Part shown: positions 1-64,000 of the stretch, piece by piece
How positions within the stretch are numbered: position 1 is the first letter of the stretch
Layout: each line of letters starts with the position of its first letter
From: Nitrospirales bacterium
GTDB lineage: Bacteria > Nitrospirota > Nitrospiria > Nitrospirales > UBA8639
Direction of reading: 5' to 3'
NCBI GenBank assembly: GCA_031315865.1
Contig: JALDRJ010000002.1
Coordinates: 3,508,001 to 3,572,000 of the forward strand
DNA: 64,000 nt
Notes under the pieces: model-generated
The model's database searches: none
Told to the model about the DNA's origin: nothing
Seen by the model: only the letters and a program-made list of their open reading frames with translations
Program-made: the position numbers and the translations under genes

Positions 1-948
1 ACCAAGGATAACCCATGGCCAAAATCCACCACGAGCGGTGTCAGGAAGATTCCTCGTGGAATCCCAGTCACCGGCCGGCACTCCTCCGAAATTAAAAGCC
101 ACAACTGCCGTCACACGATCATCTAACGCTCCGGCGACGGCGGCGATGTCCCCTCCCCCGGCCACGGCTCCGATAAGGATCATGTGCTCCTGGTTGACCT
201 GAGGATCCGCACACAAAAGATCAATGCCTCTCCTGATATCTTGCACCATCCACCCCATGAGGCTTTCTCCGACCATATTCATCTGCATGCCGAGCACGTA
301 CCGGAAATAGTAGTCCTGCCGGTCCACACGACATGTCCTCCACTCGTCGTGATGAGCCGCGAAAGGATGCTGTCGTCGCTCGCCATGGCCGAGCAAATCC
401 ATGATCAAAACCGTGCAGCCTTGTTGGGCGAATGTCATTCCTATGCATTGCAGTTCGATTTCAGTTTTTGGATGATGATGACTATGGCAGATCAGGACCG
501 CAGGTGTTTTTCCGTGAACTCCGACAGGACGATAGAGGTTAGCGGTGATAGGAATTCTCTTATGTCCTGGAAAAACAAGGTTGTCAATTTGATAGTGCTC
601 ATTCTGAATAATGTTCGTCACGATTCGCTCAGCAATCTTTGCGCGCTCTGGCTCTGCACACTCTGGCTCCGCGCGCCCTCTCTCTCTATACTCTCGGCCA
701 ATGCCTAAAGAACGACGAAGAGCATCACGACGTGTATCTCGAAAAAGCTCCCACTCGGCTTTTGTGCGTATGCGCATCAGTTCAATCAAGTCTTGTTGCG
801 CTATTTCATGAATCCGCTGGGAGAGGCGTTTCCCCAATTCTCGAATCCGGCGATTGCCCATGGCCACCTTCCGTTCCCATAGCCATGTCCGCATCTGGGG
901 AGAAAGCCTCGCATTGACCAAATGCTTCAATTCCATAAGTCGGCTCAT
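1..948 (-). CDS. alpha/beta-hydrolase (acetyl-xylan-esterase-like), 3' end cut by window edge
   Basis: Reading the minus strand gives an open frame of 316 codons from ATG at 948 to the window edge, bounded upstream by an in-frame stop near 993. The N-terminal third is helical and charged, including a short Arg/Glu-rich stretch encoded by a small imperfect repeat near 650-680. The rest has the alpha/beta-hydrolase order: a first strand AVLICHSHH, then VLIMDLLGHGERR, then a strand and elbow ILIGAVAGGGD, followed by AGALDDRVTAVVAFN. This matches large esterases with a GASGGG elbow. Here the nucleophile position appears to be Ala and no Ser is present in the elbow, so catalysis is doubtful. The distal acid and His are beyond the edge. 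The fold is seen clearly; the substrate is unknown. Confidence 0.72.
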   Translation of the reverse strand, partial: MSRLMELKHLVNARLSPQMRTWLWERKVAMGNRRIRELGKRLSQRIHEIAQQDLIELMRIRTKAEWELFRDTRRDALRRSLGIGREYRERGRAEPECAEPERAKIAERIVTNIIQNEHYQIDNLVFPGHKRIPITANLYRPVGVHGKTPAVLICHSHHHPKTEIELQCIGMTFAQQGCTVLIMDLLGHGERRQHPFAAHHDEWRTCRVDRQDYYFRYVLGMQMNMVGESLMGWMVQDIRRGIDLLCADPQVNQEHMILIGAVAGGGDIAAVAGALDDRVTAVVAFNFGGVPAGDWDSTRNLPDTARGGFWPWVILG

Positions 949-1101
949 ATTTCCACACGTACTACATCTACGACATTTGAGACTACGAACGTATCAGGCC
1001 TGGTGAAGGAAAGAGAGTCTATTGAAGAAAGGAATGCGCCATCTGAAGGACCGGAAAGGAAAGGCGGCTGCCATCATGAACCGAAAAGAAACACATGGAG
1101 A

Positions 1102-1542
1102 CTATCCGCCACTCCCAACATCTGTGGCTTTAATGTATCCCAAAATGACATCGCCACGAGCAAGAATACCGACTAGGGTGGTTCCACGAACCACAGGCAC
1201 ACGCAACAAATGGTATTCCTGTAGCAGTTTGACGATTTCCATAAAGCTTGTTTCCTCGGTCACAGAAACCACCCTGGGATTCATGATCGTCGAAACAGGG
1301 ATCTGGAGCAGATTTTGTTCAGTCTCGATGGCGCGAAGAATATCAAACTCTGTCACGATACCAAGCAAAGTTTTTTGGGCGTCAATGACAGGCAAACTGC
1401 CAATGTTGCCATCATACAATTTATGCGCGACGGTGATCGCCTTATCTTCCGGCTGGCAAGTGGTCACCTGATCTTCCATCAATTGATGAGCGGCCAGAGT
1501 CTTTGGATCACACCGCTGCGAAATCCATTCAACTTTTCGCAT
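1102..1542 (-). CDS. CBS-domain-pair protein
   Basis: A 146-residue protein made almost entirely of a CBS pair: first CBS at about residues 20-75 (MEDQVTTCQPEDK, GSLPVIDAQKTLLGIVTEFDIL), second at about 85-140 (IMNPRVVSVTEETSF, LLRVPVVRGTTLVGILARGDV). Stand-alone CBS pairs usually sense adenosine nucleotides or act as regulatory subunits. No catalytic domain is attached. The ATG at 1542 follows a purine-rich GGAGAAG. The gene stands alone between the hydrolase and the PEP-CTERM gene on the same strand, so the partner is not apparent. The domain call is secure; the role is not. Confidence 0.9.
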   Translation of the reverse strand: MRKVEWISQRCDPKTLAAHQLMEDQVTTCQPEDKAITVAHKLYDGNIGSLPVIDAQKTLLGIVTEFDILRAIETEQNLLQIPVSTIMNPRVVSVTEETSFMEIVKLLQEYHLLRVPVVRGTTLVGILARGDVILGYIKATDVGSGG

Positions 1543-1723
1543 CTGCGTTCTTCTCCATGTGTCCGCTTCATCAGATCGTCTCTGACGCCGGGAAAATTCA
1601 ATCGTCAGAGAGAAGGCGAGGACTGCGTCAGGCTTGTGACCTGAATGAGGCGTACCGAAGCTTTTAGGGTATTTTCATTACATATCATAACAGGCTCAGA
1701 CTCGACAGGCCATTCAAAAGAAC

Positions 1724-2212
1724 TTACTTACGGCCTGCGAGAGCGTAGCGTCTCCTAAGATACCCCAACACCAGCATTCCCGTCGCCATGAGAATCCAGG
1801 TCGCTGGCTCTGGACGAGCAATATTGGCAGAACCGCTCGTCCGAGCTTGATAGTCGAGAAACGCTTGCTCACTCGCAATACCCGTCCATCCCCAATGACG
1901 AGCGAAGTCGCCGTTGATCGAAAACCATGTGTCTTGATGGATCACCCCAAGATACCCACGATGTAACAAACCAGGATACACATCCAGCGGATCGGTGAGA
2001 AACAGACCAGAGCTTTCATGCACCATAAAAAACGTCACCGGTGCAATCCCGGTCCGTAACGACCGTTCAAGAATTTCGTCAGGATCGTCGTAGGCAAACA
2101 CCCCAATCCCAATCTCGGTCTCTTCATACTCATCCAAAGTCAAAGAACCAGCCCATGACATGTTTGACAGACTAAATATTATCATGATGGCGAAGACAAC
2201 GTGTTTCATCAT
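1724..2212 (-). CDS. PEP-CTERM sorting-domain protein
   Basis: A 162-residue exported protein. The chosen start is the first of two adjacent ATGs (2212), preceded by GGAGA; a longer open frame reaching 2467 has no ribosome site and crosses a promoter-like stretch. N-terminal signal peptide (VVFAIMIIFSLSNMSWAG). The C-terminus has the PEP-CTERM tripartite signal: PEPATW, a hydrophobic helix ILMATGMLVLGYL, then the basic tail RRRYALAGRK. Such proteins are processed by an exosortase and end up at the surface or in the extracellular matrix. The central region is not recognised. No exosortase gene lies in the window. Confidence 0.85.
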   Translation of the reverse strand: MMKHVVFAIMIIFSLSNMSWAGSLTLDEYEETEIGIGVFAYDDPDEILERSLRTGIAPVTFFMVHESSGLFLTDPLDVYPGLLHRGYLGVIHQDTWFSINGDFARHWGWTGIASEQAFLDYQARTSGSANIARPEPATWILMATGMLVLGYLRRRYALAGRK

Positions 2213-2231
2213 TCGGTCTCCTCTCATTATG

Positions 2232-2260
2232 ATTATAGCGAGTCTAAATATGTCCCAATC
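2232..2260 (-). promoter_or_regulatory. candidate sigma-70 promoter of the PEP-CTERM gene
   Basis: On the minus strand a perfect TATAAT lies at 2232-2237. Upstream is GATTGG at 17-bp spacing (or TTGGGA at 15 bp). The start point would fall near 2225, giving a leader of about 13 nt that still contains the GGAGA ribosome site. The -35 match is weak, so this is tentative. Confidence 0.4.
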
Positions 2261-2388
2261 GGCAAATACGACAAACCCCGCACGGTACGACCTTGAACCA
2301 GACGGAGGGTGATACCCGCATGGATGCCTGACACACATGGATGCTTCTCTCACGTCTTGAAGAGCCAAGGCATACAAGAGAGCGCTGT

Positions 2389-2413
2389 ATCGTTTCGGTA
2401 TCACCGAAACGAT
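2389..2413. promoter_or_regulatory. perfect 11-bp inverted repeat, candidate operator
   Basis: Arms ATCGTTTCGGT (2389-2399) and ACCGAAACGAT (2403-2413) are exact reverse complements around a 3-bp centre. A consensus TATAAT lies at 2414-2419 on the plus strand, so the dyad covers where a -35 box and spacer would be. It has no U-rich tail, so an operator is more likely than a terminator. What it controls is unclear, because no plus-strand gene follows. Confidence 0.45.
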
Positions 2414-2826
2414 TATAATGTATATCTTCTTGAAGAAGAAGGATACCGAATCGGGCCTAAATAGCAAGTGGGAATTGTTGAAGAAGGCTTATGAGACACA
2501 TGTAGTGACGAGTAGACTCTCCCTTTCTCATAATGTCACCTTACCTGTTCCTCTAAATACGCCAAACGAGATCAGAAGAAGGGACACTGATAAATTCTTA
2601 ACTTAATGACGAAACGACGCAGAAAACGTTGGCCAATCCAGCATATCGTAGAACTAATCACCTACAGAAATATTATTAAAGAAGATTTAAAAGTTTCTTT
2701 CACCCAATTTTGTGGTGAAATGATTTCCGGAGGATAATTTCCGTTGATCATTATCCAACACATAGAAATTCACTCGCAAGCTCAGAAGAGTTTTCTTAAC
2801 ACTTGAACTAATAATTTCATCCCATG

Positions 2827-5800
2827 TTAATCCTGCGCTGGTCTCTGACAGACCAGCGCAGTTCCGTCCGAAGGGCTCACATTCAAACGACCCCAGGCTC
2901 CTCCGGCAAAAATCTGAGCCGGACCGTCCCGATAGATGTAACATCCCTCCTTGGCTCCTCCCTCAAGGGTTGCGTTTATGGCTTTTCCAGCCGACATGAT
3001 GGCGGAATGAGGTGACCCAAATTGTGGAATAAAATCGTGGTAGTCATGCCCTCCTGTTAAAAACGCTCGTTGACGAGCCCGCCCATGAGGTTGAACGACT
3101 CGAAACCGCACTTCTTCTCCGGCTTTGGCTTGAAAAGTAGGAGTAGGGATTGAGCTCCATGATTCTTGGAAAAAGTTATTGGGGTAGATCACATGATTCA
3201 GATTCGACCCCGGGCCAGTATCCTGGGTCACCAGGGCACCATCCTCATCTACAACCTTCCCCTGACGCAAGCGAGCCCAGAACGGAGCGGAGCGATAGTT
3301 GATTCCTTTTTCTCCACGATCGTAGGAGTCATCGCAAATCGGACAATTATCGATCGAAACTTCATGTGTTTGTCCGGTAGGAAGCGGGTTCCCATTTTCA
3401 TCCCAGGGAGCATTCCAATGCAGATTCAATCCATCCTGATACATAACCACAAATTCCTGAAACTCCTTCTCCAGTTTGTTCTCATCAATATATTGAATGA
3501 CCGCCCGCGTCCCCAGTTCCCATCCAGCTTTTTCCATTCGCGAGACCGGGTCCACGTACTTCGCCCCTTGCGGCTCCACAATCAAGGTCCCCAAAAGCCC
3601 ATGCACACCATGGCCAATCACATCGCCAAAGGCTTTGATCGGCACGACCCCAAAGGCATAAGGCTTGGGTGTGAGGTTGTAATCACAATCCCCCTCATCA
3701 GGACAATCGGGAGCGCCATGCGGTTTTTCATTTGCAGGCTCAAGGTCCATAAGTCCGGCATACAAGAACATCTTTTGTCTTGTCAACGAGGGATCGACAT
3801 CTCGATTGATTCCGATACCGATATTATGGTCCGTCGCTGTCTCGCCGTATAACATAGGAATCGATAAGGCTAAACGCGTCGAAGATTGAACGTCGTCGAC
3901 ATCCGATTCACTCTCGCCACGCCGATCCACGTTTAACGGTACAATTTTCGGCATGAGCGCATCCCCAGATTGATCTGGTAGCGCCTTTTGATTCGTCCTT
4001 TCCTCCTCACTCAAGAGCAGATTATGCACCGTCAGTTTCAGGCAATCGCCAGCATTCACTCTCAGCACCAGCGGTTCAAGCTCCCCCGCTTTTGCTTGAT
4101 TTCCATAACGGGCCTTCACGCTTTCAAGAGTCACATTATTGTCTCCCGGCGGCATGGCCAGCAGAATGAGACCATCCGGATCGAACAACCCTTGACCCGC
4201 GTCATAGGGTTGAACTCCATTGAGCGTTAAAAGATTTAAGCGAGTTGCCGCCACATGATACGTCACTAGATGAGAACCACTCGGACACCTTTCTTGTGCT
4301 TCATCATTAAATATGTCTTTTTTATTCGCTATTCTGATTTTTCCCGTGCCATGCTCGGTCAGGAGGTTGAGCCTCTCACCGATATGCTCACAAAAGTCTT
4401 CTATATTTCGATCGTCAGAGGGTAGTTTGAAAAGGTTGCGCTTATACCACCAGATATCGGCGGCCTCGCTGATCTTCTCTAGCGTTTGGAAATCGACCCG
4501 TGGTTCCCGTTTTTGGCAGCTTTGTGGATCCCAAGCCTCTTTTCCATTATAGATCCGTATCAACCCCCAGGCTCCATTCCACAGCGCATCCACCGTCCCA
4601 AAATGATAGAGGTAATCATGGGCCGGGGCCCCCCTGCGAACATTTTGAAAAGGGGGTAAATCCATCTCGAAATGTTCCGAAATGCCGATCTCCTGGGAAG
4701 AGACCAAAAGCTTTGCGTTATCTTGTTTTGCCAATTGTTCATCAGAAATTTTCTTGTCCACTTCATAATCAATGACTCGTGGCCACGAGAGCCCCTCGAT
4801 GGCAAACATGTGCTGGACTTCTTGAGCGCCCTGGACCATTCGGATCTGAATCTTTTCTCCTTCATAGGCTTCGAGAATCGGGGTACAGGGATCTCCATGC
4901 TCTCGCGTCGCAAAGACAAAGGCCAAGTCTCCTTCTTTCCCGGACCGTTGGCGCTTGACACTTTTTCGTTTTTCGGTCTCAGGGATGTAGCCGTTTTCAT
5001 CACGCTTCAGTGCGCTTTGTCCGCATCCGGTTTCCTCGGGCACCTGCAGATCTCCCTCCATTTTTCCAATTCGTAATGGGAGGGCTTCGTGTTTATAGTT
5101 CACCAAATAGGGGTTATGATGATCCTTTGATATGGCCTCCGGCTTAAAGGGTGGATCAACCGGACGGCCGTGACGCCTCCACCATTCGTTCACATAGGTG
5201 TCCAGTCGTTGAACCGCTTCATCAGAGATTTCCTGCACCACTCCGTTTTCCGCTTTCGCTTCGATCAAGAGTCGTCCCATCCCCTGTTCCGTTAGTGATC
5301 CCTCCTCCTCCACCCTCGGATCATAGAGGAGGGCGAAATCTGCCACCGCCAGAGCAAACTCCCGGTGATTTTCATGGGTAAGCCAATCGTCTGCTTCGAC
5401 GATCATGGCTTTTGAGCCCACGGCTTGCCCTTGTGCATCCGCAAGGGGTGTCCCATCTGGTTTGAGCCACTTAGTTCCAGCCGGTTCAACCAGGAGTGCG
5501 GAATAAAATCCATGCTGTTGAATAGAGGAGGGGGCGAAATGATCGTGCGTAAACACGGTCCGTAATGTTCGATCACGACACTCTGACTCGGGATTATCGG
5601 CACAGGGAAACGAAGGCAGTTCAATGTCGGGCATATTCGACATGGACATATGTTTTATGCCCTCCGCCCGAACGGTGAGAAGGGGGTCGGCAAACCATCG
5701 TTGAATAGTGGTCTGATAGATTCCCACATCATGACCCTCCAGATCTTTACCCAGGGCCAGGTTCCTTCTAACACCATTCACTTCGGCACCCCCAAAAGCA

Positions 5801-8589
5801 TTGGCCGCATGAATGCGTTCCTCTACAGCATCTGCCGCTAGCGTTCCATCTTCGTAGTTGAACCCGTTCGCCGACCCATCTGAAGAGGTCACATCGAACT
5901 TTACGAGATGAATATGTTGGCCGATGATATCGGTAGGCGTTGCAACCTGAAAATCATCGAGTTGCAGTTCTTTATGAATGCGGTTTTGGTGACGAAATTC
6001 AATGCACTCCCCAGATGCCGCACGGAAGAAGAACGGTTCTTGATCGTTCCGGACGGTATGTTCGATGTCGTCAGCCTCCTTGGTCAATACATTGATTCGG
6101 GCCTGAGGATCATGCCACCCGGCTCGATTCACAATTAGATCCAGTTCGACGGCCGATACCTCATACCGACGGTGACCATTCATGGCCGGATCCTGCACAA
6201 ATCCGCCTTCCCCGGTAAAGGGATCAAATCCTGGTTTCCCGGCAAAGGCTGGTGCACCACAGGGATCAGCAAACGGCGCCCCAGGCTTCGGGGCCGTGCC
6301 ATTGACAAAAAGCCTTCCGGGATCTCCATCTTTAGGATCTTTTGAGGGATACCCTGGCCGTTCTGGATCCTTTGTGACCACGCTTCCATCGGCCAAGCGG
6401 ATAGCCGGTGCTTGGCCAGCATGAAATTGCATGGCGGCTTTCTCCAATGGTGTCCCATCACTTGGCAACACCTGGATATCGGCTTTGACCAATTCTTCAC
6501 GGAAATCCCCGGTGGCCAAGGCATACCGCAATAATTCGTTCGGTGTCTTGGCTTTAGGGTCTAATTTGTCGAATTCCTCTTTGGTCATGAAGGACGGCCG
6601 TCGCTCTCCGTTCCCAAACACATGGCGGGGCAGTCCTCCATGGAGCACATGGCCATCGGAATTTTTTGCGAAATCCAGTGGAGGTTGTGGTGCGCGATGA
6701 CCTGGTTTACCCGGAATATAAAACGGATAACCCGGCATACCATCCTCCTGCGCATAGAGCGGAAGAGGCGGCAAAGCCTGGCCCGGCAGGGGTAACACAG
6801 CAGGAATAGGCGTCCCACCATGCCGATTGGTATCTGTTAGGCCGGTCAAGGGTTCTGTTCCCAGCCGAGGCCCTCCAGTCGAGTCAACGAAGCCCCCAGA
6901 CAGCGCGATTCTGGCATTCGTAAAAAGATGCATGTTGGCCTGCCCATCAGGTAGCTTGCGGGTCCCATCCTCGATCACATCATGCACACGCCAGAGGGCC
7001 CACATTCCTTGGGCGAAATGCGGATACAAATGACAGTGAAAGATCGAGTCACCTGGAGCCCGATTGCGATTGCCACTCCCGTTCGATAAATACCATCCCC
7101 CGTTGCCCCACCGTAATAAGCCTCCGTCATAAATTTCATAAGAAAACCCCTGTTGAGGGGCAATGGTTTGCGAGTCGAGATAGGTTCCAGAATTCGTATC
7201 GGCGGAAGATAGCCATTGATGGGCATGCAGGTGGAACACATGGGTTTCTTTGGGACCAGCGTGCAGATTCCTAAATTGCACACGATCATTCAGATAGGAA
7301 TGAAACACATTGGAAGGATCATCCTGAAAGTTCTCCAACAGAGCAGGATCTCCGTTGGCCCATGACTGGAGAAAAAACTCTTCATAAAGACATTCTTTAC
7401 ATTCGGTCGCAGGGCCAATTCCTTTGCGATTTGCCAACAAAATGGATCCCATTCCACTTGAGCCGTAGTTCACCGCGAATCCATCTCGCACACCGGAAAG
7501 CTGCCGGCTCTCCTCCAATTCTTGGAAGTCGTCGGCATAAAAGGTCTTTAACTCATCATGAAAGATGGCGGTGAATTCCCGAAATGACGGGGGAGCCTCA
7601 GGATTCTTGAGAACGGATTCAACCACTACGGCATGGAGATCCCCATGAACCAACTCATAGCGATTCCCGCCCTGATGCTGAAGCATATTCAGATATGGAA
7701 TGCCTGTCTCATCTACCGCTTCGTAATCCAACTCCCCCAATCGAGCATGTTGGATGTTGGGTTGCAGTTTCCACGCCTTATCCAAAATTTCTGACGTCAC
7801 TTGGCTCCGGTACCAACGACTCCCTTTTGGCTCTACAATCACAGCCCCAAACAAGCCGTGCGTGAGACTTCCTCCATCACCTTCACCACCAGCTGGCGCA
7901 CCATGGCTGGAAAAGAGATGCGTCCCTGATCGCTCCAGACGCCATCGACAAGTCACCGACTCCCCCGGGGCAAGTGACTCGAGGCCGTTACATCTTGGAT
8001 CATTTCGTGATAGGGATGTGAGGCCCACAATCATAAGATTGGCTGTTCGTGTCTTGGGCCAATCATTAAACCCAGTATCCTTTCCTTGAGTTACGCCTTG
8101 ATCTATCCGTTCTTCATGCTCAGGAGGGTCAATGGAAGGAAGCGTATCTTCCTTTTTGACAAGGTGCCCATAAGGGGAACCGCCATCAACCTCTGTGCAT
8201 TCTCGTTTCATATCCGGCTGCTTATCAAGCAGCCGATTGGTAAAGGCTATCTCAAGAATATCCCCAACATTACCGCGTAGAACAAGCGGACGTGGACGTT
8301 TTCCATCCCGCAAACGGACTTCTGATAGACAACGCAGCCCCGGGAGCCATTCCTCTCCTGTGCGAACTTTCACCACATCCCTGTCGAGCGCATAGATCAT
8401 GCCATATGGATTGACCGATCCGAATCGATTGTAATAGAGGGGATGATCCAACGCCGCCACGTCCGCATGGATAATACGACCGGCTTGAGGAAAAGGAGAA
8501 TGGATGGTCGTACATGCGGGAACAGCCAATATCACTCCCAGAGCACCTAAACACAAGATCTTTTCTGTCATCCGATTTAGCATTTGCAT
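2827..8589 (-). CDS. giant multi-domain multicopper oxidase (MnxG-like), probable lipoprotein
   Basis: 1,920 residues, about three to four times a normal three-domain multicopper oxidase. The N-terminus has a signal sequence ending VPAC, a plausible lipobox (Pro at -2 is unusual). Copper-motif candidates in order: HLFSSH near 222; HVFHLHAHQW near 450; the type-1 set FHCHLYPHFAQGM near 520, with Cys and axial Met; FRHQNRIHKE near 863; GQHIHLVKFDVTSSDGS near 888; FTHDHFAP near 1010; VQHMFAIEGL near 1255; YHFGTVDALWNGAWG near 1324; GHDYHDF near 1846. Repeated GxxGxLIVEP-like cupredoxin edges suggest many cupredoxin domains. Large oxidases of this kind include bacterial Mn(II) oxidases; here the substrate (Mn, Cu, Fe or other) is not shown. 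AAAGGGG precedes the ATG, and a second in-frame ATG at 8583 is possible. It is co-transcribed with the gene 12 bp upstream. Confidence 0.88.
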   Translation of the reverse strand: MQMLNRMTEKILCLGALGVILAVPACTTIHSPFPQAGRIIHADVAALDHPLYYNRFGSVNPYGMIYALDRDVVKVRTGEEWLPGLRCLSEVRLRDGKRPRPLVLRGNVGDILEIAFTNRLLDKQPDMKRECTEVDGGSPYGHLVKKEDTLPSIDPPEHEERIDQGVTQGKDTGFNDWPKTRTANLMIVGLTSLSRNDPRCNGLESLAPGESVTCRWRLERSGTHLFSSHGAPAGGEGDGGSLTHGLFGAVIVEPKGSRWYRSQVTSEILDKAWKLQPNIQHARLGELDYEAVDETGIPYLNMLQHQGGNRYELVHGDLHAVVVESVLKNPEAPPSFREFTAIFHDELKTFYADDFQELEESRQLSGVRDGFAVNYGSSGMGSILLANRKGIGPATECKECLYEEFFLQSWANGDPALLENFQDDPSNVFHSYLNDRVQFRNLHAGPKETHVFHLHAHQWLSSADTNSGTYLDSQTIAPQQGFSYEIYDGGLLRWGNGGWYLSNGSGNRNRAPGDSIFHCHLYPHFAQGMWALWRVHDVIEDGTRKLPDGQANMHLFTNARIALSGGFVDSTGGPRLGTEPLTGLTDTNRHGGTPIPAVLPLPGQALPPLPLYAQEDGMPGYPFYIPGKPGHRAPQPPLDFAKNSDGHVLHGGLPRHVFGNGERRPSFMTKEEFDKLDPKAKTPNELLRYALATGDFREELVKADIQVLPSDGTPLEKAAMQFHAGQAPAIRLADGSVVTKDPERPGYPSKDPKDGDPGRLFVNGTAPKPGAPFADPCGAPAFAGKPGFDPFTGEGGFVQDPAMNGHRRYEVSAVELDLIVNRAGWHDPQARINVLTKEADDIEHTVRNDQEPFFFRAASGECIEFRHQNRIHKELQLDDFQVATPTDIIGQHIHLVKFDVTSSDGSANGFNYEDGTLAADAVEERIHAANAFGGAEVNGVRRNLALGKDLEGHDVGIYQTTIQRWFADPLLTVRAEGIKHMSMSNMPDIELPSFPCADNPESECRDRTLRTVFTHDHFAPSSIQQHGFYSALLVEPAGTKWLKPDGTPLADAQGQAVGSKAMIVEADDWLTHENHREFALAVADFALLYDPRVEEEGSLTEQGMGRLLIEAKAENGVVQEISDEAVQRLDTYVNEWWRRHGRPVDPPFKPEAISKDHHNPYLVNYKHEALPLRIGKMEGDLQVPEETGCGQSALKRDENGYIPETEKRKSVKRQRSGKEGDLAFVFATREHGDPCTPILEAYEGEKIQIRMVQGAQEVQHMFAIEGLSWPRVIDYEVDKKISDEQLAKQDNAKLLVSSQEIGISEHFEMDLPPFQNVRRGAPAHDYLYHFGTVDALWNGAWGLIRIYNGKEAWDPQSCQKREPRVDFQTLEKISEAADIWWYKRNLFKLPSDDRNIEDFCEHIGERLNLLTEHGTGKIRIANKKDIFNDEAQERCPSGSHLVTYHVAATRLNLLTLNGVQPYDAGQGLFDPDGLILLAMPPGDNNVTLESVKARYGNQAKAGELEPLVLRVNAGDCLKLTVHNLLLSEEERTNQKALPDQSGDALMPKIVPLNVDRRGESESDVDDVQSSTRLALSIPMLYGETATDHNIGIGINRDVDPSLTRQKMFLYAGLMDLEPANEKPHGAPDCPDEGDCDYNLTPKPYAFGVVPIKAFGDVIGHGVHGLLGTLIVEPQGAKYVDPVSRMEKAGWELGTRAVIQYIDENKLEKEFQEFVVMYQDGLNLHWNAPWDENGNPLPTGQTHEVSIDNCPICDDSYDRGEKGINYRSAPFWARLRQGKVVDEDGALVTQDTGPGSNLNHVIYPNNFFQESWSSIPTPTFQAKAGEEVRFRVVQPHGRARQRAFLTGGHDYHDFIPQFGSPHSAIMSAGKAINATLEGGAKEGCYIYRDGPAQIFAGGAWGRLNVSPSDGTALVCQRPAQD
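2833..2861 (-). other. 12-bp perfect hairpin at the 3' end of the multicopper oxidase gene
   Basis: CTGCGCTGGTCT (2833-2844) and AGACCAGCGCAG (2850-2861) are exact reverse complements with a 5-nt loop. They overlap the last codons of the oxidase frame. No T-run follows on the minus strand, so it is more likely an mRNA 3'-end stabiliser than an intrinsic terminator. Confidence 0.5.
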
Positions 8590-8601
8590 TTCCCCTTTCC
8601 A

Positions 8602-9249
8602 TCAGCGCACATCAATGGCATCAATGAGCAAGCAACCCGGGCTGGCAAATCGGGTATTGTTGGGAATCCCGTCTTCCTCAACATTATGACCAGTGCCAAC
8701 TACCCATCGTAAGGTTCCAACGAAATCGGTATTGGGATCGATTTCTACGAAACATTCGGTCCATTGGGTTTGATTTGCCCCATTATGTGTTTCCTCCAGA
8801 TCTTTGACATCGGAAATCCAGTACGCGGGAAGCGGTTCGTGTATATTGTTTTTGGGATAGGCCACAAGCGCGGCAAAGGCGTTGGTTGGGAAGGCATCAA
8901 ATCGCAAAAAGGCATATCGAAACCAGAGCCGTTTATCTTTAGGGATTTCCACATCTTGGCATTCAATCCAGGCACCTTTGCCACCAAATGTTTTGGTTCC
9001 ATCTTGATGAATACGGGGAAGCCAGGGAAGCTGGGTTAAATCCATGGCTGCCTGATCAGCGGTAAGAGTTCGCATGTCATCAGAGTCCACGGCACGGGGA
9101 TCGTCTACGCGAACAAACCGCCCTCCATCCACCGGGCAAAATACCTTTCCTCGACTCCCCTTATAGGTCTTATGGAGTTTTACAAGGGTATCAGAAGACA
9201 GTTTGAATCCATCTAACTTTGAGCTTGTAAACGTGGTAGGAATACACAT
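8602..9249 (-). CDS. hypothetical protein, operon partner of the giant oxidase
   Basis: 215 residues from the ATG at 9249, which has AAGGAG just upstream; an upstream in-frame start at 9318 lacks this. No signal peptide is obvious. The sequence is soluble, rich in Asp, Trp and aromatics, with FCPVDGGRFVRVDD near 35-50 and DFVGTLRWVVGTGHN near 180. The C-terminal half has a beta-rich look (AYWISDVKDLEETHNGANQ). I do not recognise a family. Only 12 bp separate it from the oxidase start, so the two are almost certainly co-transcribed and may act together. Confidence 0.8.
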   Translation of the reverse strand: MCIPTTFTSSKLDGFKLSSDTLVKLHKTYKGSRGKVFCPVDGGRFVRVDDPRAVDSDDMRTLTADQAAMDLTQLPWLPRIHQDGTKTFGGKGAWIECQDVEIPKDKRLWFRYAFLRFDAFPTNAFAALVAYPKNNIHEPLPAYWISDVKDLEETHNGANQTQWTECFVEIDPNTDFVGTLRWVVGTGHNVEEDGIPNNTRFASPGCLLIDAIDVR

Positions 9250-9842
9250 ACGCACTCCTTTCTTATCATCAGGTCGCTTAAGTATAGAAAATGATATGGA
9301 GCAATCCGTTTGAACCAAGCTTTTGTAGTTGGATGATACTGTTCAAATGAGCAATAGAAATGCCAAAAGTAAGGGATAAAACTCGCCAACAAAAACAGAG
9401 AGTTATCGATAAAGGCTTAGGGAATAGAACATCGAAATGGATACTTACATGTATCGAATCTGATACGCGCTCCAGTCTACAAAATCCGCCAGGTAACCAA
9501 GCTAATGATTACGATTATTATTGGTGCACAGTACCTTTCCGACAAACTGAGGGGTAATAAGGTCAGCTTTTGAGAAATTAATGCAAAAACGAGAATGATA
9601 AGTTTTGGACTCTTTCCTCGTAGATACCCACGGGCTCACGCCACGTGATCCTCCGCGCTTGCTTTGATAGAGATGATAAAGAGGAACGACGAGACGGCAC
9701 GGAGAAAGCTGAGAATTTCAACGTTTGCACTGACGCTTATTTGCAGGGAGGTTCTTGGCCAACGCATTGAGGCTTCTGGCAATGTCGCTCAGGTTAGCCG
9801 AAGAGTTGGAAGAAGTGAAAATTCTGTAAGTGCGGAAAAGAT
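9250..9842. other. intergenic region, about 590 bp, no gene seen
   Basis: The short open frames here have no ribosome site, no recognisable protein sequence and no supporting context. The minus-strand part next to 9250 should hold the promoter of the oxidase operon. A TATACT lies near 9282-9287, but I could not find a convincing -35 partner. Confidence 0.5.
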
Positions 9843-9917
9843 TGGAGCGGGCGATGGGATTTGAACCCACGACAACTAGCTTGGGAAGCTAGGACTCTAC
9901 CACTGAGCTACGCCCGC
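9843..9917 (-). tRNA. tRNA-Gly (anticodon CCC)
   Basis: The minus strand folds into a full cloverleaf. The acceptor stem is GCGGGCG/CGCCCGC, with the D arm at GCTC-AGTGGTA-GAGT. The anticodon stem is CTAGC/GCTAG around loop TTCCCAA, giving anticodon CCC. The T arm is GTGGG-TTCAAAT-CCCAT. Discriminator T and an encoded CCA end follow at 9843-9846. Length 75 nt including CCA. Confidence 0.96.
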
Positions 9918-10025
9918 TCATCTTGGTGAAGGTGTTCAGCATTCTAGGTCTGCCAGGATACAGAGTCAAGGCAAGATAACAGTCTATTCTTAGAAGAGAG
10001 ATAGCGCACTCTGGTCGTGTCGGGA

Positions 10026-11252
10026 CTATGGCTTGGGGAATTCAATGAGGGCAAATTTCCGTTTGCCGATTTTCAAACGATACGATTCCCCGGCTTGAAA
10101 GGTCACACAGGCATTCTGGTCGGTGAGTTTTTCACCATTCAGCTGCACGGCGTTTTGTGCGACGAGACGCCGAGCTTCGGCCTTACTCGGAAGGAGACCG
10201 GTTTTCATGAGCAGATCGACGACGCTGAGCGACGAGGCATCCGGGTCGGAAAAATCTGATGCCTGGAGCACAAGATGCGCGTCAGGCTCGTCAGGAAAAT
10301 CTTTGGATTGAAACCGTTGCTGAAAATCTGCCTTGGCCTGACCAGCCCCGTCCTCTCCATGGTATTGACGTACGATCAGTTCGGCCAACGCTTTTTTGGC
10401 TTCCATCGGATGCTGGCGATCAATGGACGATAAATCTTCAGTTGTCAGCAGTTCGTAATACCGGCGCATCAGCGAGTCGCTGATCGACATGATCTTGCCG
10501 TACATGTCCCCCGGCTTATCTTCGAGGGCAATGTAGTTTCCATAACTCTTGCTCATTTTTCGTATGCCGTCTGTGCCTTCGAGCAGAGGCATGGTGATCA
10601 CGACTTGCGGTTTCTGGCCGTAGTCTCGTTGCAAATCACGTCCGACCAATAGATTGAATTTCTGGTCGGTTCCGCCAAGCTCGACATCCGCCTTCAAGGC
10701 AACGGAATCATATCCCTGAACCAAAGGGTACAAGAATTCATGCACACTGATCGGTTTTTGGTCGCGATAGCGTTTAGCGAAATCGTCACGCTCCAACATT
10801 CGCGCCACACTATAATGCGAACATAACTGAACCACCTGCTCAGCATTCATCTCGTTCATCCACTGACTATTGAAGACAATTCGCGTCTTCGAAGGATCCA
10901 ACGTTTTAAAAATTTGCGTCTCATACGTTTTCGCATTCTCCAGAACCTGCTCTTTGGTGAGCGCCACCCGCGTTTCCGAAACACCCGTCGGATCGCCGAT
11001 CATTCCGGTAAAGTCCCCGATGAGAAACAGAATCTCATGCCCCAAATCCTGGAAATGTTTGAGCTTTTGAATGAGGACCGTATGACCCAGGTGCAAATCG
11101 GGAGCTGTGGGGTCAAACCCGGCTTTGACTCGAAGAGGACGCTGTTCTTGCAGAGACAATTTCAGCTTTTCACGCAGCGCATCGAGTTGAATGACTTCAA
11201 CCGTCCCACGAAGGATTAGCTCTAATTGATGTTCAATGTCTGAAGAGATCAT
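10026..11252 (-). CDS. tyrS: tyrosine--tRNA ligase
   Basis: 408 residues. Charges tRNA-Tyr with tyrosine in the cytoplasm. Class I signatures are intact: HLGH at 54-57 (HIGH motif) and KMSKS at 232-236, the latter followed by YGNY. The C-terminal 60 residues form an S4 RNA-binding domain ([24 protein letters not shown]). Length and the [14 protein letters not shown] context fit the TyrZ-like subgroup. It lies just downstream of lpdA on the same strand with a 35-bp gap, so co-transcription is possible. Confidence 0.97.
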
Positions 11253-11287
11253 AATGTCGCAGGGAAACTCGAAATGTGATTATCATG

Positions 11288-12691
11288 TTACGTTCGCTTT
11301 TTGGCTTGATGAATAGCCTGACCTTCCACATCTTCCGCCGCTTCCATCAGCCCCTCGGAGAGCGTAGGATGCGCATGGATCATGGACGCTAATTTTTCGA
11401 TAGACACCCCAACTTCCATGGCCAGCGCTGCTTCATGGACCAAGTCGGCCGCATGGGCCCCGATAATATGTGTACCCAACAAACGTCCCGTTTCGGCATC
11501 GGCAATGACCTTGAACATGCCCGTAATGTCCCCCGTGCCCTGCGCCTTCCCCAATCCGCTGTAGCGAAACCGGCCAACCTTGGCTTGCATGCCTCGTTCA
11601 CGGGCTTGCTGTTCGGTTAATCCGACTCGACCGATCTCGGGCAAGGTAAAAATCCCAGCAGGGATTACCTCGTAATTCACCGACAGGTCTCGACCTAGAA
11701 TATTTTCCACGGCCACTTTTCCCTGTGCCGATGCCACATGCGCCAACATGGCTTTTCCCACCACATCCCCTATGGCATAGATGCCTGGAATGTTGGTTTC
11801 CATTCGATCATTCACCTCTATTTCGCCACCGGCCCCCAACTGGACGCCAACCATTTCTAACCCGATTCCCTGGGTATTGAAACGGCGGCCGATAGAAACC
11901 AGCACGGTATCGACATGCATGTCTTCGCCGGAACAGAGCTTGACGTTCACCTGCGTGCCCGACTTCTGGCAGCCTTCCACCTTCGTCCCGACATACATGT
12001 GGATCTGTTGTTTTTTAAACTCGCGCGTCATCATGGCGGAAATTTCTTCATCTTCTTCTGGAAGAATCGTTGGCATCATTTCCACAACGGAAACCTTCGA
12101 TCCAAGACCTCGGTAGAGTGATGCGAATTCACACCCTTCCACCCCCCCGCCAACGATCAAGAGATGGTCGGGGACGCGTGGAATTTCGAGCGCGTCTTTG
12201 CTGGTAATAATGGAAGTCCCATCAACAGGAAAGAGTGGAAGATTGGGCCATGAAGAACCAGTCCCGAGAATAATGGCATCTGCCTGAACGGTTGTCTCGG
12301 AGCCGTCGGACAATGCGACGTGAACCGATCGCTCATCGACCAATCGCCCAGTGCCTTGCAGATACCTCACGCCATTACCTTTGAGCAGCATCCCGATACC
12401 CTTGACGAGGTTGGTCACGACTTGATTTTTCCGTTTGACCATCTGGACGGTGTCAAAGCTCACTGGCCCGTTGACCTGAATCCCGATGTCTTGAGCTTTG
12501 TTGATTTTCGCGCCCAACTCGACGACCGACAGCAGGGCCTTGGAAGGAATGCACCCCCAATTCAGACACACGCCCCCCAATTCCTGGTTCTCAATGAGTG
12601 AGACCTGCGCGCCAAGCTGTGCTGCCCGAATGGCCGCCACATACCCGCCAGGGCCGGCACCCAGAATAGCGATGTGCTTACCCGAACTCAC
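11288..12691 (-). CDS. lpdA: dihydrolipoyl dehydrogenase
   Basis: 467 residues. A flavoprotein that reoxidises dihydrolipoamide with NAD+ as the E3 component of 2-oxoacid dehydrogenases and the glycine cleavage system. The FAD-binding GAGPGG is at 11-16. The redox disulfide is in GGVCLNWGCIPSK (Cys42, Cys47). A second nucleotide-binding glycine motif is VGGGVEGCEFA, and the active-site His is in HAHPTLSE near the C-terminus. The GTG start at 12691 has GAGGAG six bases upstream. It sits 58 bp downstream of gcvH, which fits a role with the glycine cleavage H protein; other E3 partners are not in the window. Confidence 0.95.
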   Translation of the reverse strand: MSSGKHIAILGAGPGGYVAAIRAAQLGAQVSLIENQELGGVCLNWGCIPSKALLSVVELGAKINKAQDIGIQVNGPVSFDTVQMVKRKNQVVTNLVKGIGMLLKGNGVRYLQGTGRLVDERSVHVALSDGSETTVQADAIILGTGSSWPNLPLFPVDGTSIITSKDALEIPRVPDHLLIVGGGVEGCEFASLYRGLGSKVSVVEMMPTILPEEDEEISAMMTREFKKQQIHMYVGTKVEGCQKSGTQVNVKLCSGEDMHVDTVLVSIGRRFNTQGIGLEMVGVQLGAGGEIEVNDRMETNIPGIYAIGDVVGKAMLAHVASAQGKVAVENILGRDLSVNYEVIPAGIFTLPEIGRVGLTEQQARERGMQAKVGRFRYSGLGKAQGTGDITGMFKVIADAETGRLLGTHIIGAHAADLVHEAALAMEVGVSIEKLASMIHAHPTLSEGLMEAAEDVEGQAIHQAKKRT

Positions 12692-12749
12692 GATTACTCC
12701 TCATCCCTTACGCTTCATGTTTTCTGCCTCGCGTCTCACGTTCACAGAA

Positions 12750-13133
12750 CTAGGCTTGCGATTTCAAAAACTCATCATATTGTTCGGCCGTCATCAACCG
12801 CTCAACTTCGGAAAGATCGGAAAGGTCGAACACGACGATCCAGCCATCTCCGTAAGGATCTTTATTGAGCAATTCCGGCTGTTCGTCAAGTGCAGTATTG
12901 ACGCGAAGAACGGTCCCGCTGACGGGTGAATAAATCGTAGATGTGGCCTTGGTCGATTCGACCTCACCGAGTTCTTGTTCGAATTCAAATGTTGTCCCCA
13001 CCTTCGGCAATTCCACAAAAACAACATCGCCCAATGCATCCTGCGCAAAATGACTGATGCCAACCGTCGCTTCGTTCCCCTTGACCCGCACCCATTCATG
13101 CTCTTTGTGAAACCGCAAATCCGTCGGCTCCAT
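12750..13133 (-). CDS. gcvH: glycine cleavage system H protein
   Basis: 127 residues from the ATG at 13133, which has GGAGGG upstream; an ATG four codons earlier lacks a good site. The H protein carries the lipoyl arm that shuttles the aminomethyl group between P, T and L proteins. The lipoylated Lys is in VESTKATS (Lys62), and the family pattern VGISHFAQDALGDVVFVELP is present. lpdA follows downstream. gcvP and gcvT are not in the window, so H might alternatively serve lipoate transfer. Confidence 0.97.
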   Translation of the reverse strand: MEPTDLRFHKEHEWVRVKGNEATVGISHFAQDALGDVVFVELPKVGTTFEFEQELGEVESTKATSTIYSPVSGTVLRVNTALDEQPELLNKDPYGDGWIVVFDLSDLSEVERLMTAEQYDEFLKSQA

Positions 13134-13264
13134 GACACCCTCCATCCAGGTTATGAGACCACGTTAAGAGATAAAGATAACACGAGAACCCGTACAGTCT
13201 ACCCGCGCGGCCGAACCATGACGAGCCATTCGCATTCACCGATAAAAATCGGATGAAAAATGTA

Positions 13265-14737
13265 TCAGGAAAATGGACGTAAATCATAGACCAACCCTAC
13301 CCCTTGTGGAATCTGCTCACCACTGATCAAATCGCGCAGCGATTCTGAGGACCAGGTTTTGACTTCGATTTTCCGTGGTATGGTGAGCCAAATTTTTGTC
13401 GGGTCCTTCGTCAACTCGAGCATGCGCTCGGCCAGGGTCTGCAGCGACTCACGTACGGCCAGACTCTGTGAAACGGGACCATTCACATCGATGAGAAAGA
13501 AGGAGAAGTCACGATTTTGACTTTCCAGAATATCTTCATTAAATCGCACGAGGGTTTTCAGAGGGTCGTTCAGCGAGCCGGCATACACTTCAAGCGCGAC
13601 TTGAAGTCGGGAATACTTGGATCTCAGCATGTTCATGAAGTCTTCCAGCACATTCAACCGAGCACGTGCCCTCCACCCCAACCAGCGCCAAAACTCCGAG
13701 GCCTGAGGAAGCGGGATCTTTCGCTTTGGTCTTCCCGCTCCGAGGCTTTCCCGAAATACCTTCTCCGGCGAGAACGTCACGCCAAAAGTTTTTTCAAAGT
13801 TCCGTAAGGCCACCGGGGTCAACCCTTCGAACATCCCCATCGGAGCATCATCGAGAAAGACAATTCCGTCAACGCCAAGGTCCGCGAGTTGGACAAGGAC
13901 ATTCCCGACAAATTGCTGGTACTCGGGTCTGAACACGTCAAAATACTTCGTGGACCGAATGGTCTGTGTTCCACGATTATAGGCGCGATCCATCCATCCG
14001 GATGGAGGATCATCACGCAACGACCCCAAACACCGGATATTCACCCCAAGGAATACCGCCATTCCTTGCTTATGCGACTCCCGAACAAACGTCACAAAGT
14101 CCAGTTTAGGATCTTTCCGAATTGGCTGCATGATCGGAACCCCGGCAAGCAGAAACGCCGCCTCTTGCTTTTTCACCCCGCACTCGATGTTGATGAGTTG
14201 CGCAGTCACCCCGCGGTTCTCCATATTCTTGAGCCGCGTATTCCAATCATCCCCTTCGAGCCATTGCTCCAATGTCATCTGTAACGCAAAGACGTTCGAC
14301 GGATCACGAACGATCGCTTTCGGCAAAGCTGGCAATCGCGCGAGATACTCTTTGGCTTCTTGGTGGAAAGCTCGCGCGGCCTCGTGACTCAATACCTGTT
14401 GATAGAGCTGACGGGCATACTTCGCTTCACCGGACCGGTCATAGGCACGCGCGAGCAGCCAGGTCACATCCCATTCCAGGGGCGACCGAGGATATGTGGC
14501 GAGGAATCGGCGAAGCTTGCGGATGGCCTGAGGGTATTGCTCCGTGAGAAATGCACGTTTTGCCTCTGCGTAGAGCCGTTCTTGCGAACGAACGTGTAAA
14601 TCCTCAAGAGATTGCTGGGGGGCAACTGACTTGCCACAGGCCGTGACCAAGCAAGACACAAGGAGGAGAGACAACCAAAATGCGGCCCCAGTTATTCGAC
14701 AAGACGAAAAATATCCCAACGAACAAGAAATGACCAT
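13265..14737 (-). CDS. lipoprotein with TPR-like repeats and a PgaB-type glycoside hydrolase domain
   Basis: 490 residues. The signal peptide ends in LVTAC (lipobox Cys34). Residues about 45-130 are tetratricopeptide-like helices (AKRAFLTEQYPQAIRKLRRFLATYPRSPLEWDVTWLLARAYD). Residues about 150-490 resemble the C-terminal hydrolase domain of PgaB, which acts on poly-N-acetylglucosamine during export: LGVDGIVFLDDAP at 287-298 matches the acidic motif of that domain. The N-terminal polysaccharide deacetylase of true PgaB is absent, so this would be a hydrolase-only protein on a TPR anchor. It suggests exopolysaccharide export or trimming at the outer membrane, but no pga synthase gene is nearby. 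The family link is from motif memory. Confidence 0.72.
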   Translation of the reverse strand: MVISCSLGYFSSCRITGAAFWLSLLLVSCLVTACGKSVAPQQSLEDLHVRSQERLYAEAKRAFLTEQYPQAIRKLRRFLATYPRSPLEWDVTWLLARAYDRSGEAKYARQLYQQVLSHEAARAFHQEAKEYLARLPALPKAIVRDPSNVFALQMTLEQWLEGDDWNTRLKNMENRGVTAQLINIECGVKKQEAAFLLAGVPIMQPIRKDPKLDFVTFVRESHKQGMAVFLGVNIRCLGSLRDDPPSGWMDRAYNRGTQTIRSTKYFDVFRPEYQQFVGNVLVQLADLGVDGIVFLDDAPMGMFEGLTPVALRNFEKTFGVTFSPEKVFRESLGAGRPKRKIPLPQASEFWRWLGWRARARLNVLEDFMNMLRSKYSRLQVALEVYAGSLNDPLKTLVRFNEDILESQNRDFSFFLIDVNGPVSQSLAVRESLQTLAERMLELTKDPTKIWLTIPRKIEVKTWSSESLRDLISGEQIPQGVGLVYDLRPFS

Positions 14738-14811
14738 CGCCCAACTTCCGGATGAACAATTTTCTGAAACATGGCTCCACCGATCTGATCAACCCCAATG
14801 TCTAGGATTAC

Positions 14812-15225
14812 TTACCCCTTCAACTCAGGGAAAAAGAACCCGATTTCAAACTGAGCCGTTTCCGGTGCGTCAGACCCGTGCACAGCATTCGCTTCAATCG
14901 ATGCTCCATGGGCGGCTCGAATCGTCCTGGCCTCGGCTTTCTTCGGGTCTGTCGCGCCCATTAAATCGCGATTCACTTTAATGGCATTCTCCCCTTCTAA
15001 CACTAAAACTACCACGGGCCCCGATGCCATGTACGTCGTGAGATCGTTGAAAAAAGGACGCTCTTTGTGCACAGCGTAGAAACCTTCAGCAAGGTCCTTC
15101 GACAATGTCATCATTTTCATCGCGATCGGATGAAGTTTGGCTTCTTCGTAACGCCGAATGATATCGCCAATCGCATGTTTTTGGACGGCATCCGGTTTAA
15201 TGATCGCAAGTGTCCGTTCTGACAT
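14812..15225 (-). CDS. ndk: nucleoside diphosphate kinase
   Basis: 137 residues from the ATG of [14 protein letters not shown]; an upstream in-frame start adds seven residues with no better ribosome site. Transfers the gamma phosphate between nucleoside tri- and diphosphates through a phosphohistidine. The catalytic His is His116 in [12 protein letters not shown]. Length and the [19 protein letters not shown] segment are typical of the family. Confidence 0.97.
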
Positions 15226-15406
15226 GATTCTAACCCTTTCTTTCACATGTTAGATGATTATGGATGATGAAGATGCAGGTGGCAATAAACTCAATAACTT
15301 CCCGACAAATTGCCTGGCATTGTATGGGATGGCTGGTCACCCTGGCAAATTTCTTGGCTCGCGGTATCGCTCAACAAGGGACCGATACACATCATGTCCC
15401 GCTGAA

Positions 15407-15853
15407 TCACGTGCACACTTCGGGAGGCCGCGTATCCCGCCCCGCTCCTTTCGTCACTTCAATTCGTGCGACCTGTTTGACGTTCGCGCATAAATCTCCA
15501 AGGCCAGGCGTCACCAAGCGAAACGGTCCGCCTTTCTCATCGGGCAAAGGCAATCCATCAACTTCATAGATTAAAATTCCGTACTCCTTGGCCTTTGCCA
15601 ACGTCAGCGTAGCAGCAAATTTTCCATCGAGCGAATGAAACGTCACATGATCAGCCTCAACGCTTGGCTGGGCAGTCTCCAACAGAGCGCTCATCCGTAC
15701 ACCGCGCCCTTTCATGTTGGGCATCACGGCGCTCACATCAGGAACCTGAAACTCCAAAGAAAATTGCCTCAGATCTTCTCGATCAAGTGCCCGCCGACTT
15801 TGGATTTCACCTTCAAGAAAAAACCTATCAGTAAAGGAATGTTGGTCAGTCAT
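15407..15853 (-). CDS. small sulfite-oxidase-fold (molybdopterin-binding domain) protein without the metal Cys
   Basis: 148 residues. From about residue 50 it follows the sulfite-oxidase-type Mo-pterin domain: GVRMSALLETA, VTFHSLDGKFAATLTL, GILIYEVDGLPLPDEKGGPFRLVTPGLGDLCANVKQVARIEV. The molybdenum-ligating Cys, expected about 20 residues before the GVRM segment, is not there, and the dimerisation domain is absent. There is no signal peptide. It may bind the cofactor, or only keep the fold, without sulfite-oxidase chemistry. A full-length relative lies at 60139-61167. Confidence 0.65.
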   Translation of the reverse strand: MTDQHSFTDRFFLEGEIQSRRALDREDLRQFSLEFQVPDVSAVMPNMKGRGVRMSALLETAQPSVEADHVTFHSLDGKFAATLTLAKAKEYGILIYEVDGLPLPDEKGGPFRLVTPGLGDLCANVKQVARIEVTKGAGRDTRPPEVCT

Positions 15854-15945
15854 AGCGAAATCCTGTCCTTGTGAAAGGTGTTCAATTCAGAGCGCGACTC
15901 AGGATAGAAATCTGAAATCTTTGTCTCATGCTTCGTGCATCACGA

Positions 15946-16626
15946 CTATTCCTGATCCCTCTGCATCAGAGTGGCTCTCACTGGAGAAGCTTCTGATCCG
16001 GTTAAACGAAGGGGAAACCCAGAAAAGAGATACTCGCCAGGTGGCACATCGTTCAGATTGAGACAAACATATACTGGAATCCCGGCTCGCGCGACAGTCT
16101 TATGAGCGGGGAAACTCTCTCCATCTGATTGATAGGGGTCCAGACTGTAATAGTCGAACCCGATTGATAGGGGTTGTCGTTCACACATCGCCTCCGCGGC
16201 TTCTGACGAAAGTGTACAATAGTCTGGAGAAAACGCCTTGTGTTGGAGCAATTCAGAATTCATTGTCTTGAAGAGAATGTGGCATCTCTCTCTAATGTGG
16301 AGACTTTCTACATCCTTTCGTGTGATGGCCTTCCTGTCAAGCAATTCATACACAACCGCAGGCCCATAGAATCGCTCCAGACGTAATTCATCTAAGGTTT
16401 CACCATCCCCTAGGAAATGTGCCGGAGCATCCACATGTGTCCCCACATGGCAGTTCATGGACAGATGCGTCGCGGTCAGCTCATCACCTTTCTCGATATC
16501 CCGCTCCTTATTAATCGTGGGCGGTAAATCTCCAGGATATGTTAAGGTTTTCAGAGAGAGGGGCAATGTTATATCCAAAACTTTCACTGGGTACTCACTG
16601 CATATTTGGGGTAAAATTGAGCTCAT
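15946..16626 (-). CDS. cyclase-family hydrolase (kynurenine-formamidase-like)
   Basis: 226 residues. The metal-binding motif HVGTHVDAPAHF is at 60-71, with the preceding DITLPLSLKTLTYPGD typical of the cyclase/KynB family. These enzymes hydrolyse amide or ester bonds such as N-formylkynurenine using a binuclear metal site. No other tryptophan-degradation gene is near, so the substrate is open. It diverges from the sirtuin gene; the 78-bp gap must hold both promoters. Confidence 0.85.
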   Translation of the reverse strand: MSSILPQICSEYPVKVLDITLPLSLKTLTYPGDLPPTINKERDIEKGDELTATHLSMNCHVGTHVDAPAHFLGDGETLDELRLERFYGPAVVYELLDRKAITRKDVESLHIRERCHILFKTMNSELLQHKAFSPDYCTLSSEAAEAMCERQPLSIGFDYYSLDPYQSDGESFPAHKTVARAGIPVYVCLNLNDVPPGEYLFSGFPLRLTGSEASPVRATLMQRDQE

Positions 16627-16704
16627 GGAAATATGGTGGTTTCAGCACTCTTCGCATGAGAATATCACTGTCAATTCAGTTTCTAAAGACTTGCTTGCTC
16701 ACCA

Positions 16705-17448
16705 TTGGGTATTCTTGTGAGTATTCTTGTGAGTATTCTTGATATTCGAGATAAAGTTTCCCAAGCCCGTTCAGTCACGGTCCTCACCGGTGCAGGGATT
16801 TCGGCTGACAGCGGGGTTCCAACGTTTCGTGGCGCAGACGGCCTGTGGAAGAATTTTCGCCCTGAAGAACTGGCTTCTCCCGATGCGTTTGAACGCGATC
16901 CCAAGCTGGTTTGGGAATGGTACAACTGGCGGCGTGAACTGTTGAGCACCAAGAAACCGAATGCGGCTCACGAAACCTTAGTAGAACTAGAAAAACGTAT
17001 CGAACAGTTTTGGCTCATAACTCAAAACGTGGATGGTCTGCATCGGGCCGCCGGGTCGACGAACGTCTCGGAGATTCATGGCAATATCTGGAAAGTCCGT
17101 TGCACGAGTTGCGGAAACATTGAACCGAACCATGATGTTCCCATTGACATTCTTCCATACTGCAAAACATGCCAGGGTCTTCTCCGCCCGCACATCGTCT
17201 GGTTTGGAGAGTCACTACGTCAAGAAGATCTCGATACCAGTTATCGGGCGCTTCAGTCCTGTGAAGTTCTTCTAATCATTGGAACATCCGGTGTCGTGTA
17301 TCCGGCTGCATCTTTTGCTCCTATCGCCAAACAAAACGGCGCATACGTCGTGGAACTCAATTTAGATCCAACCCCCCATTCGGATCTTGTGGACGTATCC
17401 TTTCAGGGCAGGGCCAAAGAACTCGTTCCACTCCTCTTGCCATCGTGA
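16705..17448 (+). CDS. cobB: NAD-dependent protein deacylase (sirtuin, CobB type)
   Basis: Up to 247 residues. Removes acyl groups from lysines using NAD+. NAD-binding GAGISADSGVPTFRG is at 29-43, TQNVDGLH at 107-114, catalytic His125 in EIHGN, and a zinc site at Cys133/136/153/156. The pair Tyr73 and Arg76 in WYNWRR fits the YxxR signature of class III sirtuins, which also remove succinyl or malonyl groups. The start is uncertain: there is no ATG. A TTG at 16705 and GTGs at 16717 and 16729 lie inside a 12-bp tandem repeat, none with a good ribosome site. It lies 103 bp upstream of the sulfur-carrier operon. Confidence 0.93.
   Translation: MGILVSILVSILDIRDKVSQARSVTVLTGAGISADSGVPTFRGADGLWKNFRPEELASPDAFERDPKLVWEWYNWRRELLSTKKPNAAHETLVELEKRIEQFWLITQNVDGLHRAAGSTNVSEIHGNIWKVRCTSCGNIEPNHDVPIDILPYCKTCQGLLRPHIVWFGESLRQEDLDTSYRALQSCEVLLIIGTSGVVYPAASFAPIAKQNGAYVVELNLDPTPHSDLVDVSFQGRAKELVPLLLPS
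16709..16742 (+). repeat. 12-bp tandem repeat at the sirtuin start
   Basis: The unit GTATTCTTGTGA occurs at 16709 and 16721, and in part (10 of 12 bases) at 16733. It encodes a repeated V-S-I-L in the N-terminus and supplies two alternative GTG starts. Unit length is a multiple of three, so copy-number change would not shift frame. Confidence 0.85.
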
Positions 17449-17551
17449 CCGAATGTTCCTCGTCCCGTTTGAGCCTCTTTCTTGACGGATTACGCGATAC
17501 TCTGTTACGTTTTTTCCTTTAGGTTCCTTCGGGTAAATTACGGAGTTTTCA

Positions 17552-17752
17552 ATGCAAATCAGCATTAATGGGAAGCAGGAAACTGTCGAAGCCGCCACAG
17601 TCTTGGATGTCCTGAACGTAAAAGAAATTGACCCGCAACTCGTCGCAGTGGAATTAAATACGGAAGTGGTCGAACGTGAACAATTGCCCACGACAACGAT
17701 AAAAGACGGAGATAAACTGGAGTTTCTTTTCTACATGGGTGGCGGTGCGTGA
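17552..17752 (+). CDS. thiS: ThiS-family sulfur carrier protein ending Gly-Gly-Gly-Ala
   Basis: 66 residues with the ThiS beta-grasp pattern: MQISINGKQETV, then VAVELNTEVVEREQL and IKDGDKLEFLFYMGGGA. Carriers of this family are adenylated on a C-terminal glycine by a ThiF/MoeB enzyme and turned into a thiocarboxylate that donates sulfur. The Gly-Gly is followed by an extra Ala, so the glycine would need to be exposed by a protease. It overlaps the next gene by 4 bp (GTGA). Despite the name, its place beside cysteine synthase suggests cysteine rather than thiamine synthesis; no thiG is present. Confidence 0.9.
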   Translation: MQISINGKQETVEAATVLDVLNVKEIDPQLVAVELNTEVVEREQLPTTTIKDGDKLEFLFYMGGGA

Positions 17753-18678
17753 AGGGTATCCGTTTAGCCCAAATCACAGACGGCATCGGGAACACTCCAC
17801 TCGTGCGGTTAAACAGGCTCTCCCCACCAGATGGAGCTACCATCTACGGGAAAGCTGAGTTCTACAATCCCGGAGGGAGTGTCAAAGACCGGATCTGTCT
17901 TAACATGATTGATGAGGCGGAACGGCAAGGCCGCCTTAAGCCAGGCAGTACTATTGTCGAGCCAACCAGTGGAAATACTGGAATCGGCCTCGCTCTAGTC
18001 TCGGCTGTTCGGGGTTATAAATTAATTCTGGTCATGCCTGAGGGCATGAGTCTTGAGCGAGCCAGCCTCTTATCTTCCTATGGGGCGCAACTGGTTCTTA
18101 CTCCGGCTCGGGAAGGCATGAGAGGCTCGATCAAAGAAGCGGAAAGTATTCTCAGTCAAAATCCTGAGTATTTTATGCCAGATCAATTTTCCAACCCAGC
18201 AAATCCGGCTATGCATAAAATGACCACCGCGCTTGAAATACTGGATGCCCTTGATGGACAAGTTGATGCCTTTGTCGCCGCGGTAGGTACTGGTGGTACG
18301 ATTACAGGATGTGGAGAAGTGTTTAAAGAACGGAATAGCTCGACGCAAATCGTGGCGGTGGAACCATCCGGGTCACCCGTTCTCTCAGGTGGCGAACCTG
18401 GCCCTCATAAAATCCAGGGGATCGGAGCTGGTTTTGTTCCGAAAGTCCTGAATCGTTCTCTGCTGGATCAAATTCTTACGGTCACGGATGAAGAGGCTTA
18501 TCAAAGCACGAAACAATTGGCCAAGAAAGAAGGTCTCCTGGTTGGCATTTCAGCCGGAGCCAATGTGTATGCGGCACAAAAAATCGCCGAACAACTGTCG
18601 CCCGGCCAAAATGTGGTCACCGTCTTATGTGACACCGGCGAACGATACCTCAGCATGGAAAAGTACTTTAATATTTGA
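17749..18678 (+). CDS. cysM: cysteine synthase (PLP-dependent, CysK/CysM family)
   Basis: 309 residues, GTG start overlapping the thiS stop. Fold-type II PLP enzyme: Schiff-base Lys46 in GGSVKDR, substrate loop TSGNTG at 73-78, phosphate loop GTGGT at 180-184. The family makes cysteine from an activated serine and sulfide or a protein thiocarboxylate. Translational coupling to a sulfur carrier, and the presence of carrier, E1 and JAMM protease genes downstream, argue for the thiocarboxylate route known from Mycobacterium CysO-CysM-Mec. Whether it uses O-acetyl- or O-phosphoserine cannot be told here. Confidence 0.93.
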   Translation: MKGIRLAQITDGIGNTPLVRLNRLSPPDGATIYGKAEFYNPGGSVKDRICLNMIDEAERQGRLKPGSTIVEPTSGNTGIGLALVSAVRGYKLILVMPEGMSLERASLLSSYGAQLVLTPAREGMRGSIKEAESILSQNPEYFMPDQFSNPANPAMHKMTTALEILDALDGQVDAFVAAVGTGGTITGCGEVFKERNSSTQIVAVEPSGSPVLSGGEPGPHKIQGIGAGFVPKVLNRSLLDQILTVTDEEAYQSTKQLAKKEGLLVGISAGANVYAAQKIAEQLSPGQNVVTVLCDTGERYLSMEKYFNI

Positions 18679-18738
18679 GCCATCCCTACATCGTCACAAA
18701 AGAGTTGTCTCAGCATAATTCAACCATCTGTATGACTT

Positions 18739-19566
18739 ATGGATTTCTCTGAAGATCAAATCAATCGGTACAGTCGTCACATCCTGCTTCCTGAAGTTGG
18801 AGGCAAAGGACAGAAGAAACTGTCGAAGGCACGCGTGTTCGTCGTGGGTGCCGGCGGACTCGGCTCACCTGTCGCGTTATATCTTGCCGCGGCGGGTGTG
18901 GGAACGATTGGATTAATCGACAGCGACGTGGTTGACTTGTCAAATCTTCAACGACAAGTCTTGCATCATACCCCGGATGTCAATCGCCCCAAAGTGACCT
19001 CGGCGAAAGAAAAGATTCTAGCGCTCAATCCCGACGTACAGGTCGAAACGTACGAAGATCGGCTCACGTCCGAAAACGCATTAGAATTGATCAAACAATA
19101 TGATATTGTGATCGATGGCGTTGATAATTTTCCCGCAAAGTTCCTCATCAACGACGCATGTTATTTTGCAAAAAAACCTCTGGTCCATGGTGGAATCCTG
19201 AGATTTGACGGGCGAGTGTTTACGATCATCCCCGATGAATCCGCTTGTTATCGATGTATCTTCAAAGCCCCGCCTCCACCTGGCCTGGTCGCCAATTGCC
19301 AAGAAGCGGGCATCATCGGAGTGGTCGCTGGTATCATCGGAACCATTCAAGCGACAGAAGCGATCAAATTAATATTGAATATCGGAAACCCGTTGACAAA
19401 TCGTATTCTAGACTTTAATGCCCAAACGACCCGATTTAGAGAAGTTCGCACCAAGCGTAACCCGAATTGTCAACTCTGTGGTGCCCAACCAACGATAACC
19501 GAACTATTTGACCATGAGCAGGAAGTCTGCCAACTTCAACCCTCGGCGGGTGTGAGCGTTTCGTAA
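18739..19566 (+). CDS. ThiF/MoeB-type adenylyltransferase, copy 1
   Basis: 275 residues, E1-like activating enzyme for ubiquitin-fold sulfur carriers. ATP-binding GAGGLGSP is at 37-44. Zinc ligands are CYRC (Cys170, Cys173) and CQLC (Cys244, Cys247), with a conserved Cys187 in NCQEAG. There is no C-terminal rhodanese domain, so sulfur must come from another donor. It is a paralogue of the gene at 21365-22165; the two run parallel over almost their whole length. It probably activates the ThiS-like carrier 1 kb upstream, though cross-use is possible. Confidence 0.93.
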   Translation: MDFSEDQINRYSRHILLPEVGGKGQKKLSKARVFVVGAGGLGSPVALYLAAAGVGTIGLIDSDVVDLSNLQRQVLHHTPDVNRPKVTSAKEKILALNPDVQVETYEDRLTSENALELIKQYDIVIDGVDNFPAKFLINDACYFAKKPLVHGGILRFDGRVFTIIPDESACYRCIFKAPPPPGLVANCQEAGIIGVVAGIIGTIQATEAIKLILNIGNPLTNRILDFNAQTTRFREVRTKRNPNCQLCGAQPTITELFDHEQEVCQLQPSAGVSVS

Positions 19567-19602
19567 CGTTGCCCCACGGTCTCAGTGTGGGAGGATAGTG
19601 TT

Positions 19603-20841
19603 ATGGCAAAAATGAAATCTCTTGTTTGTCGAGAATGCGGCAAAGAATATCCAACCAAAGACATCCACGTCTGTGAACTCTGCTTTGGTCCACTCGAAGT
19701 CAAATATGATTACGACGAGATCAAAACCACCATCTCACGTCAAAAGATAGAAACAGGCCCTAAAAGTCTATGGCGGTACATCGACTTACTTCCAATCGAG
19801 GGTCAGCCTACGGTCGGAATACATGCAGGGTTTACACCACTGGTGCGAGCCCACAACCTTGGAGCGTATCTAGGCATTGATGAGTTATATATTAAGAATG
19901 ATTGCGTGAATCACCCGACTCTTTCGTTCAAAGACCGAGTCGTGGCGATCGCACTCACAAGGGCAAGGGAATTGGGGTTCGAAACCGTTGCTTGTGCGTC
20001 GACTGGCAACCTCGCCAATTCAGTCGCCGCTCACGCCTCATCAGCTGGCATGAAATGCTATGTTTTCATACCGGGAGACCTTGAGGCTGCCAAAGTCCTC
20101 GGAAACCTGATTTACCGTCCCAATGTTGTTGAAATCGAAGGTAACTACGACGACGTCAATCGTTTATGCAGTGAAATTGCCGGAGAACGCCGCTGGGCAT
20201 TCGTTAACATCAATGTTCGTCCATATTATGCCGAAGGCTCGAAAACCCTGGCCTTTGAGACGGTCGAGCAGCTTGGCTGGCGAGCACCAGATCAAGTTGT
20301 CGTGCCTATGGCCTCGGGCTCTCTATTGACCAAGATATGGAAAGGCCTGAAAGAGTTTGAGAAGCTGGGATTAATTGACAAGGTGTCAACAAAGGTCAAT
20401 GGGGCTCAAGCTCAAGGCTGTTCGCCTATCGCCACGGCCTATCAAAACGGACGAGATTTCTTTAAACCAGTCAAGCCTCACACGATCGCTAAATCACTGG
20501 CGATCGGAAATCCTGCAGACGGCTATTATGCGCTCAAAACAGCCGCAGAAAGTCAGGGGGCCATGGATTCTGTAACCGACGACGAGATCGTTGAAGGCAT
20601 CAAATTGCTCGCGCAAACGGAAGGCATCTTTACGGAAACGGCTGGGGGCGTGACAATTGGAGTGCTTCGCAAATTAGCCAAACAAGGCCTCATTAAAAAA
20701 CATGACGTGACGGTGGCGTATATCACCGGCAACGGGTTGAAGACCCAAGAGGCAGTCATTGATTCGGTCGGACGCCCCATCCGAATCCAACCCAGCTTAT
20801 CTCATTTTACGAAGATTTTTGATGGACAGGAGACTGCATGA
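19603..20841 (+). CDS. thrC: threonine synthase
   Basis: 412 residues from the ATG of MAKMKSLVC, preceded by GGGAGGA. Converts O-phosphohomoserine to threonine. An N-terminal zinc ribbon (Cys9, Cys12, Cys24, Cys27) precedes the PLP domain. The Schiff-base Lys110 is in PTLSFKDR, and the phosphate loop near ASTGNLANS is typical. The stop overlaps the next gene's start (ATGA). Location inside a sulfur-carrier operon is suggestive, because O-phosphohomoserine could also feed homocysteine synthesis. The ordinary threonine synthase role is the safer reading. Confidence 0.92.
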
Positions 20842-21113
20842 CCAAAGTTCGCATCCCGACCCCACTTCGCCCGAAAACTGGGGGGAAGAGTGAAGTTGAA
20901 ATTGAAGCCTCGACGATTTCAGAGCTAATCGAGAATTTGGAGTCTGCCTATCCGGGAATCAAAGAACGCATCTGTGATGAAACAGGAGAAATTCGTCGTT
21001 TCTTGAATATTTACCTCAATGAAGAAGACATCCGTTTCCTGGATGGGAAAAATACTCCGCTGAAAGCCACCGACGAAGTCTCGATCATTCCTGCCATTGC
21101 TGGAGGCGCCTGA
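20838..21113 (+). CDS. MoaD/CysO-like sulfur carrier protein ending Gly-Gly-Ala
   Basis: 91 residues, ATG overlapping the thrC stop. It matches the CysO/MoaD group: [72 protein letters not shown]. Mycobacterial CysO ends in Gly-Gly, whereas this one has one more residue, Ala, and so should need trimming before adenylation. Likely partners are the second ThiF (21365) and the JAMM protease (22176). The stop TGA overlaps the ATG of the NIL-domain gene. Confidence 0.92.
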
Positions 21114-21352
21114 TGGCCAAATTGCGGTTTCATATCCGATATCCTGAAGAAAGGATTCCCGATCCCATTCTTCATGAAATCGGACAAGAATTCGACGTAA
21201 TCACCAGCATACGTCGGGCCGATGTCCGTGAAACGACCGGTTGGTTAGACGTCGAATTTACCGGCGACGCAGATGAGATAGACCGAGCGATCTCGGCGCT
21301 TCGTGAAAAAGGCTGTATCGTCGATCCGATTGAACTCAACATCGTAGAATAG
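21113..21352 (+). CDS. NIL-domain protein
   Basis: 79 residues with the ferredoxin-like NIL pattern: KLRFHIRYPEERIPDPILHEIGQEFDVITSIRRADVRETTGWLDVEF and GDADEIDRAISALREKGCIVDPIE. NIL domains occur at the C-terminus of MetN methionine transport ATPases, where they bind methionine, and as stand-alone proteins next to sulfur-metabolism genes. It overlaps the upstream carrier by one base. A small sensor or assembly role for a sulfur amino acid is likely but not shown. Confidence 0.85.
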   Translation: MAKLRFHIRYPEERIPDPILHEIGQEFDVITSIRRADVRETTGWLDVEFTGDADEIDRAISALREKGCIVDPIELNIVE

Positions 21353-21364
21353 GGACCAGCAAGA

Positions 21365-22165
21365 GTGGAGTTAACCGAAGAGCAAATTCAGCGATATAGC
21401 CGCCATATCATTCTTAATGGTGTCGGTGGAAAAGGCCAACAAAAAATCAGGCAGGCGAAAGTCTTAGTCATCGGCGCTGGTGGGCTTGGCTCGCCTGCCG
21501 CTCTCTATCTAGCTGCGGCCGGCGTAGGGATCCTCGGATTAGCAGATGGAGACGTGGTTGATCTTTCAAACCTTCAACGTCAAATCCTTCACACGACTGA
21601 TCGTGTTGGGACGTCAAAAGTTGAGTCAGGCCAGGCCATGCTCTCAGCCCTGAACCCTGATGTTCAGTTGAACCTTTACACCGAACATGTCAACACCTCA
21701 AGTATTTCAGAACTGATCCAAGGCTACGATATCATCCTTGATGGGTCAGATAACTTTTCGACGAGATTCCTCGTCAATGATGCCTGTTTCTTCGCAAAGA
21801 AGACCCTCATTTCTGGGAGCATTTTTCGCTTTGAAGGACAACTCGCCACGATCAAACCCCATGAAGGATTTCCCTGCTACCGTTGTCTGTACCCTGAACC
21901 GCCTCCGGCGGGCCTAGTCCCCAACTGCCAGGAAGCAGGAGTGCTTGGCGTACTTGCGGGGACCATCGGCGTCATGCAAGCCAACGAGGCCATGAAAGAA
22001 ATCCTCGGTCTTGGGGAATCTCTGGCGGACCGCCTTGTGCTCTATGATGCGCTCGACATGACATTTAGAAGTGTGAAGCGTCCCAAAGCTCCAGACTGCC
22101 CGCTATGTGGACCCAATCCTACGATCACAACTCTTGAAGAGTACGAAATTTCCTGTAGCATTTAA
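21365..22165 (+). CDS. ThiF/MoeB-type adenylyltransferase, copy 2
   Basis: 266 residues from a GTG start 12 bp after the NIL gene. Same layout as copy 1: GAGGLGSP at 37-44, zinc ligands CYRC (Cys171, Cys174) and CPLC (Cys245, Cys248), and Cys188 in NCQEAG. No rhodanese domain. Being beside the CysO-like carrier and the JAMM gene, it most likely adenylates that carrier. Two E1s and two carriers in one operon suggest either dedicated pairs or a recent duplication of function. Confidence 0.93.
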   Translation: MELTEEQIQRYSRHIILNGVGGKGQQKIRQAKVLVIGAGGLGSPAALYLAAAGVGILGLADGDVVDLSNLQRQILHTTDRVGTSKVESGQAMLSALNPDVQLNLYTEHVNTSSISELIQGYDIILDGSDNFSTRFLVNDACFFAKKTLISGSIFRFEGQLATIKPHEGFPCYRCLYPEPPPAGLVPNCQEAGVLGVLAGTIGVMQANEAMKEILGLGESLADRLVLYDALDMTFRSVKRPKAPDCPLCGPNPTITTLEEYEISCSI

Positions 22166-22175
22166 CACCGTTCAC

Positions 22176-22682
22176 ATGCTTACCATTCCACGTCCCGTCA
22201 TCGATGACATGATCGTGCATGCACGAGACCTCGATCCACACGAATGTTGTGGCATGCTTGGAGGGAACGAAGGCATCGTGTCGCAACATTATCGGATTAC
22301 CAATATTCTCGCGAAGCTTTCAGAAGGCGAGCTTGCGCGTTTTGATGCTCCAAAACTGTCCGACCTGAAACAACTCTCTCCGGAAGAGCGTGCTGATATT
22401 GCGTTTCAAATGGATGCCCAAGAAATGGGCAAAGCCCTTCGAGACATGCGTAACAAGGGTATCGCCCTGCAAGCCTTCTATCATTCTCATACGTTTAGTC
22501 CGGCTCGACCCTCACAAACTGACATTACCATTGCCATGGAATTCGAAAGTTACCGTGAAAAACTCAACTTACCAGAACCGTTCCACATCATCATCTCGCT
22601 TCTCGACAAGCACTCACCCGATATTCGTGCCTACCAGATCCGTAAAGGGCAATCCATGGAAGTCCAGACTTTGATCTCCTAA
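22176..22682 (+). CDS. JAMM/MPN metalloprotease (Mec-like)
   Basis: 168 residues from the ATG of MLTIPRPVID, 10 bp after the E1 stop; a longer frame beginning inside the E1 gene is less likely. A complete JAMM zinc site is visible: Glu23 in PHECCGML, His103 and His105 in HSHTFSPARPSQTD, and Asp116. In mycobacteria Mec releases cysteine from CysO-Cys; in other carrier systems JAMM enzymes trim extra C-terminal residues. Both carriers here end in an extra Ala, so trimming, release of product, or both are plausible. Confidence 0.92.
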   Translation: MLTIPRPVIDDMIVHARDLDPHECCGMLGGNEGIVSQHYRITNILAKLSEGELARFDAPKLSDLKQLSPEERADIAFQMDAQEMGKALRDMRNKGIALQAFYHSHTFSPARPSQTDITIAMEFESYREKLNLPEPFHIIISLLDKHSPDIRAYQIRKGQSMEVQTLIS

Positions 22683-22807
22683 CCTCGTCGTTTCAGTACA
22701 AGCCGTTGTAAATTCTCCATAAATTCCTAAAAAACCATAGACTTGCGCGACTGCTGCCTGACATAATACAGTCCTTTTTACGCATTAGTTATCTGGAGGC
22801 CTTATCC

Positions 22808-23173
22808 ATGTCGACCCCCTGTAGAACTTGGTGCATTCGGACCCTGCTTATTTTGATCCTATTTGTTCTTATAGCATCGCCGATGATGAGTGCCGCTCAA
22901 GAGCCAGGACAAGTCAAATCATATTACAGCCCAATTGTTCGTCTTGAAGTCGAAAAAGGGTTTTTTCTTATCACAACCGACTCAGGAATCTTATGGGTTC
23001 AAGTTGCAGACAACGTCAAGCCACACCTACAGACACTCAGTCTAGGTGATATGATTGACGTAGTCGTCCAATTTCGCCCCGATAACCTGCCTCCCATTCT
23101 CCTATCCTGGAAACTGGCGAGAAGCGAATCTCCCTGCATCCTCTTCGATGGCAACACTTGCCGGAAGGAATAA
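22808..23173 (+). CDS. exported hypothetical protein
   Basis: 121 residues. A clear signal peptide (TLLILILFVLIASPMMSAAQ) is followed by a small beta-rich domain (IVRLEVEKGFFLITTDSGILWVQVADNV, LGDMIDVVVQF) and a C-terminal pair of Cys (SPCILFDGNTC) that could form a disulfide. ATG preceded by TGGAGG. I do not recognise the family. It is convergent with the lipoprotein gene on the other strand and may have its own promoter, 125 bp after the JAMM gene. Confidence 0.75.
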   Translation: MSTPCRTWCIRTLLILILFVLIASPMMSAAQEPGQVKSYYSPIVRLEVEKGFFLITTDSGILWVQVADNVKPHLQTLSLGDMIDVVVQFRPDNLPPILLSWKLARSESPCILFDGNTCRKE

Positions 23174-23184
23174 CCCCTTCGGCC

Positions 23185-23856
23185 TCATAATCGGTGTGTG
23201 GAAAATTTGGAGAGGTCTAGGATGATTTCTCCATCATGTGCTTCTCCAACAAGATTTTCAAAAAAACTAACAGGAATGGGTAACGTGTAATTCGAGGGGC
23301 GGAACATGACATCAATATTTCTGGGAACAAGAGAATAGGCTGGCTGGCGGCGATCATACACGAGACCAAACGGTGGAATGCTATAGACGGTCCGGTAATT
23401 GCTCAGCATAAAATGAAACTGCTTCCCTCGGATAAAGATCGCGCCTGACGTGACCTCTCTGGTTGTAGTGTTTAATGGACGGCTCAAATAAAACGTCACA
23501 AATTCTCTTGGCACTGCTTCTTGCAAAGCGGTGCCGACATGCTGACTCAAGAATTTGACTTCCTTTGGTGTAAAAGCCGGCATGCTTTCTGCCGAATCCA
23601 TGAATAACAGTAGGAGAGACGAGCGGTGCTCTCGGACCAATAGACCCGAGAAAATTTGCGTCAGTTGTTCAACAGAGACGTCTGCAGGATGGGAATGGAG
23701 CGTCTCGGACACATCGGGATCAACATCCGGAGAGGCTTCCAGACGAACAAACGCCGTGGGATCTTCATAAATGACGTGTGAATAGAGGGGAGGAACGGCA
23801 CATCCCGCAATCAGCATACTTCCCAGCAGCATGCCCAACACATCGCGTTTAGCCAT
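23185..23856 (-). CDS. lipoprotein of unknown function
   Basis: 223 residues from the ATG of MAKRDVLGMLL. The lipobox LIAGC places the lipid anchor at Cys19. The mature part contains ETLHSHPADVSVEQLTQIFSGLLVRE and a C-terminal beta-rich half (SGAIFIRGKQFHFMLSNYRTVYSIPP). No known domain is recognised. The start overlaps the cyclophilin stop by 8 bp, so the pair is translationally coupled, which suggests a periplasmic or envelope context for both. Confidence 0.8.
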   Translation of the reverse strand: MAKRDVLGMLLGSMLIAGCAVPPLYSHVIYEDPTAFVRLEASPDVDPDVSETLHSHPADVSVEQLTQIFSGLLVREHRSSLLLLFMDSAESMPAFTPKEVKFLSQHVGTALQEAVPREFVTFYLSRPLNTTTREVTSGAIFIRGKQFHFMLSNYRTVYSIPPFGLVYDRRQPAYSLVPRNIDVMFRPSNYTLPIPVSFFENLVGEAHDGEIILDLSKFSTHRL

Positions 23857-24373
23857 CAATCTCGACAATCGACACCGTCATTTCGACCCGATCAAGAGGA
23901 TTATCACGATCATCACGTTTCACGGCAACGATGCGATCTACCGTCTCCATGCCACTGACCACTTCTCCAAATGCCGTATACTGCCCATCGAGAAAATTCG
24001 CGTCAGAGACACAAATAAAAAACTGCGACCCCGCGCTGTCAGGATCTTGAGCCCGAGCCATTGAGAGCACTCCCCGTTTATGAGGCTGCCGATTAAACTC
24101 AGCCGCAACCTTGTATCCAGGCCCCCCCATACCATGCATGGAACGATCAGGACTTTTACTGTTGGGGTCGCCGCCTTGAATCATGAAACCCGGTATCACA
24201 CGATGAAAGGTCGTACCATCATAAAACTGTTCTTTCGCCAACTGCACCATATTTTTGACGTGATTAGGGGCAAGGTCTTGGTAAAATTTGAGTTGAATTT
24301 CTCCTAAACGTTCGCCATTCACCGATACCGCAATGGTCGCACGTGTGCGTTCAGTTACTTCGACATCTGCCAT
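23849..24373 (-). CDS. ppiB: cyclophilin-type peptidyl-prolyl cis-trans isomerase
   Basis: 174 residues. The cyclophilin core is intact: FHRVIPGFMIQGGDP, GPGYKVAAEFN, GVLSMARAQDPDSAGSQFFIC, FGEVVSGMETVD. Catalyses proline isomerisation in protein folding. No signal peptide is seen, so it should act in the cytoplasm, although it is coupled to an envelope lipoprotein gene. The active-site Arg in FHRV and the QFFI segment are conserved. Confidence 0.95.
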   Translation of the reverse strand: MADVEVTERTRATIAVSVNGERLGEIQLKFYQDLAPNHVKNMVQLAKEQFYDGTTFHRVIPGFMIQGGDPNSKSPDRSMHGMGGPGYKVAAEFNRQPHKRGVLSMARAQDPDSAGSQFFICVSDANFLDGQYTAFGEVVSGMETVDRIVAVKRDDRDNPLDRVEMTVSIVEIDG

Positions 24374-24413
24374 ACGCTCTATATCCTCCTCGATCGTACA
24401 AAATCATGCGATA

Positions 24414-25505
24414 TTAATAATAAGGCCCGGATTGTGAGGTATGTTTCCCTAACCCTTCACTGACATTGACCCATGCCATGCCATCATTATCACTCCGAAA
24501 CGCACCCGCACTTGTTCCTGCATACATTACCCCTTTCCCGGAGACAACTAACGTCTGAATGGCCGTTTCCGTCAAACCGTTATTCGCAGACTTCCAACTA
24601 CGGGCGTTTTCGTCTAATCGATAGACTCCGCGACCGGTCCCAACAAACAAGCCCGCGTCTGACCACACGATACTCCGGATAGAATCATTCGGAAGTGTCC
24701 GACTGATGGTATGCCACGTCGTTCCATGGTCCGTACTCCGGAAAATTCCACCATCTTGTGTCCCCAAGAAAATATTGTCGTTCTTCCCCGTGGCCACAAT
24801 CCTCAAAAATCGATGATGCAACCGTTCTTTAGGATCGACCAAGTCAGAAGCCTTGCCTTGCCATTTCGATGCCGTTTTCCCACTCATATCATAGCGAAAA
24901 AGACCTTTTCCCGCGGTCGCCGCCAACAGCATATGATCGCGAGTCATCGCCATACTTGCGATCAGCAACTGATCCAGTTCGTCCGCCACAGGACCCCATG
25001 TTTTCGTCGATTCCGTCCAACGAAAGATCCCCCTCCCAGTCCCGGCAAAAGTGCCTGTCGAATTCACTAGGAGAGATTTTACTTCAACTCGTTTCAAACC
25101 TTGATTAATCTTTTCCCATTCATCGCTATTGGCTTTAGTCCGAAACACACCTCCTCGAACGGTACCGGCATAGACCCGTCCCTCTTCATCGACGGCTAAA
25201 CAAAGGAGAAAATGATCCGTTAACCCAACATTGACTGGCCTCCAGGTTTGACCTTTATCCTCGCTCCGAAACACTCCCATACCAAAAGACCCAGCGTACA
25301 CCGTTCCTTTTTGAGTAACAGCCATGGCTTGAACGCTCGGAGAGAATGCTGCGGTGGCACTCCCAGAAGGCCCCTCATGAATGCGAGGTGTGGATCCGGC
25401 GATCGCGTCACTGACGAGTATCCCAGATAGGAAAAACACCCCGGCACTACAGAGAACAATCCCCACACGATTCAAGCTATTGAGAGATCCTGAGTGACCC
25501 TTCAT
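24414..25505 (-). CDS. exported BNR/YCF48-like beta-propeller protein
   Basis: 363 residues with a signal segment (VGIVLCSAGVFFLSGILVSDAIAG) and then a series of blades of the type YAGSFGMGVFRSEDKGQTW, YAGTVRGGVFRT, AGTGRGIFRW, LGTQDGGIFRSTDHGTTW, VGTGRGVYRL, YAGTSAGAFRSDNDG. These are Asp-box (BNR) repeats of a photosystem-assembly/sortilin-like propeller. Function unknown; such propellers are usually periplasmic binding or assembly scaffolds. The start overlaps the tatC stop by ATGA, so it is translated with tatC. Confidence 0.85.
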   Translation of the reverse strand: MKGHSGSLNSLNRVGIVLCSAGVFFLSGILVSDAIAGSTPRIHEGPSGSATAAFSPSVQAMAVTQKGTVYAGSFGMGVFRSEDKGQTWRPVNVGLTDHFLLCLAVDEEGRVYAGTVRGGVFRTKANSDEWEKINQGLKRVEVKSLLVNSTGTFAGTGRGIFRWTESTKTWGPVADELDQLLIASMAMTRDHMLLAATAGKGLFRYDMSGKTASKWQGKASDLVDPKERLHHRFLRIVATGKNDNIFLGTQDGGIFRSTDHGTTWHTISRTLPNDSIRSIVWSDAGLFVGTGRGVYRLDENARSWKSANNGLTETAIQTLVVSGKGVMYAGTSAGAFRSDNDGMAWVNVSEGLGKHTSQSGPYY

Positions 25506-26290
25506 CCGTTACGACCTCTTTCAGATGTCCCCTCAGAGACGAATGAATCCTGACCTTCTGGTTCATCAGAAGTTTCAGCAGATGCCCGTGGCTGCCAAAA
25601 CACTTTGGCACCAATAATCCCAATTTCATAGAGAATGATGAGAGGAATCGCCATAAGGAGCATCGTAAAAAGTGTCGCATCCGGAGTCACGACAGCGGAA
25701 AGAATCAACGCAACCATCACCGCATGCTTTCGGTATTGACTGAGCATGGCCGGGGCAATAAACCCTACCCGCGCCAAGAGAGTCAGCACTAAAGGAATTT
25801 CAAACGCAAATCCAAAGGCAAGTAGAAACTTGACATTAAAATCGACATAGGTCCCGACGGCTAGCTCAGGGCTAATGGACCTGTCCATCCCAAAGGTCAC
25901 AAAAAAATCTATGACGAGGGGCAGGATCACGAGGTTGCAAAAGACAAGACCAAGGACGAAGCAAGTCAGCCCAAGCACAAAGAGAGGAATCGCCCAGCCC
26001 TGTTCTTTCTTCAGTAAAGCCGGCTCGATAAACTTCCAAAACTGGTACAGAATCACAGGGACACTCGCCACGATGCCGGCCAGGAAAGAGATCTTGATGG
26101 ACGCAAAGAGGGCTTCAGCAGGCGAGTAAAAAATGAGCGTATCTTCAAACGGCCGTTTAAACCAATCGATCAGCACCGAGGAATACGAAAAAGCGATCAT
26201 AAAGCCGACTAAAACGGTCGCTCCCACGATGATGAGACGCCGTTTGAGTTCAGAAATATGTCGGCTTAAGGGATGGGCAACGGTGGGCAT
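25502..26290 (-). CDS. tatC: Sec-independent translocase TatC
   Basis: 262 residues from the ATG of MPTVAHPLSRHISELKRRL; a TTG six codons upstream is an alternative. Six membrane segments in the TatC pattern, with the conserved FxxP-like PAEALFASIKISFLAG, YQFWKFIEPALLKKEQ and FGFAFEIPLVLTLL stretches. TatC binds the twin-arginine signal of folded substrates at the inner membrane. A possible substrate, the sulfite-oxidase-like protein at 60139-61167, is in this window. tatA is not nearby. A strong hairpin lies just upstream (26319-26350). Confidence 0.95.
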   Translation of the reverse strand: MPTVAHPLSRHISELKRRLIIVGATVLVGFMIAFSYSSVLIDWFKRPFEDTLIFYSPAEALFASIKISFLAGIVASVPVILYQFWKFIEPALLKKEQGWAIPLFVLGLTCFVLGLVFCNLVILPLVIDFFVTFGMDRSISPELAVGTYVDFNVKFLLAFGFAFEIPLVLTLLARVGFIAPAMLSQYRKHAVMVALILSAVVTPDATLFTMLLMAIPLIILYEIGIIGAKVFWQPRASAETSDEPEGQDSFVSEGTSERGRNG

Positions 26291-26318
26291 AATAGCTTCG
26301 TGAAGCAATCCGCGAGAC

Positions 26319-26350
26319 AGCCCATGGAGATGTTCGAGTCTCCATGGGCT
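26319..26350 (-). other. 12-bp perfect hairpin between the DUF465 gene and tatC
   Basis: AGCCCATGGAGA (26319-26330) and TCTCCATGGGCT (26339-26350) are exact reverse complements with an 8-nt loop. There is no T-run on either side, so it is a poor intrinsic terminator. A smaller GCTTC/GAAGC hairpin follows near the tatC start. It could set mRNA end processing or influence tatC translation. Confidence 0.5.
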
Positions 26351-26359
26351 TAAAAACCA

Positions 26360-26602
26360 TCAGGAAATAGCCATATCACATGAATCATTTCGTTGTTGTC
26401 GAACCAACCAAGCCATCCGGTCCTTTTTGCCAAGCTTTTCTTTCTGTAATTGCTTTTTGAGAATTTCTTCTTGAGGAGTCAAGACGTGATTCTTGAGCAG
26501 TTCCTGTAATTCGGCGTCAAGCCGGTGATGGGCCTCCTCTAATTCACGAAATTCCGAATTAGAGGCTCGAAGCTGTGCTGCAATTTCTTCGTCTGTCACC
26601 AT
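26360..26602 (-). CDS. DUF465 (YdcH-like) small coiled-coil protein
   Basis: 80 residues. The central LEEAHHRLDAELQELLKNHVLTPQEEILKKQLQKEKLGKKDRMA matches the YdcH/DUF465 family: two helices joined near LTPQE, with a basic end. AAGGAGG stands ahead of the ATG. The function of the family is not established. It lies upstream of tatC on the same strand. Confidence 0.85.
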   Translation of the reverse strand: MVTDEEIAAQLRASNSEFRELEEAHHRLDAELQELLKNHVLTPQEEILKKQLQKEKLGKKDRMAWLVRQQRNDSCDMAIS

Positions 26603-26701
26603 GAGGACCCTCCTTCGTTGAGTGATTCATGAAAAAGACGACACCCCTGACCACATGAGAACGAACGGCTGCAACATTGTTATTGATGAGGATAAAAGCA
26701 G

Positions 26702-27211
26702 TCATGAATCTCGAGCCATAAGCATAGCATTCTCGTTCGGATTCGTATAGTAGTTCAGACGTGTACCATACGTAGAAAACCCGAATTTAACATATAGAGC
26801 CTGGGCGGATGTGTTCGATTCTCGCACCTCAAGAAGAGCACGTTGAGCGCCCTGCTTTTTCCCTGCGTCTAACGCATGTTGGACTAAGGCAGAACCTATG
26901 CCCCGGCGGCGCCAATCAATTTCGACGGCTATATTCATAAACCGGAGCTCTTCAAAGACTATCCAGACACAGATGTACCCAATGATGCCGCAAGCACTCG
27001 TGAGAGAAGACATTTCAGATGCAGCTGTTGTGTCAGGCTCACAACGCGCGACAAGGATCAGACTAAATTCATTGCCTTGCAATTCAGCCTCAAAGGATTT
27101 GCGAGACCAGGGCGAGGTAAACACTCGATTTTCAATCGCAACCAGCTCTTCAATATCTTCAAGTGATGCTTGAGAAAATCTAAATTTCACTGACTCATCT
27201 TCGCGTATCAC
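26702..27211 (-). CDS. rimI: ribosomal-protein-alanine N-acetyltransferase (RimI)
   Basis: 169 residues, GTG start overlapping the tsaB stop (GTGA). GNAT fold: the acetyl-CoA loop is IDWRRRGIGSALVQHALD, and the C-terminal strand is LEVRESNTSAQALYVKFGFSTYGTRLNYYTN, which carries the RimI-typical ARxxYY-like end. Acetylates the N-terminal Ala of S18 in the classic case. Coupling with tsaB is a common bacterial arrangement. An unusual Ser/Thr-rich insertion (TTAASEMSSLTSA) sits in the middle. Confidence 0.92.
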   Translation of the reverse strand: MIREDESVKFRFSQASLEDIEELVAIENRVFTSPWSRKSFEAELQGNEFSLILVARCEPDTTAASEMSSLTSACGIIGYICVWIVFEELRFMNIAVEIDWRRRGIGSALVQHALDAGKKQGAQRALLEVRESNTSAQALYVKFGFSTYGTRLNYYTNPNENAMLMARDS

Positions 27212-27888
27212 GACACCCTTCTCTTGGCTTCCGCATAGGATGGAAGCACATATCGAGGGGTAACCCCGACTTGTGCATATTCTCCTCGTGCGAATCGAGG
27301 CAGACTAGCTAACGCCACACTGACAGCACTGGCTTCATGGACATCGGCTGACGCTGAGGTCCAGACAGGAGACTTTTCCACGATGATGTGCCGATGAATC
27401 AACCAACCCTCTCCAAAACCAACAACCGGCTCTTTAAAGAATTCTATCACCTGCTCTGCCTGACTGACATGATCATCGGTCACACGTTTCAATATCCCAC
27501 GTTCCCAACGAAATCCCGCCCAATAGACCTCCTGGGCAGTGGCTTGTAACATCGGGCAAATAAGCCTGGTTTCTGACGGAATATTCCAAGCCAATGCTTC
27601 AAGCGTAGGCACTATCACGATTGGAATGTCAAGAGCCGTACGAAAGCCAGCCACCGTCGCTAAGCCAGCGCGTAACCCCGTAAAGGACCCGGGACCAATC
27701 GACACCGCCAACCCAGAAAATTTTCGCATGCTTAAATCTAAGGACCGCAACAATTCATCAATCTTGGGAATCAGCCATCGCGTATGGGACCCCCGAGAAT
27801 CTCCATGTCTATACCCCAACACGCTGCTGTCCTCCAAGACAGCAATACTGTGTCGGCTGGTGGCTGTTTCTATTGCAAGGATGAGCAT
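27208..27888 (-). CDS. tsaB: tRNA t6A biosynthesis protein TsaB
   Basis: 226 residues from the ATG of MLILAIETATS, with AGCAGGAAA upstream; a longer frame starting at 27912 is less likely. TsaB is the non-catalytic partner of TsaD in making N6-threonylcarbamoyl-adenosine at tRNA position 37. The ASKHA-type nucleotide fold shows as LILAIETATS, the GPGSFTGLRAGLATVAGF hallmark and the VTPRYV C-terminus. It is followed by rimI with overlap. tsaD, tsaC and tsaE are not in the window. Confidence 0.94.
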   Translation of the reverse strand: MLILAIETATSRHSIAVLEDSSVLGYRHGDSRGSHTRWLIPKIDELLRSLDLSMRKFSGLAVSIGPGSFTGLRAGLATVAGFRTALDIPIVIVPTLEALAWNIPSETRLICPMLQATAQEVYWAGFRWERGILKRVTDDHVSQAEQVIEFFKEPVVGFGEGWLIHRHIIVEKSPVWTSASADVHEASAVSVALASLPRFARGEYAQVGVTPRYVLPSYAEAKRRVS

Positions 27889-27950
27889 CGTTTCCTGCTG
27901 ATCACAGAACATGTGGAGCTATCATGAGGTGCATCAAAATGCACGAAGAA

Positions 27951-28772
27951 TCAGGCGGAGTTGATGACCAGCTCTTGAAAATCCAGCGTCACCGATCCCG
28001 ATAGTTGATCGTCTTCGGCATGAATATGGAAAGGTAAATAAATGGGCGTCACGTCTGGTGATAATGATTGAGTAGAAACCGCTCGAAAATCTTGACAATC
28101 GATACTTCGCAACACTTCACCATCCCGACCAAGGTACTCAATCTGCATGATATCAGAACGAACCTTGTCGACTCGTAGACGAGTCAGAGAGACAGAGTTC
28201 GTACCAGCATGCTGGCCTGGGACTGTAGGAATATCGATCCGAAACACGTCCTGTTCTTCGAACAAACGAGCAAAAACAGGGGTCAATCCCTGGATTTTCC
28301 CTAAGACTGCATCCAATGCGTGTAAACTTAACTCCACCACCTGGCCGATATCTCCAACCCTCCTAAGCTCATGAATCTTCCCCGCAGCAGATTGCCCGTT
28401 GCCCGGCATGAGAAGCTCATAGTCTTCTCCATCACGGACAAACTGAAAAAACGTTCCTCCGACCGGGGTCAAACCTTTCAAGCGAATGGAATCTGGCCTC
28501 GTGTAGAACACTACACCAGGCATAGATCGGGAAATCGGCAAGATCGAACCCGTAATGGACACGTGAAACAAGCCCTTAAGATGGAGAATACGTTCTTCTC
28601 TCGCTTTCAACTTCCCAAGAATCTCAATGGCTTTTTCAGCAGAAATCGGTTTTTCAGGTTGCAGGGGCGTTGAAGTACAGCCATGAAGAAGCACACTGGC
28701 CGCGAGAACGATAATTAAGAGAAACCCGTTCGCGGAACAATGCACACAAAGCCCCCTGAATGGATTAGGCAT
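27951..28772 (-). CDS. outer-membrane lipoprotein of the LolA/LolB-like fold (DUF4292 type)
   Basis: 273 residues. Signal peptide with lipobox LLHGC (Cys32). The mature part resembles DUF4292/LolB-like lipoproteins: KAREERILHLKGLFHVSIT, PDSIRLKGLTPVGGTFFQFVRDGEDYELLMPG and a later beta-rich part. Proteins of this fold bind lipid acyl chains at the outer membrane. It overlaps the radA stop by 8 bp. Fold assignment is from pattern only; the cargo is unknown. Confidence 0.75.
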   Translation of the reverse strand: MPNPFRGLCVHCSANGFLLIIVLAASVLLHGCTSTPLQPEKPISAEKAIEILGKLKAREERILHLKGLFHVSITGSILPISRSMPGVVFYTRPDSIRLKGLTPVGGTFFQFVRDGEDYELLMPGNGQSAAGKIHELRRVGDIGQVVELSLHALDAVLGKIQGLTPVFARLFEEQDVFRIDIPTVPGQHAGTNSVSLTRLRVDKVRSDIMQIEYLGRDGEVLRSIDCQDFRAVSTQSLSPDVTPIYLPFHIHAEDDQLSGSVTLDFQELVINSA

Positions 28773-30147
28773 TGGCCATCACCAGTTCAAATGCTCCACG
28801 TATTTCCTGAATCCCGATCATTTCCATGCCTTGAATGGGCTTCCATTTCTTTAGATTGCCTTGAGGCAGAAGACATCGTTCAAACCCGAGTTTCATAGCC
28901 TCACGAATGCGAATTTCCACCTGATTAACCGGACGCACTTCCCCACCAAGCCCTACTTCGCCCAACACGATCGTTCGCGAATCAAGCGGGATGTCTCGAA
29001 GACTCGAAAGGACAGCCACAACAATCCCAAGGTCCATCGTGGGCTCATCAATATGGAGCCCCCCCACGATATTGACATACACATCCTGTCCCGACAGATG
29101 CACGCCGAGACGCTTTTCCATCACGGCCAATAACAAGGCCACTCGATTCAATTCCACGCCGTTCGCCATCCGTTTCGGCATCGCATATCCCGTGTCTGCC
29201 ACCAGAGCCTGAAGCTCGACCATGATAGGACGCGAACCTTCCAGGCTGGAAACGACGACTGAGCCTGTTGCCCGCTCAGGACGGCCGTTGAGAAATAACT
29301 CCGACGGATTATCAACTTCAGCCAAGCCTGCATCACTCATCTCAAACACGCCAATTTCGTTAGTCGCTCCAAACCGGTTTTTCACGGCCCGTAGAATACG
29401 ATACGCATGAGATTTATCCCCTTCGAAATATAAGACCGTATCGACGATGTGTTCGAGCAACCGCGGCCCGGCGATCACGCCTTCTTTCGTGACATGGCCG
29501 ATCAAGAACACGGGCACGCCGCTTCGTTTGGCATACCACATGAGTTGACATGCGACTTCCTGGACTTGACTTACGCTTCCTGGAGCTGAACTAATCTCTT
29601 CGGTAAAAACCGTTTGAATCGAATCGACGACAAGCGCTTGAGGTCTGAGTTCTTGGGCGACCTTGAAAATATCCTGCAATGACGTCGCCGCATAGACATA
29701 CAGGTCGGGGGACAACACGTTCAAGCGATCGCCGCGCATTTTGATCTGTTGCACTGACTCTTCACCTGACACATACAACACATTCCCATCGCAAAAACAT
29801 AGTGAAGGCAAAGCCTGAAGCAGGAGCGTGGTTTTGCCGATTCCAGGATCGCCCCCGACTAAAATCACTGAGCCTGGCACAACTCCTCCGCCGAGGACAC
29901 GATCGAATTCACCTATGCCGGTCGGCAGCCGCATGTCTTCGACTCCAAGAATATCACCAATCGGCAAGGGCTTTTGAGGATTGGCTCCTACTCCAGAAGG
30001 CCGATGAACTCCGGCTTTCCGCATGACCTCTTCCTTCATGGAATTCCATTCATTACAGTCCGGGCAACGCCCACTCCACCGTGGAGCCTGATATCCACAG
30101 GCTTGACAACAAAAAGTCGACTTTGTGGAGGTCGTTTTTCTAGCCAT
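28765..30147 (-). CDS. radA: DNA repair protein RadA
   Basis: 460 residues from the ATG following an in-frame GTG. A branch-migration helicase of the RecA family active in recombination. The N-terminal zinc finger is formed by Cys14/Cys17 and Cys28/Cys31. Walker A GGDPGIGKTT lies at about 98-107, the RadA-specific KNRFG motif near 260, and a Lon-protease-like C-terminal domain (PTMDLGIVVAVLSSLRDIPL). Length is typical. The downstream lipoprotein gene is coupled by overlap, though functionally unrelated. Confidence 0.96.
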   Translation of the reverse strand: MARKTTSTKSTFCCQACGYQAPRWSGRCPDCNEWNSMKEEVMRKAGVHRPSGVGANPQKPLPIGDILGVEDMRLPTGIGEFDRVLGGGVVPGSVILVGGDPGIGKTTLLLQALPSLCFCDGNVLYVSGEESVQQIKMRGDRLNVLSPDLYVYAATSLQDIFKVAQELRPQALVVDSIQTVFTEEISSAPGSVSQVQEVACQLMWYAKRSGVPVFLIGHVTKEGVIAGPRLLEHIVDTVLYFEGDKSHAYRILRAVKNRFGATNEIGVFEMSDAGLAEVDNPSELFLNGRPERATGSVVVSSLEGSRPIMVELQALVADTGYAMPKRMANGVELNRVALLLAVMEKRLGVHLSGQDVYVNIVGGLHIDEPTMDLGIVVAVLSSLRDIPLDSRTIVLGEVGLGGEVRPVNQVEIRIREAMKLGFERCLLPQGNLKKWKPIQGMEMIGIQEIRGAFELVMANA

Positions 30148-30221
30148 CACACATTCTTAACTTCTATGCACATACCTACATCGGACATATGGCGAACAGC
30201 CGTAACAACAACAGCAACGCG

Positions 30222-31124
30222 TCACAAATATCGTCGAACCTTATTCCAGCTGCGAACGATTTTGGCGCGTCGGGGATATGTCTCTTTTGACTCTGATTCT
30301 TGAATAATGACCGTCTCAACCCGACGTTCTACCAAGACTTCGGCAAACTCAACCGTACGACCAATCCCGGCTTGCACGTTTTCCCAGCCGTCGGCCTTCA
30401 ATGTATCGAGAAAGGCCACGAATGCCTCAGCTCCGAGTTTCACCACGATCGGAACCCCGACGGGAAACTGATGTTTTTTAAGCCAGTTACTGACGGCCTC
30501 GCTGGTACCATCGTTCGTACGATGAAGATAGATAATGTTGTAATAAAATTCCCCGAGTTTTTCGAGTTCCGAAGAAGCATCACGTTCAGGGGCAGGAAAG
30601 TGGTCTTCTCCAAGCGTCGATTGCCATAATGTCTGTAGAGTCTCTCCTGACTTCGGAGGCGGCAATAACGACATCAGGTCCACGAGCAGAATAGGCCTTC
30701 GCTTTTCCCAAGCAGCCAATAGACCTTCGGCCTCTTGATCGGACATGCGGGGGCTACCTTTGACTTTTGCCTTGACGATGAGATTCCCACGTAATCGAGG
30801 CACGAATTCCAAGTAGGCCTTCCCATCACCGCCGGTCATTGATTGTCCGATCAAACGGTTTTGAACAAAAAATTCTATATTTTCCCCGCCGAGCCCAATC
30901 CGTTTTCCTAAAAGTCCCTCTTTATACAGAAATGCCTGCAATTGCATGGGCTTACCGGGAAGCGCCAGAACATCCTGCACAAAGAGCTTCGCGTCAACCC
31001 GTTCTTCCGCCAACCCAACGCTCGATGACGCGAGCCATGCGAGAGCGATGGTGATGAAGAAAAGCCCTGCACAGCTCCTTTGCGGACGGTCGAGTCTTTT
31101 CACCTCCATGTTCTTCCGAACCAT
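30222..31124 (-). CDS. exported protein of unknown function with Ig-like N-terminal part
   Basis: 300 residues. Signal peptide (AGLFFITIALAWLASSSVGLAEE), then a beta-sandwich-like region (AKLFVQDVLALPGKPMQLQAFLYKEG, MTGGDGKAYLEFVPRLRGNLIVKAKVKGSPR). The C-terminal half is alpha/beta with ILLVDLMSLL, YYNIIYLHRTNDG, VGVPIVVKLGAEAFVAFLDTLKADGW. The latter pattern recalls HAD-like phosphatase folds, but the catalytic DxDxT is not evident, so I do not assign it. The start overlaps the upstream membrane-protein stop by one base. Confidence 0.75.
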   Translation of the reverse strand: MVRKNMEVKRLDRPQRSCAGLFFITIALAWLASSSVGLAEERVDAKLFVQDVLALPGKPMQLQAFLYKEGLLGKRIGLGGENIEFFVQNRLIGQSMTGGDGKAYLEFVPRLRGNLIVKAKVKGSPRMSDQEAEGLLAAWEKRRPILLVDLMSLLPPPKSGETLQTLWQSTLGEDHFPAPERDASSELEKLGEFYYNIIYLHRTNDGTSEAVSNWLKKHQFPVGVPIVVKLGAEAFVAFLDTLKADGWENVQAGIGRTVEFAEVLVERRVETVIIQESESKETYPRRAKIVRSWNKVRRYL

Positions 31125-31378
31125 TAAAAAAGTCCCCGTCCCCGCTTACCGAATGAAAACGCATCGACAGCGGCGATAATGGCAAATTGAATGTAAATCC
31201 ATGTCGCGACATGCCAATAAAACTTCCCGATGACAATCATGATAATCGAGGAAGCGATAAACCAATACCCTCGACGTTCCTCCCCAAGGTAAAGATGCCC
31301 TAACCCTGCAATCACCGACAGGGTCGCGGCTCCGACGCCATACCAGGTCTTCTCACGTTCATTGTCAAGGTTAGCCAT
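31124..31378 (-). CDS. small membrane protein
   Basis: 84 residues with three likely membrane segments (GAATLSVIAGLGHLYLGE, YWFIASSIIMIVIGKFYW, VATWIYIQFAIIAAVDAF). The GxGHLYLGE followed by basic residues resembles TM2-domain proteins. AGGGGAAGC precedes the ATG. One-base overlap with the following exported-protein gene points to coupled expression. Function unknown. Confidence 0.78.
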   Translation of the reverse strand: MANLDNEREKTWYGVGAATLSVIAGLGHLYLGEERRGYWFIASSIIMIVIGKFYWHVATWIYIQFAIIAAVDAFSFGKRGRGLF

Positions 31379-31534
31379 GCTTCCCCTCTACCATACACCC
31401 ATCGCCTTCTGATCGCCTCAGATTACCATGTGCTTTGCAGGTAGTTCCAGGCACAGTCCTGCCTCACCTATGATGACGATATTTTCTAGCGTGAGGAAAA
31501 AGAAAAAAACGATAAAAGGTGAGAGCAGAAAGGA

Positions 31535-31819
31535 TTAACCAAGATTACGTTTTCGGAGTTCTTCAGAGTAGGTTTTTCGGTAAAGAACGTCCCACTCCTG
31601 AGACCCTTCCGGGATACGACGTGAATACGACTCTAGCTTCGCACACACCGCTTTCGTGATTTCCCGCTCAATATTCATCTGGTCATTCAAGACGCGCTTG
31701 ATTTCCCTGAGGACCACCGTGGAGTCACTCTTTAACCTCACCTCACGATGGCTCTGCAGAAACCCGAGTATCGTATGAGCCAAGTGTGTCTGTTTGTCCT
31801 CACTCAATAGGGGCGTCAT
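31535..31819 (-). CDS. DUF507-family protein, copy A
   Basis: 94 residues. Shares with the next entry the pattern of an N-terminal helix, a middle segment with a Leu-rich turn, and the end YRKTYSEELRKRNLG, which fits DUF507. The family has no known function. An 80-bp gap separates it from copy B upstream on the same strand. Confidence 0.7.
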   Translation of the reverse strand: MTPLLSEDKQTHLAHTILGFLQSHREVRLKSDSTVVLREIKRVLNDQMNIEREITKAVCAKLESYSRRIPEGSQEWDVLYRKTYSEELRKRNLG

Positions 31820-31899
31820 GGTGCAAGTCTCGACTGAAGAGAAACGGAGTGATGTGTTAATCGATAAACGTGTGATTCAACCGTAGATGGCCGCGATGG

Positions 31900-32181
31900 T
31901 TACAGGACAAGGCCACGTTCACGAACGAGTTTTTGCTTCACCATCGTAAACATTTTTTGATAATCCGCTTTCCCGCTTTCAAATTCCGTATCGAATTTTT
32001 TGAGGATTTCCCTGATCTCCGCGTTGAGGCGATCTTCCACTGAAAGTTCCTCGGTAATCGTATGCTCTAACCCTCGCAATAGCGAATCGGAGGACTGCGG
32101 TGCATCGAGATGATGTTGTGATTGCAGACGTGTGAGAAGTGTCGATGCGATCGCGTGAATCCGTTCTTTCGTCAAACGCAT
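31900..32181 (-). CDS. DUF507-family protein, copy B
   Basis: 93 residues, with MRLTKERIHAIASTLLTRLQ at the start and the C-terminal KADYQKMFTMVKQKLVRERGL typical of DUF507. The start MRLTKERI is characteristic of the family. It lies 8 bp after the stop of the cyclophilin-like gene, so the two are probably co-transcribed. Copies A and B have diverged strongly and do not look like a recent duplication. Confidence 0.75.
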   Translation of the reverse strand: MRLTKERIHAIASTLLTRLQSQHHLDAPQSSDSLLRGLEHTITEELSVEDRLNAEIREILKKFDTEFESGKADYQKMFTMVKQKLVRERGLVL

Positions 32182-32189
32182 GGGGAAGC

Positions 32190-32576
32190 CTAGCCGATAG
32201 GTTCAACTTTAATCGTCGTAGCGCCCATCGCCTCTCTGAACGCCTTCGCGTCACCATCAATTTTACCGATGACATTGACACGATCGGCCGGCACCGGATC
32301 TTCACCGATACTCATCGGGGTTCGGCCGAAGAAAATCGCTAGCATTTCTCCTACTCCCCAAAATGCGACATCTCCGACTTTCACTTGTGTCGTGGCCGTT
32401 TCACGATAATCTTTCACTCCCGGAACCTTGCAATAGAACTCTTCACCCCATACATTAACCGACGTCTCGATGGGTAAGGCTTCGTAGATGGCTTGCGCCG
32501 TCCTGGTTGGCTTGAGATCAGCTTCCATGTTAAGGCCGCCAACCGATATTTTGATACGTCGAGCCTGTAGTTCCAT
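32190..32576 (-). CDS. cyclophilin-like fold protein (TM1367 type)
   Basis: 128 residues. The pattern KISVGGLNMEADLKPTRTAQAIYEALPIETSVNVWGEEFYCKVPG, with VKVGDVAFWGVGEMLAIFFGRTP, matches small cyclophilin-like proteins of the TM1367 group. They share the barrel but not the isomerase active site of true cyclophilins, and their role is unknown. It is first in a short minus-strand run with the two DUF507 genes. Confidence 0.8.
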   Translation of the reverse strand: MELQARRIKISVGGLNMEADLKPTRTAQAIYEALPIETSVNVWGEEFYCKVPGVKDYRETATTQVKVGDVAFWGVGEMLAIFFGRTPMSIGEDPVPADRVNVIGKIDGDAKAFREAMGATTIKVEPIG

Positions 32577-32695
32577 TTCAGATAAATCCTAGGTCGCGAA
32601 TATGCCAAAAGAAAAGAAATCACCCAGAATGTAGCTTGTCCTCATCATGAAATCAAGGCTAGGATGCTGCATTCTCACAGAGCCACATCACCATC

Positions 32696-33493
32696 ATGTT
32701 GAAATCTACTTTTATTCTCCTTGACGGCATTGGTGAGTCCACCGAACAACGACTCTGGGAACAGGGGATCGATAACTGGGAGATATTTTTACATTCTTCT
32801 GACATTTCAGGCATTCCTTCTGCCCGCAAAGAGCTGTATGATGCGTCACTCAAAACAGCCCAACAGGAACTCGAAAAGGGCAATGCCAGATATTTTGCGC
32901 ACTGCCTAAAATCTCGTGATCATTGGCGGCTTTTTGAAAGCTTTCGCGATCGCACCGCGTTCCTCGACATCGAAACGAACGGAGCCCCAGCCTCGCACGG
33001 GTATATTACCGTTGTCGGCATCTATGGAAAGCATGGCATGACCTCCTTAATTCATGAAGACACCTTGACACAATCTCGTCTTCAAGAAGAACTGGAGAAA
33101 TACGATCTTTTGGTAACTTTCTTTGGCTCTGGCTTTGACCTTCCTTATATACGCGCTCAATTTCCAAGCCTTATCCTCGATCATCCACACTTTGACCTGT
33201 GCTTTGCGGCACGACGACTCGGCTATAAAGGCGGGCTCAAACGGATTGAGGGAGAGTTTAACCTGGAACGTCCGCCTCATATTCATGGGTTGGACGGATG
33301 GGATGCTGTCGTACTCTGGGAAGCCTGGCGACGTGGAGATCACCAAGCTGGCTCCAGACTACTGGAGTACAATGAACTGGACGTCAAAAACCTTGAACCA
33401 TTGGCCGAGCAGGTCTTTGCAGAACTCAAACAACGTTATCAACCACCAAAATCAACGCACGACTCGCGGAAGAGAAATCTCCAATGGCAATAA
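32696..33493 (+). CDS. RNase H-like 3'-5' exonuclease domain protein
   Basis: 265 residues. An N-terminal helix-hairpin-like region (LLDGIGESTEQRLWEQGIDNW) may touch nucleic acid. The C-terminal domain has DnaQ/RNase-H-like acidic motifs: FLDIETNG (about 98-105), FFGSGFDLPYI, and LLEYNELDVKNL. This matches the YprB-type ribonuclease H-like family. The substrate (RNA or DNA) is unknown. The stop overlaps the PP2C start by 10 bp. Confidence 0.83.
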   Translation: MLKSTFILLDGIGESTEQRLWEQGIDNWEIFLHSSDISGIPSARKELYDASLKTAQQELEKGNARYFAHCLKSRDHWRLFESFRDRTAFLDIETNGAPASHGYITVVGIYGKHGMTSLIHEDTLTQSRLQEELEKYDLLVTFFGSGFDLPYIRAQFPSLILDHPHFDLCFAARRLGYKGGLKRIEGEFNLERPPHIHGLDGWDAVVLWEAWRRGDHQAGSRLLEYNELDVKNLEPLAEQVFAELKQRYQPPKSTHDSRKRNLQWQ

Positions 33494-34242
33494 CGTGGCA
33501 AGGCTGGGGACTGACCGATATTGGACGAGTCCGCACGGTTAACCAGGATACGTTTCGATTACATCCCGACTTGTCCGTTTGGGTGGTGGCTGACGGCATG
33601 GGAGGTCATGCCGGAGGGGAGGTGGCGAGCCGCCTGGCGATCGAGACGATCGGGCCATACATCGCTCTGCATCAGGAACGGCTCAACACGCCGAACGTCG
33701 AATCCCGTAAGTCCCTTTTAAAAGATTCACTCGTCGCGACGAATCAGGCCATTCGCACTCATGCCCGCCAGCATCCTGCCTTCAGCAGTATGGGAACCAC
33801 CGCCGTCGTCTTGCATATTTCAGGGTCATCATCACACGATGCGACGATCGCACACGTTGGTGATAGTCGCGCCTACCGTATTCAAGACCAGGCGATTATC
33901 CAGTTGACTCGAGATCATAGCCTCGTTGAAGAGCGGATCGATCTAGGCATCATCACTCGCGAAGAAGCGTCCACACATCCGTTACGGAATGTCCTGACCA
34001 AAGGTCTTGGCATCGAATCCGTCGTGGAGCCGTCAGCCCAAACCACGTCTCTCCTGCCAATGGACAAGATCTTGTTATGCTCGGATGGATTGACCAAAAT
34101 GCTGACCGACGATGAAATCCTTACAATCATCCGTCAAAACCAGCATTCGATGAAGGAAGCCTGTCAACTGTTGATTGACAGGGCAAACCAGTTGGGAGGG
34201 CAGGATAATATCACGGTCGTGTTGGTGAGCTCCGATCATTGA
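33484..34242 (+). CDS. PP2C-type serine/threonine phosphatase
   Basis: 252 residues. All PPM motifs are visible: VNQDTF (Asp22), ADGMGGHAGGEVAS (Asp37), MGTTAVVL, AHVGDSRAYR, LLCSDGLTK, GGQDNITVVLV. A cytoplasmic Mn/Mg-dependent phosphatase of the Stp/PrpC type, which usually reverses a Hanks-type kinase. No such kinase is in the window; the coupled upstream gene is an exonuclease-fold protein. Confidence 0.93.
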   Translation: MAITWQGWGLTDIGRVRTVNQDTFRLHPDLSVWVVADGMGGHAGGEVASRLAIETIGPYIALHQERLNTPNVESRKSLLKDSLVATNQAIRTHARQHPAFSSMGTTAVVLHISGSSSHDATIAHVGDSRAYRIQDQAIIQLTRDHSLVEERIDLGIITREEASTHPLRNVLTKGLGIESVVEPSAQTTSLLPMDKILLCSDGLTKMLTDDEILTIIRQNQHSMKEACQLLIDRANQLGGQDNITVVLVSSDH

Positions 34243-34299
34243 GTATCTGCTGTCCGTCGTTTGCTTCTCTCGTATGACATTGTCGTTATCTTTCACGAG

Positions 34300-35031
34300 T
34301 CACGAACGGCGAAATAATGCCGGCAACCCGAAATACCCTACCGCATCCTTCATGTTCGAAAACCAGCGATACAACCGTCCCATTTCAGGATTGGTCACAT
34401 ATTGTAATGTGAGCACAATGCGTTCTTCATTCTGGCCCAACGGAGTCACCGCATGATACAGCTTGTCACCGTTAAAGAAGACGAACGAGCCAGGCTTCGT
34501 TGCCAGAGACAGTTGTTTGTCGGGCTTTACCGGATCCTTGGTATGCAGACGACATTCGAGGCGACTGGTCGAATTATCCAGTAACCCGATCAAAACCGTG
34601 TAGCGAGCGCCTTTATAATACGACGTATCGTAGTGATAGCCGATATGGTCTCCCGCTTCGGTGTAGAAATAGAGGGCGCATGAATGGGGATCATCTTCTG
34701 GACAGAGTAGCAAGCGCTCCCCCGCAAGCTGACTCAGCCATTCGATAAACCCGGGATCCTTATACAAGACCGTCAGCGCTGGAGCGGACTGTTTGACGAG
34801 ATAATAACTTACACTTCCGCCCTTTTTATGCCCGGGAATAAAGTTGCGATTGAGCCGAGGACGAACCGCTTCGACTTCATCCATGAATTGAGCAATCACA
34901 TCCTGTGACAAAAAGGACTCAATCGCCAAAAACTCCCCCTGCTCCCGATATTCTTGGAGTAGCGCTTGGCGATCCTGGCGGGTAATCGCTTCAGAAACTT
35001 CTTCTGCCGTATTTGTCGCAACACTTGTCAT
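34300..35031 (-). CDS. Fe(II)/2-oxoglutarate-dependent oxygenase
   Basis: 243 residues. The metal triad is HxD (His133, Asp135 in GYHYDTSYY) and His193 in LYHAV, with Arg204 in NEERIVL as the probable 2-oxoglutarate anchor. The spacing fits a prolyl-hydroxylase-like jelly roll. Substrate unknown. It converges on the PP2C gene and diverges from the DUF6445 gene, and lies 1.3 kb from a glutamate decarboxylase, so a link to amino-acid modification is possible. Confidence 0.82.
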   Translation of the reverse strand: MTSVATNTAEEVSEAITRQDRQALLQEYREQGEFLAIESFLSQDVIAQFMDEVEAVRPRLNRNFIPGHKKGGSVSYYLVKQSAPALTVLYKDPGFIEWLSQLAGERLLLCPEDDPHSCALYFYTEAGDHIGYHYDTSYYKGARYTVLIGLLDNSTSRLECRLHTKDPVKPDKQLSLATKPGSFVFFNGDKLYHAVTPLGQNEERIVLTLQYVTNPEMGRLYRWFSNMKDAVGYFGLPALFRRS

Positions 35032-35457
35032 AGAGAACTCACTGTTCCTTTATTTATTGCTCCGGTATTGATCCGGTGTATGTCTGTTACAGAAAACCAT
35101 TCCAGTCATTCCGAGACACAACAATGTACCATGAATGGACATCTTCATCCACCTAGCCGGGAGAAGCTACTCATCCGCTGAGCAATGAGATGACAACCAT
35201 ACCCTGGAACAGCCATGCAGCCGACGATCCATGTATGGTGGTCGTTGGGGGCTCTCTTCAGCATCAATGGAGTGATCATGTTCGTTCGGATCGTGTCCGC
35301 CGGAACCTGGCTGAGGTTATGTGCGTAAACGAACAGACCTGTCATTGGTTAGCGGATTCGTAGTCTATCGTGTTGACCCCGCCCTTGAAGTCAGTCTATC
35401 GTCACACTTCCGCACGCTTCCTGAAAATAGACAGAAACCATCACGAGGACTTCCAGC
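35032..35457. other. intergenic region, 426 bp, between divergent oxygenase genes
   Basis: No frame with a credible protein. It must carry the promoters for both flanking genes. I could not single out a convincing -35/-10 pair or a structured RNA. Confidence 0.5.
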
Positions 35458-36126
35458 ATGAGTATTCTTCCATTTCGTGAGCTAAAATCCGGAACCGATT
35501 ACTGGGTAGAAGATCATGTCTTGCCCAACGCCCTGGAGATCGCCCAACGCTGCATATCAATCCCCACATGGACATTAGGTTCACCATGGAGGGCAGAGCC
35601 GTGGCCGGGAATGCGCGCGCCGAATGCACTCACCACGGAAGAATTGGCCCAAATCGAACGATGCGTCAAAACACGCTTGGGGATTTCTGCGATACGCCCA
35701 CAAAATCATAACGACATGGGGCTCTCGGGTCATAATCATATACAAATCGTCGGAGGATCAGAGGGCGTGGCCAGGCCACATGTGGATTCCGCCAGTATTT
35801 GCGATTACGCCGCGGTGTTATTTCTTCACCCCCACCCACCCACCCCACATTGCGGAACCTCGTTGTACCGCCTTCACATCCCAGGTGAAGCACCGGACGG
35901 CAATTACTGTCCGAAAGCATACGAAAGCCTCAGTGCGGTCCCTGCCATGCCCAAGGACATCGACCCCACCATGTTTCAAGAAATTCTTGAAGTTCCGTAT
36001 GTCTTTAATCGTTTGCTGGCCTATAAAGCGGACTTAATCCACTCGGCCACTTCGTATTTTGGCTGGAGCCATGAATTGGCATCAAAACGCATGGCCGTGG
36101 TCTTTTTTTGGAAAGTGGAAGAGTAA
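35458..36126 (+). CDS. DUF6445-family protein (Fe/2OG-oxygenase-like)
   Basis: 222 residues. RPHVDSASICDYAAVLFLHP gives an HxD pair (His108, Asp110). Later, LIHSATSYFGWSHELASKRMAVVFFW gives a distal His195 and a possible 2-oxoglutarate Arg211. This is the layout of DUF6445 proteins, which resemble Fe(II)/2OG oxygenases. Substrate unknown. GAGG precedes the ATG. The glutamate decarboxylase gene follows on the same strand after 178 bp. Confidence 0.75.
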   Translation: MSILPFRELKSGTDYWVEDHVLPNALEIAQRCISIPTWTLGSPWRAEPWPGMRAPNALTTEELAQIERCVKTRLGISAIRPQNHNDMGLSGHNHIQIVGGSEGVARPHVDSASICDYAAVLFLHPHPPTPHCGTSLYRLHIPGEAPDGNYCPKAYESLSAVPAMPKDIDPTMFQEILEVPYVFNRLLAYKADLIHSATSYFGWSHELASKRMAVVFFWKVEE

Positions 36127-36304
36127 CGCTGCAGAATTGCAAACTGGGCATACTGATTACTGGTGAACTGGACAGACATCACCCACGACCTAGATCCTGT
36201 TTTTTTTTTGCATCATAACGTCAAATATATTAGGGTTACGCTTTCGGAAGTGTGCCTCCGCTATTAGGCCATCATTCATAACTACTACACGAGGAGAACA
36301 CATC

Positions 36305-37672
36305 ATGTCAGCAACGAACCATGACCCCTGGGATCTATTCAACATGGATATCCCAGAAAATCACTTTCCCCAAACAGGAACCGGTCCTCGCGTGGCCGAA
36401 GCCATTGTCAACAGTGAAGCATGGACCGATGCCCAGCCCATGATGAACCTTTCATCCTTCGTCACCACGTTCACGGAACCCGAATCGGAACGAATCGCTC
36501 ATGCCCATTTCCTGAAAAATTATATCGACCATGACATGTACCCGCAGCTCTTTAAAATGGAACAACGGATGGTGCGGTGGCTGCATCATCTTTGGAATGG
36601 GCCCCAAGATGTGACACCATACGGCACCGCAACGGTTGGCTCGAGTGAAGCGTGCATGTTGGCTGGGCTTGCCCATAAATGGAACTGGCGTCACGCGCGC
36701 CAAAAGGTAGGCAAGGACGCGAATCGCCCGAACATGGTAACTGGAGGCAATGTCCAAATCGTCTGGAAGAAATTCATGCGCTATTTTGATATCGAACCCC
36801 GGCTCGTGCCTCTACGCCCCGGTGCTTATGGCCTGACCGCCGAACGACTGGAAGAATTCGTCGATGAACATACCATCGCCGTCGTCGCGATCGCCGGACA
36901 GACATTTACGGGCGAGGACGACGATTTCCGAGGGATTCAAGCCTGGCTGGATGACTACGAAGCTCGCACCGGCATCAGCATTCCCATGCACATCGACGGT
37001 GCCTCAGGGGGGTTTGTCAATCCATTCACTGACCCTGACTACGAATGGGACTTCCGTCTACCGCGCGTGCAATCCATCAATGCCTCTGCGCATAAATTCG
37101 GATTGGTTCCTCCGGGACTGGGGTGGGTCATTTTCCGAGATGACACTGTCTTCCACAAAGATCTGATTTTCTACGTCAACTATCTCGGCGGCGACATGCC
37201 GACGGCCACCCTGAATTTCAGCCGAAACGCGTTTCAGGTTGCGTATCAATATTATCTATTCATCAGGCTAGGGTTTGAAGGTTACAGAAAAGTGATGACG
37301 ACGACGGTCACTAATTCCGCCTACCTTCGTCAGATGTTAGTCGATAGCGGATATTTTGAGATCATGAATGAAACACAGCGGATTCCCGTGGTAGCGCTGA
37401 CGCTCAAATCCTCGGTCACGAACTTCAACGAGTTCGATGTGTCGGCAAGAGTACGGGAGCGTGGCTGGGTGTTGTCTGCCTACACGATGCCGCCGGACGC
37501 CCAGGAAGTGCGTACCCTGCGTATCGTCGTACGTCCTCACCTGAACCACAATGTCGTGAAGGGGCTCGCTGAAGACATCATTGAAGCTTGCCAATGGCTT
37601 GAGAAGCATGGAGGCAATGAAACACCGCCACCATTGCATGATCACGCGACTCATTCGCCATCGAAATGTTGA
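36305..37672 (+). CDS. gadB: glutamate decarboxylase
   Basis: 455 residues. A PLP enzyme converting glutamate to GABA and CO2. The Schiff-base Lys264 is in INASAHKFGLVPPGLGW. The family start is recognisable (FPQTGTGPRVAEAIVNSEAW, MMNLSSFVTTFTEPE), as is the GTATVGSSEACMLAGLAHKW segment. GAGGAGAACA lies ahead of the ATG. Length is close to E. coli GadB (466). No GABA antiporter gene is beside it, so acid resistance is not implied; a GABA shunt or a specialised amino-acid pathway are options. Confidence 0.95.
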   Translation: MSATNHDPWDLFNMDIPENHFPQTGTGPRVAEAIVNSEAWTDAQPMMNLSSFVTTFTEPESERIAHAHFLKNYIDHDMYPQLFKMEQRMVRWLHHLWNGPQDVTPYGTATVGSSEACMLAGLAHKWNWRHARQKVGKDANRPNMVTGGNVQIVWKKFMRYFDIEPRLVPLRPGAYGLTAERLEEFVDEHTIAVVAIAGQTFTGEDDDFRGIQAWLDDYEARTGISIPMHIDGASGGFVNPFTDPDYEWDFRLPRVQSINASAHKFGLVPPGLGWVIFRDDTVFHKDLIFYVNYLGGDMPTATLNFSRNAFQVAYQYYLFIRLGFEGYRKVMTTTVTNSAYLRQMLVDSGYFEIMNETQRIPVVALTLKSSVTNFNEFDVSARVRERGWVLSAYTMPPDAQEVRTLRIVVRPHLNHNVVKGLAEDIIEACQWLEKHGGNETPPPLHDHATHSPSKC

Positions 37673-37843
37673 GACGGAAGGCCTGCATCTCTCACTGACG
37701 ATATCCTCTGGAAAATCGAACTCAGAATACCAGATTCCTTGATATCCGGAGCAAAGCCAGAAGTATGGCTCAACGATCTTCCAAGGCAAGGCCTGAGACA
37801 TGGCATGTATGAGATTACACGTCATCTGTACAGCCGGGATTCG

Positions 37844-38464
37844 TTAAGGTGGGTTTGTGACGATTTTCGCCAAGCGCAAGAGTTTGGAACTGACGACTAA
37901 ATCCCTGGCCTTGATGACCTCTGGATTGATCGCAAAACGAAATTTTTGCATTTCAAGGAAAAATTGAATCATACCCCCACTGTGTAAAAAACCGTCAGTT
38001 TCTCCGACGGTCAGAATGGCTTCGGTCCCCAACAACTGACGGATGTGTGACCACTGCGAGCTATAGCCTTGGTCAAAAAAAATCAGATGACAACCTTGAA
38101 CATTCTTGGGGGACGGATTACGAACGGTCAAAAATGAGTGGCCACCTTGTGTTTTCCCTTGAATCATCTGTTCGAAGATATCCGAAAAATAATCGGGCGC
38201 CATCAGGCAAATACGCATGGGCTCAGTGTTATCGGACAGTTTGGAGGAGGGCCATTGCAAAAATTGAGTGAAATGGTACAGGAAAGAGGCTTTGATTTCT
38301 AACTCCAGAGGCCGGGCCGCATAGGCACTCACGGTCATCGAGGAGCTAATGAACACCAAGCTCAGCCCTAAGCATACCAGCCCACGACAGGCCATGCTTC
38401 GTACAGTCGATGAACAGTGAAAGAGAAGAGAGAGCCGTCCCATCAGAATAGATGCCGAATACAT
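37844..38464 (-). CDS. YfiR-family periplasmic protein (DUF4154), copy A
   Basis: 206 residues. Signal peptide region CRGLVCLGLSLVFISSSMTVSAYA, then the DUF4154 pattern: ELEIKASFLYHFTQFLQWPSSK, MRICLMAPDYFSDIFEQMIQGKT, GCHLIFFDQGYSSQW, ILTVGETDGFLHSGGMIQFFLEMQKFRFAINPEVIKARDLVVSSKLLRLAKIV. In Pseudomonas YfiR represses a membrane diguanylate cyclase, YfiN. No cyclase gene is adjacent. A near-identical copy of the same length lies at 40982-41602. Confidence 0.9.
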   Translation of the reverse strand: MYSASILMGRLSLLFHCSSTVRSMACRGLVCLGLSLVFISSSMTVSAYAARPLELEIKASFLYHFTQFLQWPSSKLSDNTEPMRICLMAPDYFSDIFEQMIQGKTQGGHSFLTVRNPSPKNVQGCHLIFFDQGYSSQWSHIRQLLGTEAILTVGETDGFLHSGGMIQFFLEMQKFRFAINPEVIKARDLVVSSKLLRLAKIVTNPP

Positions 38465-38589
38465 ACGTCTAGGAAATAGTCCCGAGTACTCCCATCGCCT
38501 TATGTTTGTTGCTGGAGCAATAGAGCATCGAGGGCCTTACACTTTGCATATCCCCCATATTCAGGTACTGCATACGGATAAATACTATT

Positions 38590-40620
38590 CTAAAACCCCC
38601 AAGTGATTTTCCCATATACGCTTCTCTGAATTTCTGTCGACTGTGTTTGGAGGAATGAAGATTGAAATTCAGGATGATGATTATCGAATAAGTTTTTCCC
38701 CACCAAAGAAAGCTCGAGACCGGGCATCGGTTTCCATCCCAGACGAAGATCCAACGCCACGTAGGCTCCAATCGGTTGCGCCGTCAAATTATCGACGATT
38801 CGTACCCATGAATCGAATTCGACCTGGCCCGGAAAATTCATTAACGATCGAATCGAGCCTTGATGCTTGGGAGTGAGCCCCATCGTTTGGTCTTTGGCGT
38901 TCCCTGCCGGTCCATCGACATCGATGTCAATGTACGAATACGCGAGGCGTAGTTTCCACCAGTCTTGAAGAGGCAAGTCAGCCGCCACTTCCACTCCCCA
39001 GGTTTGGGCTTGAAGATTATTCGTGATCTCAGACGTAGGCGGGAAAAAACTCACAACCTGTCCCCCACGGAGATGATGATAGAAATTATAAAATCCCGTA
39101 AGGTCAAAGAAAACGCCCCCATCAGAAAAACGATATCCGAGTTCATAGGACAGAAGGGTTTCCGACTTAAACCCCTTTTGTCCTCTTACGACCGCCGGAA
39201 AAGCCACGTTGGCACTTGGGGGAATAAGGATCTGAGAGTTTTGTTCGAACCGAGACGGAATCCGAACGGCACGAGACACGGCTCCCCAGAAGCTATGAAC
39301 ATGAGAAGGCGTAAACAGGATTCGCCCACTGGGCTGATATTCGAATCCCGTGAAGGGATTGTGTGAAATCTTCGTACCCACATTGATCGAAAATGTGTTT
39401 GGAATAAGATACACTTCATCCTGTAGGAATCCGCTAACTAAATGTAACGTTTTAGAGGCGGGGTAGGTGGAAGCACTAATCGTATTCTGAAAATCATCAT
39501 TCCATAATCGATATTCCAGGCCCCAGATGATGTCATGTGATGACAGGAACGGAAACTGATGTTGGAAATCTGCGTTGAAGGCATCGATCGTGGTTTTGAC
39601 CGCCCGCTCTTCCCGTTCAAAATGATCATAAAATAGCTGGAAAACCATGTTTGAATGATACCCGAGGTCGCGCTTCCAGTTTCCGAGAAAATGCCCTCCC
39701 TTGAGATCAATATCCTCCTGGACCGGGGTGAATGCGTACGGGAAATTGGGAGATGTCGCCACAAGGTTTTGCTGCCCGGCTTTCCCCTGATAAAGTTCTC
39801 CTTCGAACATAAAGGCATTCTGCCCCAGGGGTGCCCAGTCGGCCCGAAAGCCTCCTCGGAACATGCGCGTATCATCATGTGCGCCGGATTGGTTAAATTG
39901 CGTGTCCCGGCTCCAATACTTGCCGAATAAACGATACTGCAACGTGTGGTCCGAATGTCCGCCATACCGCATAGCGAGAATATCTTCTTCACTCCCGGCA
40001 AGGCCACTGAGTAATGCTCCTTGAGTATCACGAGAATGTTTGGTGATAATATTGATGACACCATTCATTGCATTCACTCCCCACAGCGTTCCAGCTGGGC
40101 CACGGGATATTTCGATACGTTCGATGTCTTCCAGCATCGTATCCTGAATTTCCCAGGTGACCCCCGTAAACAAAGAATTGTAGACCGGTCGGCCGTCGAG
40201 CAAAACCAGCAATTTATTCGCAAATCGATCATTAAACCCTCGTATGCTGACAGCCCACTGATTATTGTTAATGCGTCCAACCTGGACTCCGGGCGCCATA
40301 CGAAGGGCTTCCGGAATACTCGTCACACCAGATCTCCGTATATCTTCATGGGTAATGACATACACAGCCGCAGTGGTTTGGACGAGTTTTTGTTGTTTCT
40401 TGCCGAGGGAGGTGACTTGAATTTCCATGAGCTCTTCAAGGCTCAGTGTCGTGAGGTCCAGGTCTCCGGCGTCATCAATCGATTCAGCCCGTGCCAGATT
40501 GAAGGGGTTGCCGCCATCGACAAGAGTGATGGAAATTGAACCGCTTAGAAAGAACGCGAGGCAAATCCCGATCGTTCTCCACGAGAAAAATCTCACCGAC
40601 TGACTCCATGCTTTCATCAT
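38590..40620 (-). CDS. TonB-dependent outer-membrane receptor
   Basis: 676 residues. Signal peptide near residues 10-45. A TonB-box-like and linker stretch (LTTLSLEELMEIQVTSLGKK) leads into a plug domain: VYVITHEDIRRSGVTSIPEALRMAPGVQV, SIRGFNDRFANKLLVLLDGRPVYN, IERIEISRGPAGTLWGVNAMNGVINIIT. A 22-strand-type barrel follows, ending in GKITWGF with the usual terminal Phe. The ligand is unknown. It is flanked by two YfiR copies on the same strand, a pairing that suggests a surface-signalling unit rather than plain siderophore uptake. Confidence 0.93.
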   Translation of the reverse strand: MMKAWSQSVRFFSWRTIGICLAFFLSGSISITLVDGGNPFNLARAESIDDAGDLDLTTLSLEELMEIQVTSLGKKQQKLVQTTAAVYVITHEDIRRSGVTSIPEALRMAPGVQVGRINNNQWAVSIRGFNDRFANKLLVLLDGRPVYNSLFTGVTWEIQDTMLEDIERIEISRGPAGTLWGVNAMNGVINIITKHSRDTQGALLSGLAGSEEDILAMRYGGHSDHTLQYRLFGKYWSRDTQFNQSGAHDDTRMFRGGFRADWAPLGQNAFMFEGELYQGKAGQQNLVATSPNFPYAFTPVQEDIDLKGGHFLGNWKRDLGYHSNMVFQLFYDHFEREERAVKTTIDAFNADFQHQFPFLSSHDIIWGLEYRLWNDDFQNTISASTYPASKTLHLVSGFLQDEVYLIPNTFSINVGTKISHNPFTGFEYQPSGRILFTPSHVHSFWGAVSRAVRIPSRFEQNSQILIPPSANVAFPAVVRGQKGFKSETLLSYELGYRFSDGGVFFDLTGFYNFYHHLRGGQVVSFFPPTSEITNNLQAQTWGVEVAADLPLQDWWKLRLAYSYIDIDVDGPAGNAKDQTMGLTPKHQGSIRSLMNFPGQVEFDSWVRIVDNLTAQPIGAYVALDLRLGWKPMPGLELSLVGKNLFDNHHPEFQSSFLQTQSTEIQRSVYGKITWGF

Positions 40621-40981
40621 GTTCGCCTGGGTATCACCAAGATAGACTAATCTTCACGATACGCACCTATTAAAGGGCATTCGAACGCAATGCCCCCTTT
40701 TAAGTCGTTATCGGCGATAATCTTCCAAAAAATATAGGAGTTTTTCTGAAAAATGCGGTCCCTGTTGGTGCACATGGCAAACAATCATGATGAGATCGTA
40801 GAGGTGAGAGGAAGGAAATAGGCTTCCCGGCTTCACTGGCGGGATGCGACGGAGTCAAGCGTCAGGGCTAGGGACCTTGATTGGACAACATAGATGCTTG
40901 ATAACTTCAGGGTAAGGTTTGAGGAATTGTCGGCAGTCCGTCAATCAGCGAAATCATTGAGAGCAGTGCCATCGAAATCCG
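40621..40981. other. intergenic region, 361 bp, upstream of the receptor gene
   Basis: No gene seen. It holds a hairpin with a weak T-tail (40672-40702), and its right end (about 40963-40981) matches the sequence just downstream of the other yfiR copy, so the duplicated segment reaches beyond the coding region. Confidence 0.55.
40672..40702 (-). terminator. possible terminator between yfiR copy B and the receptor gene
   Basis: GGGCATT (40675-40681) pairs with AATGCCC (40689-40695) around a 7-nt loop, flanked by AAA and TTTT. The minus-strand tail is only TTTAAT, so it is weak. It lies about 50 bp before the receptor start, so it might also be a leader hairpin. Confidence 0.35.
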
Positions 40982-41602
40982 TCAAGGTGGAACCGTGACG
41001 ATTTTTGCCACACGCAAGAGTTTGGAACTGATGACTAAATCCTTAGCCTTGATGACGTCTGGATTGATCGCAAAACGAAACTTTTTCATTTCAAGGAAAA
41101 ACTGAATCATGCCCCCACTGTGCAAAAAGCCGTCAGCTTCACCAACGGTCAGAATGGCTTCAGTCCCCAACAGATGGCGAATGCGTGACCACCGCGAGCT
41201 ATGGCCATGCTCAAAAAAGATCAGATGACAATCCTGGACATTCTTGGAGGACGGGTTACGAACGATCAAAAGAGGATGGGCCCCTCGTGTTTTCCCTTGG
41301 ATGAGCTGTTCGAAGATATCCGAAAAGTAATCTTGCGCCATCAGGCAAATGCGGATGGGCTCAGCATTGCCGGACAATTTGGAAGAAGGCCAACGCAAAA
41401 ATTGAGTGAGATGGTACAGGAAAGAAGCTTTCATTTTTAACTCTAGAGATGGAGACTCATAGGCACGTAAGATCGTCGGGGAACTGATGAACATGATGCT
41501 CAGCCCAAAGCATACCAACACTCGGCAGACCCCGATTCGTCCAGCCGAGAAACAGTGAAGGAAAAGAGAGAGCCGTGTCATCAAGTTCGATACGGAATAC
41601 AT
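40982..41602 (-). CDS. YfiR-family periplasmic protein (DUF4154), copy B
   Basis: 206 residues, exactly the length of copy A and aligned with it without gaps. Same signal peptide layout (CRVLVCFGLSIMFISSPTILRAYE) and same domain (ELKMKASFLYHLTQFLRWPSSK, ILTVGEADGFLHSGGMIQFFLEMKKFRFAINPDVIKAKDLVISSKLLRVAKIV). Most differences are conservative or silent, so both copies look functional. Read in transcription order the genes are yfiR-B, receptor, yfiR-A. Confidence 0.9.
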   Translation of the reverse strand: MYSVSNLMTRLSLFLHCFSAGRIGVCRVLVCFGLSIMFISSPTILRAYESPSLELKMKASFLYHLTQFLRWPSSKLSGNAEPIRICLMAQDYFSDIFEQLIQGKTRGAHPLLIVRNPSSKNVQDCHLIFFEHGHSSRWSRIRHLLGTEAILTVGEADGFLHSGGMIQFFLEMKKFRFAINPDVIKAKDLVISSKLLRVAKIVTVPP

Positions 41603-42346
41603 AAGTCTACGAGATGGTCGTGAGCTTCCTACAGTCTAATCTTGTTCTTCGGGAACTATCATCAGTGAGGCCGGCCGTTCCTCCCAATTGAATGCAAATA
41701 ACTGAAGTCCTGAAACGCTCAGATAATGGTCCAGAAATCCTCGACATGGAGAGTCATTCGAACAGTCTAGACCCTTAGCAGTTTTAAAAACCCAATTAGT
41801 GAATCCTGATTGCTCTGTCCGGAAAAATCTCACGAGCCTACTCCACCATGTCACGATTGTGGTCTGTTGATCATCATGGGCTCATTCACAAAAGCTTCTT
41901 GAGTGCATGCATACAATCTCAATTGTTCTAGTTTAATATCGGCACTCACCTTCAACGTTAAGATAGGAAATTTTCTGAAAGCATCGCTATCGAATGTCTG
42001 GCATTGTAGAAACCGTCTTGAAGCATTCTTAATGTATATTGAAAGGAACGAATAATCAGCCAAGGGCAGGACGCCAGATTTATTGAGCGATTTCGCACCA
42101 AGTCAGATAACTAATGTGTATTGAATGGAATAGAAAAGCTAACGAATGCAGGAGGCCTGACTTATAGAGCGATTTCGCACTAGGCCAAATGGCCGATGCC
42201 TATTGAATGGGATAGCAAAGTTGGTTGCTGCGAAGGCTCCTCGATGCCGAGCGATTTCGCACCAATCAGATGGATGAACAACCGAGGACAAGAAAAAACA
42301 ATGCGATGCGTTGAAGAAAGCAGAAGACTTGAGTTCAAAGGAACTA
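41603..42346. other. 744-bp region with no supported gene
   Basis: Two short overlapping frames on the minus strand (41636-41854 and 41851-42063) resemble no family and lack ribosome sites. The right part is occupied by the 82-bp tandem repeat. This is the longest stretch in the window without a gene I can defend. Confidence 0.55.
42030..42264. repeat. 82-bp imperfect tandem repeat, about three copies
   Basis: The core GAGCGATTTCGCACYA occurs at 42085, 42167 and 42249, exactly 82 bp apart. Each full unit also carries TATTGAATGGRATAGMAAAG at the same offset. A third, more decayed copy of that second block lies at about 42036 without a core before it. The core contains the small dyad GCGA-TT-TCGC. 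The units do not encode a continuous protein in any frame I checked. It sits in the intergenic space downstream of recN. Confidence 0.85.
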
Positions 42347-44029
42347 TTAAGAGGAACGAGCTGCCTTTAACATCTCCGTTGCCGTTTGGCGCACAGCTTT
42401 GGTGACCTCCTTCCCGCCAAGCATCCTTGAGATCTCATCCTGTCGCTCTCGCTCTGTGAGTTGACGAACACGTGTCGTCGTCCTGTTCCCGTGGACCTCT
42501 TTTTCGATATAGAAATGGATATGAGCCTGAGAAGCGAGTTGCGGAAGGTGAGTAATACAAAAGACCTGATGGTATCGCGAAACCTCACGCAAACGTTTTC
42601 CAATTACACTTCCGACTCCTCCACCCACCCCAGAATCGACTTCATCGAATACAAGAACGGGGACTTCGTCCGCTTCAGAAAGAACCGACTTCATCGCCAA
42701 CATCACTCGTGAGAGTTCACCTCCCGAAGCAATCCTGGACAACGGATGAAGCGGCTCGCCGGGATTGGCGGAAAACAGAAACTCGACGACATCCTTTCCA
42801 GTAGGACCGAACGCCTCAACTTCAGACAGGACATGTACCTGCACAGCGAATCGCACATGACTCATGTGTAGGGCCGTCAGTTCAACCTTAAGCTTTTTTT
42901 CGAGATTCTGTGCGGCCTTTCGACGTTTGCTGGACAAGTCTTGTGCACGTTCATCTACCTGAGCGCGCAACTCCGATACGTGCTGCCGTACTCGTTCGAT
43001 GTGTGCATCGACATCGGCATTGCCGGCTAATTCAGCTTCGAGTGTTTGTTGTAAGTGGAGTAGTTCGTCGATTGACGAGTGATACTTCTTTTGTAAGCGC
43101 TGGAGTTTAGCGATGCGATCATCCAGTTCTCCAAGGCGCTCAGGATCATACTCGAGCGTTTCGCGATAATTTCGTAGACCATCGGCATACTCACGGAGCG
43201 TGACAACAGCCGTTTCCCCCAATGGAGACCATTCTTTAACGCTTGCGTCGAGAGCTTCCAGTTCCTGGATTGTATGCGTGATAATCTGCAACCGGCTTAC
43301 GACCGCAGTATCACTCTCGTATAAGAGTTGATACGACTGTTCAACGAGTTCGCCAATCCGCTCGTGATGCCGGAGCCGTTGATATTCCTGCCTCAAGGCC
43401 TCTTCTTCCCCAACTTGCAGGCTCGCCTCGCGCAGTTCCTGAAGTTGAAATTGCTTCATCTCAAGGTGACGTTCTTGTTCTTCACGTTGGGTGACCTGGT
43501 CCGCAAGTGCTTGTTTCTGTGCTCGCCACGCCTGGTAGATCCGCACATATTGTTCTCTTGCATCCTTCGTTTTCCCAAAACCATCCAACACATCCAACTG
43601 GGCCTGTGTCGACAAGAGAGATTGCTGATCATGCTGACCGTGAATATCCAGCAAACGACTCGCGAGCGTTTGCACGGTTTGGATAGGAGTGAGCACTCCA
43701 TTCACGTACGTCCTATTTTTCCCGGCCTTGGAAAGCACGCGCCGGATCAAGAGTTCGTCTTCGTCAGCAGTCAAAAGATCATGCACTCGAAGATGCTCAA
43801 GCAGTGGGCTGTTGAACGGTACAGTAAATGCGGCTTCCACGGTGGCTTGCTCGGCGTCGGATCGAATGTGTTCGCTCGAGGCTCGACCACCGGCGATTAA
43901 CTCAAGCGCATCGATCAACAAAGATTTACCAGCCCCGGTTTCGCCCGTGAGCACGATAAATCCTTCAGGAAATTCCAGATGCAGTTGATCAATCAGCGCA
44001 AAGTTTGTAATGCGGAGTTCAGTGAGCAT
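42347..44029 (-). CDS. recN: DNA repair protein RecN
   Basis: 560 residues, an SMC-like ATPase for double-strand-break repair. Walker A GETGAGKS is at 29-36 after MLTELRITNFALIDQL. A long central coiled coil follows (about 150-380). The ABC signature RIASGGELSRVMLAMK and Walker B VLVFDEVDSGVGG are near 455-490. The length is normal for RecN. trxA lies 24 bp upstream on the same strand, so they may be co-transcribed. Confidence 0.97.
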   Translation of the reverse strand: MLTELRITNFALIDQLHLEFPEGFIVLTGETGAGKSLLIDALELIAGGRASSEHIRSDAEQATVEAAFTVPFNSPLLEHLRVHDLLTADEDELLIRRVLSKAGKNRTYVNGVLTPIQTVQTLASRLLDIHGQHDQQSLLSTQAQLDVLDGFGKTKDAREQYVRIYQAWRAQKQALADQVTQREEQERHLEMKQFQLQELREASLQVGEEEALRQEYQRLRHHERIGELVEQSYQLLYESDTAVVSRLQIITHTIQELEALDASVKEWSPLGETAVVTLREYADGLRNYRETLEYDPERLGELDDRIAKLQRLQKKYHSSIDELLHLQQTLEAELAGNADVDAHIERVRQHVSELRAQVDERAQDLSSKRRKAAQNLEKKLKVELTALHMSHVRFAVQVHVLSEVEAFGPTGKDVVEFLFSANPGEPLHPLSRIASGGELSRVMLAMKSVLSEADEVPVLVFDEVDSGVGGGVGSVIGKRLREVSRYHQVFCITHLPQLASQAHIHFYIEKEVHGNRTTTRVRQLTERERQDEISRMLGGKEVTKAVRQTATEMLKAARSS

Positions 44030-44053
44030 AGAACCCCGTCACCGACCACGGAA

Positions 44054-44401
44054 CTAAGCCGTAGCGGATGACTGTGCGAGGAGGGAGTCAATGACTTGTT
44101 TGAATTGTTGTTTTGAACGGGCGCCAACGATTTTCTCGACCGGTTCGCCATTCTTGAAGAACAAGATCGTCGGAATACTCATGATTTGAAATTTACCGGC
44201 GACTTCAGGGACTTCATCCGTGTTTAATTTCATGACTTTTAATTTACCTTGGTACTCTTTGGCTAACTCTTCCACCACCGGAGCAACCATTTGACAAGGA
44301 CCACACCACACGGCCCAGAAATCAACCATTACGATATCAGAAGAATTCGCCACTTCGGCTTCCCAATTTTCTGCAGTAGCCTGCGCAACCAATGTGGACA
44401 C
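44054..44401 (-). CDS. trxA: thioredoxin
   Basis: 115 residues from a GTG start (MSTLVAQATAENW); the open frame extends 15 codons further up without a better site. AAAGGGGG lies upstream of this GTG. The active site WCGPC is at 32-36, and the conserved cis-Pro is in IMSIPTILFF. A cytoplasmic disulfide reductase. Confidence 0.96.
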   Translation of the reverse strand: MSTLVAQATAENWEAEVANSSDIVMVDFWAVWCGPCQMVAPVVEELAKEYQGKLKVMKLNTDEVPEVAGKFQIMSIPTILFFKNGEPVEKIVGARSKQQFKQVIDSLLAQSSATA

Positions 44402-44565
44402 GCGCACCCCCTTTGCTAGACGTGAGTGAATGATGAGGTTCAGCAAGACTTCATCCTAAACTGAGGTTCTGGATAGTGTCAACATTCTTCTTGGTACAGC
44501 CTCGATCACATTGTTTCAGGTTTCCGATCCTTCGTTTTCCCTCTCGCGCCTGAGGCATTTCGTCT

Positions 44566-45126
44566 TTACCAATCCCATTCTTCTGGTACGCCTGTCCACC
44601 AATCATCGGGATGTGCCTCTCGCCACCTCATCTGTTGCGCCCACATTTCAGTCGTTCGTTCTTGATCTAGACGATTTGCCATAGCCGAGGCTATATCAAA
44701 CTGTTGACGGAGACCTTCGTGGATCATTTCGCGCGCCATGCGCGGCATGACATTAGGAGGATCGATGATGTCAAGCAATTTTCGCGTGGTGAGGTTCAAG
44801 GCTATCTGCCCAACTTTAACCCAATCATCTTTTTTCTGTAAGGCCGAAAGATGTCCTTCGATTGCCTCATAGACATACGCCAAATAAACATAGCCAGCAA
44901 CAGAGGGATAGTCATCCAAATACTTTTGACAGGCTTCGACAGCACGGCGGTAGTCTCCTGCTTTAAGGTATACCTTCGCCCGATGAAGATGGGAAGTCGA
45001 CAGGGCCTTCTGAATTCGTTTGGCCGCATAGCCCGTCTGACCGGAAAAGGGAAGGGCCCACGCCATGCAAGCGACCATGACGAAACACCATATCCTGAAG
45101 AATCCATTCATCCGCTGATAATCCAT
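44566..45126 (-). CDS. exported TPR-like protein
   Basis: 186 residues. Signal peptide (RIWCFVMVACMAWALPFSGQTGYA; the true start may be Met6), then one TPR-like pair of helices (HRAKVYLKAGDYRRAVEACQKYLDDYPSVAGYVYLAYVYEAI). The C-terminus is charged and Trp-rich (MRWREAHPDDWWTGVPEEWDW). Function unknown; the layout fits a periplasmic scaffold. Confidence 0.75.
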   Translation of the reverse strand: MDYQRMNGFFRIWCFVMVACMAWALPFSGQTGYAAKRIQKALSTSHLHRAKVYLKAGDYRRAVEACQKYLDDYPSVAGYVYLAYVYEAIEGHLSALQKKDDWVKVGQIALNLTTRKLLDIIDPPNVMPRMAREMIHEGLRQQFDIASAMANRLDQERTTEMWAQQMRWREAHPDDWWTGVPEEWDW

Positions 45127-45608
45127 GATAATCTTTTTATTTCTGTCGACTTGGTTTCTCCTGCCCTACAGCTTACACGAGCTATTAGAGGACGATTTCT
45201 GGTCTGAGATCAGTATGTCAGCTATTCAAGATAGATATCTTTCGTTGATTGTCCGGACGAAATTTACCTCTGTCGATATTCTTATCAGTTTCACAATGGT
45301 GTATTTTTAAGAGATTTTATCAAAAACCATCCTCAAAATCTGTCGGCTTCTCGAATTCATGTCAGTTTTTTTAACAACAAACTGATTCCTTCTCAAGATT
45401 TTTGGCATGTTCGACCCTGAGAACCTTAGTCGTTCTGGCCAAATCCTCCTTTAACACCCCATATTTTCCCGTAATCACTCCTGAGCACCCGCGCACGGAG
45501 GATGCGGCATGGCCTTTGCCAATTATCCCTACCATACAGCCGAATAACTTCATTAATAGAAACACAAACAAATGGGCTCCATTATTCACTAACCTCTACT
45601 CACACAGT
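45127..45608. other. intergenic region, 482 bp, between divergent genes
   Basis: An open frame runs into the cell-wall hydrolase from 45402, but its N-terminal part has no coding character. A small inverted repeat TCAGTTT/AAACTGA lies near 45363-45386. No RNA gene or clear promoter was identified. Confidence 0.45.
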
Positions 45609-46199
45609 ATGTCATACACAATACATTTACCACCAAAAGTTCTTGTCAGTTTCATTGTCCTCACGTTTTTCGTGGCCTTTTTCCCTACGATCACGAACAA
45701 TGTCGCCGCCTATTCGCCACAAACACTGACAGGGAAGAATCATGCTTCTCGAACTCCAGCAGCCTCGACCTCTTACCATCAAGACGCTCCTCTGTCTGAA
45801 GAACAATTGGCTGCACTTACGATTTACTTGGAGGCCCGAGGAGAGAGTTTTGCGGGAAAATTGGCTGTCGCTGCGGTCATCAGGAACCGCATGAACGCGA
45901 AATATCACAGTGATGGCACTGTGAAGGGCACGGTTTTAAAAAGGCTACAGTTCCAACCATGGAATTATGCCAAACCGGAGGTTGTTCGGCACCAAATCAG
46001 TCAATCACGCATGAAGGATAGTTTACTGGCGTGGCGAATGGTCCAGGATGGAAGAACTGTCGTAGATGGAGCCCTGTTGTTCTATAATCCTCGCCTGGTG
46101 AAGCCCCCGTTTTGGGCAACTGTTAGTCATAAGGTTGCATCGATCGGCGGGCATGAATTCTATGTTCCACCGGGAAAACGAAACGAGCATCAAGTATAG
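45609..46199 (+). CDS. SleB-like cell wall hydrolase
   Basis: 196 residues from the ATG of MSYTIHLPPKVLV, which places a signal peptide (VLVSFIVLTFFVAFFPTITNNVAA) at the N-terminus; the open frame reaches 45402 but the extra 69 residues lack this logic. The catalytic domain (about 75-190) is of the Hydrolase_2/SleB type: LTIYLEARGES with the catalytic Glu, AVIRNRM, FQPWNYAKPEV, DGALLFYNP. Cleaves peptidoglycan glycan strands; in a non-sporeformer it is likely a remodelling enzyme. Confidence 0.88.
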   Translation: MSYTIHLPPKVLVSFIVLTFFVAFFPTITNNVAAYSPQTLTGKNHASRTPAASTSYHQDAPLSEEQLAALTIYLEARGESFAGKLAVAAVIRNRMNAKYHSDGTVKGTVLKRLQFQPWNYAKPEVVRHQISQSRMKDSLLAWRMVQDGRTVVDGALLFYNPRLVKPPFWATVSHKVASIGGHEFYVPPGKRNEHQV

Positions 46200-46284
46200 C
46201 CTCGTTTTCTGCGAGCAAGCCATGTTGCCGCCCCATCATCCTTGTGTCATGTAGCACTCCCCAATCATCGACAGTCTCTATCGT

Positions 46285-47199
46285 TCACTCCTTGTCAGGA
46301 AGCGCCCCATGAGGCACAGATGGTCGAGAAGACGCAGGTTTTTTCTTGGAACGTTTTGAGGTAGAGGATCCCTTGTGAAGCGAGGTCTTGTGAGCATCAG
46401 GTGGGGCAACCTCAAAATCTTGAAGACCCACTCGTAATTTCCTCAATGCTTCGGCATGCACTCGGCATACGCCGGATTCGGTTAATCCTAATTGCACGCC
46501 GATTTCTTTCATGGTCAGGCCTTGAAAGTAATATTTCTGCACCACATCCTGTTGACGACCAGACAAATTTTCCATGGCCTGCTCAAGCACGTGATTCGTC
46601 TCCGAGGACAAACACAGAGCATAGGGATCTAATTGGTCTTCATCCGGCACCAGGTCTCTGAGCGTAAACGCCTCGTCCTGAGAACCCATTGAATCATCCA
46701 GGCTCAACAGACGCGTATGGTCTGCTGAAGAAGCATCGAGTTCTTCTTGTGTGACCCCCAACAGTTCGGCGATTTCCGCTCGCGTGGGAAGTCGCCCTTC
46801 TCTTTGAACGAACTCCGTGCTGACTTGTCGTATTTGATCATTTCGCGTCCGAACAGAACGAGGAATCCAATCCATCGAGCGCATTTCGTCGAGCATCATC
46901 CCTCGGATACGATACTCTGCGAACGTCCAGAACTTCGTCGCTCTCCCCGGATCATAACGCGTCATTGCACCGAGCAGTCCGATCACACCTGCGCTCGTTA
47001 AATCTTCAATGTCTAGTGAAGAAGGATTTCTTGCCGCAAGACTTCCGGCAATCCGTCGAATCATCGGAAAAAACTCTTTTAAGATTTCGGCCGGATTAGA
47101 TGGGGTGTGAGAAGCACATGCTGACGTCGCTGCCTCAATCAACTCTCGTGAGAGCACGATCCCATCTTCACGCTCCGGCCGTTGGGTTTGTTCGTTCAT
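46285..47199 (-). CDS. RNA polymerase sigma factor, FliA/sigma-28-like
   Basis: 304 residues from the ATG of MNEQTQRPE, with GGAGA upstream; an upstream extension of the frame runs through the leader hairpin and is not credible. Region 2 is DLTSAGVIGLLGAMTRYDP with FWTFAEYRIRGMMLDEMRSMDWIPRSVR, which is very FliA-like. Region 3 (LPTRAEIAELLGV) and region 4 (LTMKEIGVQLGLTESGVCRVHAEALRKLR) follow, then a basic tail. It lies behind a c-di-GMP-I riboswitch with terminator, so its expression should respond to c-di-GMP. No flagellar gene is in the window; the regulon could be motility or another surface function. Confidence 0.92.
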   Translation of the reverse strand: MNEQTQRPEREDGIVLSRELIEAATSACASHTPSNPAEILKEFFPMIRRIAGSLAARNPSSLDIEDLTSAGVIGLLGAMTRYDPGRATKFWTFAEYRIRGMMLDEMRSMDWIPRSVRTRNDQIRQVSTEFVQREGRLPTRAEIAELLGVTQEELDASSADHTRLLSLDDSMGSQDEAFTLRDLVPDEDQLDPYALCLSSETNHVLEQAMENLSGRQQDVVQKYYFQGLTMKEIGVQLGLTESGVCRVHAEALRKLRVGLQDFEVAPPDAHKTSLHKGSSTSKRSKKKPASSRPSVPHGALPDKE

Positions 47200-47253
47200 G
47201 CTCGTCTCCTGAGTTGAAGTTTTCGCGCGACCGCACTCCCTCGCGTTGCCAAA

Positions 47254-47286
47254 TAAAAAAGCGCCCACCGTGATGGATGGACGCTT
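47254..47286 (-). terminator. intrinsic terminator in the riboswitch leader
   Basis: On the minus strand, AGCG-T-CCATCC pairs with GGTGG-G-CGCT (47261-47285), followed by six T residues at 47255-47260. It lies between the aptamer and the sigma-factor start, the position of an expression platform. Confidence 0.8.
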
Positions 47287-47314
47287 TGTTTGCCGCCTAG
47301 ACTGTGACGAAGGA

Positions 47315-47415
47315 CAGTTTGGCAACCAGACAAACCTGCTGGATCTTTCTCTCTCCCAACCAGGTCTCTTGGCTTTGCGTCCTATCCTTACGGATAGTTT
47401 GCCTTTTCAACTGGC
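47315..47415 (-). promoter_or_regulatory. c-di-GMP-I (GEMM-I) riboswitch aptamer
   Basis: Minus-strand sequence carries the GEMM-I landmarks in order: GGCAAAC, a P2 hairpin TATCC-GTAA-GGATA with a GNRA loop (47383-47396), the highly conserved GGACGCAAAGCC (47371-47382), a P3 arm opened by ACCTGG and closed by CCAGCAGGT (the latter near 47333-47342), then GGTTGCC and the closing CAAACTG that pairs with CAGTTG at the 5' side. A terminator follows 29 nt downstream and then the sigma-factor gene. In addition, GTTGCCAAA at 47318-47326 is exactly complementary to TTTGGCAAC just past the T-run (47245-47253), a possible alternative pairing. The assignment is from memory of the consensus and is strong. 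Confidence 0.88.
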
Positions 47416-47652
47416 ATAGGGACGTTCCCCGGTTAACCGCGGGAACGATCCCCTGGACGTGAACGTTCACGCACACGTCGCCGTATCATCTTTACAGATA
47501 CTTCGGGAGAAATGAGGGAAAAGTTAAGTCTGCGGCAGCTGCAAGAAGATCACGCATTGACACGAATTGAATAGTACGACCAGGTAACGAGAGGAAGAAG
47601 ACACGAACGAGGCAGCGATTGTTTCAACCGGCCAGGAAAAACTCGAGAAGGA

Positions 47653-48741
47653 TTATCGGGCTTTCAAGAAAAGATTAAGACCAATCACGAAAAACATCAC
47701 ACAAGCAAACCAACCGGCCACGATCGGCACAAGCGCTCCGTTTTGCCCAAGCACGACGCTAAAAGAATGGGTCACCCAAAACAGGAAGCCGATCCCCAGG
47801 GCCTTGCCGATTCCCCTGGAGACCGCATGGCCACGAGCCTCGGTTTTAGATAAGCTAATGGCGAGACCTAAGACCGTCATGACGAGCGTCATCGCCGAAA
47901 ATGCCACGCGTCCCCAATAGTCCGTCGCAAAGCGATAACTCGTATGACCGTCTCGCTTCAACCGTTTGATATAGGCATCTAACTGTTGTAGGGTCATATG
48001 CTTGGAGTCCAGGGCGAGCCATGTCCGAAAGTCATTCGGGACCAATGGTAATCCCAATGATAATGCCTCGTACCGGCTAGCTGTCACCTCACCTCCGGGC
48101 CTCACCACCCGTTGAATCGCGTCCCGTAACGTCCATCCTTGAGACCCGAACAGGGCTTCATCCGATTCAATAATCTCAAACAATTGGAACCGTTCGTTCA
48201 CGCGATAGAGGGCGATCTGCTTGAGACGATTGCCTCTCTCGTCAACCGCTCCGATTTTCAGCAAGCCATCTTGCCCGAGCCGCAGCCAAAGACGATCCGG
48301 CGAAACGGACAATGTAGCCGGTTTCTTCTCGATGAGAACGTTCCGCACATAGTCAGCTTGAATATTCGCGATCGGGACAAATACGGCGGTAAAGCTAAAG
48401 AGAACGGCACTGACGACGATCCCAACACCCAGAAATGGAGACGCGATTTGCAAAAAACTCAGCCCACAACTGCGCATCGCGGTAATTTCATAGCTCCGGT
48501 TTAGAAAGCCCAGAGTCAACAACGTCCCCATGAGCGCCGCCAGGGGGGTTATTTGAAAGGCGATGTCTGGGATGCGATAGAAAAAATAGGCCAGCATGGC
48601 CGAGAAATCCGCGTCGTACTTTAAGAATTTTCGAAGCTTCTCAAAAAAGTCTACGACGAGGTACACCGTGAGTAACGCACTCACACACATCAAAAAAACT
48701 TTTGAGTACTGACGAAAAATGTACCAGAATAAGATCCCCAT
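47653..48741 (-). CDS. lptG: LPS export ABC transporter permease LptG
   Basis: 362 residues. Inner-membrane half of the LptBFGC lipopolysaccharide extractor. Three N-terminal membrane helices (FWYIFRQYSKVFLMCVSALLTVYLVVDFFEKL, AFQITPLAALMGTLLTLG, IASPFLGVGIVVSAVLFSFT), a periplasmic beta-jellyroll domain (about 130-260), then three more helices at the C-terminus. The conserved NRSYEITAMRSCGLSFLQI cytoplasmic stretch is present. It starts 1 bp after the lptF stop, so translation is coupled. Confidence 0.95.
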   Translation of the reverse strand: MGILFWYIFRQYSKVFLMCVSALLTVYLVVDFFEKLRKFLKYDADFSAMLAYFFYRIPDIAFQITPLAALMGTLLTLGFLNRSYEITAMRSCGLSFLQIASPFLGVGIVVSAVLFSFTAVFVPIANIQADYVRNVLIEKKPATLSVSPDRLWLRLGQDGLLKIGAVDERGNRLKQIALYRVNERFQLFEIIESDEALFGSQGWTLRDAIQRVVRPGGEVTASRYEALSLGLPLVPNDFRTWLALDSKHMTLQQLDAYIKRLKRDGHTSYRFATDYWGRVAFSAMTLVMTVLGLAISLSKTEARGHAVSRGIGKALGIGFLFWVTHSFSVVLGQNGALVPIVAGWFACVMFFVIGLNLFLKAR

Positions 48742-48742
48742 C

Positions 48743-49828
48743 TTAGTTTTTGCTGGCTTTCACGTAGAGCAGACCGGTGCAGAATAAAATCACTATATTG
48801 GGAAACCACGCACCCACGAATGGATGAACGACATACGTCGTCACTAAAAACTCACCCATAATATTCAACAAATAAAATCCCACGATGATCCCGATTCCGA
48901 TCGCAAACCCTCCCCCCTTGCCAGAACGTTTCGACATGATTCCGACAGGAAATCCCAGCAAACCGAGCAACAAGGCGGCAACAGGGAATCCCCAATCTTT
49001 GTAATGCTCCATGAGCCGACGTAAATTGCCTGAATCCTTCCAGTCTGACGCATCTAACTTTTGGATGATTTCTTCATAGCTCTTCCTCTGCGTCGTCCCC
49101 ATCCCCTCTGGAGGAGGCACATTCATCCAAAAGTCATAGGTTTCGAATTCCACCTGATGATAGTACTGCATATCAGGCGGAACTTGATGAATCGCTCCCT
49201 CAAAAAGCCGTAGGCCAAGTTGCTTGCGCCGTTCATCCTGTAAGACCGAAAATGATTGTGCCACGATGACTAAGGGCTTTTGAGCATCTCGTAGGTCTGA
49301 AATGAACACGCCTCGAACCGTTTGTGTTGGTTTGGGCTCCGGCACATAGATCGTGAGGTCGGGAATCGGTTCATTAAACACCCCTGAGTCGAGCGCAAGA
49401 TTCAATTGATCCTGAATCACGCTCAAGGCCAACCCTTTCAGAGAAACGTTGGACCACGGCTGTCCCCACTGAGCCAGCAGGAGGGTGGCAAAGAAAACGC
49501 TCATGGAAAAAATGAAAACAGGTGCACTCAAGCGCCAAAGGCTCAAGCCGGCGGCCCGCATGGCGATCAATTCATTATCAAACGATAATCGACTGAAGGT
49601 GGAAATCGACGCAATCAGGCAGGCGATAGGCAGGGTCAAGACTAAGAACGAGGGCATTAAGTATGCGATAATTTTTACGAGTGCCCACAGACCAATGCCC
49701 TTTGAGACCAAAAGATCGATGAGCCGTAGCATTTCTTTGGCAAAAATGATGAAACACAGTGCCGTGAGAGTAGAGAAAAACGGGGAGAACAATTCCCGAA
49801 TGATGTAGCGGTCAAGGAGTGTAAGCAA
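48743..49828 (-). CDS. lptF: LPS export ABC transporter permease LptF
   Basis: 361 residues, TTG start. Same six-helix plus jellyroll layout as LptG. The start LLDRYIIRELFSPFFSTLTALCFIIFAKEMLRLIDLLVSKG and the FDNELIAMRAAGLSLWRL stretch are family hallmarks. Pairs with LptG and an LptB ATPase, which is not in the window. Its presence shows an LPS-bearing outer membrane. No ATG is available nearby, so TTG is the likely start. Confidence 0.94.
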   Translation of the reverse strand: MLTLLDRYIIRELFSPFFSTLTALCFIIFAKEMLRLIDLLVSKGIGLWALVKIIAYLMPSFLVLTLPIACLIASISTFSRLSFDNELIAMRAAGLSLWRLSAPVFIFSMSVFFATLLLAQWGQPWSNVSLKGLALSVIQDQLNLALDSGVFNEPIPDLTIYVPEPKPTQTVRGVFISDLRDAQKPLVIVAQSFSVLQDERRKQLGLRLFEGAIHQVPPDMQYYHQVEFETYDFWMNVPPPEGMGTTQRKSYEEIIQKLDASDWKDSGNLRRLMEHYKDWGFPVAALLLGLLGFPVGIMSKRSGKGGGFAIGIGIIVGFYLLNIMGEFLVTTYVVHPFVGAWFPNIVILFCTGLLYVKASKN

Positions 49829-50303
49829 CGAAACCTTATGGCGAGATAAAGATGATATCTGTCGCGTGCTCTTCGTCTGTTATTGATCATCCGTGCGATC
49901 GCGAATCATCGATTCCAACAACAATCATCCAAATGAGTAATCACGTATGGGAAGATATCGCCAGGGGCGATTCTGTCACTCGCAATGAGCTGTCTACACA
50001 CTGTCAAACTGCAGGCTGTATTCTGCACCCGCATTCGGAAAATGAGGGACGAGGTTCAAGGACTGGCTACGGCGTGGGTCATAACGCCAGAACCATATCG
50101 GATGCATAGTAGAAAAGATAACCGATAATGAGCAACAAATAGGCCTGATTGAAATCAGACCCTCACAATTCGATCTCTCAGGGCAAAAAGCCTCTTGCTA
50201 CGCGAAGACATAATGTTCAGTGTGCTATTCTCAAAAATGCGTGTTAGGCATAATGTAAAACGCATTTTCGGCATACGAATGGATTTATTACATCATCATG
50301 TTA

Positions 50304-50332
50304 TTGACACACTTCGAATTCTATGCTAAACC
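50304..50332 (+). promoter_or_regulatory. candidate sigma-70 promoter with extended -10
   Basis: A perfect TTGACA at 50304-50309, a 17-bp spacer, then TGC-TAAACC with the TGn extended -10 element just ahead of a poor -10 hexamer. Transcription would start near 50339. The -10 is weak (3 of 6 matches), so confidence is limited. Confidence 0.4.
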
Positions 50333-50338
50333 ACGCTG

Positions 50339-50418
50339 TCTTTTTGGATTTGTATCGTGGCTAGTCAATTCATGCTTAAGGCCGTAGGAGGAACGACACC
50401 TTTCTGCGGCTTTTTTTT
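50339..50418 (+). ncRNA. candidate small RNA upstream of cspA
   Basis: About 80 nt lie between the promoter-like element and a strong intrinsic terminator, with no ribosome site and no credible protein. A CCACG/CGTGG pair (near 50331-50360) could form a 5' hairpin. The terminator loop exposes AGGAGGA, a ribosome-site-like sequence. It could be a free small RNA or a prematurely ended leader of the cold-shock gene. No known family is recognised. Confidence 0.38.
50381..50418 (+). terminator. intrinsic terminator
   Basis: GCCGTAG (50381-50387) pairs with CTGCGGC (50404-50410, one G-T pair), followed by eight T residues at 50411-50418. No protein gene ends just before it on this strand, which is why a small RNA is suspected. 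Confidence 0.8.
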
Positions 50419-50564
50419 GCCTTATCTGCCCATCGCCACTTCATTCTCCCATCACAGACTCCAGGACTTCGATACTCCATGGCGGTATATGAGCCTTTGA
50501 CAACGAAGCAATTGTTCATGGCAAGCTCATCATCACAATTCTCATCTTATTGTAGGAGGTACTT

Positions 50565-50774
50565 GTGAAAAGTAAAGGAACAGTGAAGTGGTTTAATGAT
50601 CGAAAAGGATTTGGGTTCATCCATGTTGAGAATGGACAAGACGTTTTTGTGCATTACTCAGCCTTGGAGGGCGAAGGCTTTAAAAGCTTAAAAGAGGGGG
50701 AAGCGGTTGAATTTGATTTAGTGGAAGGCGCAAAGGGGCCTCAAGCCGCCAATGTCGTGAAAATGGGAGGTTAA
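50565..50774 (+). CDS. cspA: cold-shock protein (CspA family)
   Basis: 69 residues from a GTG start with TAGGAGGT five bases upstream. A single cold-shock domain: [36 protein letters not shown] holds the RNP1 (KGFGFIHV) and RNP2 (VFVHYSAL) nucleic-acid-binding motifs. An RNA chaperone; whether it is cold-induced cannot be told. The leader back to the upstream terminator is about 146 nt, similar to long regulatory leaders of csp genes. Confidence 0.96.
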
Positions 50775-51160
50775 ACCAATTTGTTCCTGCACGACCCGAC
50801 AGGTTCCCTTTTAGGGCTGGAATCTCTGGGTTTCCAGTAACAGCTGTCTTAGAGGGAGAGGAGGATACGGGCTGTCCTTGAGTCTGTAAGTTTCGGTTAC
50901 TTTGATGAAGACAGCCCTTGATTCAAAACAATCATCTATTTTCTTCGATTTCACTGAATCTTGAGTGAAAGGAAATGCCGTTTTTCTCCCAGACCTAATC
51001 ACAATGGTCACCGCTGCCTTCTCCTTGACTTCCTGAAAACCTGCCTGCTAGACTTTCGCGTAAGTAATTGGATTTATTGTTAAAATTTCACGACGAACAT
51101 ATTTCCCCGCTCTCAAGTTCTGTAAAAAACCATTGATTTTTCTTAATAATGTGAGGCGTT
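50775..51160. other. intergenic region, 386 bp, no gene seen
   Basis: Small inverted repeats occur (CTGGAA/TTCCAG near 50818-50838), but none is followed by a T-run. The minus-strand open frame here has no coding character. No promoter for the NHL-repeat gene could be singled out. Confidence 0.45.
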
Positions 51161-54115
51161 ATGAATGATTGGATGCTAACAGCACGGTACTGGAATGCAG
51201 ATAAATTTCTCAGGCCACTCACCATAGAAGGTCAGGGCGAGGATTGGGGAGCTGGTTCTAGCGACGAAGAACTCCCTCCAGCTCCAACCAACGTCCAAGC
51301 CAAACCTGACAATGGTCGCATCACGATCTCTTGGGACTCAGTTCCAAACGCTTTGTATTATAACCTCCATTTCATGACGACAAAGGGTGTCTCTGTGAAG
51401 CCCAATGACGTTCATCGGCCAATCGCTAGCCAAGATGATTTTAATCCCATTATCGGGATAAAAAAAGACGGTGCCAATACAATCGAAGGGGCTATGAGTC
51501 CTTACGTTCATGACGATTTATCGAATAACTTGTGCTACCACTACGTGGTGACAGCCATTACGGCCGAAGGTGAAAGCCTAGAGTCGGAAGAAGTGATGTC
51601 GATTCCTTCTCCGTACCTCAACGTCATGCAGTTTGGCGTCGAGGGTATGGATGATGGCGAATTCAATTCGCCAACAGGCATCGCAGTCGACCATGATGGG
51701 AATATCTATGTCTCCGACACCGATAATCATTCGGTGCAAAAGTTCGATAAAGAAGGCAAATTTATCGCACGATGGGGCGATGAGCCAGACTCTGAAGAAG
51801 GCAAGTTTTACTATCCTCGAGGATTAGCCACCTCTCCCGATGGCGTCTTATACATCGCTGACAGTGGTAACAATCGCGTACAAAAGTTTGATTTAGACGG
51901 CAACCTGATCAATGCCTGGGGAAAATTTGGTTTCGCATGGCGCGGGGCAGAAGCGGGGAAATTTGATGTTCCCTGGGGAATCGCGACAGATCAACAAGGA
52001 TTTTTATACGTCTCTGACACCAGTAATGCAAGAATTCAAAAGTTCCAGGCTGATGGAACTCCGCTGCTGAAATGGGGACGTGATGGAGGATATGACGGAG
52101 CCATGTTTTATCCGAGGGGAATCGCCGTCGATTTCATCGGTAATATTTATGTGGCAGACGAAGGCAATAATCGCATACAAAAATTTGACGCTAGGGGGAA
52201 CTTCCTCCTCAAGTGGGGAAAAGAGGGAAATGGTCTCGGGCAATTCAAATCACCCTGGGGACTGGCGTGTGACCCCCTCGGAAACGTGTATGTCGTCGAT
52301 AGCGGTAATCACCGAGTTCAAAAATTTGACTCAAACGGCACATTCCTCTGCTCATGGGGAAATCGCGGGTTGACAGAAGGACAATTGAACTTCCCTTCTG
52401 GCATTGCCATCGACAGAGAAGGGTATGTGTATGTCATCGATAGCGGAAATCATAGACTGACAAAATTCGCTCCAACCGAAGAAGAAATCAACAGAGGCAA
52501 AGAGCAATCGCAAACACCTCAACGGGCTACCGACCTTTCCACTCCCTCAAGCATGGCAGTGAAAGCCGGAGACACCGAAAACATCATCAGCTGGCTGGAA
52601 GTCCCAACCGCGGTAAGTTACAACTTGTATTTCAGCACAGATTCTGGCGTCACCACGCAAAATTCGACTAAAATTGAGGGTGTCACGACCCCCTATACAC
52701 ATCTTGGGCTCACCAACAATACAACGTACTATTATACGCTGAGCGCCGTCACCGAAGATGAACGAGAAAGCGAACTTTCTGAAGAATATTCAGCTACACC
52801 ATCCTTAATTGACGTCACAGCCCCTCAAAATCCTGATATTGTCTTGAACCACGGGGCCTACATGACCAATTCGCCAGATCTTGTCGCAACGATCTCGGCA
52901 AAAGACGTTGATACCGGTGTTTCAGCCTATTTCATCTCTGAAAACCCCATGACTCCAAGTGCAACCATGCCGGGATGGGTGGAGGTTGAACCGGAGGAGC
53001 GATTTGGGGCCACCATTCCCTTTACCACATCGGCAGGAGACGGTCCTAAAACAGCTTACGTCTGGTTCAAAGATGTCAATAACAACGTATCGGTGCCTGC
53101 GAGCGCAACCATCTTACTCAATACTTCAGGGTATGTGTGCGTCGCTAATTGGGGAAAACCAGGACGTGGAGCCTCACTCCTTCACGGTGGAGAATTTATT
53201 AGCCCGCTATATGGCATGGCCATTGATCGCCAAGGATCTGTTTTTGTCGTTGATAATGGGAATAACCGCATTCAAAAATTTGAACGCAACGGGAACTTTA
53301 TCCTCTTATGGGGGAATTTTGGCGCGGCCAACGGCAGCTTCAATAATCCAACCGGGATTGCATGTGATGCGAAAGGCGATGTGTATGTCGCGGACACGAA
53401 CAATCATCGCATCCAAAAGTTCGACGGAAAGCTTGGGCACTATATCATGAAATTTGGGACACGAGGTAGCGGGGAAGGTCAGCTCAATTCACCGTGGGGT
53501 GTTGCCGTTGACCGAGTTCGAGGCTATATTTATGTCGTGGATAGCGCAAATTTCCGCATACAAAAATTTGATGAAACAGGCGAATTCATCATGCAATGGG
53601 GTAGCTTTGGAAACAACGACGGTCAGTTTTATTTCGCGAGAGGCATTGCCGTTGATCAAAATGATGGCACCGTCTATATCGTCGATATGGGAAATCATCG
53701 CATTCAAAAGTTTGATACGAGCACGAATGTCCTCCCTCAACTACTCACAAAATGGGGAGGAGGCATCGGCGCGGGTCATGCCAGCAGCACACAGGCCCAA
53801 GAGCCCGGACAATTCCGTTCTCCCTGGGGCATTGCAGTCGATGAAGTTGGCGATGTATACGTTAGCGATACAGGAAATCAACGAATTCAAAAATTCGACC
53901 GTGATGGGAATTTCATCACTCAATGGGGTGGATTCGGGAATGCAGAGGGACAATTCAATTTTCCCTACGGCATTTCTCTCGACAATCACGGTGGCGTCTT
54001 TGTCGTAGACAGTGGAAACATGCGGGTTCAACAGTTCATGCCGGCAGGAGAAGCTGAGGAACGATTGAAAGAAGAGGATGCGGTTGGTCTCTTGCCAGGA
54101 CATTCTGAACCTTAA
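51161..54115 (+). CDS. NHL-repeat protein with two six-bladed propellers and FN3 domains
   Basis: 984 residues. Order: a fibronectin-III-like domain (about 40-150), six NHL repeats (about 155-445), a second FN3 (about 455-550), an Ig-like segment (about 550-655), and six more NHL repeats (about 665-970). The repeats follow the form QFxxPxGIAVDxxGNIYVxDxxNxRIQKFDxxGxFLxxWG, so each set of six should close one beta-propeller. No signal peptide or membrane helix is seen, which is odd for a protein of this architecture; it could be exported by a non-classical route or act in the cytoplasm. GAGG precedes the ATG. Function unknown. Confidence 0.9.
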   Translation: MNDWMLTARYWNADKFLRPLTIEGQGEDWGAGSSDEELPPAPTNVQAKPDNGRITISWDSVPNALYYNLHFMTTKGVSVKPNDVHRPIASQDDFNPIIGIKKDGANTIEGAMSPYVHDDLSNNLCYHYVVTAITAEGESLESEEVMSIPSPYLNVMQFGVEGMDDGEFNSPTGIAVDHDGNIYVSDTDNHSVQKFDKEGKFIARWGDEPDSEEGKFYYPRGLATSPDGVLYIADSGNNRVQKFDLDGNLINAWGKFGFAWRGAEAGKFDVPWGIATDQQGFLYVSDTSNARIQKFQADGTPLLKWGRDGGYDGAMFYPRGIAVDFIGNIYVADEGNNRIQKFDARGNFLLKWGKEGNGLGQFKSPWGLACDPLGNVYVVDSGNHRVQKFDSNGTFLCSWGNRGLTEGQLNFPSGIAIDREGYVYVIDSGNHRLTKFAPTEEEINRGKEQSQTPQRATDLSTPSSMAVKAGDTENIISWLEVPTAVSYNLYFSTDSGVTTQNSTKIEGVTTPYTHLGLTNNTTYYYTLSAVTEDERESELSEEYSATPSLIDVTAPQNPDIVLNHGAYMTNSPDLVATISAKDVDTGVSAYFISENPMTPSATMPGWVEVEPEERFGATIPFTTSAGDGPKTAYVWFKDVNNNVSVPASATILLNTSGYVCVANWGKPGRGASLLHGGEFISPLYGMAIDRQGSVFVVDNGNNRIQKFERNGNFILLWGNFGAANGSFNNPTGIACDAKGDVYVADTNNHRIQKFDGKLGHYIMKFGTRGSGEGQLNSPWGVAVDRVRGYIYVVDSANFRIQKFDETGEFIMQWGSFGNNDGQFYFARGIAVDQNDGTVYIVDMGNHRIQKFDTSTNVLPQLLTKWGGGIGAGHASSTQAQEPGQFRSPWGIAVDEVGDVYVSDTGNQRIQKFDRDGNFITQWGGFGNAEGQFNFPYGISLDNHGGVFVVDSGNMRVQQFMPAGEAEERLKEEDAVGLLPGHSEP

Positions 54116-54296
54116 TTTTATGACAGACTGGCGATCATTGATGTTTTAGAGTGGTGAACAATAAAATTCCTTACATCAGAATGAGTGCTTGCTCCTTTCG
54201 TACTGGCCTGATTCTTTGACTTCTAGGTAGGCGGTTTGAGAAAACGGCAGTCTTCCCTTTCTAATTTTTCTGTGCAGACGTGACTAAAACCACGAT

Positions 54297-54317
54297 ACAG
54301 CCCTTCTCCGGGGCTGT
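54297..54317 (+). terminator. possible weak terminator after the NHL gene or guaB leader hairpin
   Basis: ACAGCCC (54297-54303) pairs with GGGCTGT (54311-54317) around a 7-nt loop. The following CATGCTCTTTA is only mildly T-rich. It lies 180 bp after the NHL stop and 43 bp before guaB, so it could equally be part of the guaB leader. Confidence 0.3.
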
Positions 54318-54357
54318 CATGCTCTTTATGATTCTCCCTCAGTAGAAGGAATATTAA

Positions 54358-55827
<1,470 letters not shown>

Positions 55828-55877
55828 GGCTCTTTTCATTAAAAGAGACCGACCATGTTCTCACGAGAACAACAACG

Positions 55878-57434
55878 ATGGAGTCCTCTCACGATACGAT
55901 CGTCATTCTTGATTTTGGGTCTCAGTATACCCAACTCATTGCACGCCGCATTCGGGAGCTTTCTGTTCACTCCATCATCCTCCCTCCGACGACTTCACTA
56001 GAAGCCATCCAAGAACATGCCCCTAAGGGATTGATTTTTTCAGGTGGACCAGCGAGTGTTTTAGTGTCTAACGCACCTCGGCCCGACCTCTCGGTTCTTA
56101 CGTGCAATCTTCCCATCCTCGGGATCTGTTATGGGATGCAAATCTTAACCCACCACTTTGGTGGGAAAGTCGGCCAAGCTCAACGGCGAGAGTTTGGACG
56201 GGCTGAATTGTTTATTGACGATACTTCTGACTTATTCCATAACATCGACTCTCAGGCTTCTATCCCCGTCTGGATGTCTCATGGAGATCGAATCGATCAC
56301 GTGCCGGATGGATTTACAGCCATCGCGCACACCGACAATTCCCCTGTCGCGGCCATGAAGAACGTCAGCTCGATTCAACCAGTCTACTGCTTGCAGTTTC
56401 ATCCCGAGGTTGTCCATACCAAACATGGACAGCAGATGCTTTCGAATTTTGCCGTCAGGATCTGCCAATGTCGACAGACCTGGACCATGGGTTCGTTCAT
56501 TCAACATATCGTTCAAGACATTCGCACCCAAGTGGGAGATCAAAAAGTCATCTGCGCGTTAAGTGGCGGGGTCGACTCAACCGTAGCCGCGGCATTAACG
56601 TATCAGGCGTTAGGGGAGCAGCTCACATGTATTTTCATCGACAATGGACTCATGCGTAAACATGAAGTGAGCGTTCTCAACGATGTGTTTACCAGGCAGT
56701 ATCAAATGGATGTCCACATGCTCGACCAGACCCAGGAATTCCTGACCGCGCTGGGCAAGATCGTGGACCCGGAACAAAAACGCAAGATCATCGGACGACA
56801 GTTCATCGAGGCCTTCGAAAAAGAAGCCAGCCGAATCGGACAAGTCGACTTCCTCGTGCAAGGCACGCTGTACCCAGATGTCATTGAGAGCGAAAGTACG
56901 AAAGGACCATCGGCTACGATCAAAACTCACCATAATGTCGGTGGGTTGCCCGCTCGCATGAAACTTCGGCTTATCGAACCATTACGGGAATTATTTAAAG
57001 ACGAAGTGCGAACGCTCGGACTCGAACTCGGTCTTCCTGAAGAACTTATCTGGCGTCAACCATTTCCAGGGCCTGGTCTCGCCATTCGCATCCTCGGTTC
57101 GGTGACGCAAGAACGCCTCGACATTCTTCGAGAAGCCGATGCCATCGTGACCGATGAAATCGCTAAGGCTGGACTTTCACGAGATATCTGGCAATACTTT
57201 GCCGTCTTGCTCCCGGTTCAGACCGTTGGCGTGATGGGGGACCAGCGTACGTACGAATCGGTCATTGCCATCCGCGCCGTCACCAGTACCGATGGCATGA
57301 CGGCCGATTGGGCGGCGCTGCCTCATGATCTCCTTGGTCGTCTCTCAAATCGCATCATTAATGAAGTCAATGGGGTCAATCGGGTTGTCTACGATATCAG
57401 CTCCAAACCACCTGGAACGATAGAGTGGGAATGA
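55878..57434 (+). CDS. guaA: GMP synthase (glutamine-hydrolysing)
   Basis: 518 residues. Converts XMP to GMP with glutamine and ATP. Class I amidotransferase domain: Cys84 in LGICYGMQ, His175 and Glu177 in QFHPEV. Synthetase P-loop SGGVDST at 229-235, and the C-terminal dimerisation domain ends in [11 protein letters not shown], as is typical. The stop overlaps the rluB start. Confidence 0.98.
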
Positions 57435-58306
57435 TGCCTGCCGATTCTTCCAACGCAGTCCGTTTGCAAAAAGTCATCGCCCGATCAGGCATCATGTCTC
57501 GTCGACAGGCTGAGGAATGCATCAAACAGGGACGAGTCACCGTGAACGGGAAAACCGTAACGGTCATGGGAATCCGGGTTGACCCTCAGCGTGATCATAT
57601 TAAGGTGAATGGACGCCATTTGAAACCTACCCCTCCTGACGTCTTTCTCATGCTGAATAAACCGGCAGGGTACGTATCGACCATGAAGGACCCAGAAGGC
57701 CGTCCGACCGTTTCTCATCTCTTAGATAAAACATCATTGCGCACATTTCCAGTCGGTCGGCTTGACTACGACAGCGAAGGCTTGTTACTGCTCACCAATC
57801 ATGGATCCGTGGCGCAAGCCTGCCTCCACCCCAGCTCTCATGTTGAAAAGACCTATTTAGTCAAGATCAAAGGCCAACTTTCTGATGAAGCCGTGCAAAA
57901 ACTCGAACAAGGAGTCGAACTGGAAGATGGCGTGACAGCTCCTGCACGTGTCAGAAAGGTCCGTAAGGTTTCTGTCAATTCCTGGATCGAACTGACGATA
58001 TACGAAGGTCGAAATCATCAAGTCAAACGAATGTTGTTAGCCGTCGAACACCCAGTGATAAAGCTGAAACGAACGAAATTTGGGCCTCTTCGATTGGGAA
58101 ATCTTCCTTTGGGAAACAGCCGACATTTGACGGACCGGGAAGCCAATGCGTTACGGGATCTATTATATCAGGCACCTTCTTCCGTGAAGACCCCTCAGCC
58201 CCGTTCCAAAAGCACATTGTGGGCGAAGAGCACCAAGCGAAGAACCAAACCTCTCTCTCGCTCCAAGGCTCAGTCGAAAACCAGAACGACACAGACTCAC
58301 CCGTAG
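57431..58306 (+). CDS. rluB: 23S rRNA pseudouridine synthase (RluB/RsuA family)
   Basis: 291 residues from the ATG overlapping the guaA stop (ATGA); the adjacent ATG at 57434 is equally possible. N-terminal S4 domain ([30 protein letters not shown]), then the synthase core with catalytic Asp112 in [18 protein letters not shown], and [16 protein letters not shown] near the end. A basic Lys/Arg/Ser/Thr-rich tail of about 40 residues follows. The exact rRNA target cannot be told apart between RluB and close relatives. Confidence 0.93.
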
Positions 58307-58314
58307 GATTCATC

Positions 58315-60084
58315 GTGTTACGAACGCATCGCTGTGGCGAATTGACAAAATCTCACGTAGGGCAGACCACGACGCTCTGCGGATGGGTTAATGGGCGACG
58401 TGACCATGGAGGCATCCTGTTCGTGGACTTACGGGACCGTCAAGGTCTCACACAAATCGTCTTTGATTCGGAACAACAGCCTTCCATCCATGAAGTGGCG
58501 AGCCATGTGCGAAACGAATTCGTGATCCAAATCATTGGGATCGTCAGCCTGCGTCCAGATGATTCAATCAATCCTCACATTTTCACCGGAGAGATTGAAG
58601 TTCGCGCGACCGAGATCACCATTTTGAATGAATCGAAGCCACTTCCCTTCTCTGTGGAGGACGACCTACAGGCATCCGAAACGATCCGTCTGACGCATCG
58701 CTATCTGGATTTACGACGGCCACGAATGCAGAAGCTCCTCGCTCTCCGCTCCGAGGTCACACGACAGATCAGAGATAGCCTCTACGCCCAGGGGTTTGTC
58801 GAGATTGAAACACCGATCCTGACCAAGAGTACGCCGGAAGGCGCACGAGACTATCTTGTCCCGAGCCGGGTCAATCCTGGCGAATTTTTTGCGCTTCCGC
58901 AATCACCCCAATTGTTTAAACAAATTCTTATGATCGGGGGTGCTGATCGCTACTTTCAAATCGCTCGATGCTTTCGGGATGAAGATCTTCGCCTTGACCG
59001 TCAACCTGAATTCACTCAAATCGACCTTGAACTTTCGTTTATCGAACAGGATGACATCCTGAACCTCACTGAACAGATGATCCGCGACATTTTTCAGAGC
59101 ACCCAAGACATCCAACTCCCGACGCCGTTTCCTCGCTTTTCTTATGATACGGTCATCTCACGATATGGATCGGATAAACCCGACTTACGCTTCGATCTTC
59201 CTCTCGAAGACTTGTCCGCCTTTTCAGCTGCTTCTCATTTCAAGGTGTTTCGATCCACGGTCGAACAAGGCGGAATCGTGAAAGGACTTGTCGTAAAAGG
59301 TGGCGCGGCCTTCACACGAAGTCGTGTGGACAATCTCGTCGATCTGGTAAAAGACTTCGGGGCGAAGGGGCTTGCCTGGGTCAAGATTCTGGAAAATTGG
59401 AAACTGGATTCTGTGATCGCCAAATTTCTTGACGCGGAATCCCTCCAAAAAGCGCTTCCTCTGGCTGAGCCAGGCGATTTACTGCTATGCGTGGCTGATC
59501 GTCCAGCTATCGTTCACCAGGCGCTTGGAAAACTCCGAACCTATTTTGGAGAGGAACTCAAGCTGATACCAGCCAACCAGTGGGCTCCACTTTGGGTAGT
59601 GGATTTTCCGATGTTCGAGTATGACGAAGAAGAGGGCCGGTTTGTCTCACTCCATCACCCTTTCACATCTCCCGCCACCGAAAGCCTTCCACACCTCGAT
59701 ACCGATCCACTATCAGTCAGAGCGCAAGCCTATGATCTTGTTTTAAATGGTTTTGAACTTGGCGGAGGCAGTCTTCGTATTCATTCCTCTGCCCTCCAAC
59801 AACAAGTCTTTCAACTTTTGGGAATTCAGAAAGAAGAAGCCAGGGCGAAGTTTGGGTTTCTATTGGAAGCATTGGAGCTCGGCGCTCCTCCGCACGGAGG
59901 TATTGCCCTAGGGTTGGATCGACTCATCATGCTTCTGGGCAAAACTGAATCCATTCGCGATGTCATCCCATTCCCAAAGACACAAAAGGTTCAATGTCTC
60001 ATGACAGAAGCTCCCTCCACCGTCAACCCTCATCAACTGAAAGACCTCCATATTCGCTCGACTTGGAAAGAGATGGACGCCTAG
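58315..60084 (+). CDS. aspS: aspartate--tRNA ligase
   Basis: 589 residues from a GTG at 58315, with TAGGA upstream and just after the rluB stop; the open frame reaches back into rluB, but an overlap of 88 bp is unlikely. OB-fold anticodon domain ([28 protein letters not shown]), class II motifs ([33 protein letters not shown]) and the bacterial GAD insertion (about 290-410). Length is typical of the bacterial enzyme. A genome lacking AsnRS would use it as the non-discriminating type; that is not decidable here. Confidence 0.97.
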
Positions 60085-60138
60085 GACTTCTGCCTGATGA
60101 AGTGCTGTTAAGGAAGGTAGAGCGACAAAATGGGATGG

Positions 60139-61167
60139 CTATACGGCTTTGACGTCCAACACGATAGAATGTAGGCCACTGGCCCCGGCTGGTTGCGGCC
60201 TCACGATTTCGGAAGTTTGAATTTTCCCATCAATATCAATCGCCCGAACCGAGACCATATGCTTCCCCTGGTTTGGAGCGACCCAATCGTAATTCCATAT
60301 CACCCACGTGTATGGAGAAAGCGGTGGCTCGATTTCTGCTCGCACCCAGGTTTTTTCTTGATCAAAACTCAACTCGACATCTCGAATAGTCCGAGGGCCA
60401 CCAAAGGCTAGACCGCGCAAGCGTTGTTTGAGCCCTTGCAAGACTTGATAGTGCCCTGGACTATCGATGCGTGAAAAGATCTTGATAGTCCCATCGTCCG
60501 TCCAACCTTTGCGTTGCCAATAGCCTTGATAATCGCCATCGTATACTTCAATTTCTGTAATCCATTTGACGTTCTTAATTCCATAGAGACCAGGAACGAC
60601 AAGACGGAGAGGGAAGCCATGCATTTGCGGCAATTTTTCACCATTCATGAGGTAAGCTAGCATGACATCCTCTTGCATGGCCCGTTGAAATGGGATACTG
60701 TCATGGTATCCATCCGCGGCTCGGAAGATTACGTCTCTTGCCGTTTCGCTATCAACCCCGACCTCCTGAAGAAGCGCTTTTAGAGAAATGCCTCGCCACA
60801 TCGCATTGCCCAAACTACTGCCACCTGGCAATGTATCGATACACATGAGAGTCGCGGCCTGATCAAAAGAGGTCCGATTGAGGATATCACGCCAGTTCAA
60901 GACCGCTGACTCTCGAACCTCACCTTTGACCGTGAGGCGCCACTGTTCGATGTCAATGTCACGTGAAAAATTGTATGGAGAATCAGAGAAATTCACAGTA
61001 TAAAATTTATCATTCGGAGTAAAATACACCGTCTCGCGTGGCGGGACCGCAAACATTCCCCCAAGATCACAAGCGGGCAATGTCCCAAAGAAGACTGACA
61101 CACCACCGAGCTTCAGAAGTGCCCGGCGAGAAAGAGAGAAAGTTTGTGTGTTGGGTTGTATCAACAT
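60139..61167 (-). CDS. sulfite-oxidase-family molybdenum enzyme with Tat-like signal
   Basis: 342 residues. The N-terminus SLSRRALLKLGG is twin-arginine-like, followed by a hydrophobic stretch, and Cys33 in LPAC could be a lipobox. The Mo-ligating Cys109 is in ATLMCIDT. The Mo-pterin core continues (GISLKALLQEVGV, GEKLPQMHGFPLRLVVPGLYGIKNVKWITEIEVYDG), and the C-terminal dimerisation domain follows (LRGLAFGGPRTIRDVELSFDQEKTWVRAEIE). A full sulfite-oxidase/YedY-type enzyme exported folded by Tat, which fits with tatC in this window. Substrate not determined. Confidence 0.9.
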   Translation of the reverse strand: MLIQPNTQTFSLSRRALLKLGGVSVFFGTLPACDLGGMFAVPPRETVYFTPNDKFYTVNFSDSPYNFSRDIDIEQWRLTVKGEVRESAVLNWRDILNRTSFDQAATLMCIDTLPGGSSLGNAMWRGISLKALLQEVGVDSETARDVIFRAADGYHDSIPFQRAMQEDVMLAYLMNGEKLPQMHGFPLRLVVPGLYGIKNVKWITEIEVYDGDYQGYWQRKGWTDDGTIKIFSRIDSPGHYQVLQGLKQRLRGLAFGGPRTIRDVELSFDQEKTWVRAEIEPPLSPYTWVIWNYDWVAPNQGKHMVSVRAIDIDGKIQTSEIVRPQPAGASGLHSIVLDVKAV

Positions 61168-61271
61168 AAATATCAGCTATGATTATCTACTAGACCTATG
61201 AAATTCCGCAAGGAATTCACGACATTCACCCAATTCATTCCATACACCAGTTTTTTTAAAGAGGAACAGTT

Positions 61272-62267
61272 ATGAGAATCTTAATTACCGGCGGCGCCGG
61301 ATTTTTAGGCAGCCATCTATGCGACCTTCTCATTCGACAGGGACATGAGGTGATCGGCATGGATAATTTTATCACGGGCCGCCCGGAAAACATTGCCCAT
61401 CTCATGGGGCACGATCGGTTTACCTTTATTCGATACAACGTGTGCGACTATTTGCATATCGATGGGCAACTCGATGCCGTCATGCACTTTGCTTCTCCGG
61501 CCAGCCCACAGGATTATCTCGAATTTCCTATTGCCACGATGAAGGTAGGAGCGCTCGGCACACACAAGGCGCTTGGATTGGCCAAGGCAAAGAATTCGAG
61601 GTTTCTCTTAGCCAGCACGTCTGAGGTGTATGGCGATCCCCTCGTGAACCCGCAATCTGAATCCTATTGGGGCAATGTGAACCCCATCAGCCCACGTGGC
61701 GTGTATGATGAAGCGAAGCGATTTGGAGAGGCGATCACTACGGCTTACCATACGTACCACGGACTCGACACCCGCATCGTACGCATCTTTAACACGTTCG
61801 GCCCACGGATGCGCCCCAAAGATGGTCGCGTCGTGTCGAATTTTATCGTCCAGGCATTGAAAAACCACACCCTCACCGTCTACGGGGATGGATCCCAAAC
61901 CCGTAGTTTTTGTTATGTCGATGATCTTGTTCGAGGTATCGTCTCACTCCTGATGGCACCTGATGATGGGCCAGCAACAACGAATGACGACGAGGTCGTC
62001 AAGGGTACGACGGACCGAAAGGTGACGATCCACTACCCCGTGAATATCGGCAACCCGCGGGAACTGACTGTGCTTGAAATTGCCAAACTCGTCCTCAGCC
62101 TCACTGGCTCCACCAGCGGAATTGATCACCTCCCCCTTCCGATCGGCGACCCCAAGGTCAGAAGACCGGACATTCAACGCGCCAAATCCGTGCTCAACTG
62201 GGAACCGGAAGTGACGTTGGAAGATGGTCTGGCCAAAACCATTGCCTACTTTAAAAACATTGTTTGA
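61272..62267 (+). CDS. UDP-glucuronate decarboxylase (UDP-xylose synthase)-like SDR enzyme
   Basis: 331 residues, extended short-chain dehydrogenase. NAD-binding GGAGFLGSH is at 7-15, catalytic Tyr145 and Lys149 in GVYDEAKRF, with the serine/threonine of [11 protein letters not shown] before them. [24 protein letters not shown] and the [15 protein letters not shown] stretch are characteristic of UXS-type decarboxylases. Makes UDP-xylose for surface polysaccharide. A short insertion ([20 protein letters not shown]) sits near residue 240. AAGAGGAACAG precedes the ATG. Confidence 0.88.
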
Positions 62268-62279
62268 ACCCTGAATGAT

Positions 62280-63761
62280 TCAGGTCGGCTTTAAATACGC
62301 TTGCACTTCCTGAGCGTAGGTGCGAAAGGGATCAGGCATAAGGAACGCTGACTGCCCCAGTACCTGAAACACGGACCAATTGATCACATAAGGGGGAAAA
62401 CGTCGCTCGTGTTGTTCCAGATCCGATCCATCTGGCCACGATCGATCAACTAAATCCTTGACGACTTCTCCACGACCAAAGGCCCGTGTATCTCTGGGCG
62501 GTGCGTATTTCGATAATTCGATAGCGTCATGTGTCGTGACGAACGGTACCCGACCTTCGTCCGCTAACCCAAAGTAGAGCCCTTTTTGAGGATTGACATT
62601 GTGGTACTCAAGGTCAAGGCTCTTCAGCCACGGATCCTGCCACGATAGTTGTTCCTGCTCGCGAAACGTTTCAAGCAGCCAGAGCTTGGACGCCCAATCG
62701 ACCCGACCGATCACTCGTGTATAGTCCACACGCAGGTCATTTAACACACTTTCCCATTGCGCTAACACCCAATCCGTTTCTTCATCCTGACCGTGATACC
62801 GTTTCTGTGCCCGTTCGAGAAACCGTTCCTGAATATCGATGGCTGAAAGTCGCTCTCCGGTCGCCAGGGTCAGTTGCCACGTACGTTCAGGATCACGTGA
62901 TACTTCCCGAAGTGCTTCGACGGGGTCAGGCAGGTCCAGTCCCGTGGGAGCATGACCATCCTCGATAAGCTGAAGGACCAATCCTGTCGTTCCCATCTTC
63001 AAGGCCGTCGCGACTTCTGAAAGATTGGAATCCCCGACCAATAGATGAATCCGTCGGAATTGCGTGGGATCAGCCAGCGGTTCATCACGAGTGTTGATAA
63101 TCGCCCGATTGTGCTGAACCCACTCAAAAAAATCATTGACGATATAATCCGCCCGCTGGGAAATCTGATAGGGCACCGTGAGTGAACGTTCTGTATTTTC
63201 GGCCGTCTCACGTTCACGAGTGAGATGTTCGAGGGGAATCCAACCATTAGGATTTTCCGCCGCGCCGATTCTACCGGCTCCGGTAAAAATTTGACGGGTG
63301 ACCAGAAAGGGAATGAGCTTGCCTAGCCCGCTATAGCTGAAAGGAAACTCTCGAGAGACCAGGTAGTTTTCATGACAGCCAAACGTCGCATCGGTTTCAT
63401 GATCAATATTATTTTTAATCAGCGAAACCTGTTCCGCCAACCCCATCTCCTCAATGGCGTCCTGCAATAACCAATCGCCCGCCCGGTCAGACGCGACAAG
63501 ATCCCGCAAGGAATGACATTCTGGAGAGGCAAATTCTAGATGGCCCATATCCACATACATTCGCCCGCCATTTAAGAGAAAGCCCCCGTTCCCGGGCGGT
63601 TCATCATACCCGCGATGGTGGAGGTCCAACACCCCGTAGCGCTTGACGCGAAACAGATGGTCGATGATTTGATAGGCAATCCAGGACGGTGGACGATCCG
63701 GCCGCTCTTCGTGAATGAGCAAACCATACTCGGTTTCTATTCCAAAAATACGATTACGCAC
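62280..63761 (-). CDS. pafA: Pup--protein ligase (PafA)
   Basis: 493 residues, GTG start. Links the C-terminal Glu of Pup to substrate lysines, marking proteins for the proteasome. The N-terminal RIFGIETEYG and LLNGGRMYVDMGHLEFASPEC (Asp71, the candidate catalytic base), ATFGCHENYLVSR, GRAIINTRDEPLAD and LVGDSNLSE belong to the PafA/Dop family. The C-terminal end INWSVFQVLGQ with DPFRTY resembles PafA rather than Dop. The extra segment YDEPPGNGG before LLNGG is longer than in mycobacterial PafA. It follows a gene that looks like prcA on the same strand. Confidence 0.9.
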   Translation of the reverse strand: MRNRIFGIETEYGLLIHEERPDRPPSWIAYQIIDHLFRVKRYGVLDLHHRGYDEPPGNGGFLLNGGRMYVDMGHLEFASPECHSLRDLVASDRAGDWLLQDAIEEMGLAEQVSLIKNNIDHETDATFGCHENYLVSREFPFSYSGLGKLIPFLVTRQIFTGAGRIGAAENPNGWIPLEHLTRERETAENTERSLTVPYQISQRADYIVNDFFEWVQHNRAIINTRDEPLADPTQFRRIHLLVGDSNLSEVATALKMGTTGLVLQLIEDGHAPTGLDLPDPVEALREVSRDPERTWQLTLATGERLSAIDIQERFLERAQKRYHGQDEETDWVLAQWESVLNDLRVDYTRVIGRVDWASKLWLLETFREQEQLSWQDPWLKSLDLEYHNVNPQKGLYFGLADEGRVPFVTTHDAIELSKYAPPRDTRAFGRGEVVKDLVDRSWPDGSDLEQHERRFPPYVINWSVFQVLGQSAFLMPDPFRTYAQEVQAYLKPT

Positions 63762-63787
63762 AAGACATACAGCCAGGAGGAATTAGT

Positions 63788-64000
63788 CTAACGGGTCAAC
63801 GTCACCGGAAATGGGAGGAGATCGGTCAATTCATCAGAGGAGAGCATCCGGTATTTTGATTTTCCGGAAATGGTTCGATCCAAGAGGCCGCATTCAAGAG
63901 AAGATTGGGACAATGTTTCACGAAGATGGGCAATGATATCATCATCCGCAAATTGTCGCAGAGACTCCTGCGCCTTTCTTGAGATTTCATCGTTTGGCTG
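63788..64000 (-). CDS. prcA: C-terminal end of a proteasome alpha subunit (PrcA-like), cut by window edge
   Basis: 70 codons and a stop read from the window edge on the minus strand. The segment SSLECGLLDRTISGKSKYRMLSSDELTDLL lines up with the end of mycobacterial PrcA: the leucine/aspartate in LEVAVLD, then an aromatic-Arg pair, and a final leucine-rich helix. It lies 26 bp ahead of pafA, the order seen in actinobacterial proteasome loci. The family call rests on this short alignment and on context. Confidence 0.62.
   Translation of the reverse strand, partial: QPNDEISRKAQESLRQFADDDIIAHLRETLSQSSLECGLLDRTISGKSKYRMLSSDELTDLLPFPVTLTR

Follow-up and report, generated by a model that had tools for sequence, protein, structure and literature searches.

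A candidate c-di-GMP class I riboswitch with an intrinsic terminator precedes a second, non-flagellar FliA-family sigma factor gene in Nitrospirales

The sigma factor gene and its surroundings

The minus strand of the window (the whole 64,000-nucleotide stretch of DNA analysed here) carries a complete gene for a 304-aa sigma factor of the FliA/WhiG family at positions 46285..47199. The protein matched the Pfam models of sigma-70 regions 2, 3 and 4 and scored 208.3 bits against TIGR02479 (FliA_WhiG; cut-off 189.6 bits). This agrees with the preliminary description, which had placed a FliA-type sigma gene on the minus strand behind an aptamer and a terminator, and the unit as a whole is conserved. 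The open reading frame starts with ATG at 47199, preceded by the Shine-Dalgarno sequence AGGAG (47206..47210, minus strand, as read off the sequence). The genes lptF and lptG are located upstream and a convergent gene of a cell-wall hydrolase downstream, and the sigma gene appears to be monocistronic.

A second FliA-family gene of the same genome (L008) has 45% identity to the window sigma gene product and is positioned directly 3' of flhF-like and flhG-like genes, names that are our reading of matches to SRP54-GTPase and ParA-type Pfam families. The window sigma factor, conversely, stayed below the cut-off for flagellar FliA (NF005413, PRK06986; 192.8 vs 201 bits) and is encoded at a non-flagellar location. 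A tree of 44 sequences separated the window-type sigma factors, as one clade with support of 100, from all other FliA proteins, L008 included. The region-2.4 signature RIRG.MLDE.R.MDW.PRS is common to both proteins, while region 4.2 differs (GVCRVH vs RICQLH). Judged by sequence and gene order, the window sigma factor and the flagellar FliA of the flhF-flhG-fliA cluster, which has no riboswitch, are different paralogues. With the sigma factor separate from the flagellar one, the 'motility switch' that had been proposed for this locus is not supported.

In one genus (g9, L092-L108) the sigma gene has its ribosome-binding site within a conserved inverted repeat, GGTC...GACC/GGCC, just after the T-run; perhaps this repeat constitutes a second, translational layer. 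Elsewhere in the window, two YfiR/HmsC-like genes (37844-38464 and 40982-41602, minus strand) flank a gene for a TonB-dependent receptor (38590-40620, minus strand); YfiR proteins in other bacteria control a diguanylate cyclase. The window also contains a 1920-aa open reading frame with no Pfam match at E 0.001 (2827-8589, minus strand) and a gene for a 984-aa protein with 12 NHL beta-propeller repeats (51161-54115, plus strand).

The aptamer, the terminator and the pairing between them

The preliminary description had named a GEMM-I aptamer upstream of the sigma gene and proposed a covariance-model search as a check. We ran this search and the aptamer at 47318..47413 (minus strand) scored 67.0 bits against RF01051 (c-di-GMP class I), compared to a cut-off of 35 bits (E 6e-11); the range 47252-47415 given earlier corresponds to the aptamer together with the terminator. 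The model RF03167 (c-di-GMP-I-GGC), which belongs to the same clan, gave 58.4 bits, just below its cut-off of 59. We saw no difference from RF01051 in sequence or structure; the novelty lies in the controlled gene. In the Rfam alignment, P2 is the hairpin CTATCC-GTAA-GGATAG with a GNRA loop (47382..47397, minus strand), and its length is constant in all orthologues. P1 was assigned by inspection as CAGTT (47413-47409) with AACTG (47319-47315). Folding of partial transcripts gave an alternative hairpin, ACTGT/ACAGT (47301..47318, minus strand), which would take up the 3' strand of P1. By a hand alignment, G47403 and C47322 appear to occupy the ligand-contact positions G20 and C92 (Vc2 numbering) and are candidate contacts. 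The aptamer presumably binds c-di-GMP. Immediately 5' of it, at 47418-47454 (minus strand), there is a stable inverted repeat GGGGATCGTTCCC/GGGGAACGTCCC that was unseen in congeners.

The other four aptamers of the genome precede genes for a secreted Fn3 protein, Flp pilins and two response regulators, which are the usual company of GEMM aptamers. For example, two Flp pilin genes in tandem follow a class I aptamer at a distance of ~0.6 kb in L003 (1501-2687), and similar pilin and Fn3-protein aptamers occur in relatives. At a response-regulator gene, L071, a class I aptamer is followed by a GCGCCC-type terminator; this leader possibly shares the switch design of the sigma leader. A sixth RF01051 match in the genome (window 31171-31218, 19.9 bits) was under the cut-off and was taken as chance.

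Downstream of the sigma-gene aptamer, a terminator scan combined with fold energies identified the intrinsic terminator AAAGCGTCCATC-CATCAC-GGTGGGCGCTTT with a T-run (47255..47287, minus strand). Its hairpin (47287-47258) has 12 pairs and a computed energy of -17.8 kcal/mol; the shuffle z-score was -6.3, and none of 200 shuffles was equally stable. The terminator claimed earlier is therefore well supported, being present also in 21 of 23 relatives. A conserved intrinsic terminator 3' of the aptamer is what one expects of a transcription-terminating riboswitch of the OFF type.

We observed that the 5' arm of the terminator is complementary to the aptamer itself. The arm GCGTCCATCC (47275..47284, minus strand) could form ten pairs with GGAT-a-GGACGC (47377..47387, minus strand), i.e. 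with the 3' strand of P2 and the core of the ligand site, leaving A47383 bulged; as RNA, the duplex of GCGUCCAUCC with GGAU-a-GGACGC has a computed energy of -17.7 kcal/mol. Before the terminator is complete, 5.83 of the 6 core nucleotides in the window leader were predicted to be paired with the arm. When the arm was swapped for each of 122 other terminators and the core pairing recomputed, none of these controls reached that value. Over 22 leaders the mean was 4.18 of 6 nt, compared to 0.44 with control terminators.

In a folding model that has neither tertiary contacts nor ligand, partial transcripts ending before the 3' terminator arm preferred the antiterminator to the aptamer fold by 0.2 to 6.3 kcal/mol in all but one of 22 leaders scored, the exception being L091. 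In complete leaders, L111 excepted, the terminator had the advantage over the antiterminator, by 0.3 to 10.5 kcal/mol, and this advantage grew with longer 5' ends. As computed, the antiterminator and the aptamer are mutually exclusive, another property of OFF-type switches, with the arm/core pairing weak in L105 and absent in L091. The two strands also vary together: four of five congeners combine the core GGACGC with the arm GCGUCC/GCGUUC, and most other leaders combine GGGCGC with GCGCCC. No more than one or two events need lie behind this, the orthologues being from about five genera and not independent.

Conservation of the unit and its promoter candidate

A class I aptamer was found 5' of the sigma gene in 19 of the 20 other intact orthologues of the same family. 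In the named collection, whose relatives (NPIRA01 to NPIRA06, for example) are uncultured Nitrospirales, 23 of 24 orthologues had the aptamer and 21 of those 23 the terminator. By comparison, none of ~54 other FliA genes had the aptamer. The only orthologue that yielded no aptamer, even in a permissive scan, was L109; it retains a FliA-type promoter candidate. In L110 (the same gene as L033) the aptamer is retained and exceeds the RF03167 cut-off, there is no terminator with a T-run, and GCGCCC is still found near the position of the arm. The order lptF-lptG-unit-hydrolase-TPR-thioredoxin-recN was maintained in at least two genera (the small genes being partly typed), and in L102 the riboswitch-sigma unit is at a different location.

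Conservation also pointed to a FliA (sigma-28)-type promoter candidate at 47500..47526 (minus strand), made of TAAC (47526-47523), a 15-nt spacer and a degenerate -10 box, CCCGAAGT (47507-47500). Wherever the sequence upstream of an orthologue reached far enough, we found TAAY-N15-YCCGA or a close variant, at the spacing and position seen in the window and its congeners; a box of this type was present in one of ~54 other FliA loci. A search upstream of the window unit found no sigma-70-type promoter. The conserved box suggests autoregulation or control by FliA; autoregulation is possible, and flagellar FliA could equally use the promoter candidate. The FliA box mapped in Bdellovibrio, TTAAG-N16-CCGATA, is nearly the same (PMC3627812). 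That organism, with its attack-phase FliA regulon, also has a c-di-GMP riboswitch RNA, merRNA; however, merRNA has no downstream gene, and FliA is not reported there as riboswitch-controlled (PMC3627812).

A search of the window's own genome for TAA-N17-CCGATAA gave 15 matches, compared to 8 with a reversed control; among those linked to genes were matches at CheA-, STAS-, FliW- and HDOD-like genes. We did not accept this set as the regulon of the window sigma factor, as it is indistinguishable from a flagellar FliA regulon. The strict pattern TTAAYT-N14-YCCGATAA occurred once per genome in five genomes of genus g9, solely at the sigma gene.

Direction of the switch and its possible role

Taking together what was computed (the aptamer, the terminator, the identity of the sigma factor, the conservation of the unit and the pairing potential), we infer that the class I c-di-GMP riboswitch is probably a transcriptional OFF switch for the second, non-flagellar FliA-family sigma factor. 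A FliA-family sigma factor (the gene's own product or flagellar FliA) would probably recruit RNA polymerase, which would start ~80 nt upstream of the aptamer. With the ligand absent, the 5' arm of the terminator would pair with the 3' strand of P2 and the GGRCGC core; this duplex would open the aptamer and block the terminator, and the sigma gene would be transcribed. With c-di-GMP bound, the core would be held within the aptamer, the terminator would form and transcription would stop. Since the arm/core pairing is incompatible with the folded ligand site as well as with the terminator, the ligand should favour termination. In most leaders the terminator, once complete, wins on stability, and the choice must therefore fall during transcription, which makes OFF a kinetic decision. 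The presence of seven GGDEF domains in the genome also speaks for the OFF reading.

The preliminary description had considered alternative folds plausible because the sequence after the T-run is complementary to part of the aptamer's 3' strand; on this reading that sequence would compete for the 3' strand of P1 and decide the fold. The exact 9-nt complement behind this idea (GTTGCCAAA / TTTGGCAAC) is indeed present in the window, yet the longest match in 21 other leaders was 4 to 7 nt, with no orthologue exceeding 7 nt. Moreover, this pairing cannot decide termination, because the sequence is transcribed only past the stop point. Such a role is extremely improbable, and there is far stronger support for pairing between the terminator 5' arm and the aptamer core. 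The opposite direction, an ON switch in which c-di-GMP prevents the terminator and high c-di-GMP turns the sigma factor on, would suit a surface or sessile programme. In its favour, other GEMM-I aptamers of the genome precede genes for Flp pilins and a secreted Fn3 protein, products one would expect to be wanted at high c-di-GMP, and class I ON switches with terminators are known, such as Bc2 of Bacillus (PMC6366702). In favour of OFF, all seven class I switches that function in C. difficile have this direction (PMC6366702). We found no terminator-blocking pairing compatible with the folded aptamer, and the alternative pairing that is conserved breaks the aptamer up, so we consider an ON switch unlikely. 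It is quite unlikely, too, that a working aptamer is combined with a mostly constitutive attenuator, or with translational or Rho control, the terminator not being the main ligand-controlled element. The aptamer without a T-run in L110 and the thermodynamic preference for the terminator in full leaders would agree with this; the presence of the terminator in most relatives and the complementarity of its arm to the aptamer core argue against it.

Riboswitch control of a FliA-type sigma factor by c-di-GMP is known in principle. In C. difficile, the class I aptamer Cd1 (Cdi-1-3) of the flgB operon likewise acts through transcription termination, as an OFF switch, and controls sigD, gating a FliA-family sigma factor and thereby the SigD regulon (PMC6366702). 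There, sigD is one gene of a 23-kb flagellar operon, whereas the Nitrospirales leader, from a different phylum and behind a FliA-type promoter candidate, precedes a sigma gene that is apparently monocistronic and not part of the flagellar cluster. The parts are known, but a unit in which a riboswitch is dedicated to a sigma gene, conserved across a family of Nitrospirales (marine-type bacteria), appears to be undescribed; a literature search among open-licence papers found none combining a c-di-GMP riboswitch, a sigma factor and Nitrospira. To our knowledge, one C. difficile operon is the main example of a second messenger controlling a sigma regulon directly through RNA, and little is known about lifestyle control in relatives of nitrite oxidisers.

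Across a family of such relatives, a riboswitch is linked to a sigma gene that stands alone, and the OFF reading makes a clear, testable prediction, namely that the sigma gene's transcription is terminated by c-di-GMP. More tentatively, the dedicated non-flagellar sigma factor might transcribe its own gene from the FliA-type promoter candidate, passing the OFF riboswitch in each round; c-di-GMP would then break the positive feedback, and the unit may be a family-wide module that works as a bistable lifestyle switch.
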